The position numbers were made by a program, and so were the translations under genes. DNA of 64,000 bases. It comes from an uncultured SAR86 cluster bacterium. Its GTDB lineage: Bacteria > Pseudomonadota > Gammaproteobacteria > Magnimaribacterales > AG-339-G14. The stretch covers positions 1 to 64,000 of the forward strand of contig CACEOL010000001.1 in the NCBI GenBank assembly GCA_902561325.1, given 5' to 3'. How positions within the stretch are numbered: the stretch's first letter is position 1; each line of letters starts with the position of its first letter. The notes under the pieces are model-generated. The model did no database searches. It was not told the origin of the DNA and was given only the letters and a program-made list of their open reading frames with translations. Below, piece after piece: positions 1 through 64,000 of the stretch.

Positions 1-137
1 AATCTTTCTGGAACCATCAAAAAATTTAAGAGATTTAAATTGATTATATCAGTTATAAAGCAGTAAGAAGGGGCCTAACCCTTATACTTAAATTGAGGTA
101 TAAAAATTTTCTGAATATCAAATCTTTAAAATTTTTT
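1..137. other. Gene-poor left edge of the window
   Basis: This stretch lies downstream of pgsA. I see no RNA gene and no convincing terminator: the best inverted repeat, AAGGG/CCCTT near 69-83, has a stem of only five pairs. A plus-strand reading frame is open from base 1 to a TAA at 64-66 (21 codons) and could be the tail of a gene lying mostly outside the window, but 21 codons are too few to recognise. The region is rich in A and T runs. Confidence 0.4.
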
Positions 138-665
138 TTAAACTAACCATTTTTTCAAGTATCTAAAAAATGAGTACCAAGAAATGAAAGCGCTTAATAA
201 GATTAAAGCTAAACTTATATTAAAGAAAAAATATGGTGTTATAGGAGTGATTAAAATTAAACCAAGTCCTATCATCTGAAAGGCCGTTTTTAATTTTCCA
301 AAAAAATCAGGCGCCACATCGCCTATTTCTTTGGAATTCAAAATTATAAAGAGTCTTAGATAACTAATAGATATTTCTCTTGAAATTATAAGTATTGCAG
401 CTACTAAAATAGAAATATTTCCAAAAGCAAAAGTCAGCCATATCAATATAATTGAAACAAAAACTTTGTCGGCTAATAAATCTAATAATGCTCCAGTTTT
501 AGAAACTAGATTTCTTTTTCGTGCAATATATCCATCCAAAAAGTCAGTTACTGAAGCAATAATAAAAGTAATTATTGATAATAAATAGGATTCATTTTCA
601 AAAAAAATAATAATTGGAATTAAGAGAAATATTCTCGAAATAGATAAAATATTTGGAACATTCAT
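138..665 (-). CDS. pgsA: CDP-diacylglycerol-glycerol-3-phosphate 3-phosphatidyltransferase
   Basis: An integral membrane enzyme of 175 residues that makes phosphatidylglycerol phosphate from CDP-diacylglycerol and glycerol 3-phosphate. The CDP-alcohol phosphatidyltransferase signature is complete: DGYIAR, then eight residues, then GALLDLLAD (roughly residues 44-68), with every Asp of the DG-x2-AR-x8-G-x3-D-x3-D motif present. Several hydrophobic segments surround it, as expected for the family. The ATG lies two bases beyond the uvrC stop, reproducing the uvrC-pgsA pair common in gammaproteobacteria. The product of this reaction is the substrate of PgpA, encoded at 34107-34631. Confidence 0.93.
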   Translation of the reverse strand: MNVPNILSISRIFLLIPIIIFFENESYLLSIITFIIASVTDFLDGYIARKRNLVSKTGALLDLLADKVFVSIILIWLTFAFGNISILVAAILIISREISISYLRLFIILNSKEIGDVAPDFFGKLKTAFQMIGLGLILITPITPYFFFNISLALILLSAFISWYSFFRYLKKWLV

Positions 666-666
666 T

Positions 667-2481
667 TTATTTTTTTAGAAAAGAGAAGATTTTCTTTGCT
701 TTGCTTTCTCCTATTCCTGGAGCAGATCTTAAATCATCTATGGATGCTTCTCTAATTTTATCAATGCCTCCAAAATATCTAATAATATTTACTTTTAACT
801 TTGGGCCTAATCCGTTTATTCCGTCTAAACTAGATGAAAAGAGGTCTTTAGACCTCCTTTTTCTATGATGATTAAGTGCAAATCGATGAGATTCATTTCT
901 AACTAATTGAAGTAGCTTCGTTATATCATCTCTACTACTTAGCTCATAGCTATTATTACCATAATGTAAGACATCATATTTTTCATTTCTATTTGGACCT
1001 TTTGAAACAGAAATTATTTTTATTTCTTCTAATAATTTTTCATTAAGATTTTTCATAACAGTATTTAATTGACCCTTACCTCCGTCTATTAAGATTACAT
1101 CAGGAAGGTCTAAATTATTTTTAAGTAAATTTTTACATCTTCTTTGAATAGCTTCACTTAAAGCAAAGTAATCATTATTAGAATCTTTTTTTATATTCAT
1201 GATTCTGTAGTTTTTTTTGGTTGGACCATCTTTAGTTATTGATACGCATGAAGCCGAAACATTTTTTCCTGAAGTATGACTTATATCAAAACCCTCAATC
1301 TTATTGATAGTTTCTATTTGTAAAAAACCTGCTAGAGACTCAAAACAATTTTGAACCCATAAAAAATTATTATTTCTGGATAATGCATCTTCGGCCTGTG
1401 AAGAACAAATATCAATTAAATTCTTATTTTGTTTGTCGATCTTATGGATAATAATTTTAGGAGACAGTAAATTAGCTAAAAAATCTTTTGTTTCTTTTGA
1501 AATTTCTCCCTGAAAAAGTAAATTAATTGTTTTCCTATCTTTATTATCAATTACAAAACTTTCTAGAAAAGCCGATAAAAGCTCCTGATCAGATACATTT
1601 TCTTTTGAATCTGGAAAAAAATTTTGAGAACTTGTAATCCAACTATCTTCAATTCTAAGAACGCTTAAGCAACAGTTAAATTTATTTCTTTTTATTACAA
1701 TAATATCTAAATCATCAAACCCTGTTAAAACGTTTTGTTTTTTTTGCGTATCTCTAATGGATTGAACCTTATCTCTATATATTGCAGCTCTCTCATAATC
1801 TTTCTTATTAGAGTAAAAATCCATCTTTTTTTGAAGATCTATTATTACGTTTTTTGTATCGCCTGAAAGAAAATTTATTGTATTTTTTACATCAAATGCA
1901 TAATCTTCCTTAGAAATATTTCCTACACACGGAGCCGAACACCTATTCATTTGATACTCAATGCACGGACGAGATCTATTTTTAAAATTAATATCTTTAC
2001 AGTTCCTTATTTTAAACAAAGACCTGATTAAACTTACGTTGAGTCTCATAGCTCCAACATTTGCAAAAGGTCCAAATATTGTGCTTCTAGAGTCCTTTTG
2101 TCTAGAAACATAAATTGCCGGAAAATCTTTTGAGGTAGACAAATGTATCGCTGGATAGGATTTATCATCTCTAAATTGAATATTGAATTGAGGTCTTTTT
2201 TTTGAAATTAAGCCTTGTTCTAAAATTAAAGCATCAGATTCTGTTTTGGTAATAATCGTTTCTATGTATTTAATTGAAGATTTAAGTTTAGCTATTCTTT
2301 TGCCTTCTCCTTTTCTAACGTTTAGGTAGCTTTTAACCCTATTTTTAATATTTTTTGCTTTCCCTATGTAAATGAGTTCAAGCTTTGAATTAAAAAATTT
2401 ATAAACACCAGGTAATTCTGGAAAATCTGCATTTTTGTTAAAAATTACTTTTTTATTTGTAAACTGCGCTTGCTTTTCCAT
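667..2481 (-). CDS. uvrC: Excinuclease ABC subunit C
   Basis: UvrC makes the dual incisions in nucleotide excision repair together with UvrB. At 604 residues it is of normal length. Visible in order are an N-terminal GIY-YIG nuclease domain (ELPGVYKFF and LIYIGKAKNIKNRV, about residues 22-52), a UVR UvrB-binding motif (DYERAAIYRDKVQSI, about 225-240), the RNase H-like C-terminal nuclease (GFDISHTSG and LIDGGKGQL), and a C-terminal helix-hairpin-helix (GINGLGPKLK and APGIGESKAKKI). The start overlaps the end of ggt by 29 bases, so it is probably co-transcribed with ggt and translationally coupled, with pgsA following. Confidence 0.96.
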   Translation of the reverse strand: MEKQAQFTNKKVIFNKNADFPELPGVYKFFNSKLELIYIGKAKNIKNRVKSYLNVRKGEGKRIAKLKSSIKYIETIITKTESDALILEQGLISKKRPQFNIQFRDDKSYPAIHLSTSKDFPAIYVSRQKDSRSTIFGPFANVGAMRLNVSLIRSLFKIRNCKDINFKNRSRPCIEYQMNRCSAPCVGNISKEDYAFDVKNTINFLSGDTKNVIIDLQKKMDFYSNKKDYERAAIYRDKVQSIRDTQKKQNVLTGFDDLDIIVIKRNKFNCCLSVLRIEDSWITSSQNFFPDSKENVSDQELLSAFLESFVIDNKDRKTINLLFQGEISKETKDFLANLLSPKIIIHKIDKQNKNLIDICSSQAEDALSRNNNFLWVQNCFESLAGFLQIETINKIEGFDISHTSGKNVSASCVSITKDGPTKKNYRIMNIKKDSNNDYFALSEAIQRRCKNLLKNNLDLPDVILIDGGKGQLNTVMKNLNEKLLEEIKIISVSKGPNRNEKYDVLHYGNNSYELSSRDDITKLLQLVRNESHRFALNHHRKRRSKDLFSSSLDGINGLGPKLKVNIIRYFGGIDKIREASIDDLRSAPGIGESKAKKIFSFLKK

Positions 2482-4147
2482 CTGGTCTTCTCTTATCAGA
2501 AAATGCTTCCACGATATCTTTTCTTATTAAAATAGAGTGAATTTCGCCTAATTTTCTATTAATTAATTTTTTTTCTTTTTTCAAAGATTCTATAAGACTT
2601 CCATCAAACTGCTCATGAAATAATATATCTGGTAAGTGTTGAAAATGTATTCGACTTTTTTCAGAAGATTCTTCTAAAGACATTTGAAAATCTAGTACAT
2701 TCAAAATCTCCTGCAATACACTTGTAATTATTGTTGAGCCGCCAGGAGAGCCAGTAATTAAGTAAGGCCTTTCATCTCGAAAGACTATTGCTGGAGACAT
2801 AGACGAGAGAGGTGTTTTTTTTGGCTCAATTTTATTTGCCTCCGATCCTATTAAGCCATATGTATTTGGATGCCCTGGTTTTGAAGAGAAATCATCCATT
2901 TCATTATTCATGAGAATTCCAGTGCCAGTAGGAATTATTCCTGATCCATAGGCAGTATTTAATGTATATGTGTTGCTTACCGCATTACCCCACTTATCAT
3001 AAATGGAAAAATGTGTTGTTTCTTCCCCTTCTATTATATTGATATTCACTTTTGGAGATATTTTGTTTTCTTGTATTTCCTGATAAATCTCATATGCATA
3101 TTTTTTTGATGTAAGTAAATCTTGAGGTACTCTAAAATAATCTGGATCTCCAAGATATTTAGCTCTGTCTTTATAAGCATAATCCATGGCCGATAATAAG
3201 ATTTTTAAATATTCTTCTGAATTATGATTAAGTTTGCTTAAATCAATATTTTCAAGAATATTTAAAATCTGAACTAGGGCAATTCCGCCAGAACTCGGCG
3301 GAGCCATTGAGCAAATTTCATAACTCCTGTAACTACCACAAACTGGTTTTTGTATTCTTAGTTTATATAGATTCAAATCTTCTAAAGTTAAAATACCCCC
3401 ATTGTCTTGAAAAAAGTTTGCTACTTTTTTTGCTGTTTCTCCTGAGTAAAATTCATTTTTTCCATTTTTAGCAATTCTCTCTAAAGTTTTAGCAAGATTA
3501 ATTTGAATAAAATTATCACCTTCAGAAAATCCATTAGTTCTTGTAAAAATTTTTTTTGCCTCCTCATTTTTTGCAAACTTTTTTTTATATTTATTTAAAT
3601 TTTTTGCTTGGAAATCAGATAAAACAAAGCCTTTTTTTGCTAAGTGAATCGAAGGATTTATCAAAGATTTGATATCAATTGTTCCAAATTTTTCTGAAAC
3701 ATAAAACATACCCGCCACTGTTCCTGGAACTCCGGAAGCCAAAATAGAATTTAAACTTAGTCCTTTAATGACATTTCCAGAACTATCTTGAAACATTTTT
3801 TCAAAAGACTTAATAGGAGCTCGTTCTCTATAATCAATAGAGATAGTTTCATTTTTTTCTGCTAAATGAATTAGCATGAATCCGCCACCTCCAATATTGC
3901 CAGCCGACGGATTAACTACGGCTAGGGCAAATGCAACTGCGACTGCAGCATCGATAGCATTCCCCCCTTCTTCTAAAACTTTCATTCCAATGTCTGTAGC
4001 AAGATGGTGCCTAGTAGCTACAGCATAAGACTCTGCTTTAATGAATAAGGAAAAAAAGGATAATAGAATCAGGATAAATACTATTAATGGAAATTTTAAG
4101 GTATAGATTTTGCTAATCTGGCTTATCTTCAGTATGCCTTTCTCCAT
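2453..4147 (-). CDS. ggt: Gamma-glutamyltranspeptidase precursor
   Basis: A periplasmic or membrane-anchored enzyme of the N-terminal nucleophile family that cleaves gamma-glutamyl bonds such as that of glutathione. I chose the ATG at 4147 (564 residues); a TTG five codons upstream is also open. The N-terminus carries a hydrophobic signal segment (PLIVFILILLSFFSLF) ending near AES. The autoprocessing and catalytic Thr lies in EETTHFS (bases about 3014-3019, near residue 378). The PLSSMSP and GSPGGS substrate-site motifs follow, and an N-terminal GNIGGGGFM glycine-rich stretch is typical. Length is normal. The start lies inside the upstream cupin gene (35-base overlap) without a clear ribosome binding site, suggesting coupling. 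Confidence 0.93.
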   Translation of the reverse strand: MEKGILKISQISKIYTLKFPLIVFILILLSFFSLFIKAESYAVATRHHLATDIGMKVLEEGGNAIDAAVAVAFALAVVNPSAGNIGGGGFMLIHLAEKNETISIDYRERAPIKSFEKMFQDSSGNVIKGLSLNSILASGVPGTVAGMFYVSEKFGTIDIKSLINPSIHLAKKGFVLSDFQAKNLNKYKKKFAKNEEAKKIFTRTNGFSEGDNFIQINLAKTLERIAKNGKNEFYSGETAKKVANFFQDNGGILTLEDLNLYKLRIQKPVCGSYRSYEICSMAPPSSGGIALVQILNILENIDLSKLNHNSEEYLKILLSAMDYAYKDRAKYLGDPDYFRVPQDLLTSKKYAYEIYQEIQENKISPKVNINIIEGEETTHFSIYDKWGNAVSNTYTLNTAYGSGIIPTGTGILMNNEMDDFSSKPGHPNTYGLIGSEANKIEPKKTPLSSMSPAIVFRDERPYLITGSPGGSTIITSVLQEILNVLDFQMSLEESSEKSRIHFQHLPDILFHEQFDGSLIESLKKEKKLINRKLGEIHSILIRKDIVEAFSDKRRPDGKASAVYK

Positions 4148-4442
4148 TGAATATTGCAGCAAATTCTAAAATCTCATTGGAATCATTAAAAACTCTATGA
4201 AATGCGCCATCTGGAACTGGTATAACATCTCCTTGCTTAACCTTAAATTTTGAGTCATCGATTTGCATTATTCCTGCTCCTCTATAAAAAACATAAACTT
4301 CTTCCTGACCTTCGTGTTTATGGCCTGAGGTACTTTTATTTGGATTTAGCTTAGTTATGCTTGGTACAAGCTTTGATAAAGAACTATTGTCTAGTACAAC
4401 ATATCTTTCATCTTGTTTAACTATATGCCAGTTGTTTTCCAT
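4113..4442 (-). CDS. Small single-domain cupin protein
   Basis: A 109-residue protein consisting of one cupin barrel. Both cupin motifs are complete: GHKHEGQEEVYVFYRG (two His and a Glu as metal ligands) and GDVIPVPDGAFHRVFN (third His). Such proteins bind a divalent metal and range from isomerases to dioxygenases to sugar-binding proteins; nothing here fixes the substrate. It is the first gene of a probable cupin-ggt-uvrC-pgsA transcript, with ggt starting inside it. A TATAAT-like hexamer sits nine bases before the ATG and there is no ribosome binding site, so the message may be leaderless. The family call is firm; the function is unknown. Confidence 0.8.
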   Translation of the reverse strand: MENNWHIVKQDERYVVLDNSSLSKLVPSITKLNPNKSTSGHKHEGQEEVYVFYRGAGIMQIDDSKFKVKQGDVIPVPDGAFHRVFNDSNEILEFAAIFNGERHTEDKPD

Positions 4443-4451
4443 GTGATAAAA

Positions 4452-4457
4452 ATTATA
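4452..4457 (-). promoter_or_regulatory. Putative -10 element for the cupin gene
   Basis: Read on the minus strand the hexamer is TATAAT, a perfect -10 match, followed by exactly nine bases and then the ATG at 4442. Sigma-70 transcription would start about seven bases downstream, within two or three bases of the start codon, giving a leaderless or nearly leaderless message. Two TTGAAT hexamers lie upstream but neither is at ideal spacing. Confidence 0.45.
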
Positions 4458-4519
4458 TATGATTCAAGTTTTTTTTAACATTCAAGTTATTTTGTATCAA
4501 AATTCTTTCTAAATGAAAT

Positions 4520-5221
4520 CTATATAAAAAATGTATCTATTTCATTTATAACTTTTGAGGGGCTAGGAGAAGCAGTTATTTCTCTAGCAATAACTATGTA
4601 ATCTGCCCCCATTTTTATTGCCTCATGTATTGTGGATGTTCTTTTTTGACCGCCACGTTTTTCATTTACCCTTATTCCAGGACATATGGAAATTAATGAT
4701 TGCATTTCTTCCTTCTTGAAATGCTCTAGGTCTTTTGGAGAACAAACAATTCCGTCTATACCTGCTTTTTTTCCCAAACTTAAGAGAGAGCTAATATGAT
4801 TTTGTAAATTATTAATAACCCCTATATCAGAAAGGTCTTTCTGATCTAGACTTGTTAAAACAGTGACTCCAATTAAAAGTATTTCTGGTGAAATGGAATT
4901 CTTTGCCTTAACTGCGGCGTCAATCATATTAAGTCCTCCAGATAAATGTATATTCAACATCCATATGCTCATTTTACAGGCTTCCAAAACAGCTTTTTCA
5001 ACTGTATTAGGCGTATCATGAAATTTTAAATCTAAAAAAATATCAAAGCCTTCTTTTTTCAAATCATCTAATATTTTTGGCCCACAAGCTGTGAAGAGTT
5101 GTGATCCAACTTTTAATTTATAATTTTTAGGATTTAGTAGCTTTGTTATTTCAAAAGCACTTTTAGCATTATCAAAATCCAATCCAACGATTATTTGCCC
5201 TTTTTTGATAAATTTTTCCAT
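4520..5221 (-). CDS. pyrF: Orotidine 5'-phosphate decarboxylase
   Basis: Catalyses the last step of UMP synthesis, decarboxylating OMP. At 233 residues it is standard for the short bacterial type. The catalytic signature DLKFHDTPNTV (about residues 62-72) carries the Asp-Lys-Asp charge network, GLDFDNA near the N-terminus forms the first strand, and CPGIRV near residue 185 is the phosphate-side loop. It follows lapA by 37 bases, as in the E. coli lapA-lapB-pyrF order, but lapB is missing. Confidence 0.95.
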   Translation of the reverse strand: MEKFIKKGQIIVGLDFDNAKSAFEITKLLNPKNYKLKVGSQLFTACGPKILDDLKKEGFDIFLDLKFHDTPNTVEKAVLEACKMSIWMLNIHLSGGLNMIDAAVKAKNSISPEILLIGVTVLTSLDQKDLSDIGVINNLQNHISSLLSLGKKAGIDGIVCSPKDLEHFKKEEMQSLISICPGIRVNEKRGGQKRTSTIHEAIKMGADYIVIAREITASPSPSKVINEIDTFFI

Positions 5222-5258
5222 TTTTGAATATCAACTAACTCTAAAACATAATTCAGAA

Positions 5259-5501
5259 TTAATCAGCGTCATTATTTTTAGAAGGACTCACTTTAGAATT
5301 TTTTTTAAATAGCCGGGGAAGTTGAAGTATGAAGGAAATTATAGCTCCAATTAGAATAGAGAAAATAATTGAAAATCCCATGGATACGCCTTCAATTTTC
5401 ACAAAAAATAAATCCAATGAGATAATTTTTGGATTAAGACTTATGAATATAAAAAAGAACGTGATGAGAAAGATTAAAAAAATGAAATATAAATATTTCA
5501 T
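5259..5501 (-). CDS. lapA: LapA-family inner membrane protein (DUF1049)
   Basis: An 80-residue protein with two hydrophobic segments (YLYFIFLIFLITFFFIFISL at residues 3-22 and a second around 41-60) and a short basic tail, matching the LapA/YciS family. Its place right after ihfB and before pyrF is the conserved gammaproteobacterial location. In E. coli LapA works with LapB in controlling LPS assembly; LapB is not encoded here. Identification relies on size, topology and synteny more than on sequence motifs. Confidence 0.8.
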   Translation of the reverse strand: MKYLYFIFLIFLITFFFIFISLNPKIISLDLFFVKIEGVSMGFSIIFSILIGAIISFILQLPRLFKKNSKVSPSKNNDAD

Positions 5502-5520
5502 GTATTTATTTTAACACAAC

Positions 5521-5796
5521 CTAATTAACTCTTTGTTTTAATAATTTAGAAGCTCTGAAATATGGTATTGATCTTTTGGGTAACTCAATAGTCTCGCCCG
5601 ATTTTGGATTTCTAGCTCGTATGGATTTTCTGTCTCTCAAGCAAAAAGTTCCAAAGCCCCTTATCTCAACTCTGTTTCTTTTTTTTAATGAATCAGTAAT
5701 TGCTTTTTGAATTAAATCAGCCGAGAGAGAGACATCTATTTCACTATAGTCTTTAAGGTTTTTTGAAAGGTAGTCAAGAAAATCAGATTTTTTCAT
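5521..5796 (-). CDS. ihfB: Integration host factor subunit beta
   Basis: A 91-residue DNA-bending protein of the HU/IHF family. The hallmark stretch RGFGTFCLRDRKSIRARNPK is present, with the ARNPKSGE arm and a C-terminal PYFRASKLLKQRVN helix. It follows rpsA with no gap (rpsA stop at 5797-5799, ihfB ATG at 5794-5796), which is the normal ihfB position; that position, more than the sequence, separates it from HU and from IhfA. Confidence 0.92.
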   Translation of the reverse strand: MKKSDFLDYLSKNLKDYSEIDVSLSADLIQKAITDSLKKRNRVEIRGFGTFCLRDRKSIRARNPKSGETIELPKRSIPYFRASKLLKQRVN

Positions 5797-7470
5797 TTAC
5801 TCCTTGGAAGAATCATCTAACTCTTCTTGAATAAGATCACCAATGGAAGTTTTTGTTTCTGACTCTATCTTCTTGTTTTTAGATATATTTTCTTTAATGA
5901 GTTCTTTTTCTTGTGATTTTTCTAAAGCAAAAACTGATAAATTCACTTGTCTATTCTTTCTATCTATTGAAGTAACCATGGAAGTTATGCTGTCTCCTTC
6001 AGAAGGAAGATTATCCTTAAACTCTTTAATTTTTATTTTTCCTATAACATTCTCAGACAAATTTATGAAAATTACATCCTCTCCAACTGAACTCACAGGT
6101 CCTGATAATTCTGTGCCTTTTGGATTATTTTTTGCAAAAGAATCGAAAACATCTTCAGAAAGTTGTTTTATACCTAAGGAGATTCTTTCTTTATGGGGAT
6201 CTATCCCTAAAATTACCGCCTCAACTTCTTGGTCCTTAGAAAAAGATTTGACGGCTTCTTCTTCTGATTGACTCCACGAAAGATCGGATAGGTGGACCAA
6301 GCCATCTATATTTCCATCTAAACCTATAAACATTCCAAAATCCGTTATAGATCTCACTTCTCCCTTTACAACATCGCCTAAGCTATTTTTTTCAGAAAAG
6401 GTTAGCCATGGATTTTCATGACATTGTTTCATTCCTAAAGAAACTCTTCTTTTTTCGACATCTATTTCAAGGACCATAACATCTACTTCATCTCCTATAG
6501 AAACAACTTTAGAAGGATGAATGCTTTTATTTGTCCAATCTATTTCTGAAATATGTACTAGACCTTCTGTATTAGAATCCAATTCAGCAAAAAAACCATA
6601 CTCAGCAATACTAGAAACCTTAGCTTTGTGGATTGAATTAATTGGGAATGAATCTTTGATGTTTTCCCAAGGATCACTAGAAAGTTGTTTTAAACCAAGA
6701 GAAATTCTAAGTTTTTCTTTATCAAAGTTTGTTACTTTAAAATCAAGCTTATCTCCTACGTTAAGCACTTCTGACGGGTGGTTTATACGTTTCCAAGTAA
6801 TATCTGTAATGTGAAGAAGTCCGTCAACACCTCCTAAATCTACAAAGGCACCATAATCAGTTAAATTCTTTATTGTTCCTGAGATGAGAGAACCTTCTTG
6901 AATAGTAGCAAATATTTTCTCCCTTTCCTCAGAGTTCAAGTCCTCCTGAACAGCTTTTCTTGAAAGAACAACATTGCTCTTTTCTTTGTCTAACTTAATT
7001 ACTTTGAAATCTTGAAATGTCTTTTCTAAATGATCGAAACTATCCAACGGTCTTGAGTCAACTAATGAACCTGGAAGAAAAGCCCTTACACCAGCAACAT
7101 CAACTATCATCCCTCCTCTAACTTTTCCAGAAATGTAGCCTTTTATTAAATTCCCAGTTTCTAAAGCCTCTTCTAGGTTTTTCCAGCTTTCATCGTGCAT
7201 TGCTCTTATCCTAGAGACCCTTGTCGAACCATGGCCATCTTCAACAGCCTCTAGTGAAACTTTAACTTCATCTCCTATTGACAATTCTCCATCTACTTCA
7301 TCTGCTAAAAATTCTGTTCTTGGAATCAATGATTCAGATTTCAAACCAACATGAACCGTTACCCAATCTGAAGTTAGATCAACGATCACTCCAGAAATTA
7401 ATGCTCCTTGTTCAAAATTCAAAGTTGTAAGACTTTCATCTAATAATTTTTCAAATGCTGTATCTGTCAT
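5797..7470 (-). CDS. rpsA: 30S ribosomal protein S1
   Basis: S1 brings mRNA to the 30S subunit and is important for messages without a good Shine-Dalgarno site, which are common in this window. At 557 residues it has the six S1/OB-fold repeats of proteobacterial S1; the later repeats show the pattern YGAFVDLGGVDGLLHITD / YGFFAELDSNTEGLVHISE / FGMFIGLDGNIDGLVHLSD, each followed by RISLGLKQL-type ends. The start ATG overlaps the cmk stop by four bases (ATGA), and the stop abuts ihfB, so cmk, rpsA and ihfB are read from one message. Confidence 0.97.
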   Translation of the reverse strand: MTDTAFEKLLDESLTTLNFEQGALISGVIVDLTSDWVTVHVGLKSESLIPRTEFLADEVDGELSIGDEVKVSLEAVEDGHGSTRVSRIRAMHDESWKNLEEALETGNLIKGYISGKVRGGMIVDVAGVRAFLPGSLVDSRPLDSFDHLEKTFQDFKVIKLDKEKSNVVLSRKAVQEDLNSEEREKIFATIQEGSLISGTIKNLTDYGAFVDLGGVDGLLHITDITWKRINHPSEVLNVGDKLDFKVTNFDKEKLRISLGLKQLSSDPWENIKDSFPINSIHKAKVSSIAEYGFFAELDSNTEGLVHISEIDWTNKSIHPSKVVSIGDEVDVMVLEIDVEKRRVSLGMKQCHENPWLTFSEKNSLGDVVKGEVRSITDFGMFIGLDGNIDGLVHLSDLSWSQSEEEAVKSFSKDQEVEAVILGIDPHKERISLGIKQLSEDVFDSFAKNNPKGTELSGPVSSVGEDVIFINLSENVIGKIKIKEFKDNLPSEGDSITSMVTSIDRKNRQVNLSVFALEKSQEKELIKENISKNKKIESETKTSIGDLIQEELDDSSKE

Positions 7471-8141
7471 AATTTTTTATAATTCTCCATAACCTTTTCT
7501 TCAACTTCTTTGATGCTTAGCTCACTGGTATCAATGAGTATTGAATCTTGAGCAGGCTTCAAAGGAGATACTTTTCTGTTCATATCGTCTTTATCCCTTT
7601 GCTCAATAAGCTTTAAAAGGTCGTGCATGATAACGTCCATACCCTTTTCTTTCAACTGATTAGCTCTTCTTTCTGCACGCACTTCTGGAGACGCTTGGAG
7701 GAATACTTTTAAAATTGCCTCAGGAAAAATAACCGTACCCATATCTCTACCATCTGCAATGAGGCCGCTTTTAGCATCGTAAGCATTTCTTTGAATTTTT
7801 ATAATCGCGTTTCTAATTTCTGGGACTTTTGCAATTTCTGACGCTTTTGTCGCAACAACTTCATTTCTAAGTTCGTTTCCTAAAACTACTTCATCAATTT
7901 CAATCTCACATATTTTTTCTTTCAAATTGGTAAGAAGCTTAATTTTAGAATGATTTAAATGAAAAATAATGTCTTCTGGAGAATTTAGTTTTTCTTTTAA
8001 ACTTAAATATCCTGTAAGTCTGTAGATAAGACCACTGTCAAGAACATTCCACCCTAATTTTTCTGCCAAGGAAAATGCAAGCGTTCCTTTTCCTACTCCG
8101 CTAGGACCATCAATAGTTATTATATTTTTAACCTCTTTCAA
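7467..8141 (-). CDS. cmk: Cytidylate kinase
   Basis: Phosphorylates CMP and dCMP to the diphosphates. It has 224 residues with the P-loop IDGPSGVGKGTLA (residues 10-22), the DSGLIYR CMP-binding segment and DGRDMGTVIFPEA, all family landmarks. The start is a TTG at 8141, 14 bases inside the aroA 3' end, with AGGA about seven bases upstream as a ribosome binding site. The stop overlaps the rpsA start by four bases. Confidence 0.95.
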   Translation of the reverse strand: MKEVKNIITIDGPSGVGKGTLAFSLAEKLGWNVLDSGLIYRLTGYLSLKEKLNSPEDIIFHLNHSKIKLLTNLKEKICEIEIDEVVLGNELRNEVVATKASEIAKVPEIRNAIIKIQRNAYDAKSGLIADGRDMGTVIFPEAILKVFLQASPEVRAERRANQLKEKGMDVIMHDLLKLIEQRDKDDMNRKVSPLKPAQDSILIDTSELSIKEVEEKVMENYKKL

Positions 8142-9435
8142 AATTACATCCTAGCTTTTTACCTAAATCTATAAATTCAGGAAATGAGGTATTGATACTT
8201 TCTGAAGAAGAAACTTCAATTGAAGAGCTGCTATTTAAACCGGCAATAGCAAAAGACATTGCGATTCTATGATCATAATATGTCTCAGCTAAAAAGTGTG
8301 GAGTCTTAAAGTCTTGACCCCTTCCTTCAATGCAAAATTTATTACCGTTAAAGAAGTTTTTTATATTCATTTTGTCTAATCCTTCCTGCATGGCTTTAAG
8401 TCTGTCACTCTCTTTGTGCTTTAGTTCCTCTATCTTGTCAAAACTAGATATACCTTCAGCAAAGGCGCTAGCTATGAATAATATAGGTAATTCATCAATT
8501 AAATTTGGGACATCTTCTGATGCAACTTCGCAAGCAATTAATGAGGAGCTTTTGACCTTTATATCAGCGACTGGTTCTTTTCCAAAAAGAGAGTTATTCA
8601 ATACTTTGATATTTGCACCCATTTCAACCAACTTATTTAAAAGAGCAATTCTAGAAGGATTTAATCCTACGTCTTTAAGAGTAATTTCAGAATTTTTTGA
8701 AATTAAAGAGGCAACTATATAAAAAGCCGAAGACGAGAAGTCTCCAGGAATTTGGATATTTTGTGAATTGAAATTTATAGTTTTTTCTAAAGTGGTTTCG
8801 GTTTTGGAATAAGAAATATTTGCTCCAAAATATTCAAACATTCTTTCTGTATGATCTCTTGATGCTGATTTTTCAGTGATTTTTGTTTTGCCATCTGCTC
8901 CTAAACTCGCAAACAAAATTGCAGATTTTACCTGTGCGCTTGCTATTGGCATCTCATAATTTATTCCCTTAATTTTTTTTGTTGGAATAATATGAATTGG
9001 CAAAGTATCCATCTTTGAACCAGAAATATTTGCTCCCATTTCTATCAAAGGGTCTATTATTCTTTTCATTGGTCTTTTGGAAAGCGATTCATCGCCTGAT
9101 AAGCTTGAAGAAAAATCTTGAGATGACAGTAAACCTGACATTAATCTCAATCCTGTTCCAGAATTTCCAAAATAAAGTTGGCCATCTGATTTTTGTAAAC
9201 CCTTGAAGCCCTTGCCCTCTACAAAATAACAATCGCTTTCTTTATAAATATTAATACCTAACTGCCTTAAAGAATTTAAAGTATTCATTACATCTTCACT
9301 TTCCTGAAGATTGGTAATCTTTGAAATCCCCTCTGATATAGATGCGCATATCAACGCCCTGTGAGAAATTGATTTATCTCCAGGAATTCTAATTTTTCCA
9401 TTTAGATTCATGGAAGGTTTTGAAATGAGTTTCAT
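8128..9435 (-). CDS. aroA: 3-phosphoshikimate 1-carboxyvinyltransferase (EPSP synthase)
   Basis: Joins shikimate 3-phosphate and phosphoenolpyruvate in the sixth step of chorismate synthesis. It has 435 residues. Active-site motifs are PGDKSISHRAL (residues 18-28), GNSGTGLRLMSG (90-101), SAQVK (166-170) and RDHTE (193-197). The GDKS, SAQVK and RDHTE combination is that of class II enzymes (Bacillus, Pseudomonas, CP4), which are generally less sensitive to glyphosate than the E. coli type. The ATG overlaps the tyrA stop by four bases; in Pseudomonas the two genes are fused, here they are separate but coupled. Confidence 0.95.
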   Translation of the reverse strand: MKLISKPSMNLNGKIRIPGDKSISHRALICASISEGISKITNLQESEDVMNTLNSLRQLGINIYKESDCYFVEGKGFKGLQKSDGQLYFGNSGTGLRLMSGLLSSQDFSSSLSGDESLSKRPMKRIIDPLIEMGANISGSKMDTLPIHIIPTKKIKGINYEMPIASAQVKSAILFASLGADGKTKITEKSASRDHTERMFEYFGANISYSKTETTLEKTINFNSQNIQIPGDFSSSAFYIVASLISKNSEITLKDVGLNPSRIALLNKLVEMGANIKVLNNSLFGKEPVADIKVKSSSLIACEVASEDVPNLIDELPILFIASAFAEGISSFDKIEELKHKESDRLKAMQEGLDKMNIKNFFNGNKFCIEGRGQDFKTPHFLAETYYDHRIAMSFAIAGLNSSSSIEVSSSESINTSFPEFIDLGKKLGCNFERG

Positions 9436-10295
9436 CTATTTAAAGATTCTTTGATTTTTTTTATTTTTTTTAGGTGTGCTTCTAACTTAGTTACCTCATC
9501 TTTAAGAATGAAGTTTTTAATTTTATTTAGTTCCTTTTCAATATCTTTTATATCCTTCAATATATTCTTCTTATTTAATGAAAAAATATTTTCCCACATT
9601 TGAGGATCACTTTCTGCAATCCTGGTAAAATCTTTTAATCCACCGCCCATAAATTTTTTATATTCAGATACTTTTCTTTTTGAAAAAATAGCAATCAGGC
9701 TGAATGCAACGATATGAGGGAGATGACTGGTTAAAGAGAAAACTTTGTCATGTAGTTTTGGATCTAGATTATGAGTTTTTGACCCTAACTCAAACCAAAA
9801 TTCTTTACATTTTTGCAAAGTAGGAATGGTTAATCCCTTATGCTTAGAAATTATTGAAATTTTATCTCTAAATAGGTCTTCACTTGAATTTAAGAATCCG
9901 CTTTTTTCAGACCCCGCTATGGGATGGGATAAAATAAATTTTGATTCAAATTTGTTCTTTTTAATTTTATTGAGTAAAGAATTTTTTACACTAGTGCAGT
10001 CAGTAATAAAGTCAGCTTTATGAAAAAAATCTAGATATTTATCAAAATTACTAAGAATAACTTTAGGTGGTAAAGAAACAATTACAAAAAGTTTTTTTGT
10101 GCTATCAATTTTTTCAGAACTACCAATTATAATTTTTGATTTTTTTGCATAATTTAAATGGGATTTATTCTTTTCAATAGCTAAAACCTCAAAACCATTT
10201 TTTGACAGTCTTTTTGCTACAGAACCACCAATTAAACCAAGACCTATAATTAAAAACTGGATGTTTTTTTTATTTTTTAGAAAGGTCTTTTTCAT
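9432..10295 (-). CDS. tyrA: Prephenate (or arogenate) dehydrogenase
   Basis: Oxidative decarboxylation of prephenate toward tyrosine. It has 287 residues with an N-terminal Rossmann fold (FLIIGLGLIGGSVAKRL, residues 14-30) and the SHPIAGSEKSGF substrate motif near residue 123. There is no chorismate mutase domain and no ACT domain, so it is the stand-alone type. The start overlaps the hisC 3' end by 26 bases and the stop overlaps aroA by four. Whether it prefers prephenate or arogenate cannot be read from the sequence. Confidence 0.9.
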   Translation of the reverse strand: MKKTFLKNKKNIQFLIIGLGLIGGSVAKRLSKNGFEVLAIEKNKSHLNYAKKSKIIIGSSEKIDSTKKLFVIVSLPPKVILSNFDKYLDFFHKADFITDCTSVKNSLLNKIKKNKFESKFILSHPIAGSEKSGFLNSSEDLFRDKISIISKHKGLTIPTLQKCKEFWFELGSKTHNLDPKLHDKVFSLTSHLPHIVAFSLIAIFSKRKVSEYKKFMGGGLKDFTRIAESDPQMWENIFSLNKKNILKDIKDIEKELNKIKNFILKDEVTKLEAHLKKIKKIKESLNR

Positions 10296-11397
10296 AGTCC
10301 TCTAATACTTGGAGAAAAAAATCCATCTCCTCTTCAGTACCAATGGAAACTCTCAAATGCTGAGGCATTTCGTATACTTTTAACGATCTGAGGATAACTC
10401 CCTTTTCTAAAAAGTATTGAAAAGCAATATCAGAGTCTTGCTTGGCATCAAAAGAAATAAAATTTCCCCAAGATTCAATATAGTTGTAATCAAGATTAGT
10501 GAAGGCTTTTTTTGCTTTGTCCATGCCGGATGAATTAATTTTTACGGATCTGCTAATATGTTCTTGATCAGAGAGAGCAACTTTTCCTAAATCTAAGGCA
10601 AGTGAGTTTGCGTTAAAAGGCTGTCTGACTCTATTTAAATAGTCGGATAACTCAGGATTTGAAACGCAAAAGCCTAATCTTAATGCTGCTAATCCATGAG
10701 CTTTAGAAAAGCTTCGTGAGATGACTAAATTAGGATGATCATCAATTAATGAAAAAGGAATATCAAACTCTGAGCCTTCTATATACTCGTAATAAGCTTG
10801 ATCAAGAAAGACCAAGATATCATCGGGTAAATTATCCAAAAAATCATTAATCTCTAAAAGAGTTTTTGCTGTTCCAGTAGGATTGTTTGGAGAGGCTATA
10901 AAAACAACTTTTGTCTTGTCATCTATTAAATCAATCATTAATTCCAAATCATGACCCCAATTTTTTGCTTTAGATTTTACTGGAAAAGCTCCAGTTGCTT
11001 TTATAGCTAATGGGTAAATAGCAAATCCATGTTGTGAATAAATTGCTTTTTTCCCTTCCCCCAAAAAACACCTAGAGACAAACTCAATTAAATCATTAGA
11101 GCCATTACCTATTGTTATTTGATTTAGATCTACACAGTATTTTTTCGATATAGCTTCCTTTAATTCATAAGCGTTTCCATCAGGATATCTGTTTAATTCG
11201 GAAGAAAAGCTATTCATTTTCCCTTGAAGTAAATCTAAAGCCTTTGGGCTCGGTCCTAAAGGGTTTTCATTACTAGCCAGTTTAATCATTTTTTCTAGGC
11301 CTAATTTCTTTTGAGTATGTTCTAGTGGTAATCCTGGTTCATAGGATTTTAGTCCAAGAACACCTTGATTAAGATTTTCTAATAATGAATTCTTCAT
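10270..11397 (-). CDS. hisC: Histidinol-phosphate aminotransferase family enzyme
   Basis: A PLP-dependent fold type I aminotransferase of 375 residues. Visible are the N-terminal LASNENPLGPSP, the AIYSQHGFAIYPLA region, SPNNPTGT, and the PLP lysine in SRSFSKAHGLAALRLGF. Its place between pheA and tyrA is that of the Pseudomonas-type hisC copy, which acts in histidine synthesis and can also transaminate aromatic keto acids such as phenylpyruvate. With serC and pheA upstream it completes the aromatic amino acid block. Confidence 0.92.
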   Translation of the reverse strand: MKNSLLENLNQGVLGLKSYEPGLPLEHTQKKLGLEKMIKLASNENPLGPSPKALDLLQGKMNSFSSELNRYPDGNAYELKEAISKKYCVDLNQITIGNGSNDLIEFVSRCFLGEGKKAIYSQHGFAIYPLAIKATGAFPVKSKAKNWGHDLELMIDLIDDKTKVVFIASPNNPTGTAKTLLEINDFLDNLPDDILVFLDQAYYEYIEGSEFDIPFSLIDDHPNLVISRSFSKAHGLAALRLGFCVSNPELSDYLNRVRQPFNANSLALDLGKVALSDQEHISRSVKINSSGMDKAKKAFTNLDYNYIESWGNFISFDAKQDSDIAFQYFLEKGVILRSLKVYEMPQHLRVSIGTEEEMDFFLQVLEDYEKDLSKK

Positions 11398-11400
11398 AGA

Positions 11401-12489
11401 TTAGTATGCTGCTGGATAGGAACCTAAGACCTTTAGGTCATAACTAACTTTTTGAAGTTCTTTAAATAACTTTAAAACATTTTTATCTGAAGCATGTCCA
11501 GAGAACTCTAAAAAGAAAGAATATTGCCACTTATTTTTCTTAACCGGTCTGGATAAGATATTTGTAAGATTGATTTTATTCATATTTACTATCTTTAAAA
11601 CTTTTAACAAGGCTCCCTGTTCATTATTTAAACTTAAACTTATCGACGTTTTATCGTCAGAAGTTTTCTCTGGAAATTCATTTCCAATTACCAAGAACCT
11701 AGTTGTATTAGTTAGTTGATCTTGAATTTTTTCTTTCAATAAATTTAACGAATAAATATCAGATAATTTTTCTGGTCCTATAGAGCCTTTTCCAGGTTTA
11801 TTCTTAATCAACTGGGCTGCTTTGGCAGAACTCTCAGTTTCAAAAATTTTTACTTTAGGAAGATTTTTACTTAGCCAATTACGACATTGAGCTAGAGCTT
11901 GAGGATGTCCATAAACAGCATTAAGTTTCTTTATGTTTTTTTCAGATGAAATAAGGCAATGTTCTACAGGCAATTCCAATTCTGAACAAATTTTTAAGTT
12001 GCTTTCTATGAGATTATCTAAAGATTGATTCACCATACCTTCTATTGAATTTTCAAAAGGTATCATTCCATAGGAATTTTTATCTTTTGCTACTTCTTTA
12101 AAAACATCTCGAATATTCTCTGTTTCTACCTTTTCAACAGAACTTCCAAAATGTCTTGTTGTTGCAATTTCTGAAAAAGTGCCTTTAGGACCCAAGTAAT
12201 AAACTTTTATTTTTTTTTCAAGGGTAAAGCATGCTGAGATAATTTCTTTAAAAATAAATTTAATTTTTTCGGCAGGAATAGAACTTTTATTTTTCTTTTG
12301 TAAAGTCTTAATTAAACTTGCTTCTCTATCTGGCCTGTAGAATGTTTTATCACCTGATTTCTTTTTTATTTTTCCAGCATTTATAACAAGCTTAGATCTT
12401 TCGTGGATGAGATTAAGAAGTTTTTGGTCAATTTGATCAATTTCTTTTCTATTGTCGGTTAAATTATTTGGTAGATTTTTTTCAGCCAT
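11401..12489 (-). CDS. pheA: Chorismate mutase / prephenate dehydratase (P-protein)
   Basis: Bifunctional enzyme converting chorismate to prephenate and then to phenylpyruvate. I start it at the ATG at 12489 (362 residues); a TTG four codons upstream is open but less likely. An AroQ-type mutase helix bundle comes first (EIDQIDQKLLNLIHERSKLV), then the dehydratase domain (YLGPKGTFSEIA, GMIPFENSIEGMVNQSLDNL, TTRFLVIG) and a C-terminal ACT domain (SLSLNNEQGALLKVLKI), the phenylalanine feedback site. It overlaps serC by eight bases; hisC follows after three bases. Confidence 0.95.
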   Translation of the reverse strand: MAEKNLPNNLTDNRKEIDQIDQKLLNLIHERSKLVINAGKIKKKSGDKTFYRPDREASLIKTLQKKNKSSIPAEKIKFIFKEIISACFTLEKKIKVYYLGPKGTFSEIATTRHFGSSVEKVETENIRDVFKEVAKDKNSYGMIPFENSIEGMVNQSLDNLIESNLKICSELELPVEHCLISSEKNIKKLNAVYGHPQALAQCRNWLSKNLPKVKIFETESSAKAAQLIKNKPGKGSIGPEKLSDIYSLNLLKEKIQDQLTNTTRFLVIGNEFPEKTSDDKTSISLSLNNEQGALLKVLKIVNMNKINLTNILSRPVKKNKWQYSFFLEFSGHASDKNVLKLFKELQKVSYDLKVLGSYPAAY

Positions 12490-13564
12490 TATTTTTTTCA
12501 AATTCTTTCATAAAATCTATCAAAGCATCTACTCCCTCTTCAGGAACTCCGTTGTAAATGCTTGCTCTCATGCCGCCAACAGATCTATGACCTGCAAGAT
12601 TTAATAATCCATTACCTTCAGATTCTGCTAAAAATTTACCATTTAAAGAATCTTCCCCCAACAGAAATGGAACATTCATTATAGATCTAGATTCTTTGTC
12701 AACATCATTTTTATAAAAATCACTTTGGTCTATGTAAGAATAAAGTTTGTTAGCTTTTGACTCATTAATATTTTTTTGGTTCGTAAGGCCCCCATTCTTT
12801 TTTAACCATTTAAAAACCATACCTGATAAGTACCAGGCAAATGTAGGTGGGGTGTTATACATTGAGTCCGAATCAGCATAAGTCTTATATTGCATCATAG
12901 CTGGCAGACTATCTTTTTCCTCAAGAAGGTCTTTTTTTATAATAATAATAGCTAATCCAGACGGACCTATATTTTTTTGAGCCCCCGCATAAAGCATACT
13001 GAATTTTGTAACATCAAGAGGCTCAGAAAGAATACAAGAAGAGCAATCTGCAACAAGACTTCTCTTTGGAAGATTGTCTAAGTTCCTGAGACAAACTCCA
13101 TCAATTGTTTCGTTCAATACAAGATGAGTGAAAATAGAGTCAGGATGGATTTTCCAAGTATCGGGTTTTGGGTATTTTTTATATGATAAATCTGCTGAAG
13201 ATGCAGAAATTTCTACCTGTCCAAATTTCTTTGCTTCTTTAATAGCTTTCTTGGACCACTGTCCTACATCAAGATAACTGCATAAAGCATTATTATTTTC
13301 TAAGAGATTCATTGGAATCATTGAAAATTGCAGTGAAGCACCTCCTTGAACAAAAAGAACGTCGTAGTCGTCATTTATTTCCAATAAATCAATGAAATCC
13401 TGTTTTGCAGTTTCAGCAATCTCAACAAACTCTTTACTTCTATGGCTCATTTCCATGACGGATAAACCTTTTCCTTGCCAATCAGGTATTTCTGCTTTTA
13501 ATTGATCCAAAACTTCATTTGGAAGTGCTGCAGGTCCAGCGCAAAAGTTGTAATTTCTAGACAT
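12482..13564 (-). CDS. serC: Phosphoserine aminotransferase
   Basis: Converts 3-phosphohydroxypyruvate to phosphoserine (and acts in pyridoxal phosphate synthesis). It has 360 residues, the normal length. Seen are NFCAGPAALPNEVL at the N-terminus, the PLP lysine in AGAQKNIGPSGLAIIII, and NVPFLLG and LAGHRSVGGMRASIYNG at the C-terminal end. It sits 11 bases after gyrA and overlaps pheA, the classic gammaproteobacterial order. Confidence 0.96.
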   Translation of the reverse strand: MSRNYNFCAGPAALPNEVLDQLKAEIPDWQGKGLSVMEMSHRSKEFVEIAETAKQDFIDLLEINDDYDVLFVQGGASLQFSMIPMNLLENNNALCSYLDVGQWSKKAIKEAKKFGQVEISASSADLSYKKYPKPDTWKIHPDSIFTHLVLNETIDGVCLRNLDNLPKRSLVADCSSCILSEPLDVTKFSMLYAGAQKNIGPSGLAIIIIKKDLLEEKDSLPAMMQYKTYADSDSMYNTPPTFAWYLSGMVFKWLKKNGGLTNQKNINESKANKLYSYIDQSDFYKNDVDKESRSIMNVPFLLGEDSLNGKFLAESEGNGLLNLAGHRSVGGMRASIYNGVPEEGVDALIDFMKEFEKNNG

Positions 13565-13575
13565 AGATAAATTAT

Positions 13576-16098
13576 TTACGAATCAATAGCTAATGCAAGT
13601 CCATTAAGAGCCTCATCTTCTTTGAGCTTGATGACTCTTACACCTTGAGTATTTCTACCGATCAAACTAATTTCTGATACTTTGGTCCTTACAAGCATTC
13701 CTTTGTTAGTGATAAGAATAACTTCATCCATTTCGCTAACTTCTTTAGCAGAAATTAAACTCCCATTTCTATCAGAAGTCTGCATGGCTATAACACCTTT
13801 AGCTCCTCTTTTGGTTTTTCTAAAATCATTAACTTTTGATCTTTTCCCGTACCCTTTTTCTGAAACGGTTAATATCTCTGATTCTTTAGAAGGTTTTAAT
13901 AAAGAAATTACTTTTTGGCCTCCATCTAGAGTAATGCCTTTGACTCCTCGAGTGTCTCTACCCATAGATCTAGCATCTGCCTCATTGAAAAATACTGCTT
14001 TTCCGGCATTAGAAACTACCATTAAATCAGCGCTGCCATCAGTCAGAAGAGTGCCGACAAGCTCATCATTATCATCGAGTTTTATTGCTCGTTTACCATT
14101 CTTTCTAGGTTTCTTAAATTCCGACAAGGGAGTTTTTTTAACTATGCCATTTTGCGTGGCCATGAATACATAGGCTTCGCCCTCAAAAGACTCTACATCC
14201 AAGAGGCTAGTAACTCTTTCCGATTCATCCAAATCAATTAAATTTACAAGAGGTCTTCCTTTTGCTGTTCTAGAAGCTTGAGGAATTTCATAAACTTTAA
14301 GCCAATAAACTTTTCCTAGGTTTGAAAAACATAAAAGAGTTCTATGAGTATTAGCAACTATTAATTGTTCAACAAAATCCTCATCTTTAACTGATGCCGC
14401 TGTTTTACCCATGCCACCTCTTCTTTGAGATTGATATACCTCAAGAGGTTGAGTTTTTGCATAACCCATATTCGAAATGGTAACAACCATATCTTCAGGT
14501 TTGATTAAATCTTCAGTGGAAAGATCTAATTTATCTTCGATAGGAGTTTTTCTTTCGTCGCCAAATTCTTCCTTAACGGATAATAGTTCTCCTTCAATTA
14601 CTTCTTGTAACCTTTCAGGATTTTCTAGAATTTCATTCAAAGCAGCAATGTCTTGAAGAACCTCTTCATACTCTTTAATTAAATTATCTTGCTCTAAACC
14701 TGTAAGTCTTTGTAGCCTTAAATCGAGAATAGCTTGAGCTTGTTTTGAAGAAAGTTTGTAGCTGGAACCTGAAAGACCAAATTCTTCAAATATATCCTCA
14801 GGACGAGTATCAATTGAACCTGCTTTTTTTAATAAGTTATTTATCAAAGTAGATTTCCATTTTTTAGCTAGTAGTTTGCGTTTAGCTTCATTGGGATCTT
14901 TGGATTTTTTTATTAAATCAATTATTGAATCAATATTTGAAAGAGCAATTGTTAAGCCTTCTAAAATATGACCTCTATCTTTTGACTTTGCTAAATCAAA
15001 AGCTGTTCTTCTTGAGACAACAGACCGTCTGTGACTTAAGAATATTTCAAGAAGCTCCTTTAAATTTAAAACTTTTGGAACTCGGTCAACGATAGCAACA
15101 TTATTTATGCCAAAAGAGGTTTCTAGTTGAGACTGAGCATACAAATTATTCAAAATTACTTCAGGATTTTGACCGGTTTTGAGATCTACAACTATTCTGA
15201 CCCCTTCTCTATCTGATTCATCTCGAATTTCAGATATGCCATCAATTTTTTTGTCTTTTGAAAGATCTGCAATTTTTTCTACCAAGTTGGCTTTATTTAC
15301 CTGATAAGGAATTTCAGAAATGATTAATCTACTCTTTTCATTTTTCTCATTTTCAATTTCTACTTTGGCTCTCAGAACAACTTTTCCTCTTCCTGTCTTA
15401 GCAGCTTCAATAGCGCCCGCCTTTCCATTTATGATTCCTCCTGTTGGAAAGTCAGGCCCGGGAACTATAGTTACCAATTCATCAATGGATATTTCTGGAT
15501 TTTTTAAAATTGCCAAAGCTCCATCAATTGTTTCACTCAAATTATGGGGAAGAATATTGGTGGCTAATCCTACAGCTATGCCAGAAGATCCATTAACCAA
15601 TAAATTAGGATATGATGCTGGAAGTACTTCTGGAATTAGTTCGGTACCGTCGTAATTCTCAACGTAATCAACAGTTTCTTTGTTTATATCATTTAGAAGA
15701 GCATTACTAATTTTTGCCATCCTAGCTTCGGTATATCTCATGGCTGCTGCACCATCTCCGTCCATTGAGCCAAAATTACCTTGACCATCAACTAAGGGGT
15801 AACGCAGACTAAATTCTTGTGCCATTCTGACCACCGTCTGATAGATTGCTGAATCTCCATGAGGGTGATATTTACCCATTACCTCACCAACAATTCTTGC
15901 TGATTTCAAATGGGGTCTGTTCCATTCATTATTAAGTCTGAACATGGCATAAAGAGTTCTTCTATGCACCGGTTTTAAACCATCCCTGGCGTCTGGCAAA
16001 GCTCTCCCAACGATTACGCTCATTGCATAATCCATATAAGAATTCTTTAATTCGTCCGTAATATTTACGGGAATTACATCTTCTGTTATGTCATCCAT
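13576..16098 (-). CDS. gyrA: DNA gyrase subunit A
   Basis: The breakage-reunion subunit of gyrase, 840 residues. Numbering runs parallel to E. coli through the catalytic Tyr122 ([11 protein letters not shown]). The GyrA box QRRGGMGK in the C-terminal half, which ParC lacks, identifies it as gyrase and not topoisomerase IV. In the quinolone region [10 protein letters not shown], Ser83 is conserved but residue 87 is Gln where E. coli has Asp; the codon reads CAG. Its position at the head of gyrA-serC-pheA supports the call. The 107-base gap upstream (16099-16205) should hold its promoter. Confidence 0.97.
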
Positions 16099-16205
16099 AG
16101 AGAAAAATTAATGAAAAACTAATGAAATTTATAGTAAAAATAGTGGATCATTTAATGCCATTATTTTAACATTTTATGGGTATTTTAGCTCTTAAAAATG
16201 GAGCT
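16099..16205. other. Gap between gyrA and pntB
   Basis: This gap must hold the end of the transhydrogenase transcript and the gyrA promoter, both on the minus strand. A short inverted repeat AGCTC/GAGCT near 16188-16204 could form a weak terminator for pntB but lacks a strong T run. A minus-strand ACTATAAAT about 30 bases before the gyrA ATG is a possible -10 element. Neither is convincing alone. Confidence 0.3.
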
Positions 16206-17609
16206 TTAAGACTTAAATTCAGAGACCAAAGTTGAAATGGAATCTTTGGCATCTCCAAATAACATTCTTGAATTTTCTTTGAGGAAAAGTGGGTTATCGA
16301 TGCCTGCAAAACCTGCTGCCATACTTCTTTTTAAGATGAATACTGTCTTAGCTCTATCGACTTCAATTACTGGCATTCCATATATAGGACTTCCTTCATT
16401 TTCCCTAGCATCAGGATTTACAACATCATTTGCTCCAATGACTATGCAAACATCAACTGTTTCCATTAAAGGATTAACATCATCTGGCTCAGCTAAAACA
16501 TCATAAGATACATTTGCCTCAGCAAGAAGAACATTCATGTGTCCTGGCATCCTGCCAGCTACAGGATGAATGGCATATTTAACCTCACAGCCATTATCTT
16601 CTAATAGCTCTCCTAATTCTCTTACAACATGTTGCGCTTGAGAAACTGCCATTCCATAACCTGGAACCACTAGAACAGAATTCGCAGCTTCTAAAATAAG
16701 ATAAGCATCCTCTGCAGTAATAGGTTTCACCTCTCCTTGAATTTGTCCACTACCATCTGAAGATGCAGTGGCTGCTCCAAAACCGCCAAACAAAACATTA
16801 GACAATGACCTATTCATTGCCTTACACATGATATTTGTAAGAATAAGACCACTTGCTCCTACTAAAGCACCTGCAACTATTAGCACGTTGTTGTTAATTA
16901 CAAAACCTGCTGAGGATGCTGCAAGACCAGAATAACTATTCAACAAAGCAATGACTACTGGCATATCAGCTCCGCCAATTGGCGCAGTTAAAAGTACGCC
17001 CAATATCAAAGTTACGCCAATTAAAATAAAGAGAATCGCTTGAGAGGAAATATTCAATAAGCCTGTTGATATGATTAATTCGAAAACTAAGAGCAAGGCA
17101 ACTAATAATAAAGCTGATAAAACAAATCTTTGGCCAAACAGTATAAGAGGCTTACCGGAAATAATTTCGGATAACTTTCCAAAAGCTACGAGACTTCCTG
17201 AGAATGTTATTCCACCAATTAAGACAGTAAATGAAATTGCGATAATCTGTATAAGAGTCGTGCTGGATGGATTAATGAATTCAGCTACGCCTACTAAAAG
17301 GCTTGCAATTCCTCCAAACCCGTTGAACAAAGCTACCAATTCCGGCATCGAAGTCATCTTGACAAGCGAAGAAGCTAAAACTCCAACAATCAATCCGCCA
17401 ATAAGAGCAATTACTAAATATTCATAAGCAATAATTTCATTTTGAGCTAGAGTAACTAAGATTGCTATCAACATTCCTGAAGCTGAAACAAGATTTCCCT
17501 TTTGAGCAGTCTCTGCTGAACTTAGCATTTTCAAACCGAAAATGAATAAAATAGAAGCAAAAATATAAGCTAAATTTACGAAAATTGAAGATTGAAAAAA
17601 AGCGATCAT
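16206..17609 (-). CDS. pntB: NAD(P) transhydrogenase subunit beta
   Basis: The beta subunit of the proton-pumping transhydrogenase, which reduces NADP+ with NADH at the expense of the proton gradient. It has 467 residues: an N-terminal half of many membrane helices, then the soluble NADP(H)-binding domain III from about residue 290 (VPGYGMAVSQAQH, HPVAGRMPGHMNVLLAEA, GANDVVNPDARE). Its ATG overlaps the stop of the preceding small membrane subunit by four bases. Confidence 0.95.
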   Translation of the reverse strand: MIAFFQSSIFVNLAYIFASILFIFGLKMLSSAETAQKGNLVSASGMLIAILVTLAQNEIIAYEYLVIALIGGLIVGVLASSLVKMTSMPELVALFNGFGGIASLLVGVAEFINPSSTTLIQIIAISFTVLIGGITFSGSLVAFGKLSEIISGKPLILFGQRFVLSALLLVALLLVFELIISTGLLNISSQAILFILIGVTLILGVLLTAPIGGADMPVVIALLNSYSGLAASSAGFVINNNVLIVAGALVGASGLILTNIMCKAMNRSLSNVLFGGFGAATASSDGSGQIQGEVKPITAEDAYLILEAANSVLVVPGYGMAVSQAQHVVRELGELLEDNGCEVKYAIHPVAGRMPGHMNVLLAEANVSYDVLAEPDDVNPLMETVDVCIVIGANDVVNPDARENEGSPIYGMPVIEVDRAKTVFILKRSMAAGFAGIDNPLFLKENSRMLFGDAKDSISTLVSEFKS

Positions 17610-17893
17610 TTTTTCTTGAACATTTTTAACATTCTATTAGTAACCAGATAACCACCTACAACATTTATTGAGGCAAAGAAAACGGCAAAAGTACCCACTA
17701 ATATCGAAGAAAAAGTACCCTCTCCCCCTGAAGCTAAAAGAGCTCCAACAATAGTAATTCCTGATATTGCATTGGCTCCAGACATTAGAGGTGTATGAAG
17801 TGTTGATGGCACTTTATTGATTAGCTCAAAACCCAAAAATATTGAGAGAACGAGAACAAACAAAAGCAAAACTAATAAAGCTTGGGATTCCAT
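17606..17893 (-). CDS. pntAB: NAD(P) transhydrogenase subunit alpha, membrane part
   Basis: A 95-residue membrane protein with about three hydrophobic helices, equal to the C-terminal domain II segment that is fused to PntA in E. coli. The conserved INKVPSTLHTPLMSGANAIS stretch (residues 25-44) is diagnostic. It starts immediately after the pntAA stop and overlaps pntB by four bases. The three-polypeptide arrangement resembles that of Rhodospirillum and other alphaproteobacteria. Confidence 0.93.
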   Translation of the reverse strand: MESQALLVLLLFVLVLSIFLGFELINKVPSTLHTPLMSGANAISGITIVGALLASGGEGTFSSILVGTFAVFFASINVVGGYLVTNRMLKMFKKK

Positions 17894-19021
17894 TTAATCC
17901 ATTATCTCCTTTATAGTTTTGTTTATGTATTCTTTTTCATGAGATACAAGACAAATTGATAAAATTTCGTCTTTAATATCAAGATTTAATTGTTTCTCTC
18001 CTTCATTCCAAAACTCATCTATCAAATTGAATATATTTGAAGAATAAACTTGGCTTGAATGAAAAGGAAGTTCGCCAGGTAGATTGGTATTACCAACTAT
18101 TTTTACTCCATTTAGATCAATTATTTCGTTTGGAACAGACCCTTCAACATTTCCTCCTGTTCCCACAGCCATATCTACAATTACTGAACCTTGACTCATT
18201 GCAGAAACCATTTTACTTGTGACAAGTGTAGGAGCCGGTCTTCCAAAGACTTGTGCTGTAGTGATTACGATATCAGAGGAAGCACAAACTTTTTTCATCC
18301 CTTCTCTTTGCATCTCTATTTGTTCTGGAGTTAATTCTTTTGCGTATCCTTGTTCAGTCTCCCCTGTTTCTCCAATATCTATTTTTACGAAACGAGCTCC
18401 CAAAGACTTAACTTGTTCTTCAACCACGGGTCTAGTGTCAAAAGCTTCTACCTTTGCGCCCAGTCTTTTCGCAGTTGCGATTGCTTGGAGTCCAGCGACT
18501 CCTACACCAATGACAAACACTTTTGAAGGAGAGATTGTACCTGCAGCGGTCATCATCATCGGTAATGCTTTTTGCAGTTCTTGGGATGCAATTATGACTG
18601 CCGAGTATCCAGCTAAATTTGCTTGTGAGCTTAAGGCATCCATCTTTTGAGCCCTAGTGATTCTGGGAACAAGTTCCATGCTGATAGCCGATATATTTTT
18701 TTCTTTTATTTTTTTAACAAGAGATTTTTCATTAAAGGGGTCAAGAAAACTTACCAACAAGGTACCCTCATTAATTTTATCCATTTCCTCCTCATTCAGA
18801 TTTCTAACAGTGCAAATTATTCCGGCTGAAGCAAAACCTTCATCGCGGATAGATGTTTTCACCCCAAGATTTTCAAATTCTGTATCACTAGTTCCAAGGT
18901 GCTCAGCATAAGATTTTTCTATTGAAATAGTTAAGCCTTTATCCAAGAATTTTTTAGCAGATTCCAAGGTCAAAGAAACTCTTGTCTCAAATTCAGGTTC
19001 TTTAGGGAAAAAAATATTCAT
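17894..19021 (-). CDS. pntAA: NAD(P) transhydrogenase subunit alpha, NAD(H)-binding part
   Basis: Soluble domain I of the transhydrogenase, 375 residues, of the alanine dehydrogenase/PntA family. Seen are RVSLTLESAKK at the N-terminus, VFVIGVGVAGLQAIATAKRLGA (a Rossmann glycine motif; residues about 168-189) and the mobile loop region VDMAVGTGGNVEGS. It heads the pntAA-pntAB-pntB operon and is divergent from ubiG across 58 bases. Confidence 0.93.
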   Translation of the reverse strand: MNIFFPKEPEFETRVSLTLESAKKFLDKGLTISIEKSYAEHLGTSDTEFENLGVKTSIRDEGFASAGIICTVRNLNEEEMDKINEGTLLVSFLDPFNEKSLVKKIKEKNISAISMELVPRITRAQKMDALSSQANLAGYSAVIIASQELQKALPMMMTAAGTISPSKVFVIGVGVAGLQAIATAKRLGAKVEAFDTRPVVEEQVKSLGARFVKIDIGETGETEQGYAKELTPEQIEMQREGMKKVCASSDIVITTAQVFGRPAPTLVTSKMVSAMSQGSVIVDMAVGTGGNVEGSVPNEIIDLNGVKIVGNTNLPGELPFHSSQVYSSNIFNLIDEFWNEGEKQLNLDIKDEILSICLVSHEKEYINKTIKEIMD

Positions 19022-19042
19022 ATAAGATTCTTAGACTTTAAT

Positions 19043-19070
19043 TTGAAAAGCAGTATAAATCTAACATAAT
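19043..19070 (+). promoter_or_regulatory. Predicted sigma-70 promoter of ubiG
   Basis: TTGAAA at 19043-19048 and CATAAT at 19065-19070 are each five of six matches to the consensus, with a 16-base spacer. The ATG of ubiG lies nine bases after the -10 hexamer, so transcription should begin at or within about three bases of the start codon. There is no ribosome binding site, which fits a leaderless message. Confidence 0.55.
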
Positions 19071-19079
19071 GATATACAA

Positions 19080-19772
19080 ATGAATATCGACCCAAAAGAA
19101 AAAGAAAAATTTAATAAAATTGCTGAAGAATGGTGGGATCCATTTGGAAAATTTGCTCCCTTACACAAAATCAATCCTCTCAGAGCTAATTATATTTCTG
19201 AAAGAATTGAGCTAAAAAATAAGCAAATTCTTGATGTTGCCTGTGGAGGTGGTTTGTTAGCAGAAGCGCTGTCACTTAAAGGAGGGAATCTATCTGGAGT
19301 TGATATATCAGATGTTGCCATTCATACAGCTAAGAATCATGCAAAGAAAGAAAATATTGATATCAACTATATTTTGGGAGAAGCGGAAAATTTACTTCCT
19401 GAAAAAACCGAACATTTTGATGTTGTTACCTGTCTCGAAGCTATTGAACATGTCCCAGATCCTAATCAATTGGTAAAAACATGTTCCGATCTTTGTAAAA
19501 AAAATGGTGATGTTTTCTTTTCAACCATAAATAGAAATCCAAAATCATTTCTTTTTGCTATTGTTGGGGCTGAATATATTTTGAATTTGTTACCCAAAGG
19601 AACTCATGAATATGAAAAATTTATAAAGCCATCTGAGCTCATACAAATGATGGAAAATAATGGCCTTACAATCAAAGAATTAACGGGTATGAGTTACAAC
19701 CCCCTGACTAAAAATTATTGGTTAGGAAAAAATGTTGATGTTAATTATCTAATTCATGCAAAAAAAATATAA
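19080..19772 (+). CDS. ubiG: Ubiquinone biosynthesis O-methyltransferase
   Basis: SAM-dependent enzyme doing both O-methylations of ubiquinone synthesis, at the inner membrane face. It has 230 residues. KFNKIAEEWWDPFGKFAPLH is the typical UbiG N-terminus, DVACGGGLLAEALS (residues 50-63) the SAM-binding motif I, and CLEAIEHVPDP motif II; the C-terminal GTHEYEKFIKP is also typical. The family N-terminus fixes the start at the ATG at 19080. It is followed, with a 17-base overlap, by the HAD phosphatase gene. Confidence 0.95.
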   Translation: MNIDPKEKEKFNKIAEEWWDPFGKFAPLHKINPLRANYISERIELKNKQILDVACGGGLLAEALSLKGGNLSGVDISDVAIHTAKNHAKKENIDINYILGEAENLLPEKTEHFDVVTCLEAIEHVPDPNQLVKTCSDLCKKNGDVFFSTINRNPKSFLFAIVGAEYILNLLPKGTHEYEKFIKPSELIQMMENNGLTIKELTGMSYNPLTKNYWLGKNVDVNYLIHAKKI

Positions 19773-20409
19773 ATGTTTTGTATTTGATCTAGATGGTACT
19801 CTTTTAGATACAGCTCCAGAGTTTTTAACTTGTCTGAACACTTTATTAAAGAAAAATAAAAAGCAGACAGTTACTTATGATTTTGTCAGAAATAGAGTCT
19901 CTGACGGCGTGGGAAGGTTGATTCAAGATAGCTTCACTATTGACGAAAATCATTCTGAGTTCGAAGGATTAAGAAATGATCTTTTAGCTGAATATAAAAA
20001 GAACTATCTTCTTTCTAAAACTTTTCCTGGCACCGATGAATTTCTTTATAAATTATCCAAAAATAAGATTGATTGGATGATTGTAACTAATAAGCCAAAA
20101 AAGTTCTTTAAGGAAATTTGTAAAAAATTTGACTGGCACAAACATGCTACTGCAATGGTTTCTCCTGAAGACGTAAATGGCAAAAGAAAACCAGATCCAG
20201 CAAGTTTAAATGCAGCTTTAGAAAAAACATCTATGAAAAAAGAGCAATCTATCTATATTGGAGATAATTGGCGAGATGTAGAAGCTGCAAATAATTCTGG
20301 AATAGACTCCGCACTTGCATTGTACGGTTACATCGATAAAAAAGATGTTTCTCTTTTAAGGCCAACCTTAAAAATAAATCAAATAGAAGATTTAATAAAC
20401 TTTATTTAA
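19756..20409 (+). CDS. gph: HAD-family phosphatase (phosphoglycolate phosphatase / MupP type)
   Basis: A 217-residue HAD hydrolase with motif I FDLDGTLLDT (residues 9-18), motif II VTNKP, and motif IV IGDNWRDVEAANNSG. Next to ubiG, Pseudomonas encodes MupP, the N-acetylmuramic acid 6-phosphate phosphatase of cell wall recycling, and this gene has the same place and similar sequence; the classical annotation for such genes is phosphoglycolate phosphatase. Sequence alone does not decide the substrate. It ends convergently on rluB, the two stop codons sharing the TTA at 20406-20408 region. Confidence 0.8.
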   Translation: MQKKYKCFVFDLDGTLLDTAPEFLTCLNTLLKKNKKQTVTYDFVRNRVSDGVGRLIQDSFTIDENHSEFEGLRNDLLAEYKKNYLLSKTFPGTDEFLYKLSKNKIDWMIVTNKPKKFFKEICKKFDWHKHATAMVSPEDVNGKRKPDPASLNAALEKTSMKKEQSIYIGDNWRDVEAANNSGIDSALALYGYIDKKDVSLLRPTLKINQIEDLINFI

Positions 20410-21110
20410 CCTAATACTTCATCAGGACTGATTCTTTTGAATTTTCCTTCCTTAAGTTCTTTTGGTAAAAACAGCTTTCCTAGTCTTACTCTCTTTAGTC
20501 TTGATACCTCATGACCAATTGAATCCCATAACTTTCTTACAGATCTATTTTTACCAGACATAATGACCAAAGCAAACCAAGTATGAGATGAAGTTGCTTT
20601 GCCTTGTACAAGATCAGTAAAAAATACTTTTTCATTATCAATTGTAATGCCAGACATTAATTTTTTGAGACTTGAATCTGAGGGCTTACCTCGAACTCTA
20701 GTAATGTATTCTCTTTCAGTTTCATTAGAAGGATGAATTATGTCATTTGCTAATTTTCCGTCGTTTGTGATTAATATTAGTCCGCTGGTATTAATATCCA
20801 ATCTTCCTATGGATATCCATTTTCCTGATTTTGGTTTTGGTAAATTCTCAAATATAGTTCTTCTTGATGAAGTATGAGAGCATTCTTCTCCAACAGGTTT
20901 GTTATACATTAATAGTTCAGAAGAAATTACCTCAGAAATATTTATTACTTTGCCATCGATATAAACTTTATCCTCACTAGAAATCTTATCTCCTAGCTTG
21001 GCTGGTACATCATTGATGAATACCCTGCCTTCTTCTATGAGGCTTTCAACTTTTCTTCTTGATGAGTATCCGTTTTGAGCTAATATTTTTTGAATTCTTT
21101 CCTTAGACAA
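20406..21110 (-). CDS. rluB: Ribosomal large subunit pseudouridine synthase B
   Basis: Isomerises a uridine of 23S rRNA (U2605 in E. coli). It has 234 residues: an N-terminal S4 RNA-binding domain (KILAQNGYSSRRKVESLIEE, residues 7-26) and the RsuA-family catalytic domain with the Asp in GRLDINTSGLILITNDG. Its location after scpB is the usual gammaproteobacterial one and favours RluB over RluE, RluF or RsuA. It lacks the long basic C-terminal tail of some RluB proteins. Confidence 0.88.
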   Translation of the reverse strand: MSKERIQKILAQNGYSSRRKVESLIEEGRVFINDVPAKLGDKISSEDKVYIDGKVINISEVISSELLMYNKPVGEECSHTSSRRTIFENLPKPKSGKWISIGRLDINTSGLILITNDGKLANDIIHPSNETEREYITRVRGKPSDSSLKKLMSGITIDNEKVFFTDLVQGKATSSHTWFALVIMSGKNRSVRKLWDSIGHEVSRLKRVRLGKLFLPKELKEGKFKRISPDEVLG

Positions 21111-21116
21111 CTGCTT

Positions 21117-21692
21117 CTATTCTGAATTGCTTGGGGAAGGTTCATTCAAAAGAGATATTTGAGCTTCCTCAGGAATATTTTGAATTTCTGGTAATTCTGG
21201 TAAATCTGAAAGTTTAGATAGATTTAAATCATCTAAAAAATCTTTTGTTGTTGAGAATAATGCTGGTCTTCCTGGGACGTCTCTATGTCCAACAACTTTA
21301 ATCCAAGATCGATCTAAAAGAGTTCTGATGATTTGACTACTAACAGAAACTCCTCTGACCTCTTCAATTTCTCCTCTGGTAATAGGTTGTTTATAAGCTA
21401 TCAAAGCTAAAGTTTCCAAAAGAGCTCGAGAATATTTTTGAGGTTTAGCTTCCCATAATTTTGCTACCCAAGAAGAATACTCTTGTCTTATTCTTAGGCG
21501 ATAGCCACTAGCAACTTTTACTAATTCAATTGAATTTTCTGCATATTTTTCGTCAATGGATTTCAAAGCTTCTTTAATTTCGTTTAATGTCGGAGGACTT
21601 CTTTGGTCAAAAGCAGACAACATCTCTTTTTCGCTTAAAGGTCTTGAAGAAGAAAAAAGTAAGGCCTCAATAATTAAAGATATATTATCCAT
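21117..21692 (-). CDS. scpB: Segregation and condensation protein B
   Basis: Winged-helix partner of ScpA and SMC in chromosome condensation. I start it at the ATG at 21692 (191 residues: MDNISLIIEALLFSSSRPLS), four bases beyond the scpA stop; a longer in-frame extension upstream merely reads through the end of scpA. LETLALIAYKQPITRGEIEEVRG (around residues 80-102 of this start) is the family signature; the C-terminal 35 residues are acidic and probably disordered. rluB follows after six bases. Confidence 0.92.
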   Translation of the reverse strand: MDNISLIIEALLFSSSRPLSEKEMLSAFDQRSPPTLNEIKEALKSIDEKYAENSIELVKVASGYRLRIRQEYSSWVAKLWEAKPQKYSRALLETLALIAYKQPITRGEIEEVRGVSVSSQIIRTLLDRSWIKVVGHRDVPGRPALFSTTKDFLDDLNLSKLSDLPELPEIQNIPEEAQISLLNEPSPSNSE

Positions 21693-21696
21693 ACTT

Positions 21697-22512
21697 TTAA
21701 TGCACGTTCTCCTTCGCTTTAACATGAATGGGGCCAAAAGAATCAGATTGAACCAACTGAATCATAGAGTCTTTTACTAACTCTAAAACGGCTAAAAAGG
21801 TAACAATCAAGCCAAGCTTTCCATCGGCCTTCTTATAAAGATTGTAAAATTCCAAAAAGTTTTCACTTACCAGCAGTTCTAAGACATCGGACATTTTTTC
21901 TCTGGTAGAGAGTTTTTCAAACTCGATAATATGACTGCCTCTAAGTTTTTGTTTTTCTAACAGCTCATAAAAAATATTTGATAACTTCTCCAACTCTAAA
22001 GATGGTAGAGCCTCTTTAGATTCAAACTCGGGAAGAGCTGTACTTGCTGGGAAAAAATCTCTATTAATTCTCGGCATGGACTCAATTTTCATGGAAGCTG
22101 TTTTGAAACGCTCATATTCTTGTAGTCTTTTAATAAGTTCTGCTCTTGGGTCATCTTCCAGTTCGTCTTCGGTCGTTTCAACTGGCAACATCATTCTGGA
22201 TTTTATTTCTGTTAAATATGCTGCCATTAGGAGATACTCTCCAGCGAGATCAAACTGCAATTTTTCCATTAATTCAATGTACTCAACGTACTGGTTTGTG
22301 ATTTCAGCAACATTTATATCAAGTATGTCTAAATTTTGTTTTCTAATAAAATAGAGAAGAAGATCTAAAGGACCTTCAAAAGATTCAAGAAATATTTTTA
22401 AAGCATTTGGGGGTATATAAAGGTCATCGTGAGGAAGTAATATTTGCTCACCGTTAACCGTAGCTAGATTAAACTCCGATTGCATCGGGTTTTTTTCCTG
22501 CTCTTTTTTCAT
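21697..22512 (-). CDS. scpA: Segregation and condensation protein A
   Basis: Kleisin subunit that bridges SMC heads, 271 residues. The hallmark FEGPLDLLLYFIRKQNLDIL is near residues 44-63, followed by a conserved EYLLMAAYLTEIKSRMMLP helix; the C-terminus (residues ~190-260) is the predicted winged helix that binds the second SMC. It heads a scpA-scpB-rluB operon. Confidence 0.94.
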   Translation of the reverse strand: MKKEQEKNPMQSEFNLATVNGEQILLPHDDLYIPPNALKIFLESFEGPLDLLLYFIRKQNLDILDINVAEITNQYVEYIELMEKLQFDLAGEYLLMAAYLTEIKSRMMLPVETTEDELEDDPRAELIKRLQEYERFKTASMKIESMPRINRDFFPASTALPEFESKEALPSLELEKLSNIFYELLEKQKLRGSHIIEFEKLSTREKMSDVLELLVSENFLEFYNLYKKADGKLGLIVTFLAVLELVKDSMIQLVQSDSFGPIHVKAKENVH

Positions 22513-22525
22513 AATATAAAGGGCA

Positions 22526-22555
22526 ATTATAGTTTAAAAAGCCTTAATTACACAA
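22526..22555 (-). promoter_or_regulatory. Predicted sigma-70 promoter of scpA
   Basis: Read on the minus strand: TTGTGT (22555-22550), 18-base spacer, TATAAT (22531-22526), then 13 bases to the scpA ATG at 22512. Transcription would start about six bases before the ATG, so the leader is too short for a normal ribosome binding site. Confidence 0.5.
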
Positions 22556-22583
22556 AATATTGTGTTTTTAAACTAAAAATTGT

Positions 22584-24197
22584 CTATATATTGTTTTTCC
22601 AGAAGTTAGTAATTGGATATCTTCTGTCTTTGCCAAAATTTCTAGCCGAAATCTTTATTCCAAGTGGAACTTGCCTTCTTTTATACTCATTGAAATTGAT
22701 TAAATCTATAACCTTTTGAACATCATCTGAATTAAAACCTGAGTCAATAATTTCTTTTTTAGTTTTGTCGTCCTCAACATATGCTTCAATAATTGGGTCA
22801 AGTAAATCATAAGTTGGCAGTGAATCACTATCTTTTTGATCCTCTGATAGCTCTGCGCTAGGCTCTCTATCAATTATTCTTTGAGGGATAGCTTTGCTAA
22901 GAGAATTTCTGTATCTGGCCAAATCATATACGGTTGTTTTGTAAACATCTCTAAGAACAGAAAATCCTCCTGCGGTGTCTCCATATAAAGTTGAATAGCC
23001 AACAGCTGCTTCACTTTTATTTCCTGTTGTAAGAACTAGATAGCCCAAATTGTTGGAAAGAGCCATTAGCGTAACTCCTCTGCATCTTGATTGGAGATTT
23101 TCTTCGGTTTTATCAAATTCTCTAGGCTCTAACTTGCCATCCAAAGAATTTTTAAATGCCTCAAACATTTCAGATATGGGAATTACCTCGTGAGTGAAGC
23201 CAAGATTTTCTGCTAACTGTTGAGCATCTTCAACGCTAATGTCCGCGGTGTATTTAAAAGGCATCATAACTGTATTTACCTTCTCGGGTCCTAATGCATC
23301 TGATGCAATTGTTGCGGTTAGGGCCGAATCAATACCTCCAGACGAACCAATCAATATTCCTTTAAAGTTATTTTTTTGTACATAGTCTCTAGTTCCTAAT
23401 ACCAAAGCTTTATAAATGTCAGAAATATCCCCTACCTTACTTAATTGGTCTCTTTTTAAACTGGTTGAAATATTATTTTCATCTATTTCAATTACAGTTT
23501 GATCTATTTCGAAACTCTTCAAACGCTTTACTGAATCTTTTGAATCAACAATTAAAGAGCTTCCATCAAAAACTAGCTCATCTTGCCCGCCCACTTGATT
23601 CACATAAATTATTGGTTTTTTATATTTAGCAAAATAATTGCAAAGCATTTCTTCCCTTAAATTTTTTTTATCTAAAGTAAAAGGTGATGCACTTAAATTT
23701 ATGAGCAAATCTATGTCTTGATTGCACATATCATTTGTAAAATCTTCGTTCCAAATATCTTCACAAATAGAAATCCCAAACTTAAGACCTCCATCTTCGA
23801 AAACTCCTTGAGATTCTCCCTTTGAAAAATATCTTTTTTCGTCAAATTCTTTGTAATTTGGAAGAATTTGCTTTTTGTAATTTTTAACAACTTTTCCATT
23901 TTGATAAAAAAGTGCTGAGTTAAAAATATTTTCCCCCTCACGAGACGGGCATCCTATGATTATAGATATTTCTTTTGATAATTCTTCAAGCTCCAGCGAA
24001 CATCTCTCGCTTTCATTTAGAAAATCTTCTCTTAAGAGTAAATCCTCTGGCGGATAGCCTGTTAAAAACATTTCAGAAAATACAATGAGATCTAAGTCTT
24101 TTCTTTTAGCTTCAGCAATATAAGACTTAGCAAGGTCTAAATTACCCTGAATATCACCAACTTTTGGGTTTTCTTGAACTAATTTTATTTTGTACAT
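22584..24197 (-). CDS. nadE: Glutamine-dependent NAD+ synthetase
   Basis: Makes NAD+ from nicotinate adenine dinucleotide using ammonia released from glutamine. It has 537 residues: an N-terminal nitrilase-type glutaminase domain (VFSEMFLTGYPPEDLL with the Glu, KNYKKQILPNYKEFDE with the Lys, FGISICEDIW with the catalytic Cys near residue 147) and a C-terminal synthetase with the PP-loop GSSGGIDSALTATIA (about 284-298) and LTTGNKSEAAVGYSTLYGD. It stands alone, divergent from aroG and separated from scpA by 71 bases. Confidence 0.95.
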   Translation of the reverse strand: MYKIKLVQENPKVGDIQGNLDLAKSYIAEAKRKDLDLIVFSEMFLTGYPPEDLLLREDFLNESERCSLELEELSKEISIIIGCPSREGENIFNSALFYQNGKVVKNYKKQILPNYKEFDEKRYFSKGESQGVFEDGGLKFGISICEDIWNEDFTNDMCNQDIDLLINLSASPFTLDKKNLREEMLCNYFAKYKKPIIYVNQVGGQDELVFDGSSLIVDSKDSVKRLKSFEIDQTVIEIDENNISTSLKRDQLSKVGDISDIYKALVLGTRDYVQKNNFKGILIGSSGGIDSALTATIASDALGPEKVNTVMMPFKYTADISVEDAQQLAENLGFTHEVIPISEMFEAFKNSLDGKLEPREFDKTEENLQSRCRGVTLMALSNNLGYLVLTTGNKSEAAVGYSTLYGDTAGGFSVLRDVYKTTVYDLARYRNSLSKAIPQRIIDREPSAELSEDQKDSDSLPTYDLLDPIIEAYVEDDKTKKEIIDSGFNSDDVQKVIDLINFNEYKRRQVPLGIKISARNFGKDRRYPITNFWKNNI

Positions 24198-24233
24198 TGC
24201 TTAATTTAAGCTTTAATTTAAATTTAGAAGAGA

Positions 24234-24239
24234 TAAAAT
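24234..24239 (+). promoter_or_regulatory. Putative -10 element for aroG
   Basis: TAAAAT lies ten bases before the aroG ATG at 24250, in a gap with no ribosome binding site. The spacing is like that of the ubiG, cupin and acyltransferase genes and suggests another leaderless start. I see no good -35 hexamer, so this is weaker than the ubiG promoter. Confidence 0.3.
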
Positions 24240-24249
24240 CAACGGTCAA

Positions 24250-25320
24250 ATGAAATATTTAACGGATAATACCAGAATAACAGGCTTGATGGAGGTGTCT
24301 CCTCCCGTGGAAGTTATTGAAAAGCTTCCAATTTCAGAAAAAGTCTCTGAACTAGTTTTCAACTCCAGAAACGAAATCTCAGATATTCTTCATGGTAAAG
24401 AAGATAGATTGGTAGTAGTTGTTGGTCCATGCTCAATCCATGATCCCAAAGCAGCAATCGAGTATGCTAAAAAACTTAAAACTCTTGAAAAAGACTTAAA
24501 AGATCAACTCAAAATAGTTATGAGAGTTTATTTCGAAAAGCCCAGAACGACTGTGGGCTGGAAAGGTCTTATCAACGATCCAAATTTAGATAATAGTTAT
24601 GATGTAAATAAAGGTCTTAAAGTTGCTAGAAAACTCTTGATAAAAATAAATGAATTGGGTTTGCCTGCAGGAACTGAGTTTTTGGATATGATTACTCCCC
24701 AATATATTTCAGACTTGATTTCTTGGGGTGCAATTGGAGCTAGAACTACTGAAAGCCAAATACATAGAGAATTAGCTTCGGGTTTATCTTGTCCAGTTGG
24801 ATTTAAAAATTCTACTAACGGCTCTATTCAAGTTGCTTTGGATGCAATTGGTTCTTCTTCAAACAGTCATATTTTTCTTTCCATCACAAAAGAAGGAAGG
24901 TCTGCTATTTTCAACTCCTCTGGAAATAAAGATTGTCATGTGATTTTAAGAGGCGGAGAATCTCCAAATTATTCGAAAAATGACATTAAAAAGGTTAATG
25001 AGGATTTAAAAAATTCTAATTTAACTCAAAAAATTATGGTTGATATGTCTCATGGAAATAGTCAAAAGCAATTCAAGAAACAACTCATTGTAAATAAAGA
25101 TATCTCTGATCAAATTGCATCAGGAGACCAAAGTATTTTTGGGGTTATGATAGAAAGCAACCTAGAAGAAGGAAACCAAAAAATAGATTCTCTTAAAAAC
25201 CTTAAGTATGGTCAAAGTGTTACTGATGCTTGCGTCAGCTGGAAAGATACAGAAATAATGCTAAAGCTTTTAGCTAAAGCTGTTGATGCTAGGAGAGAAA
25301 AACTTAAGCGTTCTGCCTAA
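24250..25320 (+). CDS. aroG: 3-deoxy-7-phosphoheptulonate synthase (DAHP synthase, AroG type)
   Basis: First enzyme of the shikimate pathway, condensing phosphoenolpyruvate and erythrose 4-phosphate. It has 356 residues, typical of type I-alpha AroF/G/H. Motifs: VVVGPCSIHDPKAA (metal-binding Cys), MRVYFEKPRTTVGWKGLIND, GARTTESQIHRELASGLS, GFKNSTNG and MVDMSHGNSQK. Which aromatic amino acid inhibits it is not evident. The DnaT-like gene begins four bases after its stop, so the replication-type pair at 25325-26852 is probably read from this promoter. Confidence 0.94.
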   Translation: MKYLTDNTRITGLMEVSPPVEVIEKLPISEKVSELVFNSRNEISDILHGKEDRLVVVVGPCSIHDPKAAIEYAKKLKTLEKDLKDQLKIVMRVYFEKPRTTVGWKGLINDPNLDNSYDVNKGLKVARKLLIKINELGLPAGTEFLDMITPQYISDLISWGAIGARTTESQIHRELASGLSCPVGFKNSTNGSIQVALDAIGSSSNSHIFLSITKEGRSAIFNSSGNKDCHVILRGGESPNYSKNDIKKVNEDLKNSNLTQKIMVDMSHGNSQKQFKKQLIVNKDISDQIASGDQSIFGVMIESNLEEGNQKIDSLKNLKYGQSVTDACVSWKDTEIMLKLLAKAVDARREKLKRSA

Positions 25321-25324
25321 GTTT

Positions 25325-26281
25325 ATGTCAAAAAAATTAAATTTATTAAACTTTGATAAAGAAGTTGCACTGAGTATTGGTCTCAACGAAGCGATTGTGC
25401 TTCAGCTATTAAAGACCAAAACAAAACACAGCTTAAGTTTGTTAATTAACAAACTTTCATTCATTGAAGAAAAAGAAATACAAAGAGTTCTTAAAAAACT
25501 TCTTAAACTTAAATTAATAGAAGAGACATCGAAAGAGATTTTTTGTCTTAAATCCAAAAGTGAGAAAATTACTCCAGAGAGAAAGCAAATTATTTCTAAA
25601 GGATATTTTCCTTCTAATAATATCTTGAAAGAGGCAAAAAGCCTCGGCGTTTCTGAGGACTTCATTAAAAATAAAATTCCTGAATTTAGAGCTTATTGGT
25701 CTGATCGAAAGGATAAAAGCTTCTCTTGGGACTATAAATTTCTAAAATATCTTCTGAAAGAATGGAGAGCCCAAGAAGAAAAATTAAATAAAGCATCTAA
25801 AATGAAACCAATTCAAAAAAATTGGAAACCTTCAGAAGAAGCATTACAAATATTAAAACATGCCGAAATAGACGAAAAATTTATCGTAGATGCCTTACCA
25901 GAATTTATCTTATATTGGAGTGAAAGAAATACTCCATCTGATTCATGGAATAGTAAATTTCTAAACCATATTAAAAATCAATGGGTCAGGTATCAAAATT
26001 TGATTTCTATAGTAAAAAAACCAACCAGGATGAATAAAGATTGGAAACCTTCAGAAGATTGTTTCGATGTTTTGAGTTTAGCGAAGATAAATAAAAGTTT
26101 TGCCGTATCTCAAATACCAGAATTTAAATTATATTGGCTGGAAACAAAAGAAATGCGTAATTGCTGGAATTCAAAATTCATACAACATGTAAAATTTAAA
26201 TGGAAAGCTAAACATGGTAATACAAAAAATGTATTATCAAGATTAAGAGATCATGAGTGGGCAGTTAACTTCAAAAATTAA
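25325..26281 (+). CDS. Replication-associated protein with three tandem DnaT-like domains
   Basis: A 318-residue protein. I chose the ATG at 25325, four bases after aroG; longer in-frame starts run back into aroG. The N-terminus (about 8-75) looks like a winged helix (VALSIGLNEAIVLQLL then IEEKEIQRVLKKLLKLKLIEE). Three copies of a DnaT-type DNA-binding domain follow at about 94-147, 167-220 and 239-293, each with PEF-x2-YW (119-125, 192-198, 265-271) and a W-x2-KF(L/I) to W segment (134-147, 207-220, 280-293); the second and third begin with NWKPSEE or DWKPSED. E. coli DnaT has one such domain and helps pass DnaB helicase to DNA. Next to a lambda P-like gene, this suggests helicase loading or replication restart. 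Family call by eye; role inferred. Confidence 0.78.
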   Translation: MSKKLNLLNFDKEVALSIGLNEAIVLQLLKTKTKHSLSLLINKLSFIEEKEIQRVLKKLLKLKLIEETSKEIFCLKSKSEKITPERKQIISKGYFPSNNILKEAKSLGVSEDFIKNKIPEFRAYWSDRKDKSFSWDYKFLKYLLKEWRAQEEKLNKASKMKPIQKNWKPSEEALQILKHAEIDEKFIVDALPEFILYWSERNTPSDSWNSKFLNHIKNQWVRYQNLISIVKKPTRMNKDWKPSEDCFDVLSLAKINKSFAVSQIPEFKLYWLETKEMRNCWNSKFIQHVKFKWKAKHGNTKNVLSRLRDHEWAVNFKN

Positions 26282-26852
26282 AATACCTAAAAGCCAAGTA
26301 GAGCTAATTAATCTCATTTTTGCCGAATTAGAAATTACTTTTCACAATCAATTTCATAAAGCATTTCCTGATGAGGAAACCCTTACCTTAGCTAAGCAAC
26401 TTTGGCTTGCAAAACTAGAAAAATATCAAAATGAGATAGTATTCAGAGCAATAGATAAAATCATAGAAACTTCAAAATATTTGCCATCTCTGAGTTCGGT
26501 TTTAAATCAAATTAAAGAATTAAAACTTCGTGAACAAAACATCCCTTCTTCAAACGCTGCTTACATTGAAGCTAGTTCTTTAGGAGAGACAAGTCCTATG
26601 GATTTTAATTGGTCACACCCATTCATTTATCATGCTGGTGCAAAAGTAGGCTGGTATAGACTAAAAACAGAATCTGAATTCGATATAAAAAAGGAATTCT
26701 TAAGTGTTTACGAGAAAATATTAGAAGAAAGTGAATTCAAGGAAAGCTTGCTCCTTTTGCCGGTAAATAATGAAGAAATGACCGACGAAAAACCTCTTTC
26801 AAGTGAAAAACAAAAAGAAAGATTGGAAGATATAAAAAAGAAATATTTATAG
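26253..26852 (+). CDS. Lambda P-like replicative helicase loader
   Basis: A 199-residue protein resembling phage lambda replication protein P in its whole layout: an N-terminal helical part (IFAELEITFHNQFHKAF, residues 22-38), LAKQLWLAKL, KYLPSLSSVLNQIKEL (75-90, compare the LPSPGQFVAW region of P), the conserved HPFIYHAGAKVGWYRL (122-137), and a C-terminal KQKERLEDIKKKYL. Lambda P recruits and loads DnaB at the origin. It overlaps the DnaT-like gene by 29 bases, so the two are coupled. No other phage genes are near and base composition matches the neighbours, so it looks domesticated. A short gap then leads to the RND operon. Confidence 0.75.
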   Translation: MSGQLTSKIKIPKSQVELINLIFAELEITFHNQFHKAFPDEETLTLAKQLWLAKLEKYQNEIVFRAIDKIIETSKYLPSLSSVLNQIKELKLREQNIPSSNAAYIEASSLGETSPMDFNWSHPFIYHAGAKVGWYRLKTESEFDIKKEFLSVYEKILEESEFKESLLLLPVNNEEMTDEKPLSSEKQKERLEDIKKKYL

Positions 26853-26860
26853 TTTTTCCT

Positions 26861-26869
26861 TGATATAAT
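26861..26869 (+). promoter_or_regulatory. Extended -10 promoter of the RND operon
   Basis: TGATATAAT is a perfect extended -10 element (TG, one base, TATAAT at 26864-26869). The -35 region is poor, as is usual for extended -10 promoters. Transcription would start near 26876, leaving a leader of about 30 bases that includes AAGGAA at 26895-26900, seven bases before the adaptor ATG. Confidence 0.55.
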
Positions 26870-26907
26870 CGCGTCTCGCCTCAATATATTAATTAAGGAA
26901 AAAATAA

Positions 26908-27963
26908 ATGAGTATAGTTACAAGGCTTCTTTCTAGATCCAACTTAGAATGGGCATCAATTTTTATTGGTTTTGCAATTATCTGGATGGTCTCCGGATTA
27001 TTTGTTCAAGAACCAGCTCCTCCAGCATTGATTGAAAAAAAAGATGCAGTAGTTAGGGTCATCGATCAGAAAGCAGAAAATTTTTCCAAGGAAATTGTAG
27101 TCAAAGGCTTTACTAAAGCTGATAAAAAAGTATTAGTTAAATCAGAAACCTCTGGAAAAATAATTGAACTACCAGTAGAACAAGGTTCTTTCATAAAAAA
27201 AGGAGAAGTAATTTGTTCCCTATTTGTTGCAGAAAGGCAGGCTAATTTTGATAAAGCTTTACTTGATTATAATTCTGCAAAAAAACTTTTCGAAGAAGAG
27301 CTTTATTCATCCAAACAACTCCAAAATGCAAAATCAAATTATGAGAGAGCTAAGTTAGAATTGGACTATGCAAAAATCAAAGCTCCATTTGATGGCGTGG
27401 TAGATAAGATTGATCTGGATGTTGGAGATTTTTTAAACCGTGGATCAACTTGTGCTACTGTTTTGGATTTAGACCCAATGATGGTAACAGGAGATATTTC
27501 TGAAAGTGAACTTTTAACTTTTACAAAAGATAGTGGTGTAAAAGTTATTACAAATGACGGTCAAGAGTATCAAGGTAATATCACCTTTATCTCATCATCT
27601 GCAGATGAAATGATGCATACTTTTGACATAGAAATTTCAATTCCCAATCCACTTAGAAAAATCAAAGATGGTCAAACTGCTAAAGTAATAGTCTCAGCTA
27701 CCCCACAACCTGCTCACATTGTCCCGCTATCAATTCTTCGATTAGATGAGGCAGGCAACATTGGCGTAAGAGTCGTAAATAAAGATAACCTAGTTGAGTT
27801 TTATACAGTTGAAATAATTCAAGATACAGAGAATGGTGTTTGGGTCTCTGGTCTTCCTTTCAATTCAAGAATCATTACTGTTGGTCAGGACTACGTCAAT
27901 AATAATGAAAAAGTCGATATTGCCATTGACTATAGACTGAATAAGGATGAAAACATTAATTGA
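26908..27963 (+). CDS. RND efflux periplasmic adaptor subunit (membrane fusion protein)
   Basis: A 351-residue membrane fusion protein that would link the inner membrane pump to an outer membrane channel. Residues about 14-31 form a single N-terminal membrane anchor (WASIFIGFAIIWMVSGLF) without a lipobox. A biotinyl/lipoyl-like half (VKSETSGKIIELPVEQGSFIKKG), a short coiled-coil hairpin and the second half (KIKAPFDGVVDKIDLDVGD) follow, then the beta-barrel. It overlaps the pump gene by 17 bases. No TolC-type gene is in the window. The substrate is unknown. Confidence 0.88.
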   Translation: MSIVTRLLSRSNLEWASIFIGFAIIWMVSGLFVQEPAPPALIEKKDAVVRVIDQKAENFSKEIVVKGFTKADKKVLVKSETSGKIIELPVEQGSFIKKGEVICSLFVAERQANFDKALLDYNSAKKLFEEELYSSKQLQNAKSNYERAKLELDYAKIKAPFDGVVDKIDLDVGDFLNRGSTCATVLDLDPMMVTGDISESELLTFTKDSGVKVITNDGQEYQGNITFISSSADEMMHTFDIEISIPNPLRKIKDGQTAKVIVSATPQPAHIVPLSILRLDEAGNIGVRVVNKDNLVEFYTVEIIQDTENGVWVSGLPFNSRIITVGQDYVNNNEKVDIAIDYRLNKDENIN

Positions 27964-30900
27964 TTTTTTTGTAGACCGTTACAAAGCTACATTTACATTT
28001 CTAACCTTTGTATTGGTCTGGGGATTTACCTCTGTTATACAAATTCCAGCATCTGCCTATTCAGACATCAATATTCCTTATGTTTTTGTTTCTACCTACT
28101 ACGATGGCGTTTCTGCACAAGACTCAGAAAGGCTTGTTACTAGGCCAATAGAACAAAAATTAAAAACTGCAGATGAGTTAGTAGATATTCAATCTTATAG
28201 CAGACAAAACATGTCTTACGTGATTTTAGAATTTCCGGTTGAATATTCCAAAGATAAGGCAGTACAAGATGTCAAAGACCTTATTGACGAGGTAAAACAA
28301 GAGTTACCATCAGAATCAGATGATCCTGTAGTAAAAGAGTTTACTCTGGATGAATTTCCAATTATGGATATAAATCTGATTTCAAGTTCATCAAACCAAC
28401 GTGAACTGTTGGCTTTTGCAAGGCAATTACAAACTTCGATAGAAGCATTACCCGATGTTTTGGAAGCTCAACTTAGAGGTGTTCCTGATGACTTACTTGA
28501 AGCTTCCATAGATAAAACAAAACTAGAAAGCTATAACGTATCTCCGAGAGATTTATACAACGCAATTGGAGATGCAAATAGAGCAATTCCAGCAGGCGAC
28601 CTAAGGTCAGCAACAGGTAAATTTTCCGTTTTAGTGCCATCTGTTTTTGAGGATGTGACTGATGTTGAGAACATTCCAGTTATTGAAAGCAATGGAAAAG
28701 TAATTACTCTAAAAGATCTAGTTACCCTTAAAAGAACATTTAAAGATAGAGATTCCTTTTCCAGGGTAAATGGAAAAGATTCTGTGACGCTGTCAATTAT
28801 GAAAAGACAGGATGCCAAAGAAGTTGTAGCAGCAGCAAAAGTAAACTATGTCTTAGATGAGTTTCGACCTAACTTGCCGGCAGGAGTAGAATTAATAATC
28901 ACGCAAGATAGAACCGGTTGGTCTTCTATGATGGTTGGTGAGTTGGGAGGAAATATTCTAACTGCATTAATTTTAGTGATGACAATTGTTGTTGGAACAA
29001 TGGGATTGAGGTCTTCGACAATGGTTGCAATGGCCATTCCGACCTGTTTTCTTTTTGCATCAATTTTTTTAGCTGCAATAGATTACAGCTTTAATTTTAT
29101 GGTTTGTTTTGGACTATTAATATCTTTAGGTATGTTGATAGACGGTTGTGTTGTGGTAGTTGAGTATGCTGATAGAAAAATGGCTGAGGGTTTTGAAAGA
29201 ATTGAAGCATATAAGTTTTCCGCAAAAAGAATGTTTTGGCCTGTCACAATTTCAATAGGTACAACCTTATCTATTTTTGTTCCAATGTTTTTTATGCCAG
29301 GAGTTTCTGGACAATTTTTAAGGCCAATGATTACAACATTGTTTATTGTCTTATCGGGTTCGGTATTGTATGCATTAGTCTTCACTCCAGCTATTGGGTC
29401 TAGATTTGGCAATTTGGGAATTAGAAAATCTAGAACCTTAGAAAATGCCAGTATTCTTGAGCATGGAGATCCCACACAAATTGATGGTCTTACAGGTACG
29501 TACGCGAGAGCCTTAAGAAAGGTGATTCAATCTCCCGGGAAATTCGCCGTCTTTGTCATTTTATCAGTTGTGACAATTTTCATGTTGTACGGTGAACATG
29601 CTCCTGGAAGTAGGTTCTTCATTGAAGAAGAGCCGATGGAAATGGAAGTAAAAATTGAAGGTCGAGGCAGTTTTGGTGAGTCGGAAAAATTAGGTTTCTT
29701 AAAAGAAATTGAAGATATTGTTTTAAGCATTCCCGGTCCACGATCTATTTCTTTGAATATGAATGGCGTTGCGGATCCCAGAGATAGAGGTAATTCAGAT
29801 GAAATAGGAACCATTTTTATTGAAATGCCTTTTGAAAAAAATCTGCAACGTACAGGCTGGGATGTATACGATGAACTTTTGGAAAAAACCAAAGATATTC
29901 CGGGACTAGTAGTAAATGCAAAGATTAGAGAAAATGGCCCGCCAACCGACTCTCCAATAGAGATAGATGTATTTGGTAAAGATTTTGACATGGTAACTGA
30001 TGCAACCATTGCTTTAACGAAGTATATGAAAGATTCTGTTCCAGGCGCAAAAAATATCTATAACACCATTCCAACAAATCTTTTGAAATGGACAATTAAA
30101 ATTGATAAAGAAAGAGCAAGGCAATTTGGAGTAGCAACTCAAGATATTGGAGCAGCAATTCAATTTATGACTGCTGGGGTAAAAGTAGGGGAATACAGAC
30201 CCGCAGACTTAGATGAAGAAGTAGACATCAGAGTTAGATTTCCAGCTGATCAGAGAAGATTAGATCAGTTCAATGAACTAACTGTAAACACAAGATTTGG
30301 ACAAGCCCCATTGAGTAGTTTTGTAGAGGTCGTTCCAGCCTATATTCCACCTTCTATTCGAAGAGTATCTGGAGAAAGAGCTTTTACTGTAGCAGCAGAG
30401 TATGCAAAAGGCTCTTTAGTGGAGGATGTAATTCCAAAAATTGAGCAGTGGATAGCTGATAACAATGAGTACGAACGATTGCAATTTAGGTTTGGTGGAC
30501 AACAAGCGGAGTCTGATGCAAACTCGGCTTTCTTTCTGTTTGCTTTTATTGTTGGCATATTTTTAATGTCGATTTTGTTGATGGTTCAACTTAACAGTTT
30601 CTATCAAGTTTTTGTAATCGTATCTGCCGTAATATTATCTACTGCTGGGGTTTTGCTTGGTTTATTGGTAACACAACAAGTTTCTAGCTCTTTATTTACA
30701 AGTTTAGGAGTTATTGCTTTGGCAGGAATTGTTGTCAACAATAATATTGTTCTAGTTGATACATACAATGTAATCACTAAAGAGAATCCAAATTTATCCA
30801 GAGAGCAAATAGTAATTCGTACAGCTGCGCAAAGACTAAGACCTATTATCCTAACGACAGCAACTACTGTTATCGGGTTATTACCATTGGCTTTGGGGAT

Positions 30901-31111
30901 TGGTGTAGATTTTTATCAAAGAAGTGTTGAAGTCGGAGGAAGAGTTTCCGAGTGGTGGCAACCTATGTCTTTTGCTGTTGTTTGTGGTCTGTCTTTCGCT
31001 TCAGCATTAACCTTGTTCTTAACACCTTGTTGGCTTATGCTACCTGAAGCTATAAGAAAAACATTCAGAAACGTAAAAAACATATTTTTAAAAACAGCCA
31101 GTGAACGATAA
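27947..31111 (+). CDS. RND-family efflux transporter permease
   Basis: A 1054-residue inner membrane pump of the HAE/AcrB-like superfamily with the 12-helix, two large periplasmic loop layout. In helix 4 the proton-relay position reads GMLIDGCVVVVEYADR (near residue 398): only the first of the two Asp of AcrB (DD) is kept, the second being Gly. Helix 10 reads GIVVNNNIVLVD where AcrB has a Lys in AKNAI. It therefore belongs to a subclass different from AcrB/MexB. Upstream is its adaptor; xseB begins inside its last codons. The substrate cannot be deduced. Confidence 0.9.
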   Translation: MKTLIDFFVDRYKATFTFLTFVLVWGFTSVIQIPASAYSDINIPYVFVSTYYDGVSAQDSERLVTRPIEQKLKTADELVDIQSYSRQNMSYVILEFPVEYSKDKAVQDVKDLIDEVKQELPSESDDPVVKEFTLDEFPIMDINLISSSSNQRELLAFARQLQTSIEALPDVLEAQLRGVPDDLLEASIDKTKLESYNVSPRDLYNAIGDANRAIPAGDLRSATGKFSVLVPSVFEDVTDVENIPVIESNGKVITLKDLVTLKRTFKDRDSFSRVNGKDSVTLSIMKRQDAKEVVAAAKVNYVLDEFRPNLPAGVELIITQDRTGWSSMMVGELGGNILTALILVMTIVVGTMGLRSSTMVAMAIPTCFLFASIFLAAIDYSFNFMVCFGLLISLGMLIDGCVVVVEYADRKMAEGFERIEAYKFSAKRMFWPVTISIGTTLSIFVPMFFMPGVSGQFLRPMITTLFIVLSGSVLYALVFTPAIGSRFGNLGIRKSRTLENASILEHGDPTQIDGLTGTYARALRKVIQSPGKFAVFVILSVVTIFMLYGEHAPGSRFFIEEEPMEMEVKIEGRGSFGESEKLGFLKEIEDIVLSIPGPRSISLNMNGVADPRDRGNSDEIGTIFIEMPFEKNLQRTGWDVYDELLEKTKDIPGLVVNAKIRENGPPTDSPIEIDVFGKDFDMVTDATIALTKYMKDSVPGAKNIYNTIPTNLLKWTIKIDKERARQFGVATQDIGAAIQFMTAGVKVGEYRPADLDEEVDIRVRFPADQRRLDQFNELTVNTRFGQAPLSSFVEVVPAYIPPSIRRVSGERAFTVAAEYAKGSLVEDVIPKIEQWIADNNEYERLQFRFGGQQAESDANSAFFLFAFIVGIFLMSILLMVQLNSFYQVFVIVSAVILSTAGVLLGLLVTQQVSSSLFTSLGVIALAGIVVNNNIVLVDTYNVITKENPNLSREQIVIRTAAQRLRPIILTTATTVIGLLPLALGIGVDFYQRSVEVGGRVSEWWQPMSFAVVCGLSFASALTLFLTPCWLMLPEAIRKTFRNVKNIFLKTASER

Positions 31112-31343
31112 ATCCAAAGAAAAAAGTTTAGATTTTGAAAAATCTTTAGCAAAACTAGAAAGCATTATTGAAGCGCTTGAAGATGGCGATCTACCTCTGA
31201 ATGAATCAATAAAAACTTTTGAAGAGGGAGTGAAGTTAACCAAATACTGTCAGGAACTCCTCACCAAAGCTGAATTGAAAATTCAAAAGCTTTTAGAAAA
31301 AGATGATGGCACGCTTGATCTAGAAGACTTTGATGACAAATAA
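31101..31343 (+). CDS. xseB: Exodeoxyribonuclease VII small subunit
   Basis: An 80-residue helical protein that binds XseA. The family core SLAKLESIIEALEDGDLPLNES and FEEGVKL are plain. The start is a GTG at 31101, 11 bases inside the RND gene, so it is probably translated from the pump's transcript. Followed by ispA and dxs with overlaps, the usual gammaproteobacterial order. Confidence 0.93.
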   Translation: MNDKSKEKSLDFEKSLAKLESIIEALEDGDLPLNESIKTFEEGVKLTKYCQELLTKAELKIQKLLEKDDGTLDLEDFDDK

Positions 31344-32250
31344 TTTAGAAGATTTAGACATTAAAGATCTCTCTTTTTTAAATAAGAACTTAAAAAGGAT
31401 AGATAAAGCAATTCTTGAATCTTTACCCTCTAAAAACTTTTCAAAAATTTCCAAGGCTATACACTACTCTGTTTTAAATGGCGGAAAGAGAATCAGACCT
31501 CAACTAGTTTTATTAATGGCAGAAGCATTAAAAGTTGATGTTAGTCCTAAAACTATTGATTTAATGGCTGCTTCTGGAGAACTAATTCATTGTTATTCAT
31601 TGATTCATGATGATTTACCTTCAATGGATGATGATGATTTCAGAAGAGGAAAGCTTTCTTGTCATAAAAAATTTGATGAAGCGACCGCAATATTAGCAGG
31701 AGATGCTATACAGCCTCTTGCGTTGGAAGTTTTGACAACCATTAAAGATAAAAAACTTGAATCCGAACAAAAGCTAAAAATCATTAACCTGTTCGCAAAA
31801 GCATGTGGACCAAGGGGAATGGTTGAAGGACAAAGTCGAGACTTAGCTGCAGAAGGAAAAAAAATTCAGGTTAGAGACTTGGATGAAATACATTATTTGA
31901 AGACAGGAAAACTTATAGAGGCCTGTGTTGAATCTATTTGTATTCTTAAAGATGGATTATCAAAAAAAGATAAGATAGCTTTTTTAACTTTTGCAAAAAA
32001 ATTTGGGTTAGCCTTCCAGATTAAGGATGATATTTTAGACGTTCTTGGAGATGAGAAGAAAATTGGTAAGCCGTTAAACTCTGATTCCAAGCAAAATAAA
32101 GCCACCTACCCTTCTATTATTGGTCTTAAAGCATCTCAGGAAAGGGCTGAGAAATTATGCCTTGATGCTTTAAAGATATTGTCAAAGCTACCTTATAATA
32201 CTGAGAATTTAATAAAATTATCAAAATTTATAATTTTGAGAGATAAATAA
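31333..32250 (+). CDS. ispA: Farnesyl diphosphate synthase / short-chain polyprenyl synthase
   Basis: Condenses DMAPP and GPP with IPP to farnesyl diphosphate. It has 305 residues from the ATG at 31333 (a TTG one codon earlier is open). First Asp-rich motif HDDLPSMDDDDFRRG, second KDDILDVLGD, plus GGKRIRPQL and the GDAI(Q) segment: all typical of the IspA subfamily. It overlaps xseB by 11 bases, and its TAA shares an A with the dxs ATG (TAATG). Confidence 0.94.
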   Translation: MTNNLEDLDIKDLSFLNKNLKRIDKAILESLPSKNFSKISKAIHYSVLNGGKRIRPQLVLLMAEALKVDVSPKTIDLMAASGELIHCYSLIHDDLPSMDDDDFRRGKLSCHKKFDEATAILAGDAIQPLALEVLTTIKDKKLESEQKLKIINLFAKACGPRGMVEGQSRDLAAEGKKIQVRDLDEIHYLKTGKLIEACVESICILKDGLSKKDKIAFLTFAKKFGLAFQIKDDILDVLGDEKKIGKPLNSDSKQNKATYPSIIGLKASQERAEKLCLDALKILSKLPYNTENLIKLSKFIILRDK

Positions 32251-34139
32251 TGAAGACTTATTCTGAAATTCCATTATCTTTGCCTTCCACTCCCTTACTG
32301 GATAAAGTGAATTATCCCGCTGATTTGAGAAAATTAACAAAAAAGGAAGTTCATCAATTTTCAGATGAATTAAGAGAATATTTAATCTATTCAGTTTCAC
32401 AAAGTGGCGGTCATTTTGGAGCAGGTCTAGGGGTTATTGAATTAACTGTTGCCTTGCACTACATATTCAATACTCCTGAGGATAATTTGATCTGGGATGT
32501 TGGTCATCAAAGTTATCCTCATAAAATTATCACAGGAAGAAAAAAGGAAATTTCTTCTATAAGGTCTAAAAATGGTTTGCACCCATTTACAAATATTGAA
32601 GAGAGCATCTACGATTCATTTGGTGCGGGACACTCGAGTACCTCTATCAGTGCTGCACTTGGCATGGCAGTTGCCAAACCTGAGAAAAATCATGTTGCAG
32701 TGATTGGTGATGGCGCTATGACTGCGGGAATGGCTTATGAAGCGCTAGCGCACGCAGGATCTCTGGACTCGGATATTTTAGTTATTTTGAATGATAACAG
32801 CATGTCTATTTCAAGAAATATAGGTGGTTTTTCAAATTATTTAGCGAGAATTTGGGCAAGTAAATTTTATACTTCTGTCAGAGAAGGAGGAAAAACAGCT
32901 TTAAGATTTATCCCTTCTGCTAAAAATTTTGCAAAAAGAGCAGAAACGCATTTTAAAGGTATGTTAGCCCCAGGAACTCTATTTGAAGAACTGGGTTTTA
33001 ATTATATTGGCCCCATGGATGGTCATAATCTAAACGAAATGTTAAAAACTTTAAAAAATTTAAAAGATATTAAAGGCCCAAAACTTTTGCATTTGATAAC
33101 TCAAAAAGGAAAAGGATTTTTACCTGCAGAGAAAAATCCAATTGGGTTTCATGCTCTAAATAAAATTGAAACTACAGAAAGTAATTCCAACGGGAAAAAA
33201 TATTCTACAGTTTTTGGGGATTGGCTCTTAAAAAAAGTGGAAGATGGCGATGATAACTTAGTAGCCATTACTCCAGCTATGTCAGAAGGCTCAGGCATGA
33301 ATGATTTTGCTGAAAAAAATCCAGATAAATTTTTCGATGTCGCTATTGCTGAGCAACATAGTATGACCTTTGCTGCAGGTTTAGCTAAAGAAGGAAAAAA
33401 ACCTATTCTTGCTATTTATTCCACATTTTTGCAAAGAGCATATGATCAATTAATTCACGATGTTGCTTTACAAAAATTAGACGTAACTTTAGCCATAGAC
33501 AGAGCTGGTTTTGTAGGAGGAGATGGGGCAACTCATGCAGGTATCTTTGATGTTTCTTTTCTGAGGTGTATCCCAAACATGATTATTATGAGCCCCTCTG
33601 ATGAGAATGAATGCTGGCAAATGCTCTCCACAGGATATAATTATCATGGGCCAGCAGCAATACGTTACCCGAGAGGTGAAGGACCTGGTGTTGAAATTTC
33701 TAAAAACTTTGATTCTCTCGAAATTGGTAAGGCAAAAGTTATTAATGAAGCGGTATCAGAGCTTGTCATTTTCTCTTTCGGTAATATGTTACATTTATCG
33801 ATGGAAATTGCTGACGCATTAAACTGTTCTTTGGTAGATATGAGATTTATAAAGCCTCTTGACGAAGAAATCATAGAAAAATATGCAAAAACTTACAAAC
33901 ATATTGTTTCCATTGAAGAAAATGTAGTAACCGGTGGAGCAGGTTCAGCGGTAAATGAATTTTTATCAAAAATTGGCTATTCTGAAAAACTTAAGATTTT
34001 TGGGATTCCTGATGAATTTCCAATAGTCGGTAGCCAAGAGGATCAAAGAGAAGCGGCAGGTTTAACAAAAAATAAAATTATAGAAAAACTTTCTCAAGAA
34101 CTAGACTTAAAAAATTTGGATAAAAAAGTTTCCGCCTAA
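32250..34139 (+). CDS. dxs: 1-deoxy-D-xylulose-5-phosphate synthase
   Basis: Thiamine diphosphate enzyme that begins the MEP isoprenoid pathway from pyruvate and glyceraldehyde 3-phosphate. It has 629 residues. Seen are GGHFGAGLGVIELTVALHY, WDVGHQSYPHKIITGR, the ThDP motif GDGAMTAGMAYEALAHAG, AIAEQHSMTFAAGLA and DRAGFVGGDGATHAG. Its last 33 bases run opposite the 3' end of pgpA. Confidence 0.97.
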   Translation: MKTYSEIPLSLPSTPLLDKVNYPADLRKLTKKEVHQFSDELREYLIYSVSQSGGHFGAGLGVIELTVALHYIFNTPEDNLIWDVGHQSYPHKIITGRKKEISSIRSKNGLHPFTNIEESIYDSFGAGHSSTSISAALGMAVAKPEKNHVAVIGDGAMTAGMAYEALAHAGSLDSDILVILNDNSMSISRNIGGFSNYLARIWASKFYTSVREGGKTALRFIPSAKNFAKRAETHFKGMLAPGTLFEELGFNYIGPMDGHNLNEMLKTLKNLKDIKGPKLLHLITQKGKGFLPAEKNPIGFHALNKIETTESNSNGKKYSTVFGDWLLKKVEDGDDNLVAITPAMSEGSGMNDFAEKNPDKFFDVAIAEQHSMTFAAGLAKEGKKPILAIYSTFLQRAYDQLIHDVALQKLDVTLAIDRAGFVGGDGATHAGIFDVSFLRCIPNMIIMSPSDENECWQMLSTGYNYHGPAAIRYPRGEGPGVEISKNFDSLEIGKAKVINEAVSELVIFSFGNMLHLSMEIADALNCSLVDMRFIKPLDEEIIEKYAKTYKHIVSIEENVVTGGAGSAVNEFLSKIGYSEKLKIFGIPDEFPIVGSQEDQREAAGLTKNKIIEKLSQELDLKNLDKKVSA

Positions 34140-34631
34140 TAAAGTTAGGCCTGCAAATACGCCTGCCAATAAATCATCCAAAACAATTCCTAAACCTGAT
34201 TTGAATTTTCTATCAAAAAAAGAGATAGGATGAGGTTTAAAAATGTCAAAAAAACGAAAAAGAACAAATAGAATGCAAGCAGCAAGATAGGATGCTTCCA
34301 GCCATTCTGAAGTTGAAAAGTTATAGACTCCCAAAAAAGGTATAAACAAAAAAGATAGCCATGCACCAGCAACTTCATCAATCACAATTGCCTTTTGATC
34401 TTTTTCTACTAAGTCTTTTGAGGCAATCTCACAAACAATTATTGACGAAACAACAAAGCAAAGAAATAGCGAAACAATTAGAAAAAAACTTAATTGAAGA
34501 TAAATAAAAAGGAAAAATAATAAAAGCCCCGCTAAAGATCCCCAAGTTCCTGGGGCTATTGGTAAAAGCCCTATTCCAAAGAAAGATGCCAAAAGGTGAG
34601 AGAATTTATTTAGTTCGGGAAATTTATTCAT
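34107..34631 (-). CDS. pgpA: Phosphatidylglycerophosphatase A
   Basis: Membrane phosphatase that turns phosphatidylglycerol phosphate into phosphatidylglycerol, the step after PgsA. It has 174 residues from the ATG at 34631, which overlaps the thiL stop (TGATG). Motifs: APGTWGSLAG, VIDEVAGAW and FRFFDIFKPHPISFFD with the acidic catalytic residues, LDDLLAGVFAG near the end. The stop lies inside the convergent dxs gene (33-base overlap). Confidence 0.93.
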   Translation of the reverse strand: MNKFPELNKFSHLLASFFGIGLLPIAPGTWGSLAGLLLFFLFIYLQLSFFLIVSLFLCFVVSSIIVCEIASKDLVEKDQKAIVIDEVAGAWLSFLFIPFLGVYNFSTSEWLEASYLAACILFVLFRFFDIFKPHPISFFDRKFKSGLGIVLDDLLAGVFAGLTLLGGNFFIQIF

Positions 34632-35578
34632 CAACTTAAATGATTGTAGCTTTTGTCTCTTATGAATATTTCTTTTTTATCTTGATAAATCTTAATGCCT
34701 TTTCTTGAAGTCATTTCGCCTATCTTAAATTTTTTAAATTTTAATTTTTTGCACAGTTGAGACAACTTGGGTTCTTTATTTTTTGGTACAGTAAAACACA
34801 GTTCATAATCATCTCCCCAAGTTAATGCTTCTTTGAAAGGGCCTTTGTAAGGAATTACATCAATATTTATTTCAGCGCCTAAATTACTTTGCTGACAGAT
34901 ATGACCCAAATCTCCTAGTAACCCGTCAGAAACATCTATACAACTACTAGCAATATTTCTTAAATTTTTTCCCAGTAAAGTATGAACTTTGGGCTGGAGA
35001 AACTTTTTAGCATGTTTTTTTTCTTCAATATTTAGATTTTTTTTCTTTGACTGAATTGCTTTTAAACCCAATTTAGCAATACCTAAGACTCCACTAACAT
35101 AAATTGAATCGCCAACTTTTGCACCATTTCTAGAAATAAAATCTTTATGATTTACTTCACCACAAACTCCGACCGAGACAGAACATTCTCTTCCTTTCAC
35201 AAGGTCCCCGCCAATAATTGGTACCTGATAGGTTTTAGTAAATAGTTTTAAACCCCTTGCAAAGTCTTTTAACCAAGCTAATTCTTTGCTTGGTGTTACA
35301 AGTCCTATGGACAGCCATTTTAGAGTTCCACCACAAGCGGGAATGTCGCTAGCTGCTACACAACAAGCTCTGTAAGCAATTTCATTTGGAGCTAAGGTCT
35401 TTGGAAAATGTATATCAGCATTTGAAACATCTGTAGAAAAGATTAGATCTGATTTATTAGCTAAAAAAAGGGCTGAATCATCGCCAGGCCCAACGATAAT
35501 ACCTGAGGAGTCGTTGTATTGACTCCCCAAGTTTTTAAAGTATTTTTGTAGGACTAAAAATTCATCCGATTCTTTCAT
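34631..35578 (-). CDS. thiL: Thiamine-monophosphate kinase
   Basis: Makes thiamine diphosphate from the monophosphate, a cofactor needed by Dxs next door. It has 315 residues of the PurM-like fold: GPGDDSALF near residue 31, FSTDVSNADIHFPK, IPIIGGDL(VKG) and SSCIDVSDGLLGDLGH. The usual nusB-thiL-pgpA order is broken here: nusB sits at 46052 with the riboflavin genes. Confidence 0.93.
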   Translation of the reverse strand: MKESDEFLVLQKYFKNLGSQYNDSSGIIVGPGDDSALFLANKSDLIFSTDVSNADIHFPKTLAPNEIAYRACCVAASDIPACGGTLKWLSIGLVTPSKELAWLKDFARGLKLFTKTYQVPIIGGDLVKGRECSVSVGVCGEVNHKDFISRNGAKVGDSIYVSGVLGIAKLGLKAIQSKKKNLNIEEKKHAKKFLQPKVHTLLGKNLRNIASSCIDVSDGLLGDLGHICQQSNLGAEINIDVIPYKGPFKEALTWGDDYELCFTVPKNKEPKLSQLCKKLKFKKFKIGEMTSRKGIKIYQDKKEIFIRDKSYNHLS

Positions 35579-35596
35579 TTAGAATCGGATAAATAA

Positions 35597-36790
35597 TTAA
35601 GAATTGTAAGCTTCAAATAGGCCTGTAGCTCCCATACCGCCACCGACACACATTGTGACGATGCCGTATTTTCCGCCTCTCCTACTAAGCTCTCTAGCGA
35701 CATGACCAACTTGACGTGAACCAGTCATACCAAAAGGATGTCCTATAGAAATTGAGCCACCATTGACATTTAACTTATCACTAGGAAGGCCAAGTTTATC
35801 TCTGATGTAAACTACTTGAGAAGCAAAAGCTTCATTAAGCTCCCATAAGTCTATGTCTTCTAGTTTTAAATCAGCCGACTTTAAAAGCTTAGGGATTGAG
35901 TAAACTGGACCAATTCCCATTTCATCTGGCTGACAGCCAACAACGGTAAATCCTCTAAAATAAAGTTTTGGAGTAAGGCCAAGCTCTAAAGCTTTTTCTT
36001 CGCTCATTACCAGAGTAACTGAAGCGCCATCAGAAAGTTGTGATGAGTTTCCAGCTGTAACAGAACCATTTTCTGGATCGAACACAGGCTTTAAAGATGA
36101 AAGTCCTTCTATAGTTGTTTCGGGACGATTACAGTCATCACGATCGACTGTAACTTCTACATCTTTCTCTTCGCCAGACTCTTTATTAACAAGCTTCATG
36201 ACTGTATCCATTGGAACAATTTCGTCGTCATAATAACCAGCTTCTTGTGCAGCGGCAGTTCTTTGTTGGCTTGATAAAGCGTATTCATCTTGCGCTTCTC
36301 GGGTTACATTGTAACGTTTTGCAACACATTCGGCTGTTTGGCCCATGGCATGATAAATACCTGGAACGTCTGCAGCGAGTTGTTCATTTACGTACATATG
36401 CATGTTGGTATTACCTTGAGTAGTTGAGATTGATTCAACTCCTCCGGCAATGATGCAATCACTGAAGCCACTTTGTACTTGAGTCGCAGCCATTGCTACA
36501 GTTTGTAGTCCAGAAGAACAATATCTATTAACAGTGGTTCCACCGACTTCAATGGGTAATTTTGATAATACTGCAACGTTTCTTGCAATATTATGGCCTT
36601 GTGCACCTTCAGGTGCTCCACATCCAAGAATCATATCTTCCACCATAGCGGGATCCAATCCTGGGTTTCTTTCTAATAAAGCATTTACTAAATGCGCTGT
36701 CATATTATCAGCACGAGTTTGATTAAATCCCCCTCGAAAAGATTTAGCTAATCCAGTACGGACGCTATCAACGATTACTACGTTTCTCAT
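35597..36790 (-). CDS. Acetyl-CoA C-acyltransferase (thiolase)
   Basis: A 397-residue thiolase that splits or forms beta-ketoacyl-CoA. Catalytic Cys in NRYCSSGLQTVAMAA (near residue 91), His in NVNGGSISIGHPFGMTGSR, and the second Cys in CVGGGMGATGLFE. It is more like FadA-type and degradative thiolases, but no fadB is adjacent, so the chain length and direction are open; a candidate acyl-CoA synthetase lies at 51709. A strong AGGAG ribosome binding site (36797-36801) and a TATAAT promoter element suggest good expression. Fairly G- and C-rich codons compared with neighbours also fit a highly expressed gene. Confidence 0.9.
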   Translation of the reverse strand: MRNVVIVDSVRTGLAKSFRGGFNQTRADNMTAHLVNALLERNPGLDPAMVEDMILGCGAPEGAQGHNIARNVAVLSKLPIEVGGTTVNRYCSSGLQTVAMAATQVQSGFSDCIIAGGVESISTTQGNTNMHMYVNEQLAADVPGIYHAMGQTAECVAKRYNVTREAQDEYALSSQQRTAAAQEAGYYDDEIVPMDTVMKLVNKESGEEKDVEVTVDRDDCNRPETTIEGLSSLKPVFDPENGSVTAGNSSQLSDGASVTLVMSEEKALELGLTPKLYFRGFTVVGCQPDEMGIGPVYSIPKLLKSADLKLEDIDLWELNEAFASQVVYIRDKLGLPSDKLNVNGGSISIGHPFGMTGSRQVGHVARELSRRGGKYGIVTMCVGGGMGATGLFEAYNS

Positions 36791-36796
36791 AAAATC

Positions 36797-36822
36797 TCCT
36801 ATTTTTTTGAACTTTGATTATA
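36797..36822 (-). promoter_or_regulatory. Promoter -10 and ribosome binding site of the thiolase gene
   Basis: On the minus strand TATAAT (36822-36817) is followed by AGGAG (36801-36797), six bases before the ATG at 36790. The -35 region is not clear. This follows directly on the terminator of the receptor gene, so the thiolase-thiL-pgpA transcript begins here. Confidence 0.55.
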
Positions 36823-36847
36823 AAGACTTATTGAGTTTATTACTAAC

Positions 36848-36887
36848 AAAAAAAAACCCTTGCCGAAGCAAGGGTTTTTTTATTTTT
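36848..36887 (-). terminator. Strong intrinsic terminator with a UUCG loop after the TonB receptor
   Basis: On the minus strand the sequence reads CCCTTGC-TTCG-GCAAGGG followed by nine T. The seven G/C-rich pairs (extended by six A-T pairs) are closed by a C(UUCG)G tetraloop, the most stable common loop. It starts eight bases after the receptor stop codon. The plus strand also ends in a T run, so it could work both ways. It is the only clear intrinsic terminator I found in the window. Confidence 0.92.
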
Positions 36888-36894
36888 ATGACTA

Positions 36895-39800
36895 TTAAAA
36901 GTCTATACCGAATTGGAAACCAAACGATCTTGGCTCTCTAACAAACACAGAACTAGTGTGACTTGTTGAAGAGTTAGTAATGTTTGCAGCTGTTACGTTT
37001 CTTTCATCAGTCAAGTTTTGACCATAAAAGACGATTCTCCAGTTTCCATCAGTTGGAACAATGTTAAGTCTAAAGTTGATTTCATCCCAAGCAGGTATTT
37101 TATTCTGTTGAATATTAAATACATTTTGAGGTGCATCTCCTCTGTAGTAGTAGTCCAATCTTGGTGTTACTTCTAAATTGTCAGTTTGGAATGTGTAAGC
37201 AATACCTAAAGACAGAGAAATATCTGAGAAAGGCATTGGATTTCCTTTTATGGATTGTTCCAATCCTGAATTTACAAGAAGTCCATTGGTAGTAGCTGTG
37301 TTGTAACAAGTATCAGCTTCATTGGTACCGTCACCATCAGGATCTCCTGATCCGACAACAATACCGTTTCCACCGTTATAGGTTAATCCATTACCCATAG
37401 CAGCTTTCACTGCTGGATTTGTATGCATTGTTAAAAGCGCACATATTCCACCAGTCTGTAAAGCACCTCCAGTACCTAGAACACCAATCGAAGGAAGAAG
37501 AGTTCCATCAGGGCCAGCAACTGTTACTCCACCAACCTGCTTCACAGTAGGTGAGTAAACTAGAGTCGCAGTTGGAGCACTTGCAGCAACTACGTTACCT
37601 GGAGTTAAGGCAGTCGGTATACAAGTATTTATTTGTGCACCACCTGGTAACCCGGTAGGAATGAAGTGACAAACATCAGCTTTTGTTCCATAAGAAGTTG
37701 CAGCAGCACTCATTTCTGCTGGAATCATAAGCAGTCCAGCCTGAGCTGTTGCATCCCTTGCAGCATCTGCAGCAGCAGCTTTAACAGCAGCATTTCCAGC
37801 AGTAGCGGCAGAAGTAGTAGCCATAATTCCTGCAATAGATGCAGCGAACTCGTTAGTTCCAGCAAGTGCAGTAATTGCGTTGTTCAAAGCTGTATTTTGA
37901 GCAGCAGCATCACCACCACCAGCTGCAGCTGCAGCAGCAGCACCTGCTGTAGCTAATTGATATTGGAGAACGTTTCCATAAATATGACCTGTGTGTTCTT
38001 TATGAGCTAAGAATGAGTTAGCAGTCGCACTTTTCATGACATGCCATGTAGATGCTGAAGCTAAACCATTGTAGTGACCACCTAAATCGTGAGGATTTAC
38101 AATAGATGCATCGCCAATTTCGGAGTCGTAGTAGCTAAACTGCATGTTGAAAGACAGACCAGGAACGTCTGGTGGTGTGAGATAAAGCTCTAGCTCAGCA
38201 CCCATGCTTTCCAATGGTATTCCATAGTTGATTGCAGTTTCGTTTCTGATTGACCCCAAGTGGAAATTTTTGAAGTCGTTGTAGTAAAAGGATGCGTTAG
38301 CAACCAATCCCACTTCAGGAACAGTAGCTTTTATACCCAACTCTAATGCTTCTACTTCTGTGCTTTCAAAAGCAAACGGAGTATTAGGGAATTGAGCTGC
38401 ATTAAATGGCGGGTTAAATCCACCACCTTTAAAACCTTTCGAATAACTGATGTACATCAAAGTATCGTCATTGATTGCAAAATCCCAAACCAATCTTCCA
38501 GTAGTGTTTGAAAACTCTTTAACAGGAATAACAGCTGGGGTAGCAGTTGCATAATCAGCATTAAAAGCATCTAATCCGGCTAACAAGTAACCTTGACCGC
38601 CTGCACCAGTACCATCAAGTGGCGTACCAATTTGTTGACCTACAGTATTAGCCATTCCACTTGTTGCACTAGTTTGACAAGTGGTTGTGAAAGCTACAGC
38701 ACCATCAGTCAATGTAAATGCTGTTGAATCTGTTCCACCTAAGGCAGGGTTTACCCCGGCACATCCAGCAGCAAGTGCAGCAGCTGACCAGTTAGAAACT
38801 GTAGGCGTGTCATAGAAAGTTGCTCTAGTTCTAACCTCTTTTCTGTCTTGTGTGTAACGAAGACCAAGAGTTAGCTTGTGACGATCTGCGACATCAAAAT
38901 AAAATTCCGTAAATATTGCTTCAGCATCTAATTGGAAAGGAGCAGTTTCATTGTGGAAATACTCTGTGTAGACCCCATCGATTCTCGCAATTCTCTGTAG
39001 CATTTGAGCTCTTGCTACTGCTTGATTTTGTGCAGTATCAACGCTTAATAGGCCTCCAGAAGCTGCGGCAAAACCACCCACGATTACGTTACCAGTTCCT
39101 GTTTGCAGTGGAGTACATGTTCCAGTTCCTGCTGCTTGGAAAGCACACCCTGCAAGAGTTGCAAAACCAGCACGGTAAGAACCAGCAATAGTTCCAGGCA
39201 ATTGCAAACCGTTCATAGTAATACCAGAGGCATATACGTTATAGAAACTGTTTGCTTCGTTGGAAATACTAATACCACCAACTAAGAAGTTGAACATGCC
39301 ATCAAAGTCAGAAGCATACTTAATCTCGTATGTATTACTTCTTGAATTACTATATGAAGCATCTCCAGAAACTGGAAGCCTGTGATAGCCTCTTACACCT
39401 TGACCGTTGGCACAAAAAATTCCGGCTTGTCCCGCATCAATATCACATTGTGGAGTTGCATAGAAGTTGGTATATCCTAAAGGCACACCCAGTTGTGCTC
39501 CTTTATTAACATCTCCAGTGACTCCTCCAAGAGTGCCACCATCTGCTAAAAATAGCGCATTGTTAGCTTGAAGACCAGCAGACCATCTGATTGAAGAAGC
39601 TTCGTACGATAGCGATGAAGTGTCTCGATAAAACACTCTCTTCTTAACATTTGCAGAAACAGTCAGTTGACCTTCGTCGAAATCTTTTTCAAAAAGTAAT
39701 TGTGAAGTGGATTCTTGAGCTTCGTGTCTAGGGGATCTCCACACATTAGCTTTGAAAAATTCGTTCGGAATATTAGGAGCATCAACCAAAGCAGCATATA

Positions 39801-40800
39801 GGGCATTTGCGGTAGCACCTGCTGCAGCAGCATTAAATCCAGAAAGAGGGTTGTAACATTTACCTGTGTTTGCACCGTCAGCACATCCCAATTGACCAGG
39901 AAGATAAAAAGCAAGGTTTCCACCTAATAAGGAAGGTAAAGTTGAACCATTCGACATAGGTGAAATTTGTTGGAAAACCTGTTGTCCACCAACCACACAA
40001 CCTTGAGTCAAACTACCTCCGGTTTCACACCAAACACCACTTACTTGGTTTCTTGCAGATTCTTCATCGTAAGCATTATGCACAGCAGTTATTCTCATGG
40101 TGTCGTCAAATTCATAGGCTAATGTAGCTCGCCATTGATAACCATCTCTGTTATCAAAATCATCGGTTGCTTCCGAATAAATATTTTGGTGAACACCATC
40201 TTTTTCAAGGTTAGTAAAAGCAAAACGTAACCCAAGTTGATCGGTAACAGGAACGTTAAGCATCATGGTCACCATCTTTTCGTTATCTTGACCATATTTA
40301 ATATCGGCACTGCCATAAAATTCATCTAAATCTGGTTTAGCGGTAATTAGGTTTATCACTCCACCTGTTGCATTACGACCAAATAAAGTTCCTTGAGGTC
40401 CACGAAGAACCTCTAGCCTTGCCATATCCAGATATTGAATTTCAGAAACCGAAGTCAGCCCCAAAGGCAAACCGTTCAAGTGAATTTCCACACCTGCATC
40501 AGCACTCGCTGCTGTTGCAAGGTTGGTAATACCTCTTATAGCGAAACCACCTGCACCAAATTGTGTAGCAGTGAAAGCAACTCCTGGAACTTGCAACTGA
40601 ATATCTGATGCGTATTCAATTTGCCTATCTGCTAAAACTTCGTCAGTAAATGCTGATACCGCAATTGGAACATCCTGCAGACTTTGCTCGGTTCTTTGCG
40701 CGGTAACGATTACTTCCTCAATTGTGGCTTGAGCATACATAGAAGAAACCATAAAAATGGAGCCAACTACTGCCAAGCTTGTTTTAAAGAATTTACTCAT
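36895..40800 (-). CDS. Large TonB-dependent outer membrane receptor
   Basis: A 1301-residue receptor, against roughly 700-900 for most of the family. It has a signal peptide (SLAVVGSIFMVSSMYAQA), a TonB box EEVIVTAQR near residue 28, a plug with FAIRGITN and LEVLRGPQGTLFGRNATGGVIN (about 130-152), and a barrel ending in a C-terminal Phe (FGFQFGIDF). The extra length is mostly one insert of about 265 residues between the strand near residue 905 and that near 1175; its core (about 945-1035) is almost all Ala, Gly, Asn and Thr. Several predicted outer loops carry spaced Cys pairs. The gene has its own promoter, a GGAGG site and a terminator. The ligand is unknown; the loops may bind a large substrate. 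Confidence 0.92.
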   Translation of the reverse strand: MSKFFKTSLAVVGSIFMVSSMYAQATIEEVIVTAQRTEQSLQDVPIAVSAFTDEVLADRQIEYASDIQLQVPGVAFTATQFGAGGFAIRGITNLATAASADAGVEIHLNGLPLGLTSVSEIQYLDMARLEVLRGPQGTLFGRNATGGVINLITAKPDLDEFYGSADIKYGQDNEKMVTMMLNVPVTDQLGLRFAFTNLEKDGVHQNIYSEATDDFDNRDGYQWRATLAYEFDDTMRITAVHNAYDEESARNQVSGVWCETGGSLTQGCVVGGQQVFQQISPMSNGSTLPSLLGGNLAFYLPGQLGCADGANTGKCYNPLSGFNAAAAGATANALYAALVDAPNIPNEFFKANVWRSPRHEAQESTSQLLFEKDFDEGQLTVSANVKKRVFYRDTSSLSYEASSIRWSAGLQANNALFLADGGTLGGVTGDVNKGAQLGVPLGYTNFYATPQCDIDAGQAGIFCANGQGVRGYHRLPVSGDASYSNSRSNTYEIKYASDFDGMFNFLVGGISISNEANSFYNVYASGITMNGLQLPGTIAGSYRAGFATLAGCAFQAAGTGTCTPLQTGTGNVIVGGFAAASGGLLSVDTAQNQAVARAQMLQRIARIDGVYTEYFHNETAPFQLDAEAIFTEFYFDVADRHKLTLGLRYTQDRKEVRTRATFYDTPTVSNWSAAALAAGCAGVNPALGGTDSTAFTLTDGAVAFTTTCQTSATSGMANTVGQQIGTPLDGTGAGGQGYLLAGLDAFNADYATATPAVIPVKEFSNTTGRLVWDFAINDDTLMYISYSKGFKGGGFNPPFNAAQFPNTPFAFESTEVEALELGIKATVPEVGLVANASFYYNDFKNFHLGSIRNETAINYGIPLESMGAELELYLTPPDVPGLSFNMQFSYYDSEIGDASIVNPHDLGGHYNGLASASTWHVMKSATANSFLAHKEHTGHIYGNVLQYQLATAGAAAAAAAGGGDAAAQNTALNNAITALAGTNEFAASIAGIMATTSAATAGNAAVKAAAADAARDATAQAGLLMIPAEMSAAATSYGTKADVCHFIPTGLPGGAQINTCIPTALTPGNVVAASAPTATLVYSPTVKQVGGVTVAGPDGTLLPSIGVLGTGGALQTGGICALLTMHTNPAVKAAMGNGLTYNGGNGIVVGSGDPDGDGTNEADTCYNTATTNGLLVNSGLEQSIKGNPMPFSDISLSLGIAYTFQTDNLEVTPRLDYYYRGDAPQNVFNIQQNKIPAWDEINFRLNIVPTDGNWRIVFYGQNLTDERNVTAANITNSSTSHTSSVFVREPRSFGFQFGIDF

Positions 40801-40807
40801 TATGAAT

Positions 40808-40812
40808 CCTCC
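40808..40812 (-). promoter_or_regulatory. Strong Shine-Dalgarno site of the TonB receptor
   Basis: GGAGG on the minus strand, seven bases before the ATG. It stands out because most operon heads in this window lack such a site, and it implies high translation of the receptor. Confidence 0.75.
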
Positions 40813-40906
40813 CCTAATGAGTTAAAAATTAATTTGTGAAGATCTTAAGCTAGAAAAAATATAACTTTTACTTATAAGCTTAAGGATTCTCCCCCTATAG
40901 CAATCG

Positions 40907-40934
40907 ATAATACCTATTTTTGCAAGTACTGCAA
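40907..40934 (-). promoter_or_regulatory. Predicted sigma-70 promoter of the TonB receptor
   Basis: On the minus strand: TTGCAG (40934-40929), 16-base spacer, TATTAT (40912-40907). This would give a leader of about 100 bases, the longest in the window; I see no known riboswitch in it. The remainder of the 208-base gap to nth holds A-rich sequence and presumably the nth promoter, which I could not place. Confidence 0.45.
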
Positions 40935-41008
40935 CCTTTTCAGAACAAAAAAAACCTCTTTGAAGAAAACTGTTTAAAATGATTTTGCAAGAAGAGAAAA
41001 CTTAACAG

Positions 41009-41662
41009 ATGAACAAAAAAGAACGGGCTTTATTCATTGAAAAAAAACTCAGTGAACTTTTTCCCAATCCTAAGGCGCCATTGAATCATAAAAATGCTTT
41101 CACTTTATTAATAGCAGTTTTACTGAGTGCACAGACAACAGATAAAAGAGTAAATATAGTAACCAAGGAACTTTTCAAGGCTGCGGATAATCCTGAAGAT
41201 ATGTTTAAATTGGGAGAAGAAAAAGTATACGATTTTATTAAAACTTGCGGTCTAGCTCCAAAGAAAGCTAGAGCTATTGTAGAAACCTCAAAAATTCTTG
41301 TAGATAAATATAATAGTAAGGTGCCAAAGGAATTATCTTTATTGGAAGAACTTCCGGGTGTAGGTCATAAAACCGCGTCAGTAGTCGTAAGTGAATTTTT
41401 TAAAAAACCTGCATTTCCAGTAGATACTCATATTCATCGTCTAGCTCAACGTTGGGGTCTAACTAATGGCAAATCAGTCAAACAAACAGAAGAAGATTTA
41501 AAAGCAGTTTTTGATGAAATGAGTTGGCGAAATTTGCATTTGCAAATTATTTTTTACGGAAGAACATTTTGTACAGCAAGAGGCTGTGATGGAACAGTTT
41601 GCTTCATGTGTAAAAGTTTATATCCTAATAGAAAAAGAAAAATTAAGACTTTAAAAGCTTAA
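41009..41662 (+). CDS. nth: Endonuclease III (DNA glycosylase/AP lyase)
   Basis: Base excision repair enzyme that removes oxidised pyrimidines. It has 217 residues with the HhH-GPD fold: LPGVGHKTASVVV with the catalytic Lys121 and PVDTHIHRLAQRWGL with Asp139. The C-terminal iron-sulfur region is odd: its cysteines are at 188, 193, 198 and 201 (C-x4-C-x4-C-x2-C), where E. coli has C-x6-C-x2-C-x5-C. The last canonical Cys is missing and one has appeared earlier. The basic tail PNRKRKIKTLK ends the protein. Confidence 0.92.
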   Translation: MNKKERALFIEKKLSELFPNPKAPLNHKNAFTLLIAVLLSAQTTDKRVNIVTKELFKAADNPEDMFKLGEEKVYDFIKTCGLAPKKARAIVETSKILVDKYNSKVPKELSLLEELPGVGHKTASVVVSEFFKKPAFPVDTHIHRLAQRWGLTNGKSVKQTEEDLKAVFDEMSWRNLHLQIIFYGRTFCTARGCDGTVCFMCKSLYPNRKRKIKTLKA

Positions 41663-41706
41663 AATTATTTCTATCAGGAGTATAATTTGCTTTTGGCAAA
41701 TCATTT

Positions 41707-42963
41707 ATGTACGGAAATAATCTTTCTATAAAATCTTTCGATGATGACCTCTGGCAAGCTTTGGAAAAAGAACGAGTCAGACAAGAGCAACATATCGAAC
41801 TTATCGCGTCTGAGAATTATGCTTCTCCAAGAATATTAGAAGCGCAAGGCTCAATCTTAACTAACAAGTATGCTGAGGGGTATCCAGGCAAAAGATATTA
41901 TGGTGGTTGTGAGTTTGTGGATATTGCCGAACAACTGGCTATAGATAGGGCAAAAGAATTATTTAACGCAGATTATGCCAATGTTCAACCTCACTCTGGA
42001 GCTAGTGCAAATGCTGCGGTCTTTTTAGCTTTGTTAAACCCTGGCGATAAAATTTTGGGCATGAGTCTTGATCATGGAGGTCATTTGACTCATGGCTCTA
42101 AAGTAAATTTCTCTGGAAAGATTTATGAATCTTTCAGTTATGGTATTGACCCCGTAACTGGTGACATCGACTATGCTCAAGTTGAATCCTTGGCAAAAGA
42201 GCATAAGCCTAAACTAATTATTAGCGGATTTTCAGCTTTTTCCGGCATTTTGGATTGGGCAAGATTTAAAGCAATTGCTGATTCAGTTGATGCTCTCTTA
42301 TTGGCGGACATTTCTCATGTTTCTGGCCTTGTTGCTGCTGGGCTTTATCCCAACCCTTTTCCTCATGCAGATGTAGTAACTACAACGACTCACAAAACTT
42401 TAGTTGGTCCCAGAGGAGGATTGATTCTGGCAGGTCCTAACGAAGAATTGCAAAAGAAGCTTAATTCAGCTTTATTTCCTGGATCGCAAGGAGGTCCTTT
42501 AATGCATGTCATTGCCGCAAAAGCTGTCTGCTTCAAAGAGGCTATGGAAGATGAGTTTAAGTTATACCAACAACAAATACTTGCAAATGCAAAAGCCATG
42601 AGTAATCAATTCATGGCTAATGACATTGATATTGTTTCTAATGGAACCTCTAACCATATGTTCCTTGTAAATCTCATTAAGAATGAAGTCACCGGAAAAG
42701 ATCTTGAAGCTGCACTTGGTCAGGCTTTTATTACGGTCAATAAAAATTCGGTACCCAATGATCCTAAATCTCCTTTCGTAACATCTGGTATTCGGATTGG
42801 AACTCCGGCAGTGACTCGAAGAGGTTTTAAAGAAAAAGAAGTTTCTCAAATTGCTGATTGGATTTCTCAAATCATTCACAATATTGAAGATCAAAATTTA
42901 CTCAAAGAGATAAAAAAAGAAGTTAAAACTCTTTGTGGTAATTTTCCAGTTTATTCTCAATAA
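41707..42963 (+). CDS. glyA: Serine hydroxymethyltransferase
   Basis: PLP enzyme interconverting serine and glycine with transfer of a one-carbon unit to tetrahydrofolate. It has 418 residues. [38 protein letters not shown]-type lysine motif ([14 protein letters not shown]) and [19 protein letters not shown] are all present. It is followed after three bases by nrdR, a common arrangement. No glycine riboswitch is seen in the short leader. Confidence 0.97.
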
Positions 42964-42966
42964 ATC

Positions 42967-43419
42967 ATGCATTGTCCTTTTTGTTCCTTCGAAGAAAGTA
43001 AGGTAATTGACTCCCGCCTAGTAACAGAAGGAAGTGAAATAAGAAGAAGACGAGAATGTCTTAAGTGTGGTGAAAGATGGACTACTTTTGAAGTAGGTGA
43101 ACTGGTGATGCCTAAAATAATCAAACAAGACAAATCTAGGGTTCCTTTTGATGAAACTAAGATTCGAGAAGGAATAGCTAGATCTTTGGAAAAGCGTCCC
43201 GTAAGTGATGCTCAGTTTCAAACTCTTATAGAGTCAATAAAAAAAGAGATAAGAGGTTTTGGGGAAAGAGAAATTGAATCAAAACAAGTTGGCGAATCAG
43301 TCATGCGCCATTTAAGGAAATTAGATGAAGTTGCTTTTGTCAGGTTTGCTTCAGTTTACAGAAGTTTTCAAGACCCAAATGAATTCAGTGAAGAAGTAAA
43401 AAAATTAAGCGATGAATGA
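42967..43419 (+). CDS. nrdR: Transcriptional repressor NrdR
   Basis: Zinc-finger and ATP-cone repressor of ribonucleotide reductase genes, 150 residues. The zinc ribbon is complete: CPFCSFEESKVIDSR and RRRECLKCGERWTTFE, four Cys in two CxxC pairs. The ATP-cone follows from about residue 49. It sits between glyA and ribD, overlapping ribD by eight bases, as in many gammaproteobacteria. Confidence 0.97.
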   Translation: MHCPFCSFEESKVIDSRLVTEGSEIRRRRECLKCGERWTTFEVGELVMPKIIKQDKSRVPFDETKIREGIARSLEKRPVSDAQFQTLIESIKKEIRGFGEREIESKQVGESVMRHLRKLDEVAFVRFASVYRSFQDPNEFSEEVKKLSDE

Positions 43420-44512
43420 CACCCATTTCATCTCGAAAGCAGTTTCCTTGGCTCTTAAAGGAAAATTCAATACAAAACCAGGGGTTAACGTCGGCTGCGT
43501 AATTGTTAAAAATAATAAAATAATTGGTCAAGGTTTCTATGAAAAGTATGGTGGTGCGCATGCTGAAATTAATGCGATCAATGAAGTAAAAAGAAAGTAT
43601 AAAAAAAACTTTGTTTCCCAACTTGCTGAGAGTGATATATACGTAACTCTTGAGCCATGTAGTAAAAAAGGCAAAACTGGTGCGTGCGTAAATGAATTAA
43701 AAAAATATGACTTTAAGAGAATTGTTATTGGTGCAAAAGATCCTACCCAAAATGGAATTAAAAATCTTCAGCTTGCTGGTTATGAAGTAATTAATTTAAA
43801 TAACCAGCAATGTCTGGCATTAAATGAATCTTTCTTTTATAAAGCAAAATTCAAAAAACCTTTTGTCAGAGCAAAAATTGCAATGTCCAGTGACCATAAA
43901 TCGGTCTTGATTTCAAAAAAAAGAAAATGGATTACTGGAATTCCTGCCCGCAATGACGTTCAAACTCTTCGAGCAGAAGCAGATATTATCCTTACGGGAG
44001 CTGGAACGATAAACGAAGATAATCCATCAATGAATGTGAGGTCTAAAAAAATTATTGCAAATAAAAATTTCATTCAACCTGAAAGGTATGTGTTTTCAAA
44101 TAATCTTAAGTTGAATTGGAGCGCACCCTTTTTTAAACTCCCAGGAAAAAAAGTAGTAGTAACTTCAAAAAAAAATCTTCCAAGATTTCCTCGAGGAATA
44201 AATGATATTTCATTGATGAGTCTTAAAAGAAATAGCGGCTCTTTGAGCTCTAAAGACTTCATAAAAAAAATATCTAAATTAAATATAAATAATATTTTGA
44301 TAGAAGCCGGGCCAAAATTATTGGGAAGTTTTGGTGACAATAACTTGATTGATGAATATATTTTTTATATTTCTCAAGAAAAACTTGGAGACAAAGCTTT
44401 GTATTTTTATGGAGGAAGCAAACAATTAAACTTTTTTGATAAGAAGCTATTCGATATAGTTGATGAAACAAATATTGGAAAAGATCGAAAGATAATTTTA
44501 AGGAAAAAATAA
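43412..44512 (+). CDS. ribD: Riboflavin biosynthesis deaminase/reductase
   Basis: Bifunctional enzyme for the deamination and reduction steps of riboflavin synthesis, 366 residues. The N-terminal deaminase has GGAHAEINAI and EPCSKKGKTGAC as zinc ligands; the C-terminal reductase (from about residue 150) has ITGIPARNDVQTLRAEAD, ILTGAGTINEDNPSMNVR and LIEAGPKLLGSF. Normally ribE follows, but here ribB comes next after two bases. Confidence 0.94.
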   Translation: MNDTHFISKAVSLALKGKFNTKPGVNVGCVIVKNNKIIGQGFYEKYGGAHAEINAINEVKRKYKKNFVSQLAESDIYVTLEPCSKKGKTGACVNELKKYDFKRIVIGAKDPTQNGIKNLQLAGYEVINLNNQQCLALNESFFYKAKFKKPFVRAKIAMSSDHKSVLISKKRKWITGIPARNDVQTLRAEADIILTGAGTINEDNPSMNVRSKKIIANKNFIQPERYVFSNNLKLNWSAPFFKLPGKKVVVTSKKNLPRFPRGINDISLMSLKRNSGSLSSKDFIKKISKLNINNILIEAGPKLLGSFGDNNLIDEYIFYISQEKLGDKALYFYGGSKQLNFFDKKLFDIVDETNIGKDRKIILRKK

Positions 44513-44514
44513 AA

Positions 44515-45606
44515 ATGGATTTGAACAGTACAAAAGAACTGATTTCTGAAATAAAAAAAGGAAACATGGTTCTTTTAATGGATGATGAAGATCGAGAAAA
44601 TGAAGGTGATCTCATTCTTGCTGGTGAAAAAGTAAATCCAGAAAAAATAAATTTTATGGCGAAACATGCCAGAGGTTTAATCTGTTTGGCAATGAGCCAG
44701 AGCAAATGCGAGGCTTTAAACTTGAACCAAATGGTTAATGACAACAAGAGTGGTCACGGCACAGGCTTTACCGTTTCGATTGAAGCTGCTACAGGGATAA
44801 CAACTGGTATTTCGGCAGCCGATCGAGCTAGGACTATTGCAGTTGCTTCAAAAGCAAAAGCCAAAGCTAATGACATTGTCTCGCCTGGTCATATTTTCCC
44901 AGTTAGAGCAGTTCCAGGAGGAGTTTTATCTCGAACTGGTCATACTGAGGGAAGTACCGATTTATGTAGATTGGCAGGATTGACAGAATCAGCTGTTATT
45001 TGTGAGGTCATGAATGAAGATGGAACTATGGCTCGTAAAAAAGCCTTACTGGATTTTAGCCGAAAACATAACCTCAAGATTGGTACCATTGCTGATCTAA
45101 TTAACTATCGAATATTGAATGAAAAAACTGTTGAGAAAATTGATCAAAAATCAGTTAAGACAGAGTATGGAAAATTTAATCTAATCTTGTATAAGGATTT
45201 AATTTTTGATGAAACGCATTTAGTCCTCCAAAAAGGAAAAATTTCTAAAAATAGTCCGACTTTGGTAAGGGTTCAACAAAGTAATTTTTTTCATGATCTG
45301 CTAAACATCGATGAATTTGGTGCTAGATGGTCTGTGTCAGATTCTATGAAGAAAATTAATGAAGCAGGCAAAGGAATCATCCTGCTTATTGATGGGGAGA
45401 ATAAAAAACAAGATGAATTTAATGTAATAAAATCCTTTAAGAAAAAAAGGATTACTGCACCAAATAATGATCCAAGGCGAATTGGTATAGGGTCGCAAAT
45501 TCTAAGAGATTTGGGAGTTAAAAAGATTAAATTAATGGGCTCTGAAGTAAGATATCCTTCCCTGTCTGGTTTTGACTTAGAAGTAACAGAGTACTTAAAA
45601 AAATGA
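44515..45606 (+). CDS. ribB: 3,4-dihydroxy-2-butanone 4-phosphate synthase with degenerate GTP cyclohydrolase II domain
   Basis: A 363-residue fusion. The N-terminal RibB half (about 1-200) is intact: [37 protein letters not shown] and [16 protein letters not shown]. The C-terminal half has the outline of GTP cyclohydrolase II, but the region that should hold the three zinc cysteines (C-x10-C-x-C, in GSLRCDCG) reads [14 protein letters not shown] without any Cys. It therefore looks like the RibBX type: RibB active, cyclohydrolase dead. A functional ribA must lie elsewhere. It overlaps ribH by four bases. Confidence 0.9.
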
Positions 45607-46055
45607 AAACTTCAAAAATTGATATAAATAAACCCTCTTCAGATTTGAGCCACGTCAAGGTTGCAGTAGTTAGCACTAACTGGAATGAAGAAATCATTAA
45701 GCCAATGCTTGAAGACTGTCTTTCTTCGCTTGAAGAATATAACTTAGAAAAGAAATCTTTTGTCGTTCCTGGAGCTTATGAATTGCCTTTTATGGCACAG
45801 GCTCTATGTAAAAACTACGATGCAATAATTTTACTTGGCTGCATTATCAAAGGAGAAACGCCGCATTTTGAGATTATTTCTCAAAGTATCAGCGATAAAG
45901 TTTTAGAAACATCTTTGGATAAAAATACCCCTATAATTTTTGGGGTCTTAACAACCAATAATGAAAGTGAAGCAGAGGAAAGAGCGGCATATAAAGGCTC
46001 TGAGTTTGCAATGTCAGCCCTAAGTGTTTTAGACACACTTAATAAGATAAAGTGA
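45603..46055 (+). CDS. ribH: 6,7-dimethyl-8-ribityllumazine synthase
   Basis: Penultimate enzyme of riboflavin synthesis, joining the RibB product with the RibD-pathway pyrimidine. It has 150 residues. VVPGAYELPFMAQAL, GCIIKGETPHFEII with the catalytic His, and FGVLTTNNESEAEERA are family motifs. It overlaps both neighbours by four bases (ATGA at ribB/ribH, GTGA at ribH/nusB). Confidence 0.95.
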   Translation: MKTSKIDINKPSSDLSHVKVAVVSTNWNEEIIKPMLEDCLSSLEEYNLEKKSFVVPGAYELPFMAQALCKNYDAIILLGCIIKGETPHFEIISQSISDKVLETSLDKNTPIIFGVLTTNNESEAEERAAYKGSEFAMSALSVLDTLNKIK

Positions 46056-46450
46056 AAGCCAGTCCATCGCCTACCAAAACAAGAGAATTGGTTATTCAGG
46101 CTCTGTATCAAAAAACTATTTCTGGGGATTCCAATACAAAAGTTTTAAAAGAACTTAAACAAACTCAAAAAAATTTTAATACCGACAAAGTTGCTGAAAT
46201 CGTTAAGGAAATAAAAGTCCTAGAACAAAAGTTTTTAGAAACCATAAGTAAATTTTCAAATATTCCTGCTTCAAGAATAGGCGAGATTGAATTATCTATT
46301 TTGTATTTAGCTTTGTATGAAATTTCACAATCTAAATTGGATAGGCCTATCATTATCAATGAGGCAATAAAGCTTGCAAAAAAATTTGGGCAAAATTCTA
46401 GTCACAAATTTATAAATGCAGTCTTAGATCAAGCAATCAGGAATATTTGA
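46052..46450 (+). CDS. nusB: Transcription antitermination factor NusB
   Basis: Binds BoxA of rRNA leaders with NusE. It has 132 residues, all helical, with RELVIQALYQ at the N-terminus and RPIIINEAIKLAKKFG...HKFINAVLD near the end, both typical. The start is a GTG at 46052 overlapping the ribH stop. The stop is one base from the convergent purA stop. Confidence 0.93.
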   Translation: MKASPSPTKTRELVIQALYQKTISGDSNTKVLKELKQTQKNFNTDKVAEIVKEIKVLEQKFLETISKFSNIPASRIGEIELSILYLALYEISQSKLDRPIIINEAIKLAKKFGQNSSHKFINAVLDQAIRNI

Positions 46451-46451
46451 A

Positions 46452-47723
46452 TCATCTAACAATAGTGCTTTGATCGTCAGGTCCAGTGGAAATAATTTTT
46501 ACAGGTACCTCGCAGATATTTTCTATGTAAGAAATAAAATCTTTTGCCTCTGTTGGCAGTTCTTCATATTTAGTTAAATTTTTTGTTGGAGATTTCCATC
46601 CCGAAAGAGTCTCATAAATAGGTTTGACGTTCTCCAGGTTCATGCACTCTCCAAAAATAGCCTCAGCGTTATCATCATATGCCTTACATATTTTAATTTC
46701 TTCAAGTCCATCAAGTACATCAATTTTTGTAAGACAAAGTCCTGAGATACTATTTGTTTGAATAATTCTATTCATGAGAACCGCATCAAACCATCCACAT
46801 CTTCTTGGTCTACCTGTAGTTGCTCCGACCTCTCCACCTGTTTTAGCAATATATTCTCCAAGCTCATCATAAATTTCTGTTGGCATTGGTCCTTCTCCAA
46901 CTCGAGTAACATATGCTTTTACTACTCCTAAAATATTTCCTACATCTAAAGGTCCACAGCCTGCTCCAGCTGCTATGCCGGATGGTGAACAATTGCTTGA
47001 AGTTACAAATGGATAAGTTCCTTGATCAATATCTAATAAGGCTCCTTGAGCGCCTTCGAACAAAACCGATTTTTCTTCTGAGTTAATTTTTTTTATCAGC
47101 ATGGATACATCTGCCAACATAGGTTGTATTTTCTCTCCATAAGCTAAGTTTTCATCAATTAATTGATTTAAAGACAAAGCTTCTTTTCCAAAAAATTTCT
47201 CAATCGTAAAATTGTAAAAGTCTAAGGTTTCTTCTAATAATGGTCTAAGTTGATTTTCATTAAGAGTATCAACAACTCTTATTGCCCTTCTGGCAACTTT
47301 ATCCTCATATGCTGGACCTATTCCTCTTAAAGTAGTACCAATGGTTTTTTGACTATTAGATTTTTCCTTATAAAAATCTATCAACTGATGGTATGGCTGA
47401 ATCAAAACACAAGCAGGGCTGATTTTTAGTCTATCGGTTATACCAGAAGTAATATTGCTAATTTCATCTATTTCCGAAAAAAGAGCTTCATACGAAACGA
47501 CCACACCTTTTCCAATCAAAGATAATGAATCTTTGTGACAAATTGACGAGGGAAGCAAATGAAGAACGATTTTTTTTCCATCTATAATTAAAGTATGACC
47601 AGCATTATGTCCACCTTGATATCTGCAGGCAGCTCCAAAATTACTTGCTAGAAAATTTACAATTTTTCCCTTTCCTTCATCTCCCCATTGCAATCCTAAA
47701 ATAGCTGTATTCGAAAAGGTCAT
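46452..47723 (-). CDS. purA: Adenylosuccinate synthetase
   Basis: First step from IMP to AMP, GTP-dependent. It has 423 residues. LGLQWGDEGKGKIVNFLA with the catalytic Asp, GGHNAGHTL, IGTTLRGIGPAYEDK, EGAQGALLDIDQGTYPFVT and GATTGRPRRCGWFDAV are complete. The start overlaps hisZ by four bases, the hisZ-purA pair being normal in gammaproteobacteria. Confidence 0.97.
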   Translation of the reverse strand: MTFSNTAILGLQWGDEGKGKIVNFLASNFGAACRYQGGHNAGHTLIIDGKKIVLHLLPSSICHKDSLSLIGKGVVVSYEALFSEIDEISNITSGITDRLKISPACVLIQPYHQLIDFYKEKSNSQKTIGTTLRGIGPAYEDKVARRAIRVVDTLNENQLRPLLEETLDFYNFTIEKFFGKEALSLNQLIDENLAYGEKIQPMLADVSMLIKKINSEEKSVLFEGAQGALLDIDQGTYPFVTSSNCSPSGIAAGAGCGPLDVGNILGVVKAYVTRVGEGPMPTEIYDELGEYIAKTGGEVGATTGRPRRCGWFDAVLMNRIIQTNSISGLCLTKIDVLDGLEEIKICKAYDDNAEAIFGECMNLENVKPIYETLSGWKSPTKNLTKYEELPTEAKDFISYIENICEVPVKIISTGPDDQSTIVR

Positions 47724-48679
47724 ATTTTTTGATTTAATTTGGTAAGTGAAGAAACATTAATATCAAAACCAATTGCCTCTCGAACAATATTATTTTGGAT
47801 ACTTTTGTATTGTCCACCTTTTGCAATGGAAAAACCAAATCCAAAAACATGAACCGAAAATACCAATCCAGAGTGATAATCAAATCCTGGAAAATCTGAA
47901 AAATCCAAATGATAGTCAGTTGAGGAAGGTAAATTTTTAATTATTTTTTCTATTTTTCTTGCAGAATCTTGAAAAATTTTATTTTTATGTTTCTTTAAAT
48001 ATTTAAGACATTCAATTTTGCCGTTAACTGCCATAAGTTTTTTTATCTCCAATAAGCTTTTTTTATTTAAGCCTTTAGAATTAAAAAATTCTTCTAGATC
48101 TGTTTTGGATTTAGATGAGATGATTTTTTTAAGCAATTTATTATCATTGAAAGATAAACTAAGGCCGTTTAAAAGTTCTGCCATTGGTTCTGTTCTACCC
48201 AACGAAATAGTCAATTTGTATTTTCCAGCTTTTTTTAAGCTAAGTAACATAAGTTTTATGAGATCTATTTCATCGGAAATTGAAATTTTTCCAAATATTT
48301 CTACTCCTGTTTTATAAGCTATTTTTGATTTTGTTAAAGAATCTTTAGTCTTTCTCAAAGTTTCTCCAAAATAACAATATTTCTTTTTGTTTTTAGTGCC
48401 TTGTTGGAGATCAATTCTTGCTATTTGTTGAGAGATATCAGGTCTTATAGAAATATTTTTTAAATTTTCGTCGGAAAAACTGTATGCATAATCCTTGAGA
48501 GAAGCATTAGCATTTCCACCAATAACCTCAGAAAATTCAATCAAAGAAGGGATAACAAGTTCGCAGTTGTTTTTGTAAAAATAATTTAGAAATATCGAGC
48601 GAAGGTTTTCAAGTTCTTTGGCTTTAACACCTACAAAATCTTCCGTTCCATCTGGAAGACCGGAGTTGGACGTAGACAT
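47720..48679 (-). CDS. hisZ: ATP phosphoribosyltransferase regulatory subunit
   Basis: A class II aminoacyl-tRNA synthetase-like paralogue of HisRS that partners short-form HisG. It has 319 residues, shorter than the roughly 390 usual, the loss being at the C-terminal end. LPDGTEDFVG at the start, ISIRPDISQQIARI (the synthetase-like motif 2 region) and FDYHSGLVFSVHVFGFG toward the end support the family. It follows hflC, in the conserved hflK-hflC-hisZ-purA order. Confidence 0.87.
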   Translation of the reverse strand: MSTSNSGLPDGTEDFVGVKAKELENLRSIFLNYFYKNNCELVIPSLIEFSEVIGGNANASLKDYAYSFSDENLKNISIRPDISQQIARIDLQQGTKNKKKYCYFGETLRKTKDSLTKSKIAYKTGVEIFGKISISDEIDLIKLMLLSLKKAGKYKLTISLGRTEPMAELLNGLSLSFNDNKLLKKIISSKSKTDLEEFFNSKGLNKKSLLEIKKLMAVNGKIECLKYLKKHKNKIFQDSARKIEKIIKNLPSSTDYHLDFSDFPGFDYHSGLVFSVHVFGFGFSIAKGGQYKSIQNNIVREAIGFDINVSSLTKLNQKI

Positions 48680-48685
48680 TTTTAT

Positions 48686-49570
48686 TTATTCAGATTTTTT
48701 GCCTTTAGAACTATCGAGGTACTTAAAAAAATCGCTGTCGGGATCAATGAGTAGTACATCGGATTTGTTTTCAAAAGTAGATTGATAAGCTTTTAAACTT
48801 CTGGTGAATTCATAAAATTCTGGGTCCTTATTATAAGCATCTGCATAAATACCGGTTGCTTTGGCATCCCCATTTCCCCTGAGTTCTTCTGCTTTTTTAT
48901 AAGCTTCAGCAAGAATAATTGTTCTTTCACGATCTGCATTTGCGCGAATACCTTCTGCTATTTCTGTACCTTGAGCACGAAGTTCTTGAGCAAGTCTTTC
49001 TCTTTCGGTTCTCATTCTGTTATAAACAGATTCATTTACTTCTGTTGGTAATTCAATTTTTTTAACTCGTACATCTAAAACTTCGATACCAAGTTCACCA
49101 GCTGCTACAGTATTTAAATCGGTAGTCAAAATATTCATCAATTCATCTCTTTCGCCAGAAACTACTTCTTGGACAGTTCTAGTACCAAATTGGTTCCTAA
49201 GACCTTCATCTACCCTCTGGGTCAATAAGGTTCTCATTGCACTCAACTGTCCTCCAGATGAAGTTATATAAAACTGTTCATTATTTGTAATACGCCATTT
49301 AACAAAAGCATCAACAATAAGCCTCTTCTTTTCTGCTGTGAAATAAGGCTGTGGCAAAGCATCTAGAGTTAAAACTCTCGAATCAAATTTTTTAACTGTA
49401 TGATAAATCGGGACTTTAAAATGTAAGCCAGGATTGATTTCTGGCTCCACAATTTCTCCAAACCTAAGCAAGATTGCAGTTTGTTTATCGTTTACTATGT
49501 AAATGGCATTGCTAAGAATAACTATAAGGATTAGCGCAATAATTCCTATATTTAAATTTAATGACTTCAT
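48686..49570 (-). CDS. hflC: Protease modulator HflC
   Basis: SPFH-domain membrane protein that with HflK forms a cage around FtsH. It has 294 residues with an N-terminal signal anchor (NIGIIALILIVILSNAIYIV), the SPFH/band 7 domain with RFGEIVEPEINPGLHFKVP, and helical RAQGTEIAEGIRANADRERT. One base separates it from hflK upstream. Confidence 0.95.
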   Translation of the reverse strand: MKSLNLNIGIIALILIVILSNAIYIVNDKQTAILLRFGEIVEPEINPGLHFKVPIYHTVKKFDSRVLTLDALPQPYFTAEKKRLIVDAFVKWRITNNEQFYITSSGGQLSAMRTLLTQRVDEGLRNQFGTRTVQEVVSGERDELMNILTTDLNTVAAGELGIEVLDVRVKKIELPTEVNESVYNRMRTERERLAQELRAQGTEIAEGIRANADRERTIILAEAYKKAEELRGNGDAKATGIYADAYNKDPEFYEFTRSLKAYQSTFENKSDVLLIDPDSDFFKYLDSSKGKKSE

Positions 49571-49571
49571 A

Positions 49572-50714
49572 CTATCTTCTGTCTTGTCTTCTTCTTAATT
49601 CTTCAATAACTCGATCAGTAATCTCTTGAATATTTGATCCAAGGGTAGTTGGCGCTGTAGATGATGGAGCGTCGTCTCGAGATCGTCTGTTAGGATCCAG
49701 TGAAGCTGCTGCAATTTGATCTAAAGGCAAATATAAGATGTTGTTTCCTTCTTTAACATCAATCATAACCTTGGTGCTGTTGTTCATAACAGATTGAACT
49801 GCATCCAAATATAATCTTTGTCTTGTTACTTCTGGAGATTTTGAATATTCAACTAGTAGTTGATCAAATCTTGATGCCTCACCTTCAGCTTCAGATATTA
49901 CTTTTTGTTTATATCCTTCAGCATCTTCAACGGCTCTTTTAGCCTCACCTCTTGCTATTGGTACAACCTCATTTGCATAAGTCTCAGCTTCGTTTCTAAG
50001 TCTTACTTCGTCTTCCCTTGCTTTCACAACATCGTCAAAAGCTTCTTTAACTGCATCCGGAGGTCTAGATTCTCTAATTGAGACAGCAACGACTTCAATT
50101 CCAGTCCTGTAAGTGTCTAATCTAGTTTGCAATCTAGACTTAACATCCATGGCTATTTGCTCCCTACCTACTGTAAGGGTGCTGTCCATGGTAGTACTTC
50201 CAACAACATGTCTTAACTCTGCCTCAGAAGCTTGAGCTAAACTATCTTCAGGAGCCGAAGCTTCAAGAAGAAAAAATACCGGATTGGATCTTTTGTATTG
50301 AACTGCAACCTCAACGTTTACAATATTTTCATCTTTTGTAAGCATTGAAGAATTAGTGGTATGAGTGAATAGTTTTTCGGTATTCACTATAAATCTGTTA
50401 TCAATGAATGGAGGATTCCAATGAATCCCTGGTCCTTTGGTAGTTGAATATTTTCCAAATCTTAAAATTACTGCCTCTTCTTGTGCATCAACCGTATAAA
50501 TACCAAACGCTGAATATAAAAGTACTACAGCGATTAAAACCGAAGGTAGAATTTTTTTGATACCTCCGCCACCATCTCCTGAACCGCCGCCGAAGATTGA
50601 ATTAATTTGAGCTCTAAATTTTTTGATTAGTTCATCAATATCTGGGGGAGGATTATTATTCCTTCCCCATGGATCTCTCGAACCATTATTATTTCCTTGA
50701 TCATTCCATGACAT
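49572..50714 (-). CDS. hflK: Protease modulator HflK
   Basis: Partner of HflC in regulating FtsH, 380 residues. The N-terminus is typical (SWNDQGNNNGSRDPWGRNNN, Pro/Gly-rich cytoplasmic part), then one membrane helix around residues 57-75, the SPFH domain (VILRFGKYSTTKGPGIHWN) and an Ala/Glu-rich coiled coil. In other gammaproteobacteria hfq and hflX lie between miaA and hflK; here only 36 bases separate the genes. Confidence 0.95.
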   Translation of the reverse strand: MSWNDQGNNNGSRDPWGRNNNPPPDIDELIKKFRAQINSIFGGGSGDGGGGIKKILPSVLIAVVLLYSAFGIYTVDAQEEAVILRFGKYSTTKGPGIHWNPPFIDNRFIVNTEKLFTHTTNSSMLTKDENIVNVEVAVQYKRSNPVFFLLEASAPEDSLAQASEAELRHVVGSTTMDSTLTVGREQIAMDVKSRLQTRLDTYRTGIEVVAVSIRESRPPDAVKEAFDDVVKAREDEVRLRNEAETYANEVVPIARGEAKRAVEDAEGYKQKVISEAEGEASRFDQLLVEYSKSPEVTRQRLYLDAVQSVMNNSTKVMIDVKEGNNILYLPLDQIAAASLDPNRRSRDDAPSSTAPTTLGSNIQEITDRVIEELRRRQDRR

Positions 50715-50750
50715 GAGAACATTCTAAGTTGTTAAAAGGAATAATGGAAT

Positions 50751-51659
50751 TCAATTTTTGATGATAGATAGAATCTTCATAACCTTATCATCTTCATCTG
50801 AAAAAAATGTTTTATCCAGATTAAATTTTTTAAGCCAAGTTATTTGTCTTTTAGCAAGCTGATAAGTCGCATTAGTAGCTAACTCAATCATTTCTTCATA
50901 GGAAGTTTTGCTGAAAATAAAGTCAACTACTTGTTTGTAACCTACCGTTTCTAGAACTCTTATTCTCTCTCCATCTTTATGTTTCAGTATATTTTTTGTT
51001 TCTTCAATTAAACCCAATTCAAGCATTTTCTCAAATCTTTCTTTCAATTCATTTTTAAATGTTTTTTTGCATCTAGGTATAACTGCAAAAGAGTATTTTT
51101 GATAATCCTCAATTACACTCTTCTCGTTCAAGTTCTTCAATTTACTAAAAGCAGTTTTGGAAAAATGATTTACCTCTAATGCTCTCAGTATTCTTTGTGA
51201 GTCGGTATCTTTTATAGTTTTTGCTGCCTCAGGATCAATTTCTTCTAGTCTTTTATGCATCAATTTCCATCCTTTGTTTTTTGCCTCTTTTTCTAGTTCT
51301 TCTCTAAACTGCTCATTCTTTTCTGGTAATTTTGAGATGCCATTCAAGAGAGAATAAAAATACATCATGGATCCGCCAACAAATATAAAGTTTGCTTCAG
51401 AATTAAAAATCTCATTAGAAACTTCATTTAGAAAATCCTTAACCGAAAAATTTTCTTCAAGATCTAAAATATTTATTAGCCCATGATGAATATCATCTAA
51501 GACTTTTTGATTGGGTTTGCTACTGCCGATATTTGCACCTTTGTATACCTGAACTGAATCAACGCTAATTATTCTAGATGGTAATTGTTTGTTTATTTCT
51601 ATCGCTAGCTCAGTCTTACCACAATGAGTAGGACCTAAAATAGAAATTGCTTTCTTCAT
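50751..51659 (-). CDS. miaA: tRNA dimethylallyltransferase
   Basis: Adds a dimethylallyl group to A37 of tRNAs reading UNN codons, using DMAPP from the isoprenoid route. It has 302 residues. P-loop LGPTHCGKTEL (residues 8-18), SVDSVQVYKGANIGSSKP, and DTDSQRILRALEV are landmarks. The order miaA-hflK-hflC matches the gammaproteobacterial operon with two genes missing. Confidence 0.94.
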   Translation of the reverse strand: MKKAISILGPTHCGKTELAIEINKQLPSRIISVDSVQVYKGANIGSSKPNQKVLDDIHHGLINILDLEENFSVKDFLNEVSNEIFNSEANFIFVGGSMMYFYSLLNGISKLPEKNEQFREELEKEAKNKGWKLMHKRLEEIDPEAAKTIKDTDSQRILRALEVNHFSKTAFSKLKNLNEKSVIEDYQKYSFAVIPRCKKTFKNELKERFEKMLELGLIEETKNILKHKDGERIRVLETVGYKQVVDFIFSKTSYEEMIELATNATYQLAKRQITWLKKFNLDKTFFSDEDDKVMKILSIIKN

Positions 51660-51708
51660 GTTTTTTTGGTTTTATTTTAGGATATTTAGAGTTTAATGGG
51701 AGATAAAG

Positions 51709-53720
<2,012 letters not shown>

Positions 53721-53755
53721 TTATTAGGAAGTTACAAAAACAACCTAAACTAAAG

Positions 53756-54988
53756 TTATAAAGGAAGATATTCAAATGCTCTCGAAGATGCTCCTTGTCT
53801 TTCCTTCAAATAACTTTCTGTTTTTTCTAAGATTCTATCTGGGGTTGAAGACAATTGCTTTTTCCAGATATCTTTTATTTCCTCAGCTGAATTAGCAACT
53901 TCTAGTATCTCCATAGTTATAAGATCTTCTGCAATTTCTTGAAAATTATAAAAGCTCTTTCCAGAGGATATTGGAAGGGAAAACTTTACAGCCTCTAAGA
54001 AATTTTGACCTCCTCGAGGGATTAAGCTTCCTCCTATAAAAGCAATATCTGCTTTAGAAAATAAACCTTCCAAATGCCCAATTTCATCTATTAGATTTAT
54101 TTTTTTTGAATAATCTATTTTCAATTCATTTTTAGAAAATAAAGATGGATTCATTCCAGATTTTTTTATTTCTTTATAAATTTTTGAAACTCTTTCAGGA
54201 TGTCTTGGAGCAATGACTAAAATAATATCTTCTTTGTTAAGCAATTTAAAAGCCTGCACCAAAATCTTTTCTTCAGGTTCATGCGTACTAGCGCAAATGA
54301 TTAATTTTTTCTTTTCCTTGTTGTCATTAAATTCTTTTTTTTCGCCTAATAAAGATATGGAGTCAAACTTGAAAGAATAGTCTTTTACAATTCTATCTTT
54401 CTCTATACCAAGTTCTATAAATCTTTTTTTATCATGAATTCCTTGGCAAATTGTAAAATCCAACTTAGAAAAAATATCGTCAAGAATAGGTAGAAAAGAT
54501 TTGTATCTCTTAAATGACTTTTCCGACATTCTTCCATTTACCAGAAAAACTTTTCTATGTTGTTCATTTAAAAGATTTATGAGATTGGGCCATATTTCCG
54601 TTTCTAGAATAAAGGTGATTTCCGGCTGCCAAATTTTTAAAAAACGGTTTATACATATTTTTAAATCAAAAGGCATATATTGATGAAAAACAGAATTACC
54701 ATAAAGACTTTTAATAGTTGCTGATCCTGTTTGAGTGGTACAGGTAATTAATATTTGATGGTGTGGAAATCTTCTTTGAATTTCTTCAACAAATTTTCTA
54801 CTTGCAAGTACTTCGCCAACAGATACAGCGTGAATAAGGATAATTGGTTTAGAGCCTTTTTCACCTTTATAAAAGGATAGCTTTTCTAAAAATCTCGATA
54901 ACTTTTCACCATATCTTAAAGATTTATAAATGCTCCTTAAAAAGATTAGAGGGAAAATTATTGTGAAAATTAAATTATAAATTCTCAT
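53756..54988 (-). CDS. waaA: 3-deoxy-D-manno-octulosonic acid (Kdo) transferase
   Basis: GT30 enzyme adding Kdo to the lipid A precursor at the inner membrane. It has 410 residues, an N-terminal hydrophobic anchor (NLIFTIIFPLIFLRSIY), HAVSVGEVLASRKFVE, the signature FILETEIWPNLI and a C-terminal GGSLIPRGGQNFLEA. With the adjacent acyltransferase this is a small lipid A region; the pair is divergent. One or two Kdo residues cannot be told apart by eye. Confidence 0.93.
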   Translation of the reverse strand: MRIYNLIFTIIFPLIFLRSIYKSLRYGEKLSRFLEKLSFYKGEKGSKPIILIHAVSVGEVLASRKFVEEIQRRFPHHQILITCTTQTGSATIKSLYGNSVFHQYMPFDLKICINRFLKIWQPEITFILETEIWPNLINLLNEQHRKVFLVNGRMSEKSFKRYKSFLPILDDIFSKLDFTICQGIHDKKRFIELGIEKDRIVKDYSFKFDSISLLGEKKEFNDNKEKKKLIICASTHEPEEKILVQAFKLLNKEDIILVIAPRHPERVSKIYKEIKKSGMNPSLFSKNELKIDYSKKINLIDEIGHLEGLFSKADIAFIGGSLIPRGGQNFLEAVKFSLPISSGKSFYNFQEIAEDLITMEILEVANSAEEIKDIWKKQLSSTPDRILEKTESYLKERQGASSRAFEYLPL

Positions 54989-55037
54989 TAAGTGACGATT
55001 TTCTTATTTGTGCTATGAATAAGCAAATCGAAAAAAG

Positions 55038-55043
55038 TATAAT
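55038..55043 (+). promoter_or_regulatory. Putative -10 element for the lipid A acyltransferase gene
   Basis: A perfect TATAAT exactly nine bases before the ATG at 55053, with no ribosome binding site between. This is the same geometry as at ubiG and the cupin gene and predicts a leaderless message. No good -35 hexamer is visible. Confidence 0.4.
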
Positions 55044-55052
55044 CATTTCCAA

Positions 55053-55937
55053 ATGGAAACTCTTTTAAAAATTTTTCTCAGGCTTTTAAGCTTTATTCCC
55101 TTTAAATTCCAAATGTTCCTTGGAAAACTGCTAGGTAAACTTTTATATAAAGTTTTAAAAAAAAGAAGAAAAGTTGTTGCTTGGAATATACACAAGTGTT
55201 TTCCGGACATGAATAAAAAGGAAGTAGAAAGGCTTGCAAGAGATAATTTTTCTCGAATAGGTCAGGCTATTTTCGAAATATGTAATTCTTACTACTGGTC
55301 AGACAAAAAATTTAAAAAAAAGATTAAAAATATTGAAGAATTTGAAAAAAAAATAGAAGCAATTAAAAACTCTAATAACCTCTTACTTGTTCCTCACACT
55401 GCCAATGTGGATTTCGTTGTAAGAGCTCCAGCGCTCTTTCTAAAAGTAAATGGGATGCAAAGATCTGCAGAAAATAAACTTTGGGATAAGATAATGACGG
55501 ATGGAAGAAACAAATTTGTGGATCAAATTTTTTTGCCAAACGAAGGTAAAAAACTTCTTAAAAGTCTAAGTCAGGGTGAATCTGTCCTCTATGCACCTGA
55601 TCAAGATTATGGTTACAAAAATTCAATCTTTATAGATTTTTTTAATCATAAAGCTTTAACTGTTGTTTTTCCTTCGGTGTTAGTCAAAAGAACAAACTGC
55701 AAAGTATTTTTATTGACTTTAGTGAAAGAAAATGGAGCTTATCTGGCGGATCTAAAGGAATTGATGCTAAAAGGGTTAGATTTTGAAGATGATTTAAGAA
55801 TTATTAATTCTGCAATAGAAAATTTTGCCCAGAGTAATAAGCAGGAGTATTACTGGATACACAGAAGATTTAAAAATCGTCCAGAAGGTGAAGATAAATT
55901 TTACCCAGATGATGCTCTAAGAGAATATTGGTTATAA
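55053..55937 (+). CDS. LpxL/LpxM-type lipid A acyltransferase
   Basis: A 294-residue membrane-bound acyltransferase of the lysophospholipid acyltransferase superfamily, most like the LpxL/LpxM lauroyl or myristoyl transferases that add secondary chains to Kdo-lipid A. An N-terminal hydrophobic part (LLKIFLRLLSFIPFKFQMFL) is followed by the catalytic H-x4-D in VPHTANVDFV (near residue 115) and APDQDYG. The opposite strand carries waaA next door, which fits. It overlaps the 3' end of panC by six bases. LpxL versus LpxM is undecided. Confidence 0.86.
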   Translation: METLLKIFLRLLSFIPFKFQMFLGKLLGKLLYKVLKKRRKVVAWNIHKCFPDMNKKEVERLARDNFSRIGQAIFEICNSYYWSDKKFKKKIKNIEEFEKKIEAIKNSNNLLLVPHTANVDFVVRAPALFLKVNGMQRSAENKLWDKIMTDGRNKFVDQIFLPNEGKKLLKSLSQGESVLYAPDQDYGYKNSIFIDFFNHKALTVVFPSVLVKRTNCKVFLLTLVKENGAYLADLKELMLKGLDFEDDLRIINSAIENFAQSNKQEYYWIHRRFKNRPEGEDKFYPDDALREYWL

Positions 55938-56741
55938 AGAAACTACTATGTTGTCTATCAATCTGACTTTCTTATAAATTACTGCAGTCGCTATTAAAAC
56001 TTTATCTGTATTTTTTGAAACAGAAGATAGATTGTTTGCATCAACAATTTCTAAATAGTCAATTTCAAAGCCAGCGTTCTGCAAAAAATCTTTAGCTTCT
56101 GATTTCAAAACTTCTAAAGAAGTTGTTTTCAAAGAAGCTGCCAATTTTTTAATACAGGAATAAATCTTTCCACAAAATTTTTTATCTTCATCTGAGAGAT
56201 AATTGTTTCTAGATGACATTGCTAATCCAAATTTTTCTCTCACTATCGGTAGAGAAATGATATCTGTTTTAATTTTTTTTCTTTTAACAAATTCTTTTAT
56301 GATCAGTTGTTGCTGATAGTCTTTAAGTCCAAATAAACAAGCATTGGGTTTGATTATTCTTAAGAACTTATCGATTATTGTTAATACACCTTGGAAATGG
56401 GTGGGTCTTGATAAGCCACACAGTACGTCAGAAAATTTTGGTTCGATAATATTAAGATTTTCGGCAAAATTTTTCTCTGGAATAAACAAATAGTTACAAC
56501 CCAAGCTTTCTAAAAGTTGAATGTCTTGAGAAATTGTTTTCGGATAGCTTGAAAAATCTTCATTTTTTCCAAATTGCAAAGGATTTATAAAAATTGATGT
56601 AATTACTTCGGAGTAATTTTCTATTCCATATTTGACTAAAGATAAATGGCCTTTATGAAGATTACCCATAGTAGGAACGAGAGCAAATGGAGAATCAAAA
56701 TTTATAGATTTAATCTCTTCGGTGGACTTGATAACTTCCAT
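55932..56741 (-). CDS. panC: Pantoate-beta-alanine ligase
   Basis: Makes pantothenate from pantoate and beta-alanine with ATP. It has 269 residues. VPTMGNLHKGHLSLV (the HxGH motif), SIFINPLQFGKNEDFSSYPK, FGLKDYQQQLIIK and MSSRNNYLS are typical. It follows panB by 12 bases; panD, which supplies beta-alanine, is not in the window. Confidence 0.95.
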   Translation of the reverse strand: MEVIKSTEEIKSINFDSPFALVPTMGNLHKGHLSLVKYGIENYSEVITSIFINPLQFGKNEDFSSYPKTISQDIQLLESLGCNYLFIPEKNFAENLNIIEPKFSDVLCGLSRPTHFQGVLTIIDKFLRIIKPNACLFGLKDYQQQLIIKEFVKRKKIKTDIISLPIVREKFGLAMSSRNNYLSDEDKKFCGKIYSCIKKLAASLKTTSLEVLKSEAKDFLQNAGFEIDYLEIVDANNLSSVSKNTDKVLIATAVIYKKVRLIDNIVVSL

Positions 56742-56753
56742 TTAAATCCTTTT

Positions 56754-57551
56754 TTAGAAAGAATTTTCAGCAGAAGGAAAATTCAAATTTTTCACCTCTG
56801 AGACATATGTTTCGAAAGCTTCAGAAATAGAGTTAGCTTCATTCATGAAATTTTTTACAAACTTAGGTTGACTCTCCCAAGAATAGGCTCCAATAACATC
56901 ATAACAAACCATTATCTGACCATCCGTAGCTGATCCTGCTCCTATACCAATTGTTGGAACTTTGAGAGAGGACGATATTTCTTCAGCTAAAATTGCAGGC
57001 ACGCATTCTAAAAGAATTATCTCTGCCCCAGCATCTTCAAGTTGCTTGGCTTCAGACAAAATTCTATTTTTATCATCGAGATCTCTACCTTGAACACGAT
57101 ACCCTCCTAATCTATTTATTGATTGAGGAGTAAGGCCCAAATGAGCACATACTGGAATTCCTCTTTGAGATAAAAGCTCAGTAGTTTTTAGGATCCATTC
57201 GCCTCCCTCAACTTTTACGGAATTAGCTCCGGCCTGCATCAAACGCATGGCATTATCGTAAGCAAGGTTTTCGGTTGCATAACTCATAAATGGCATATCT
57301 GCCATTATGTGGCTTTTTACATTTCCTCTCTTTACACATCTTAAATGATAAAGCAGGTCTTCCATGGAAACAGGTATAGTTGAATCGTGACCTTGCACGA
57401 CCATACCGAGAGAGTCTCCTACTAAAATTAACTCCACTCCTGCTTCAGACATTAGCCTGGATAAAGAGGCATCGTATGCAGTTAAACATGCAAATTTAGT
57501 TTTTTTCTTCTTATGTTGTCTTAAATCTTCAATGGTTATGCTTTTGGTCAT
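56754..57551 (-). CDS. panB: 3-methyl-2-oxobutanoate hydroxymethyltransferase
   Basis: Transfers a one-carbon unit to ketoisovalerate, the first committed step to pantothenate; its substrate is the keto acid handled by IlvE, encoded at 62021. It has 265 residues. LTAYDASLSRLMSEAGVELI, LVGDSLGMVVQGHDSTIPV, KVEGG and HLGLTPQSIN are typical. The ATG overlaps the hydrolase stop by four bases. Confidence 0.95.
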   Translation of the reverse strand: MTKSITIEDLRQHKKKKTKFACLTAYDASLSRLMSEAGVELILVGDSLGMVVQGHDSTIPVSMEDLLYHLRCVKRGNVKSHIMADMPFMSYATENLAYDNAMRLMQAGANSVKVEGGEWILKTTELLSQRGIPVCAHLGLTPQSINRLGGYRVQGRDLDDKNRILSEAKQLEDAGAEIILLECVPAILAEEISSSLKVPTIGIGAGSATDGQIMVCYDVIGAYSWESQPKFVKNFMNEANSISEAFETYVSEVKNLNFPSAENSF

Positions 57552-58465
57552 AATGTGTTTATGAAATTTGAAATTTTGTCACATATTAAATCTTTTTCTT
57601 CCATTGGAAAGAAATGGCTGCCGTCTATTTTTTCAAAAAAATAATTCGGGTTGCTTGAAAGTAAATCTCTTACCTCAGGAGAAAGCGTTGAGCCATTTGA
57701 TGCATAAGGCACATAAGTTTTTTTATTTAATTTTTTAATAAAGTTTGTTCTTGCAGCATATGAAACTGCGAAGGTTTTTGCTTCCCATTCAGGATCACAA
57801 GAAAGATTTATTTGGTTACTTTCTATTCTAACGCCTCCATTAATGTATGCTTTTAATGATTCTTCTGGCCAATTCGTAAAGGCACCTCTTCCCTGATAAT
57901 GATTGAAAATCTCTTTTTTATCAGCAAATATCCATCTTCTTTTTTTTGCATTACTAATCATCTCACTGGCGCGATTTTTTTTAAAAAAACTCAATAATGA
58001 AATAAATGTTTTATTTGAAATATTAAAAAAAGGAATTTGGAATTTTAAGCTTTGAAGCTGAAGAACAGGGTCAATAAGAATGCTTTTACTTACTTTATCT
58101 TCAAAGTCATAAGCTAGCCTTGCTGCTACGACTCCTCCCATGGAGTGTCCCATTGTAATATTTTCAGACGATGAAAACTTATTAAGAAAGTTATTACCAT
58201 CAATAAAATAAGTATTCCAAGAGGATAATTCTGATGGAACCGCAGTTGCTTTAGAAAGCCCATGACCTCTTTGATCTAGGGCATAAATTGAATATTGATT
58301 ATCAAGTAATTCATTTAATTTTAAAAAAAAAGGTATATAAGTTTCAGCATTAAAACCTGTCGCATGAAAGAAAAAAATATTTTTATCTTTGTTTTGACCT
58401 TCCAAAAATATGTATGAAAAAATATTGTTGTATATTTCAACTTCTTTTCTTTTTGCTATATCCAT
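57548..58465 (-). CDS. Alpha/beta hydrolase
   Basis: A 305-residue alpha/beta hydrolase fold protein. The oxyanion-side HATGFNAETY, the DQRGHGLS loop, the nucleophile elbow TMGHSMGGVVAA (Ser near residue 106), and the C-terminal His in KIDGSHFFPMEE are clear. It has no signal peptide, so it is cytoplasmic. It is coupled to panB by a four-base overlap, and so part of a hydrolase-panB-panC operon, but the substrate is unknown. It has no sign of the FadR/BioH families beyond the fold. Confidence 0.82.
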   Translation of the reverse strand: MDIAKRKEVEIYNNIFSYIFLEGQNKDKNIFFFHATGFNAETYIPFFLKLNELLDNQYSIYALDQRGHGLSKATAVPSELSSWNTYFIDGNNFLNKFSSSENITMGHSMGGVVAARLAYDFEDKVSKSILIDPVLQLQSLKFQIPFFNISNKTFISLLSFFKKNRASEMISNAKKRRWIFADKKEIFNHYQGRGAFTNWPEESLKAYINGGVRIESNQINLSCDPEWEAKTFAVSYAARTNFIKKLNKKTYVPYASNGSTLSPEVRDLLSSNPNYFFEKIDGSHFFPMEEKDLICDKISNFINTL

Positions 58466-58480
58466 TGATATTATTTATTA

Positions 58481-59074
58481 GTGATAGATGTAAAAGGCTT
58501 TTTAAGCGATAAAGAAGCTAAAAAACTACAAGAATTGTTTCTAAATGTCCACCACTTGGGCTCAGTTTTAGAAATTGGTACTTACTGCGGTAAATCAACG
58601 TTAAATTTTGCTCTTGTCGCCAAAAAAATTGATGGGCTTATTTATACAATTGATCACCATACAGGTTCTGAAGAACATCAACTTGGAGAGGAATATCACG
58701 ATGAAGATCTCTATGACAAGAGACTGGAAAAATTCAATACTTTGCCTGAATTTTTAAAAAATTTAAAATCTTCAAATTTGGGCAAATATATTATTCCAAT
58801 ATTGAGTAATTCTTCTGAAGCATCTAAAACATTTTCGGAATTAATTTGCCTGCTATTTATAGATGGTGGCCACTCTCTTGAGGCTGCGTTAAGTGATTAC
58901 AATTCTTGGAAAGATAAAATATGCTCAGGAGGACTTCTTGTAATACATGACGTTTTTCCAAATCCTCAGGATGGGGGAAGACCTCCTTTTGAAATTTACT
59001 CTCAAGCTCAAAAATCCAAACAATTTGAAAATCTTGGTATTTATGAAACCTTGGGAATCTTAAAAAAGATTTAA
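58481..59074 (+). CDS. Class I SAM-dependent methyltransferase of the cassette (Methyltransf_24 type)
   Basis: A 197-residue methyltransferase starting at a GTG. SAM-binding VLEIGTYCGKST (residues 29-40), the unusual DHHTGSEEHQLGEEYHD (58-74), FIDGGHS (126-132) and IHDVFPNPQDGG (155-166) are seen. From memory, the 58-74 and 155-166 stretches are distinctive of an uncharacterised family in actinobacteria encoded next to homologues of the three genes that follow here on the other strand. The stop is one base from the convergent toroid gene. The methyl acceptor is unknown; a sugar hydroxyl is the likeliest guess. Confidence 0.8.
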   Translation: MIDVKGFLSDKEAKKLQELFLNVHHLGSVLEIGTYCGKSTLNFALVAKKIDGLIYTIDHHTGSEEHQLGEEYHDEDLYDKRLEKFNTLPEFLKNLKSSNLGKYIIPILSNSSEASKTFSELICLLFIDGGHSLEAALSDYNSWKDKICSGGLLVIHDVFPNPQDGGRPPFEIYSQAQKSKQFENLGIYETLGILKKI

Positions 59075-59075
59075 C

Positions 59076-60101
59076 TTAAAATTTAAAAAAGTCTCCCGAC
59101 GAACTAAATTTATTTATTGAATTTCCTGCAAGAATAGCTGCTCCCATTGTCCAGCTGGGTTTTTCAATAGGCCAATATTTTTTATCTTGATAAACGTATC
59201 CTGTCCACAAAAGACCATCATCATCCATTAAATTAAAAGTATCTTGTAATATTTTTTCTGCTTCAGTTTCCAAGCCAATTTTATTCAGTGCTAAAACTAA
59301 TTCTGAAGATTCAGCTGCAGTTACCCAGGGTTCTTCCTTAACACACTTACATCCCAATCCTTCAACAACAAATTCATCCCATTTATCTTTAATTATTTCT
59401 ATTGACTCTGATCTTGAGAAGACTCCAGATAAGACTGGGTAGTACCAATCCATACTATATCGCTCCTTACTTTCCCAATTTCGATCGAATCTAAAAGATT
59501 TCCTTCTTAAACATTCTTTTAAGTTCTTTAGTTGAATATCTGAAACTCTATCTTGCTTGTTTATTTCTTTCGCAATTTTTTTGTAACACAAGAGACTCAT
59601 GTAAATTGATGAGCATCCAGTTTTGAGAGAGTCATCCAACCAATTTTTATCATCTTTTGCCCAAAAAAAATCTCCATGTTCTGTTTGAGCTGCAAGAGTA
59701 AATTCTATGGCTGCATCCAAAACCGGCCAAAATTCATATAGGAAATCCTTATCTTTAAAATTTATAAAGTGGTGCCACATTCCTACAGCTATATAAGAGC
59801 TGAAGTTTGTTTCTTTTAATTTATTTTGTTCAGTAGAATAAAAAATGGATGGCCAAGATCCATCTTTCTCTTGGTAAGTTCTTAACCAGTTATATGCTTT
59901 TTTGGATTCAGCTTCAAACCCCATAACGTCTAAAGCCATAGCTGACTCAATATGATCCCAAGGATCAAGTTTTGAATCAGGCTCCCAGCGGATACCGCCC
60001 TCTGAATCCTGACAAGACAAAATATATTCAGCGAAATTTATATAAATTATCTTATCGAAAATACTTTTAGATTTATTTTTTTTTGAAATATGCAACGACA
60101 C
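59076..60101 (-). CDS. Alpha/alpha-toroid protein related to prenyltransferases and terpene cyclases
   Basis: A 341-residue protein, probably starting at a GTG, without signal peptide. Repeats of the type QDSEGGIRW (31-39) and QEKDGSW (77-83), and DDDGLLW (293-299), mark an alpha/alpha barrel as in protein prenyltransferases, squalene cyclases and some glycoside hydrolases. Also seen are DPWDHIESAMALD (46-58), MDWYYPVLSG (217-226) and PWVTAAE (258-264). It overlaps the methyltransferase upstream by 29 bases. From memory, actinobacterial homologues are called prenyltransferase and lie beside the same glycosyltransferase. Enzyme, substrate and even whether it is catalytic are unknown. Confidence 0.75.
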   Translation of the reverse strand: MSLHISKKNKSKSIFDKIIYINFAEYILSCQDSEGGIRWEPDSKLDPWDHIESAMALDVMGFEAESKKAYNWLRTYQEKDGSWPSIFYSTEQNKLKETNFSSYIAVGMWHHFINFKDKDFLYEFWPVLDAAIEFTLAAQTEHGDFFWAKDDKNWLDDSLKTGCSSIYMSLLCYKKIAKEINKQDRVSDIQLKNLKECLRRKSFRFDRNWESKERYSMDWYYPVLSGVFSRSESIEIIKDKWDEFVVEGLGCKCVKEEPWVTAAESSELVLALNKIGLETEAEKILQDTFNLMDDDGLLWTGYVYQDKKYWPIEKPSWTMGAAILAGNSINKFSSSGDFFKF

Positions 60102-60777
60102 TCTTAGCTATTATTGGTTGAAGGACGAATTCTAGCACCTTTGTCAAAAAAGGTTTCTTCATCATGTCCCAAACTAAAAAGTCATGATATTTTTTTATAA
60201 TCCAAGACGATTCTTTTGTTTCCCAAAACAAACATTGTAACCACCAATAAGGTGAATGAAGAGCATGGTTCCAATGTCTTTTTAGAAAAGAAAACCCTCT
60301 CTTTTCGATTGATTTTTTGAAATGCTTGTATCTAAAAATTCTGACATGCCCCCCTGGCATTTCTTGATAAGCCTTGCTTAACTTCCAACAAATCCACTCA
60401 GGAAGATATTTGGGAACACTTGCAGCAAACATCCCGCCTGGTTTTAAAATTCTCTCAATTTCTTCTATAACTAATTCAAAATCAATTATGTGTTCCAAGA
60501 CTTCAGAGCAAATTACATAATCAAAAGAGTTGTTTTTAAAAGGAAGTTTTCTTCCGTCAGTCACGCCAAATGAACAGCTCTTATTAGCAGATGATTCATC
60601 AAAATCTTTAAAGTTTTCTTTTGCTTTGATTACATCCTCATGACTCATATCAAAACCAAAAACGTCAGCATCTACAAACATGTACGCTCCAAAACAGTGT
60701 CTTCCTTGACCGCAGCCCAAATCTAAAATTTTTGAACCTTTTTTTGGATTTAAATACTCTATATCAATTGTTTGCAT
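60073..60777 (-). CDS. Class I SAM-dependent methyltransferase (UbiE-like)
   Basis: A 234-residue methyltransferase with motif I ILDLGCGQGRH (17-27), the acidic end of strand 2 at FGFDMS (40-45), DYVICSEVLEHI (86-97) and LKPGGMF (111-117). The C-terminal half has hydrophobic and aromatic stretches that may touch a membrane lipid. It overlaps the glycosyltransferase gene by 14 bases and the toroid gene by 29, so the three are coupled. The acceptor is unknown. Confidence 0.82.
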   Translation of the reverse strand: MQTIDIEYLNPKKGSKILDLGCGQGRHCFGAYMFVDADVFGFDMSHEDVIKAKENFKDFDESSANKSCSFGVTDGRKLPFKNNSFDYVICSEVLEHIIDFELVIEEIERILKPGGMFAASVPKYLPEWICWKLSKAYQEMPGGHVRIFRYKHFKKSIEKRGFSFLKRHWNHALHSPYWWLQCLFWETKESSWIIKKYHDFLVWDMMKKPFLTKVLEFVLQPIIAKSVVAYFKKK

Positions 60778-62011
60778 GTTTATGAATTTCTATTTCCCTG
60801 TAATAAACCTTTTCTAATTGTTTTGCTATTGCCGCCCAAGAAAATTTTGAATTTGCTCTTAGAAGTCCTTTTTTAGCTAATTCTTTGGCGCTATGAGGAG
60901 AAGACAAAAGAAAATCGATTGAATTATAAATCTCTTTAACATTTTTTGGAGGAATAATAATTCCGGTATCTTTAATTACCTCAGGAAGCGCTCCTCCAGA
61001 AGATGAGATTAAGGGAACTCCACAAGCCATTGCCTCAATTGCCGCAAATCCAAAGCCTTCATACAAAGAAGGAATGATTGCAAGTTCAGCTTCACAATAA
61101 GTTTTCCTTAAATCTTCTTGAGTTAGATTTGAAAAAAAATTAACTCGTTTTTCTAAATTAAGTTTTTTTATTAATCTTTCAGTATGTCCGCCTTTCTTTT
61201 GTTCTCCAATAATTGATAAAGAAATATCTGAGTAAACTTCTGCCAAATCAGATAAAGCTTTTAAAAGATAATCCAAACCTTTAAGAGGAACGTCTGCACT
61301 AGCTACAGTTACAAGTTTGAAGGGAATTTTTTGTATGTTTGAATCTGGGTAAAAGACATTAAGATCTATACCATTCATCACTCTTTCCATTTTGTTCTTA
61401 TCCACACGAAACTCATCTTTTATATCATCCATTGATGAGTTGGAAGGGACCACAATTTTTTTTAGTCTTTTTGCAACAAACTTCTGCATAACAAGAAAAG
61501 AATGCCAGCGCCTCATAAGAATTTTTAAGAAAATATCATTTGTACTTTGCAGCTGATAAGCGAGATCTAATGATATGGGATGATGAATTGTTGTAACTAG
61601 AGGCTTTTTCTTTTGAAAAAAAAGTAACTCATAAGCAAGACTTTGGTTATCATGAATAACATCATATTCATTTAGATTTTCCTTAAGAATTTTTTTTATT
61701 CTTTTGCCAAAGGTATATGGTTCAGGAAAACCTCCAGAATTAACACTTAACCATTCAAATAAATTAATAGGATTAAGCAGCTCTATTGGATTTACATCAT
61801 AAAACTTACTCTTTTTTTCATAGAGACCCAAACTTGGAACTTTCACTAACTTAATTTTTGAATCTAAATCAGGATAAGGTGGTCCTGAAAAAACAACTAT
61901 CTCATGCCCAAGATCATAAAGCGCCTTAGAAAGGTATTTAACATAAATGCCCTGACCACCTGAAAAAGGTTTGCTTCTATAGCTCAGAAAAGCAATCTTA
62001 AGTTTTTTCAA
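60764..62011 (-). CDS. GT4-family glycosyltransferase
   Basis: A 415-residue GT-B fold retaining glycosyltransferase. The N-terminal donor-side loop FSGGQGIYVKYLSKAL (16-31), FSGPPYPDLD (41-50), HDNQSLAYE (120-128) and TIHHPISLDL (141-150) are followed by the GT4 signature EGFGFAAIE (E318 and E326, the E-x7-E motif). The start is a TTG at 62011 with AAGGAT about five bases upstream. From memory the same N-terminal stretches occur in actinobacterial genes next to methyltransferase and prenyltransferase-like genes. Head of a GT-methyltransferase-toroid operon; donor and acceptor unknown. Confidence 0.85.
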   Translation of the reverse strand: MKKLKIAFLSYRSKPFSGGQGIYVKYLSKALYDLGHEIVVFSGPPYPDLDSKIKLVKVPSLGLYEKKSKFYDVNPIELLNPINLFEWLSVNSGGFPEPYTFGKRIKKILKENLNEYDVIHDNQSLAYELLFFQKKKPLVTTIHHPISLDLAYQLQSTNDIFLKILMRRWHSFLVMQKFVAKRLKKIVVPSNSSMDDIKDEFRVDKNKMERVMNGIDLNVFYPDSNIQKIPFKLVTVASADVPLKGLDYLLKALSDLAEVYSDISLSIIGEQKKGGHTERLIKKLNLEKRVNFFSNLTQEDLRKTYCEAELAIIPSLYEGFGFAAIEAMACGVPLISSSGGALPEVIKDTGIIIPPKNVKEIYNSIDFLLSSPHSAKELAKKGLLRANSKFSWAAIAKQLEKVYYREIEIHKHANN

Positions 62012-62020
62012 GTTTATCCT

Positions 62021-62944
62021 TTATCTAACCGGAGTATGCCATTCGGGAAAAGAAGGTCTTTTTCCCCTGACTTGGTCAAAATAATTTTTCTGAAGAGTTT
62101 TTGTTACCTCGCCTCTCATTCCAGAACCAATCTTTTGATTATTCACTTGAGTAATTGGAACAACTTCCGCTGCTGTTCCTGTAAAAAAGAGTTCCTGAGC
62201 AGATAAAATGTCTTCTTCAGTTAAATCAGCTACTTTAACCTTTATGCCTATTTCTTCTGCAAGGGAGATTATCGCTTTCCTTGTTATTCCATCTAAGGAA
62301 GCCTCCAGATTTGGAGTAAAAAGCTCATTATTTTTTATGGCAAAGAGATTTTCGCCTGAACCTTCTGATATAAAATTCTCAGAATCTAATAATAGAGCTT
62401 CGTCATAGCCTTCCTTGAGAGCTTCTTTTAGTGCCATCATGGACTTTACGTAATTACCATTTACTTTAGACCTTGAAACTAAGTTGCCTCGCTCTCTTTT
62501 GTAAGAGGATATCTTTACCTTAATTCCTTTCTCAAAAACCTCTGGAGCCATATAACTTGGCCACTCCCATGCGGCAACTATTGTATGAACTTTTAAATCG
62601 TCTGCTCTTAAACCTAAACTACCTGAACCATAAAAACACATGGGCCTGATATAAGCCTCTTTTAGGTTATTTAATTTAACAATGTCTATTTGAGCCTGAT
62701 TAATTTCTTCTTTGGAAAACGGAATTTCTAAGTCAACTGCTTGAGCAGATGAAAACAACCTATCGGTATGATCGTTCAGCCGAAATATTTTTGTACCATC
62801 TGGTGTTTCATATGCTCTAACTCCTTCGAAAACCCCAAGACCATAGTGCAAGGTATGAGTTAAAACATGTACATTGGCTTCCTCTGAATTTACAATTTTG
62901 CCGTCAAACCAGATAAAACCTTTTTTTTCTGCCAAAGTTGTCAT
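62021..62944 (-). CDS. ilvE: Branched-chain amino acid aminotransferase
   Basis: Last step of valine, leucine and isoleucine synthesis, PLP-dependent fold type IV. It has 307 residues from the ATG at 62944 (MTTLAEKKGFIWFDGKIV); a longer in-frame reading upstream runs over the divergent promoter region and is rejected. LHYGLGVFEGVRAYET, the PLP lysine in SRSKVNGNYVKS, YDEALLLDSENFISEGSGENLF and LEASLDGITR are typical. It also supplies ketoisovalerate, used by PanB. Confidence 0.94.
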   Translation of the reverse strand: MTTLAEKKGFIWFDGKIVNSEEANVHVLTHTLHYGLGVFEGVRAYETPDGTKIFRLNDHTDRLFSSAQAVDLEIPFSKEEINQAQIDIVKLNNLKEAYIRPMCFYGSGSLGLRADDLKVHTIVAAWEWPSYMAPEVFEKGIKVKISSYKRERGNLVSRSKVNGNYVKSMMALKEALKEGYDEALLLDSENFISEGSGENLFAIKNNELFTPNLEASLDGITRKAIISLAEEIGIKVKVADLTEEDILSAQELFFTGTAAEVVPITQVNNQKIGSGMRGEVTKTLQKNYFDQVRGKRPSFPEWHTPVR

Positions 62945-62981
62945 AATAAAAAAAAATTCATTATAAAGTGGATAAACTAAT

Positions 62982-64000
62982 ATGAAAGTTAATTCTGAAA
63001 TTTTCCGAGCATACGATATCAGAGGAATTGTAGATGAAGCGCTTACTGAAGAAGGAATATTCCATATTGGAAAAGCCTTAGGATCCCATATCATCGCTGA
63101 AGGAAGGACATCTATTTTAACTGCTAGAGATGGAAGAATTTCTGGGCCTAGGCTTCTAGATGAATTTCAAAAAGGAGTGATGTCTTCAGGATGTAATGTT
63201 ATTGACATCGGTGAGGTTCCAACACCACTTCTTTATTTTTCTACTTTTAAGACAAATATCTCTGATGGCGTGATGCTTACTGGAAGTCATAATCCAAAAA
63301 ACTACAACGGCTTAAAAATTGTCATTAACAAGAAATCAATGACTAGTGAAAAAATAAAAAAAATAAAGTTAATGATTGAAGAAGAAAGTTTCATGGATGG
63401 TGCAGGTAAATTAACTTCTCTTGATATAAAAGATGACTATCTAAAAGAACTCAAAGAAAAAATAAACATAAATTCAAAGATAAAAGTTTGTCTTGATTGC
63501 GGAAATGGTGTTGGAGGAGTTATTGCTCCTCAGGCTTTTAAACTTCTTGGATTAGATGTTATTGAGCTTTATTCTGAAGTTAATGGAAATTTTCCCAACC
63601 ATCATCCTGATCCCAGTAATCCAAAAAACTTAAAAGACTTGCAAAAAAAGGTTTTAGAGACAAATTCAGATTTAGGAATTGCCCTTGATGGTGACGGCGA
63701 TAGAGTTGGCTTGATTGACAACAAAGGAAACATAATTTTTCCAGACTTATATATGATGCTTTTGGCTGAAGACCTATTAAAAAAAAATTCCAAAGGAAGC
63801 ATTGTCTTTGATGTTAAGTGTTCAACTAATTTAGAAAAAATAATAAAAAATTTCAATGGAACTCCAATAATGTCACGAACGGGACATTCATATATAAAAT
63901 CAAAAATTATCGAAACTAATGCTCTTCTAGGCGGAGAAATGAGTGGGCATATCTTTTTCAATGATGACTGGTATGGATTCGATGATGCTATTTATTCTGC
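62982..64000 (+). CDS. algC: Phosphomannomutase/phosphoglucomutase, partial (runs off the window)
   Basis: The ATG at 62982 opens a frame that continues past the last base; about 339 codons are seen of an expected 460 or so. The N-terminus is FRAYDIRGIVDE (8-19), the catalytic phosphoserine is in TGSHNP (100-105), the metal loop is DGDGDR (236-241), and GGEMSGH follows near residue 317. It makes hexose 1-phosphates for nucleotide sugars, which fits a neighbouring glycosyltransferase cassette. Divergent from ilvE with 37 bases between the starts. The AlgC call over ManB or GlmM relies on the FRAYDIRG start and the metal loop. Confidence 0.88.
   Translation, partial: MKVNSEIFRAYDIRGIVDEALTEEGIFHIGKALGSHIIAEGRTSILTARDGRISGPRLLDEFQKGVMSSGCNVIDIGEVPTPLLYFSTFKTNISDGVMLTGSHNPKNYNGLKIVINKKSMTSEKIKKIKLMIEEESFMDGAGKLTSLDIKDDYLKELKEKININSKIKVCLDCGNGVGGVIAPQAFKLLGLDVIELYSEVNGNFPNHHPDPSNPKNLKDLQKKVLETNSDLGIALDGDGDRVGLIDNKGNIIFPDLYMMLLAEDLLKKNSKGSIVFDVKCSTNLEKIIKNFNGTPIMSRTGHSYIKSKIIETNALLGGEMSGHIFFNDDWYGFDDAIYS

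Follow-up and report, generated by a model that had tools for sequence, protein, structure and literature searches.

Substitutes for the known loaders of the replicative helicase, derived from phage lambda, were reportedly recognised by Brezellec et al. in 2017 and named dopC and dopE. The order Cellvibrionales is reported to lack both dciA and dna[CI] (Brezellec 2016, PMC5109545), and DopE is listed as a loader family in a paper of 2026 (PMC13326638). Lambda P binds DnaB through residues 103-233; cross-linking locates its final 60 residues at the CTD of DnaB, and its C-terminal segment has been modelled beside the DnaB linker helix, with a sequence assignment that the authors call tentative (PMC6391071). 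The linker-helix/docking-helix site of DnaB is common to DciA, DnaC and lambda P (PMC9912922). No biochemical test of DopC or DopE was found in the literature. We know of no Dop pair for which the bringing of DnaB to oriC has been shown.

The window (the whole stretch of DNA that was analysed, 64,000 nucleotides) has a G+C content of 34% and belongs to a 1.17-Mb genome that is 87% complete. It contains a gene for a DnaT-repeat protein and, overlapping it, a gene for a lambda P-like protein, with the following features and neighbours:

24250..25320, + strand: aroG-like DAHP synthase gene, the upstream neighbour, conserved across the order
25325..26281, + strand: dopC-like gene (318 aa), an open reading frame with a winged-helix-like N-terminal domain and three DnaT (PF17948) domains, Cellvibrionales DopC-type orthologue
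25325..25560, + strand: DopC N-terminal region, approximately residues 1-78, predicted winged helix (model of a sister-family orthologue, Foldseek)
25562..25762, + strand: first DnaT-type domain of DopC, residues 80-146 (phrog_1408 stretch 80-146; PF17948 stretches)
25808..25999, + strand: second DnaT domain of DopC (PF17948, E 2.9e-24)
26027..26224, + strand: third DnaT domain of DopC (PF17948, E 4.5e-23)
26225..26278, + strand: C-terminal end of DopC with the conserved D-x-x-W-A motif (RLRDHEWAVNF), without a DopE-type tail
26253..26852, + strand: dopE-like gene (199 aa), lambda P-type (PHROG 109, PF06992, model match to lambda P)
26292..26537, + strand: DopE N-terminal helical domain, residues 14-95, with the fold of the lambda P N-domain and SPP1 G39P
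26538..26741, + strand: DopE middle domain, residues 96-163, with a W-S-H-P motif, matching the lambda P middle domain (8v9s)
26802..26849, + strand: DopE C-terminal tail helix, residues 184-199 (isolated helix in the model; tail profile)
26908..27963, + strand: RND membrane-fusion protein (MFP) gene, the downstream neighbour, conserved
27947-31111: RND pump, after the MFP gene

The first-pass annotation, which was made from the sequence alone, had described three DnaT-type domains in a gene that runs by 29 bases into a lambda P-like gene, tied to aroG by a four-base gap and without phage genes nearby, and this description holds in each of its parts. The open reading frames, PF17948 and PHROG 109 agree on the two proteins and on the 29-base overlap of the dopE start with the 3′ end of dopC; the dopC ATG (25325) comes four bases past the aroG stop codon (25318-25320); and there are no phage genes beside the pair in the window, where an RND membrane-fusion protein and pump follow downstream, the locus being the same in four families. 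Both domains expected at first pass, DnaT and Phage_lambda_P, were matched in profile searches. DopC matches the Pfam DnaT family PF17948 with an E value of 1.5e-60 over three stretches (201 bits in total, for a cut-off of 25), and DopE matches PHROG 109, the “P-like helicase loader”, over residues 11-198 (E 1.8e-15) and Phage_lambda_P PF06992 with an E value of 1.2e-5 and 25.6 bits, slightly below the curated cut-off of 26 bits.

Among phage proteins, DopE comes nearest to the replication P proteins of Pseudomonas and Halomonas phages, with approximately 25% identity, and a scan of viral contigs with a DopE alignment confirmed no relative. The PHROG matches of DopC are replication initiation proteins only, with the best stretches within the DnaT part; DopC has no match to the Pfam phage O families at E values up to 1, and a search with a Cellvibrionales DopC returned no phage record.

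In the predicted model of DopE (pLDDT 80), the N-domain and the middle domain are followed by a linker of low confidence (approximately residues 164-183) and a C-terminal helix that stands by itself (184-198). Among solved structures, the model best matches lambda P in its complex with DnaB (9oa1; Foldseek probability 1.00, E 8.9e-4), which by VIA aligns over 179 residues (16-199 against 37-227) with Z 10.3 and rmsd 8.5 and scores above all unrelated rows; the high rmsd for the whole protein is perhaps due to hinged domains. Taken singly, the N-domain matches SPP1 G39P (1no1) with Z 9.0 and rmsd 1.9 over 67 residues, and the middle domain matches the lambda P structure 8v9s with Z 6.3 and rmsd 2.3. 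The window pair resembles lambda O/P (9oa1, 9oa2, 8v9s) in having a P-type N-domain, a middle domain and a C-terminal helix, and in having an initiator gene that adjoins the loader gene, whereas it differs in being chromosomal and without a phage, in the DnaT repeats of DopC, and in that DopC gave no direct match to lambda O. The N-terminal region of a sister-family DopC model finds winged-helix domains in Foldseek, with probabilities up to 0.99 at E values above 0.1. DopC shares the DnaT domain (PF17948) with E. coli DnaT and has a weak profile match to 4ou6/4ou7, but DnaT has one repeat, whereas DopC has two or three and is paired with a P-type loader.

When named genomes were scanned with an alignment of the DnaT repeats, the best 80 of 506 came from Cellvibrionales and their relatives (Porticoccus, Marinimicrobium, Cellvibrio, SAR92, HTCC2143, Teredinibacter, Halieaceae and Pseudohongiella). 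A P-like gene comes after dopC at 77 of these 80 loci, most often with an overlap of 89 bases, and at the other three the contig ends within 403 bases of dopC. As in the window, these are overlapping chromosomal genes for a DnaT-repeat protein and a lambda P-type protein, in a host lineage from which DciA and DnaC are absent; the D-x-x-W-A motif closes DopC (DRSWA there, RLRDHEWAVNF here) and an L-x-x-L-R/K tail closes DopE. The differences are that the aroG and RND operon neighbours were not found at the 80 loci, that the proteins in the window's order are somewhat smaller, and that two sister families here have lost DopE and now have its tail on DopC. Judged by sequence, the two window genes are orthologues of those in Cellvibrionales and, by that assignment, are the DopC/DopE system, now in a second order of streamlined gammaproteobacteria. 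Genome size, composition and the way the order divides into families make this order probably SAR86. The names dopC and dopE are used here on the basis of this orthology and not of published DopC/DopE sequences.

Within the window's order, 151 genomes from four families were available: f1 (the window's own), f2, f3 and f4. DopC is present in 133 of the 151, with all four families represented. DopE was found in 36 f1 and 50 f3 genomes, by single-sequence and profile searches, neither of which detected it in f2 or f4. All 36 f1 genomes that have dopC also have dopE and, contig breaks aside, the same is true of every f1 and f3 genome with dopC. Upstream of dopC lies aroG, in 30/30 f1, 27/30 f2, 19/19 f3 and 9/9 f4 genomes, and downstream lies the MFP gene (30, 29, 18 and 9 of the same 30, 30, 19 and 9), which in f2 and f4 comes directly after dopC. 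Across 15 genomes of the window's genus, dN/dS is approximately 0.10 for dopC and 0.09 for dopE. This selection, with the recurrence of the pair in 36/36 f1 genomes with dopC, excludes chance open reading frames; dopC and dopE are resident in the genome, evolve under purifying selection and are no remnant of a prophage. One single-contig, near-complete f4 genome, G048 (L268-L320), was considered as a case of real dopC loss and set aside: the whole aroG-dopC-MFP-RND block is missing from it, probably because the assembly is incomplete, deletion of the block being a possible cause.

Short forms of DopE were also seen. In the f3 genus g11 (L068, L220-L224), DopE is 142-147 aa long, keeping the N-domain and the tail while the middle domain is gone; this holds in 6/6 genomes read and is a third kind of DopE reduction. 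L110 (JAHRAO010000038.1, MEX2-MAG4) similarly has DopC and a 169-aa P-like protein without the middle domain. In one family (L091 and L098 of G190, and L095 of G330), P-like proteins of 155-185 aa consist of N-domain and tail, and G190 has two short copies on separate contigs. An unrelated gammaproteobacterium, G310, has a 385-aa open reading frame (L092:712-1869) in which a DopC-like N-terminal region, a P-type N-domain and a DopE-like tail are joined, which is another natural fusion. SPP1 G39P, with its shared N-domain fold, has an N-domain-plus-tail plan that resembles the short DopE of g11.

The known bacterial loaders were sought across the order. DciA (PF05258) is in none of the 151 genomes, the window's included, although the absence from the window's own genome, which is 87% complete, leans partly on its relatives; the controls for this search gave matches in 7 of 14 control genomes, with no gammaproteobacterium among those seven. 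Matches to PF01695 (DnaC/IstB) over the cut-off are nearly all DnaA-sized open reading frames of about 415-520 aa, the rest being contig-edge fragments or lying inside an 808-aa protein, and this search revealed no recognisable DnaC in the 151 genomes. The Dop pair would share with DciA and the DnaC/DnaI loaders the delivery of DnaB, its proposed role, but they are unrelated to it in sequence and were not found in the order. DnaB itself is single-copy in 17/17 genomes tested. This leaves dopC/dopE as the only recognisable candidate for a helicase loader in the order, although a loader of a kind unlike DciA, DnaC or P may exist as well. The mention, at first pass, of dopC and dopE as a third type of loader fits the orthology with the Cellvibrionales pair.

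The pair is very probably a domesticated phage-type loader of the replicative helicase, of the DopC/DopE kind, that replaces DciA and DnaC in this order. The chromosomal, phage-derived loader proposed at first pass is supported by the profiles, the orthology, the absence of other loaders and the lambda P fold, while the loading itself we infer. A pair that served replication restart only, in the way that DnaT works with PriA in E. coli, would require another factor to load DnaB at oriC, yet neither DciA nor DnaC is left for this purpose. It is true that the DnaT domain is defined by a restart protein, and a search for priA, priB and priC, genes also named at first pass, gave a PriA match that passes the cut-off in 14 of the 17 genomes. 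The same search found PriC in 0/17 and PriB over the cut-off in 0/17, so that, in contrast to the PriA-PriB-DnaT restart of E. coli, PriB and PriC were not found here and DnaC is absent, and the restart machinery of the order looks reduced to PriA and the Dop proteins. Moreover, G016 (f1, single-contig, 97% complete) has kept dopC and dopE with no PriA match over the cut-off, its best match in the PriA search being a 980-aa, Mfd-sized open reading frame (G016:C1; loci L024, L230, L264); this missing match leans mildly towards a PriA-independent role of the pair, and a restriction to restart is unlikely. That the pair has a genuine and necessary function other than the loading of DnaB, e.g. regulating DnaA or protecting single-stranded DNA while DnaB loads itself, is more improbable still: it has been proposed that the helicases of some bacteria load themselves, and the contact between DopE and DnaB is a predicted one, but the lambda P fold, the retention of the tail (see below) and the consistent absence of every other known loader speak against it. 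As for a prophage remnant that persists by chance, the fact that DopE has its nearest phage relatives among the P replication proteins of Pseudomonas and Halomonas phages would suit it, whereas it is refuted by the near-universal presence at the same locus in four families, and dN/dS of about 0.1 with no phage genes alongside also argues against it; it can be given practically no weight.

The loader reading is extended by what has happened to DopE in f2 and f4. DopC ends there as ...LENLKKKHHI (f2) and ...LTNLRDKYKI (f4), and the DopE proteins of the other two families end as ...LEDIKKKYL (f1) and ...LEKLRKKHNI (f3). Among the proteins read, the DopE-type tail is on DopC in 30/30 f2 and 9/9 f4 genomes and in 0/30 f1 and 0/19 f3 genomes, f1 and f3 having it on DopE (in one f3 genome a contig end truncates DopE). 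In the model of an f2 DopC, a winged helix and three DnaT domains are followed by a disordered stretch and, at 347-360, by an isolated helix predicted with confidence. With f1 and f3 DopE as its only training set, a tail model gives 15.1 ± 4.7 bits for the f2/f4 DopC ends as against 0.6 ± 1.1 for those of f1/f3, and at most 3.9 bits for Cellvibrionales DopC ends. That the f2/f4 tail is a chance or convergent basic helix and no fusion is quite unlikely: the motif is short and 36 of 1950 composition-matched shuffles reach 9.4 bits, which is the maximum in 1008 unrelated C-termini, but shuffled f2/f4 ends average 3.2 bits, 33 of the 39 f2/f4 ends lie above all of the unrelated C-termini, the tail is present in every f2 and f4 protein read, and it occurs at the orthologous locus precisely where dopE is missing. 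A tail model built from Cellvibrionales alone placed only 1/9 f4 tails above the 99.5th percentile. In the phages, the lambda P tail scores 8.3 bits, with 0/1000 shuffles as good and a null maximum of 10.3, which gives modest support to homology with the DopE tail, whereas the tail of SPP1 G39P fails to match the tail model (1.4 bits, 524/1000 shuffles as good).

Since Cellvibrionales DopC is without the tail and Cellvibrionales DopE has it, the tail on DopE is likely to be the ancestral state. A marker tree of DnaA, DnaN, RecF and GyrB from 20 genomes places f1 and f2 against f3 and f4 with full support, and f2 and f4 as one side are rejected on it (p-AU 2.7e-6); the DopC gene tree is uninformative on a sister relationship of f2 with f4 (AU 0.37 and 0.51). 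As f2 and f4 are rejected as a clade, fusion of the tail and loss of the DopE body need two events, or one event and a transfer. By the DnaA-DnaN-RecF-GyrB tree, on which the two-event claim rests, there were probably two fusions of the tail to DopC. We consider it reasonably probable that f2 and f4 lost the body of DopE while its DnaB-docking tail helix became fused to the DNA-binding DopC, and that a two-protein loader was thereby cut to one protein at least twice. Leaving aside the 2017 dopC/dopE paper, no published description of a tail transfer or a single-protein form was found, and the reduced form in the sister families is, as far as found, undescribed.

From the computed gene content, orthology, genomic fixation, selection, absence of loaders, predicted lambda P fold and exchange of the tail, we infer a contact between DopC and DopE, a contact with DnaB and the loading reaction, which we think most likely to proceed as follows. 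DopC would use its DnaT repeats and winged helix to bind opened DNA, either at oriC or at a fork. DopE would join DopC through its N-domain, a part that would become dispensable once the tail was covalently on DopC. The middle domain and C-terminal helix of DopE would grip DnaB at the linker-helix/docking-helix site and open the ring, and DopE would deliver the DnaB ring to the single strand held by DopC. In f2 and f4, tethering of DnaB by the tail alone would suffice. The DnaB linker and docking helices vary between the families, with no simple pattern according to the presence or absence of DopE. The loss of the DopE body with the tail kept on DopC, in two families, suggests that docking on DnaB cannot do without the tail; the tail helix looks like a minimal DnaB-docking element.

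The Dop pair bears on the loading of the replicative helicase in bacteria that have neither DnaC nor DciA, and the range of DopC/DopE now includes one more order of streamlined bacteria, where no other candidate loader is known. Retention of the tail at one locus, apparently twice, points to the minimal part of such a loader, and a peptide of about 15 residues should bind DnaB. If the reduction is as proposed, recruitment of the helicase would need only a protein of single-strand-binding repeats and a short, flexibly tethered docking helix, and the single-protein form would work without a separate ring-opening domain and without an ATPase.
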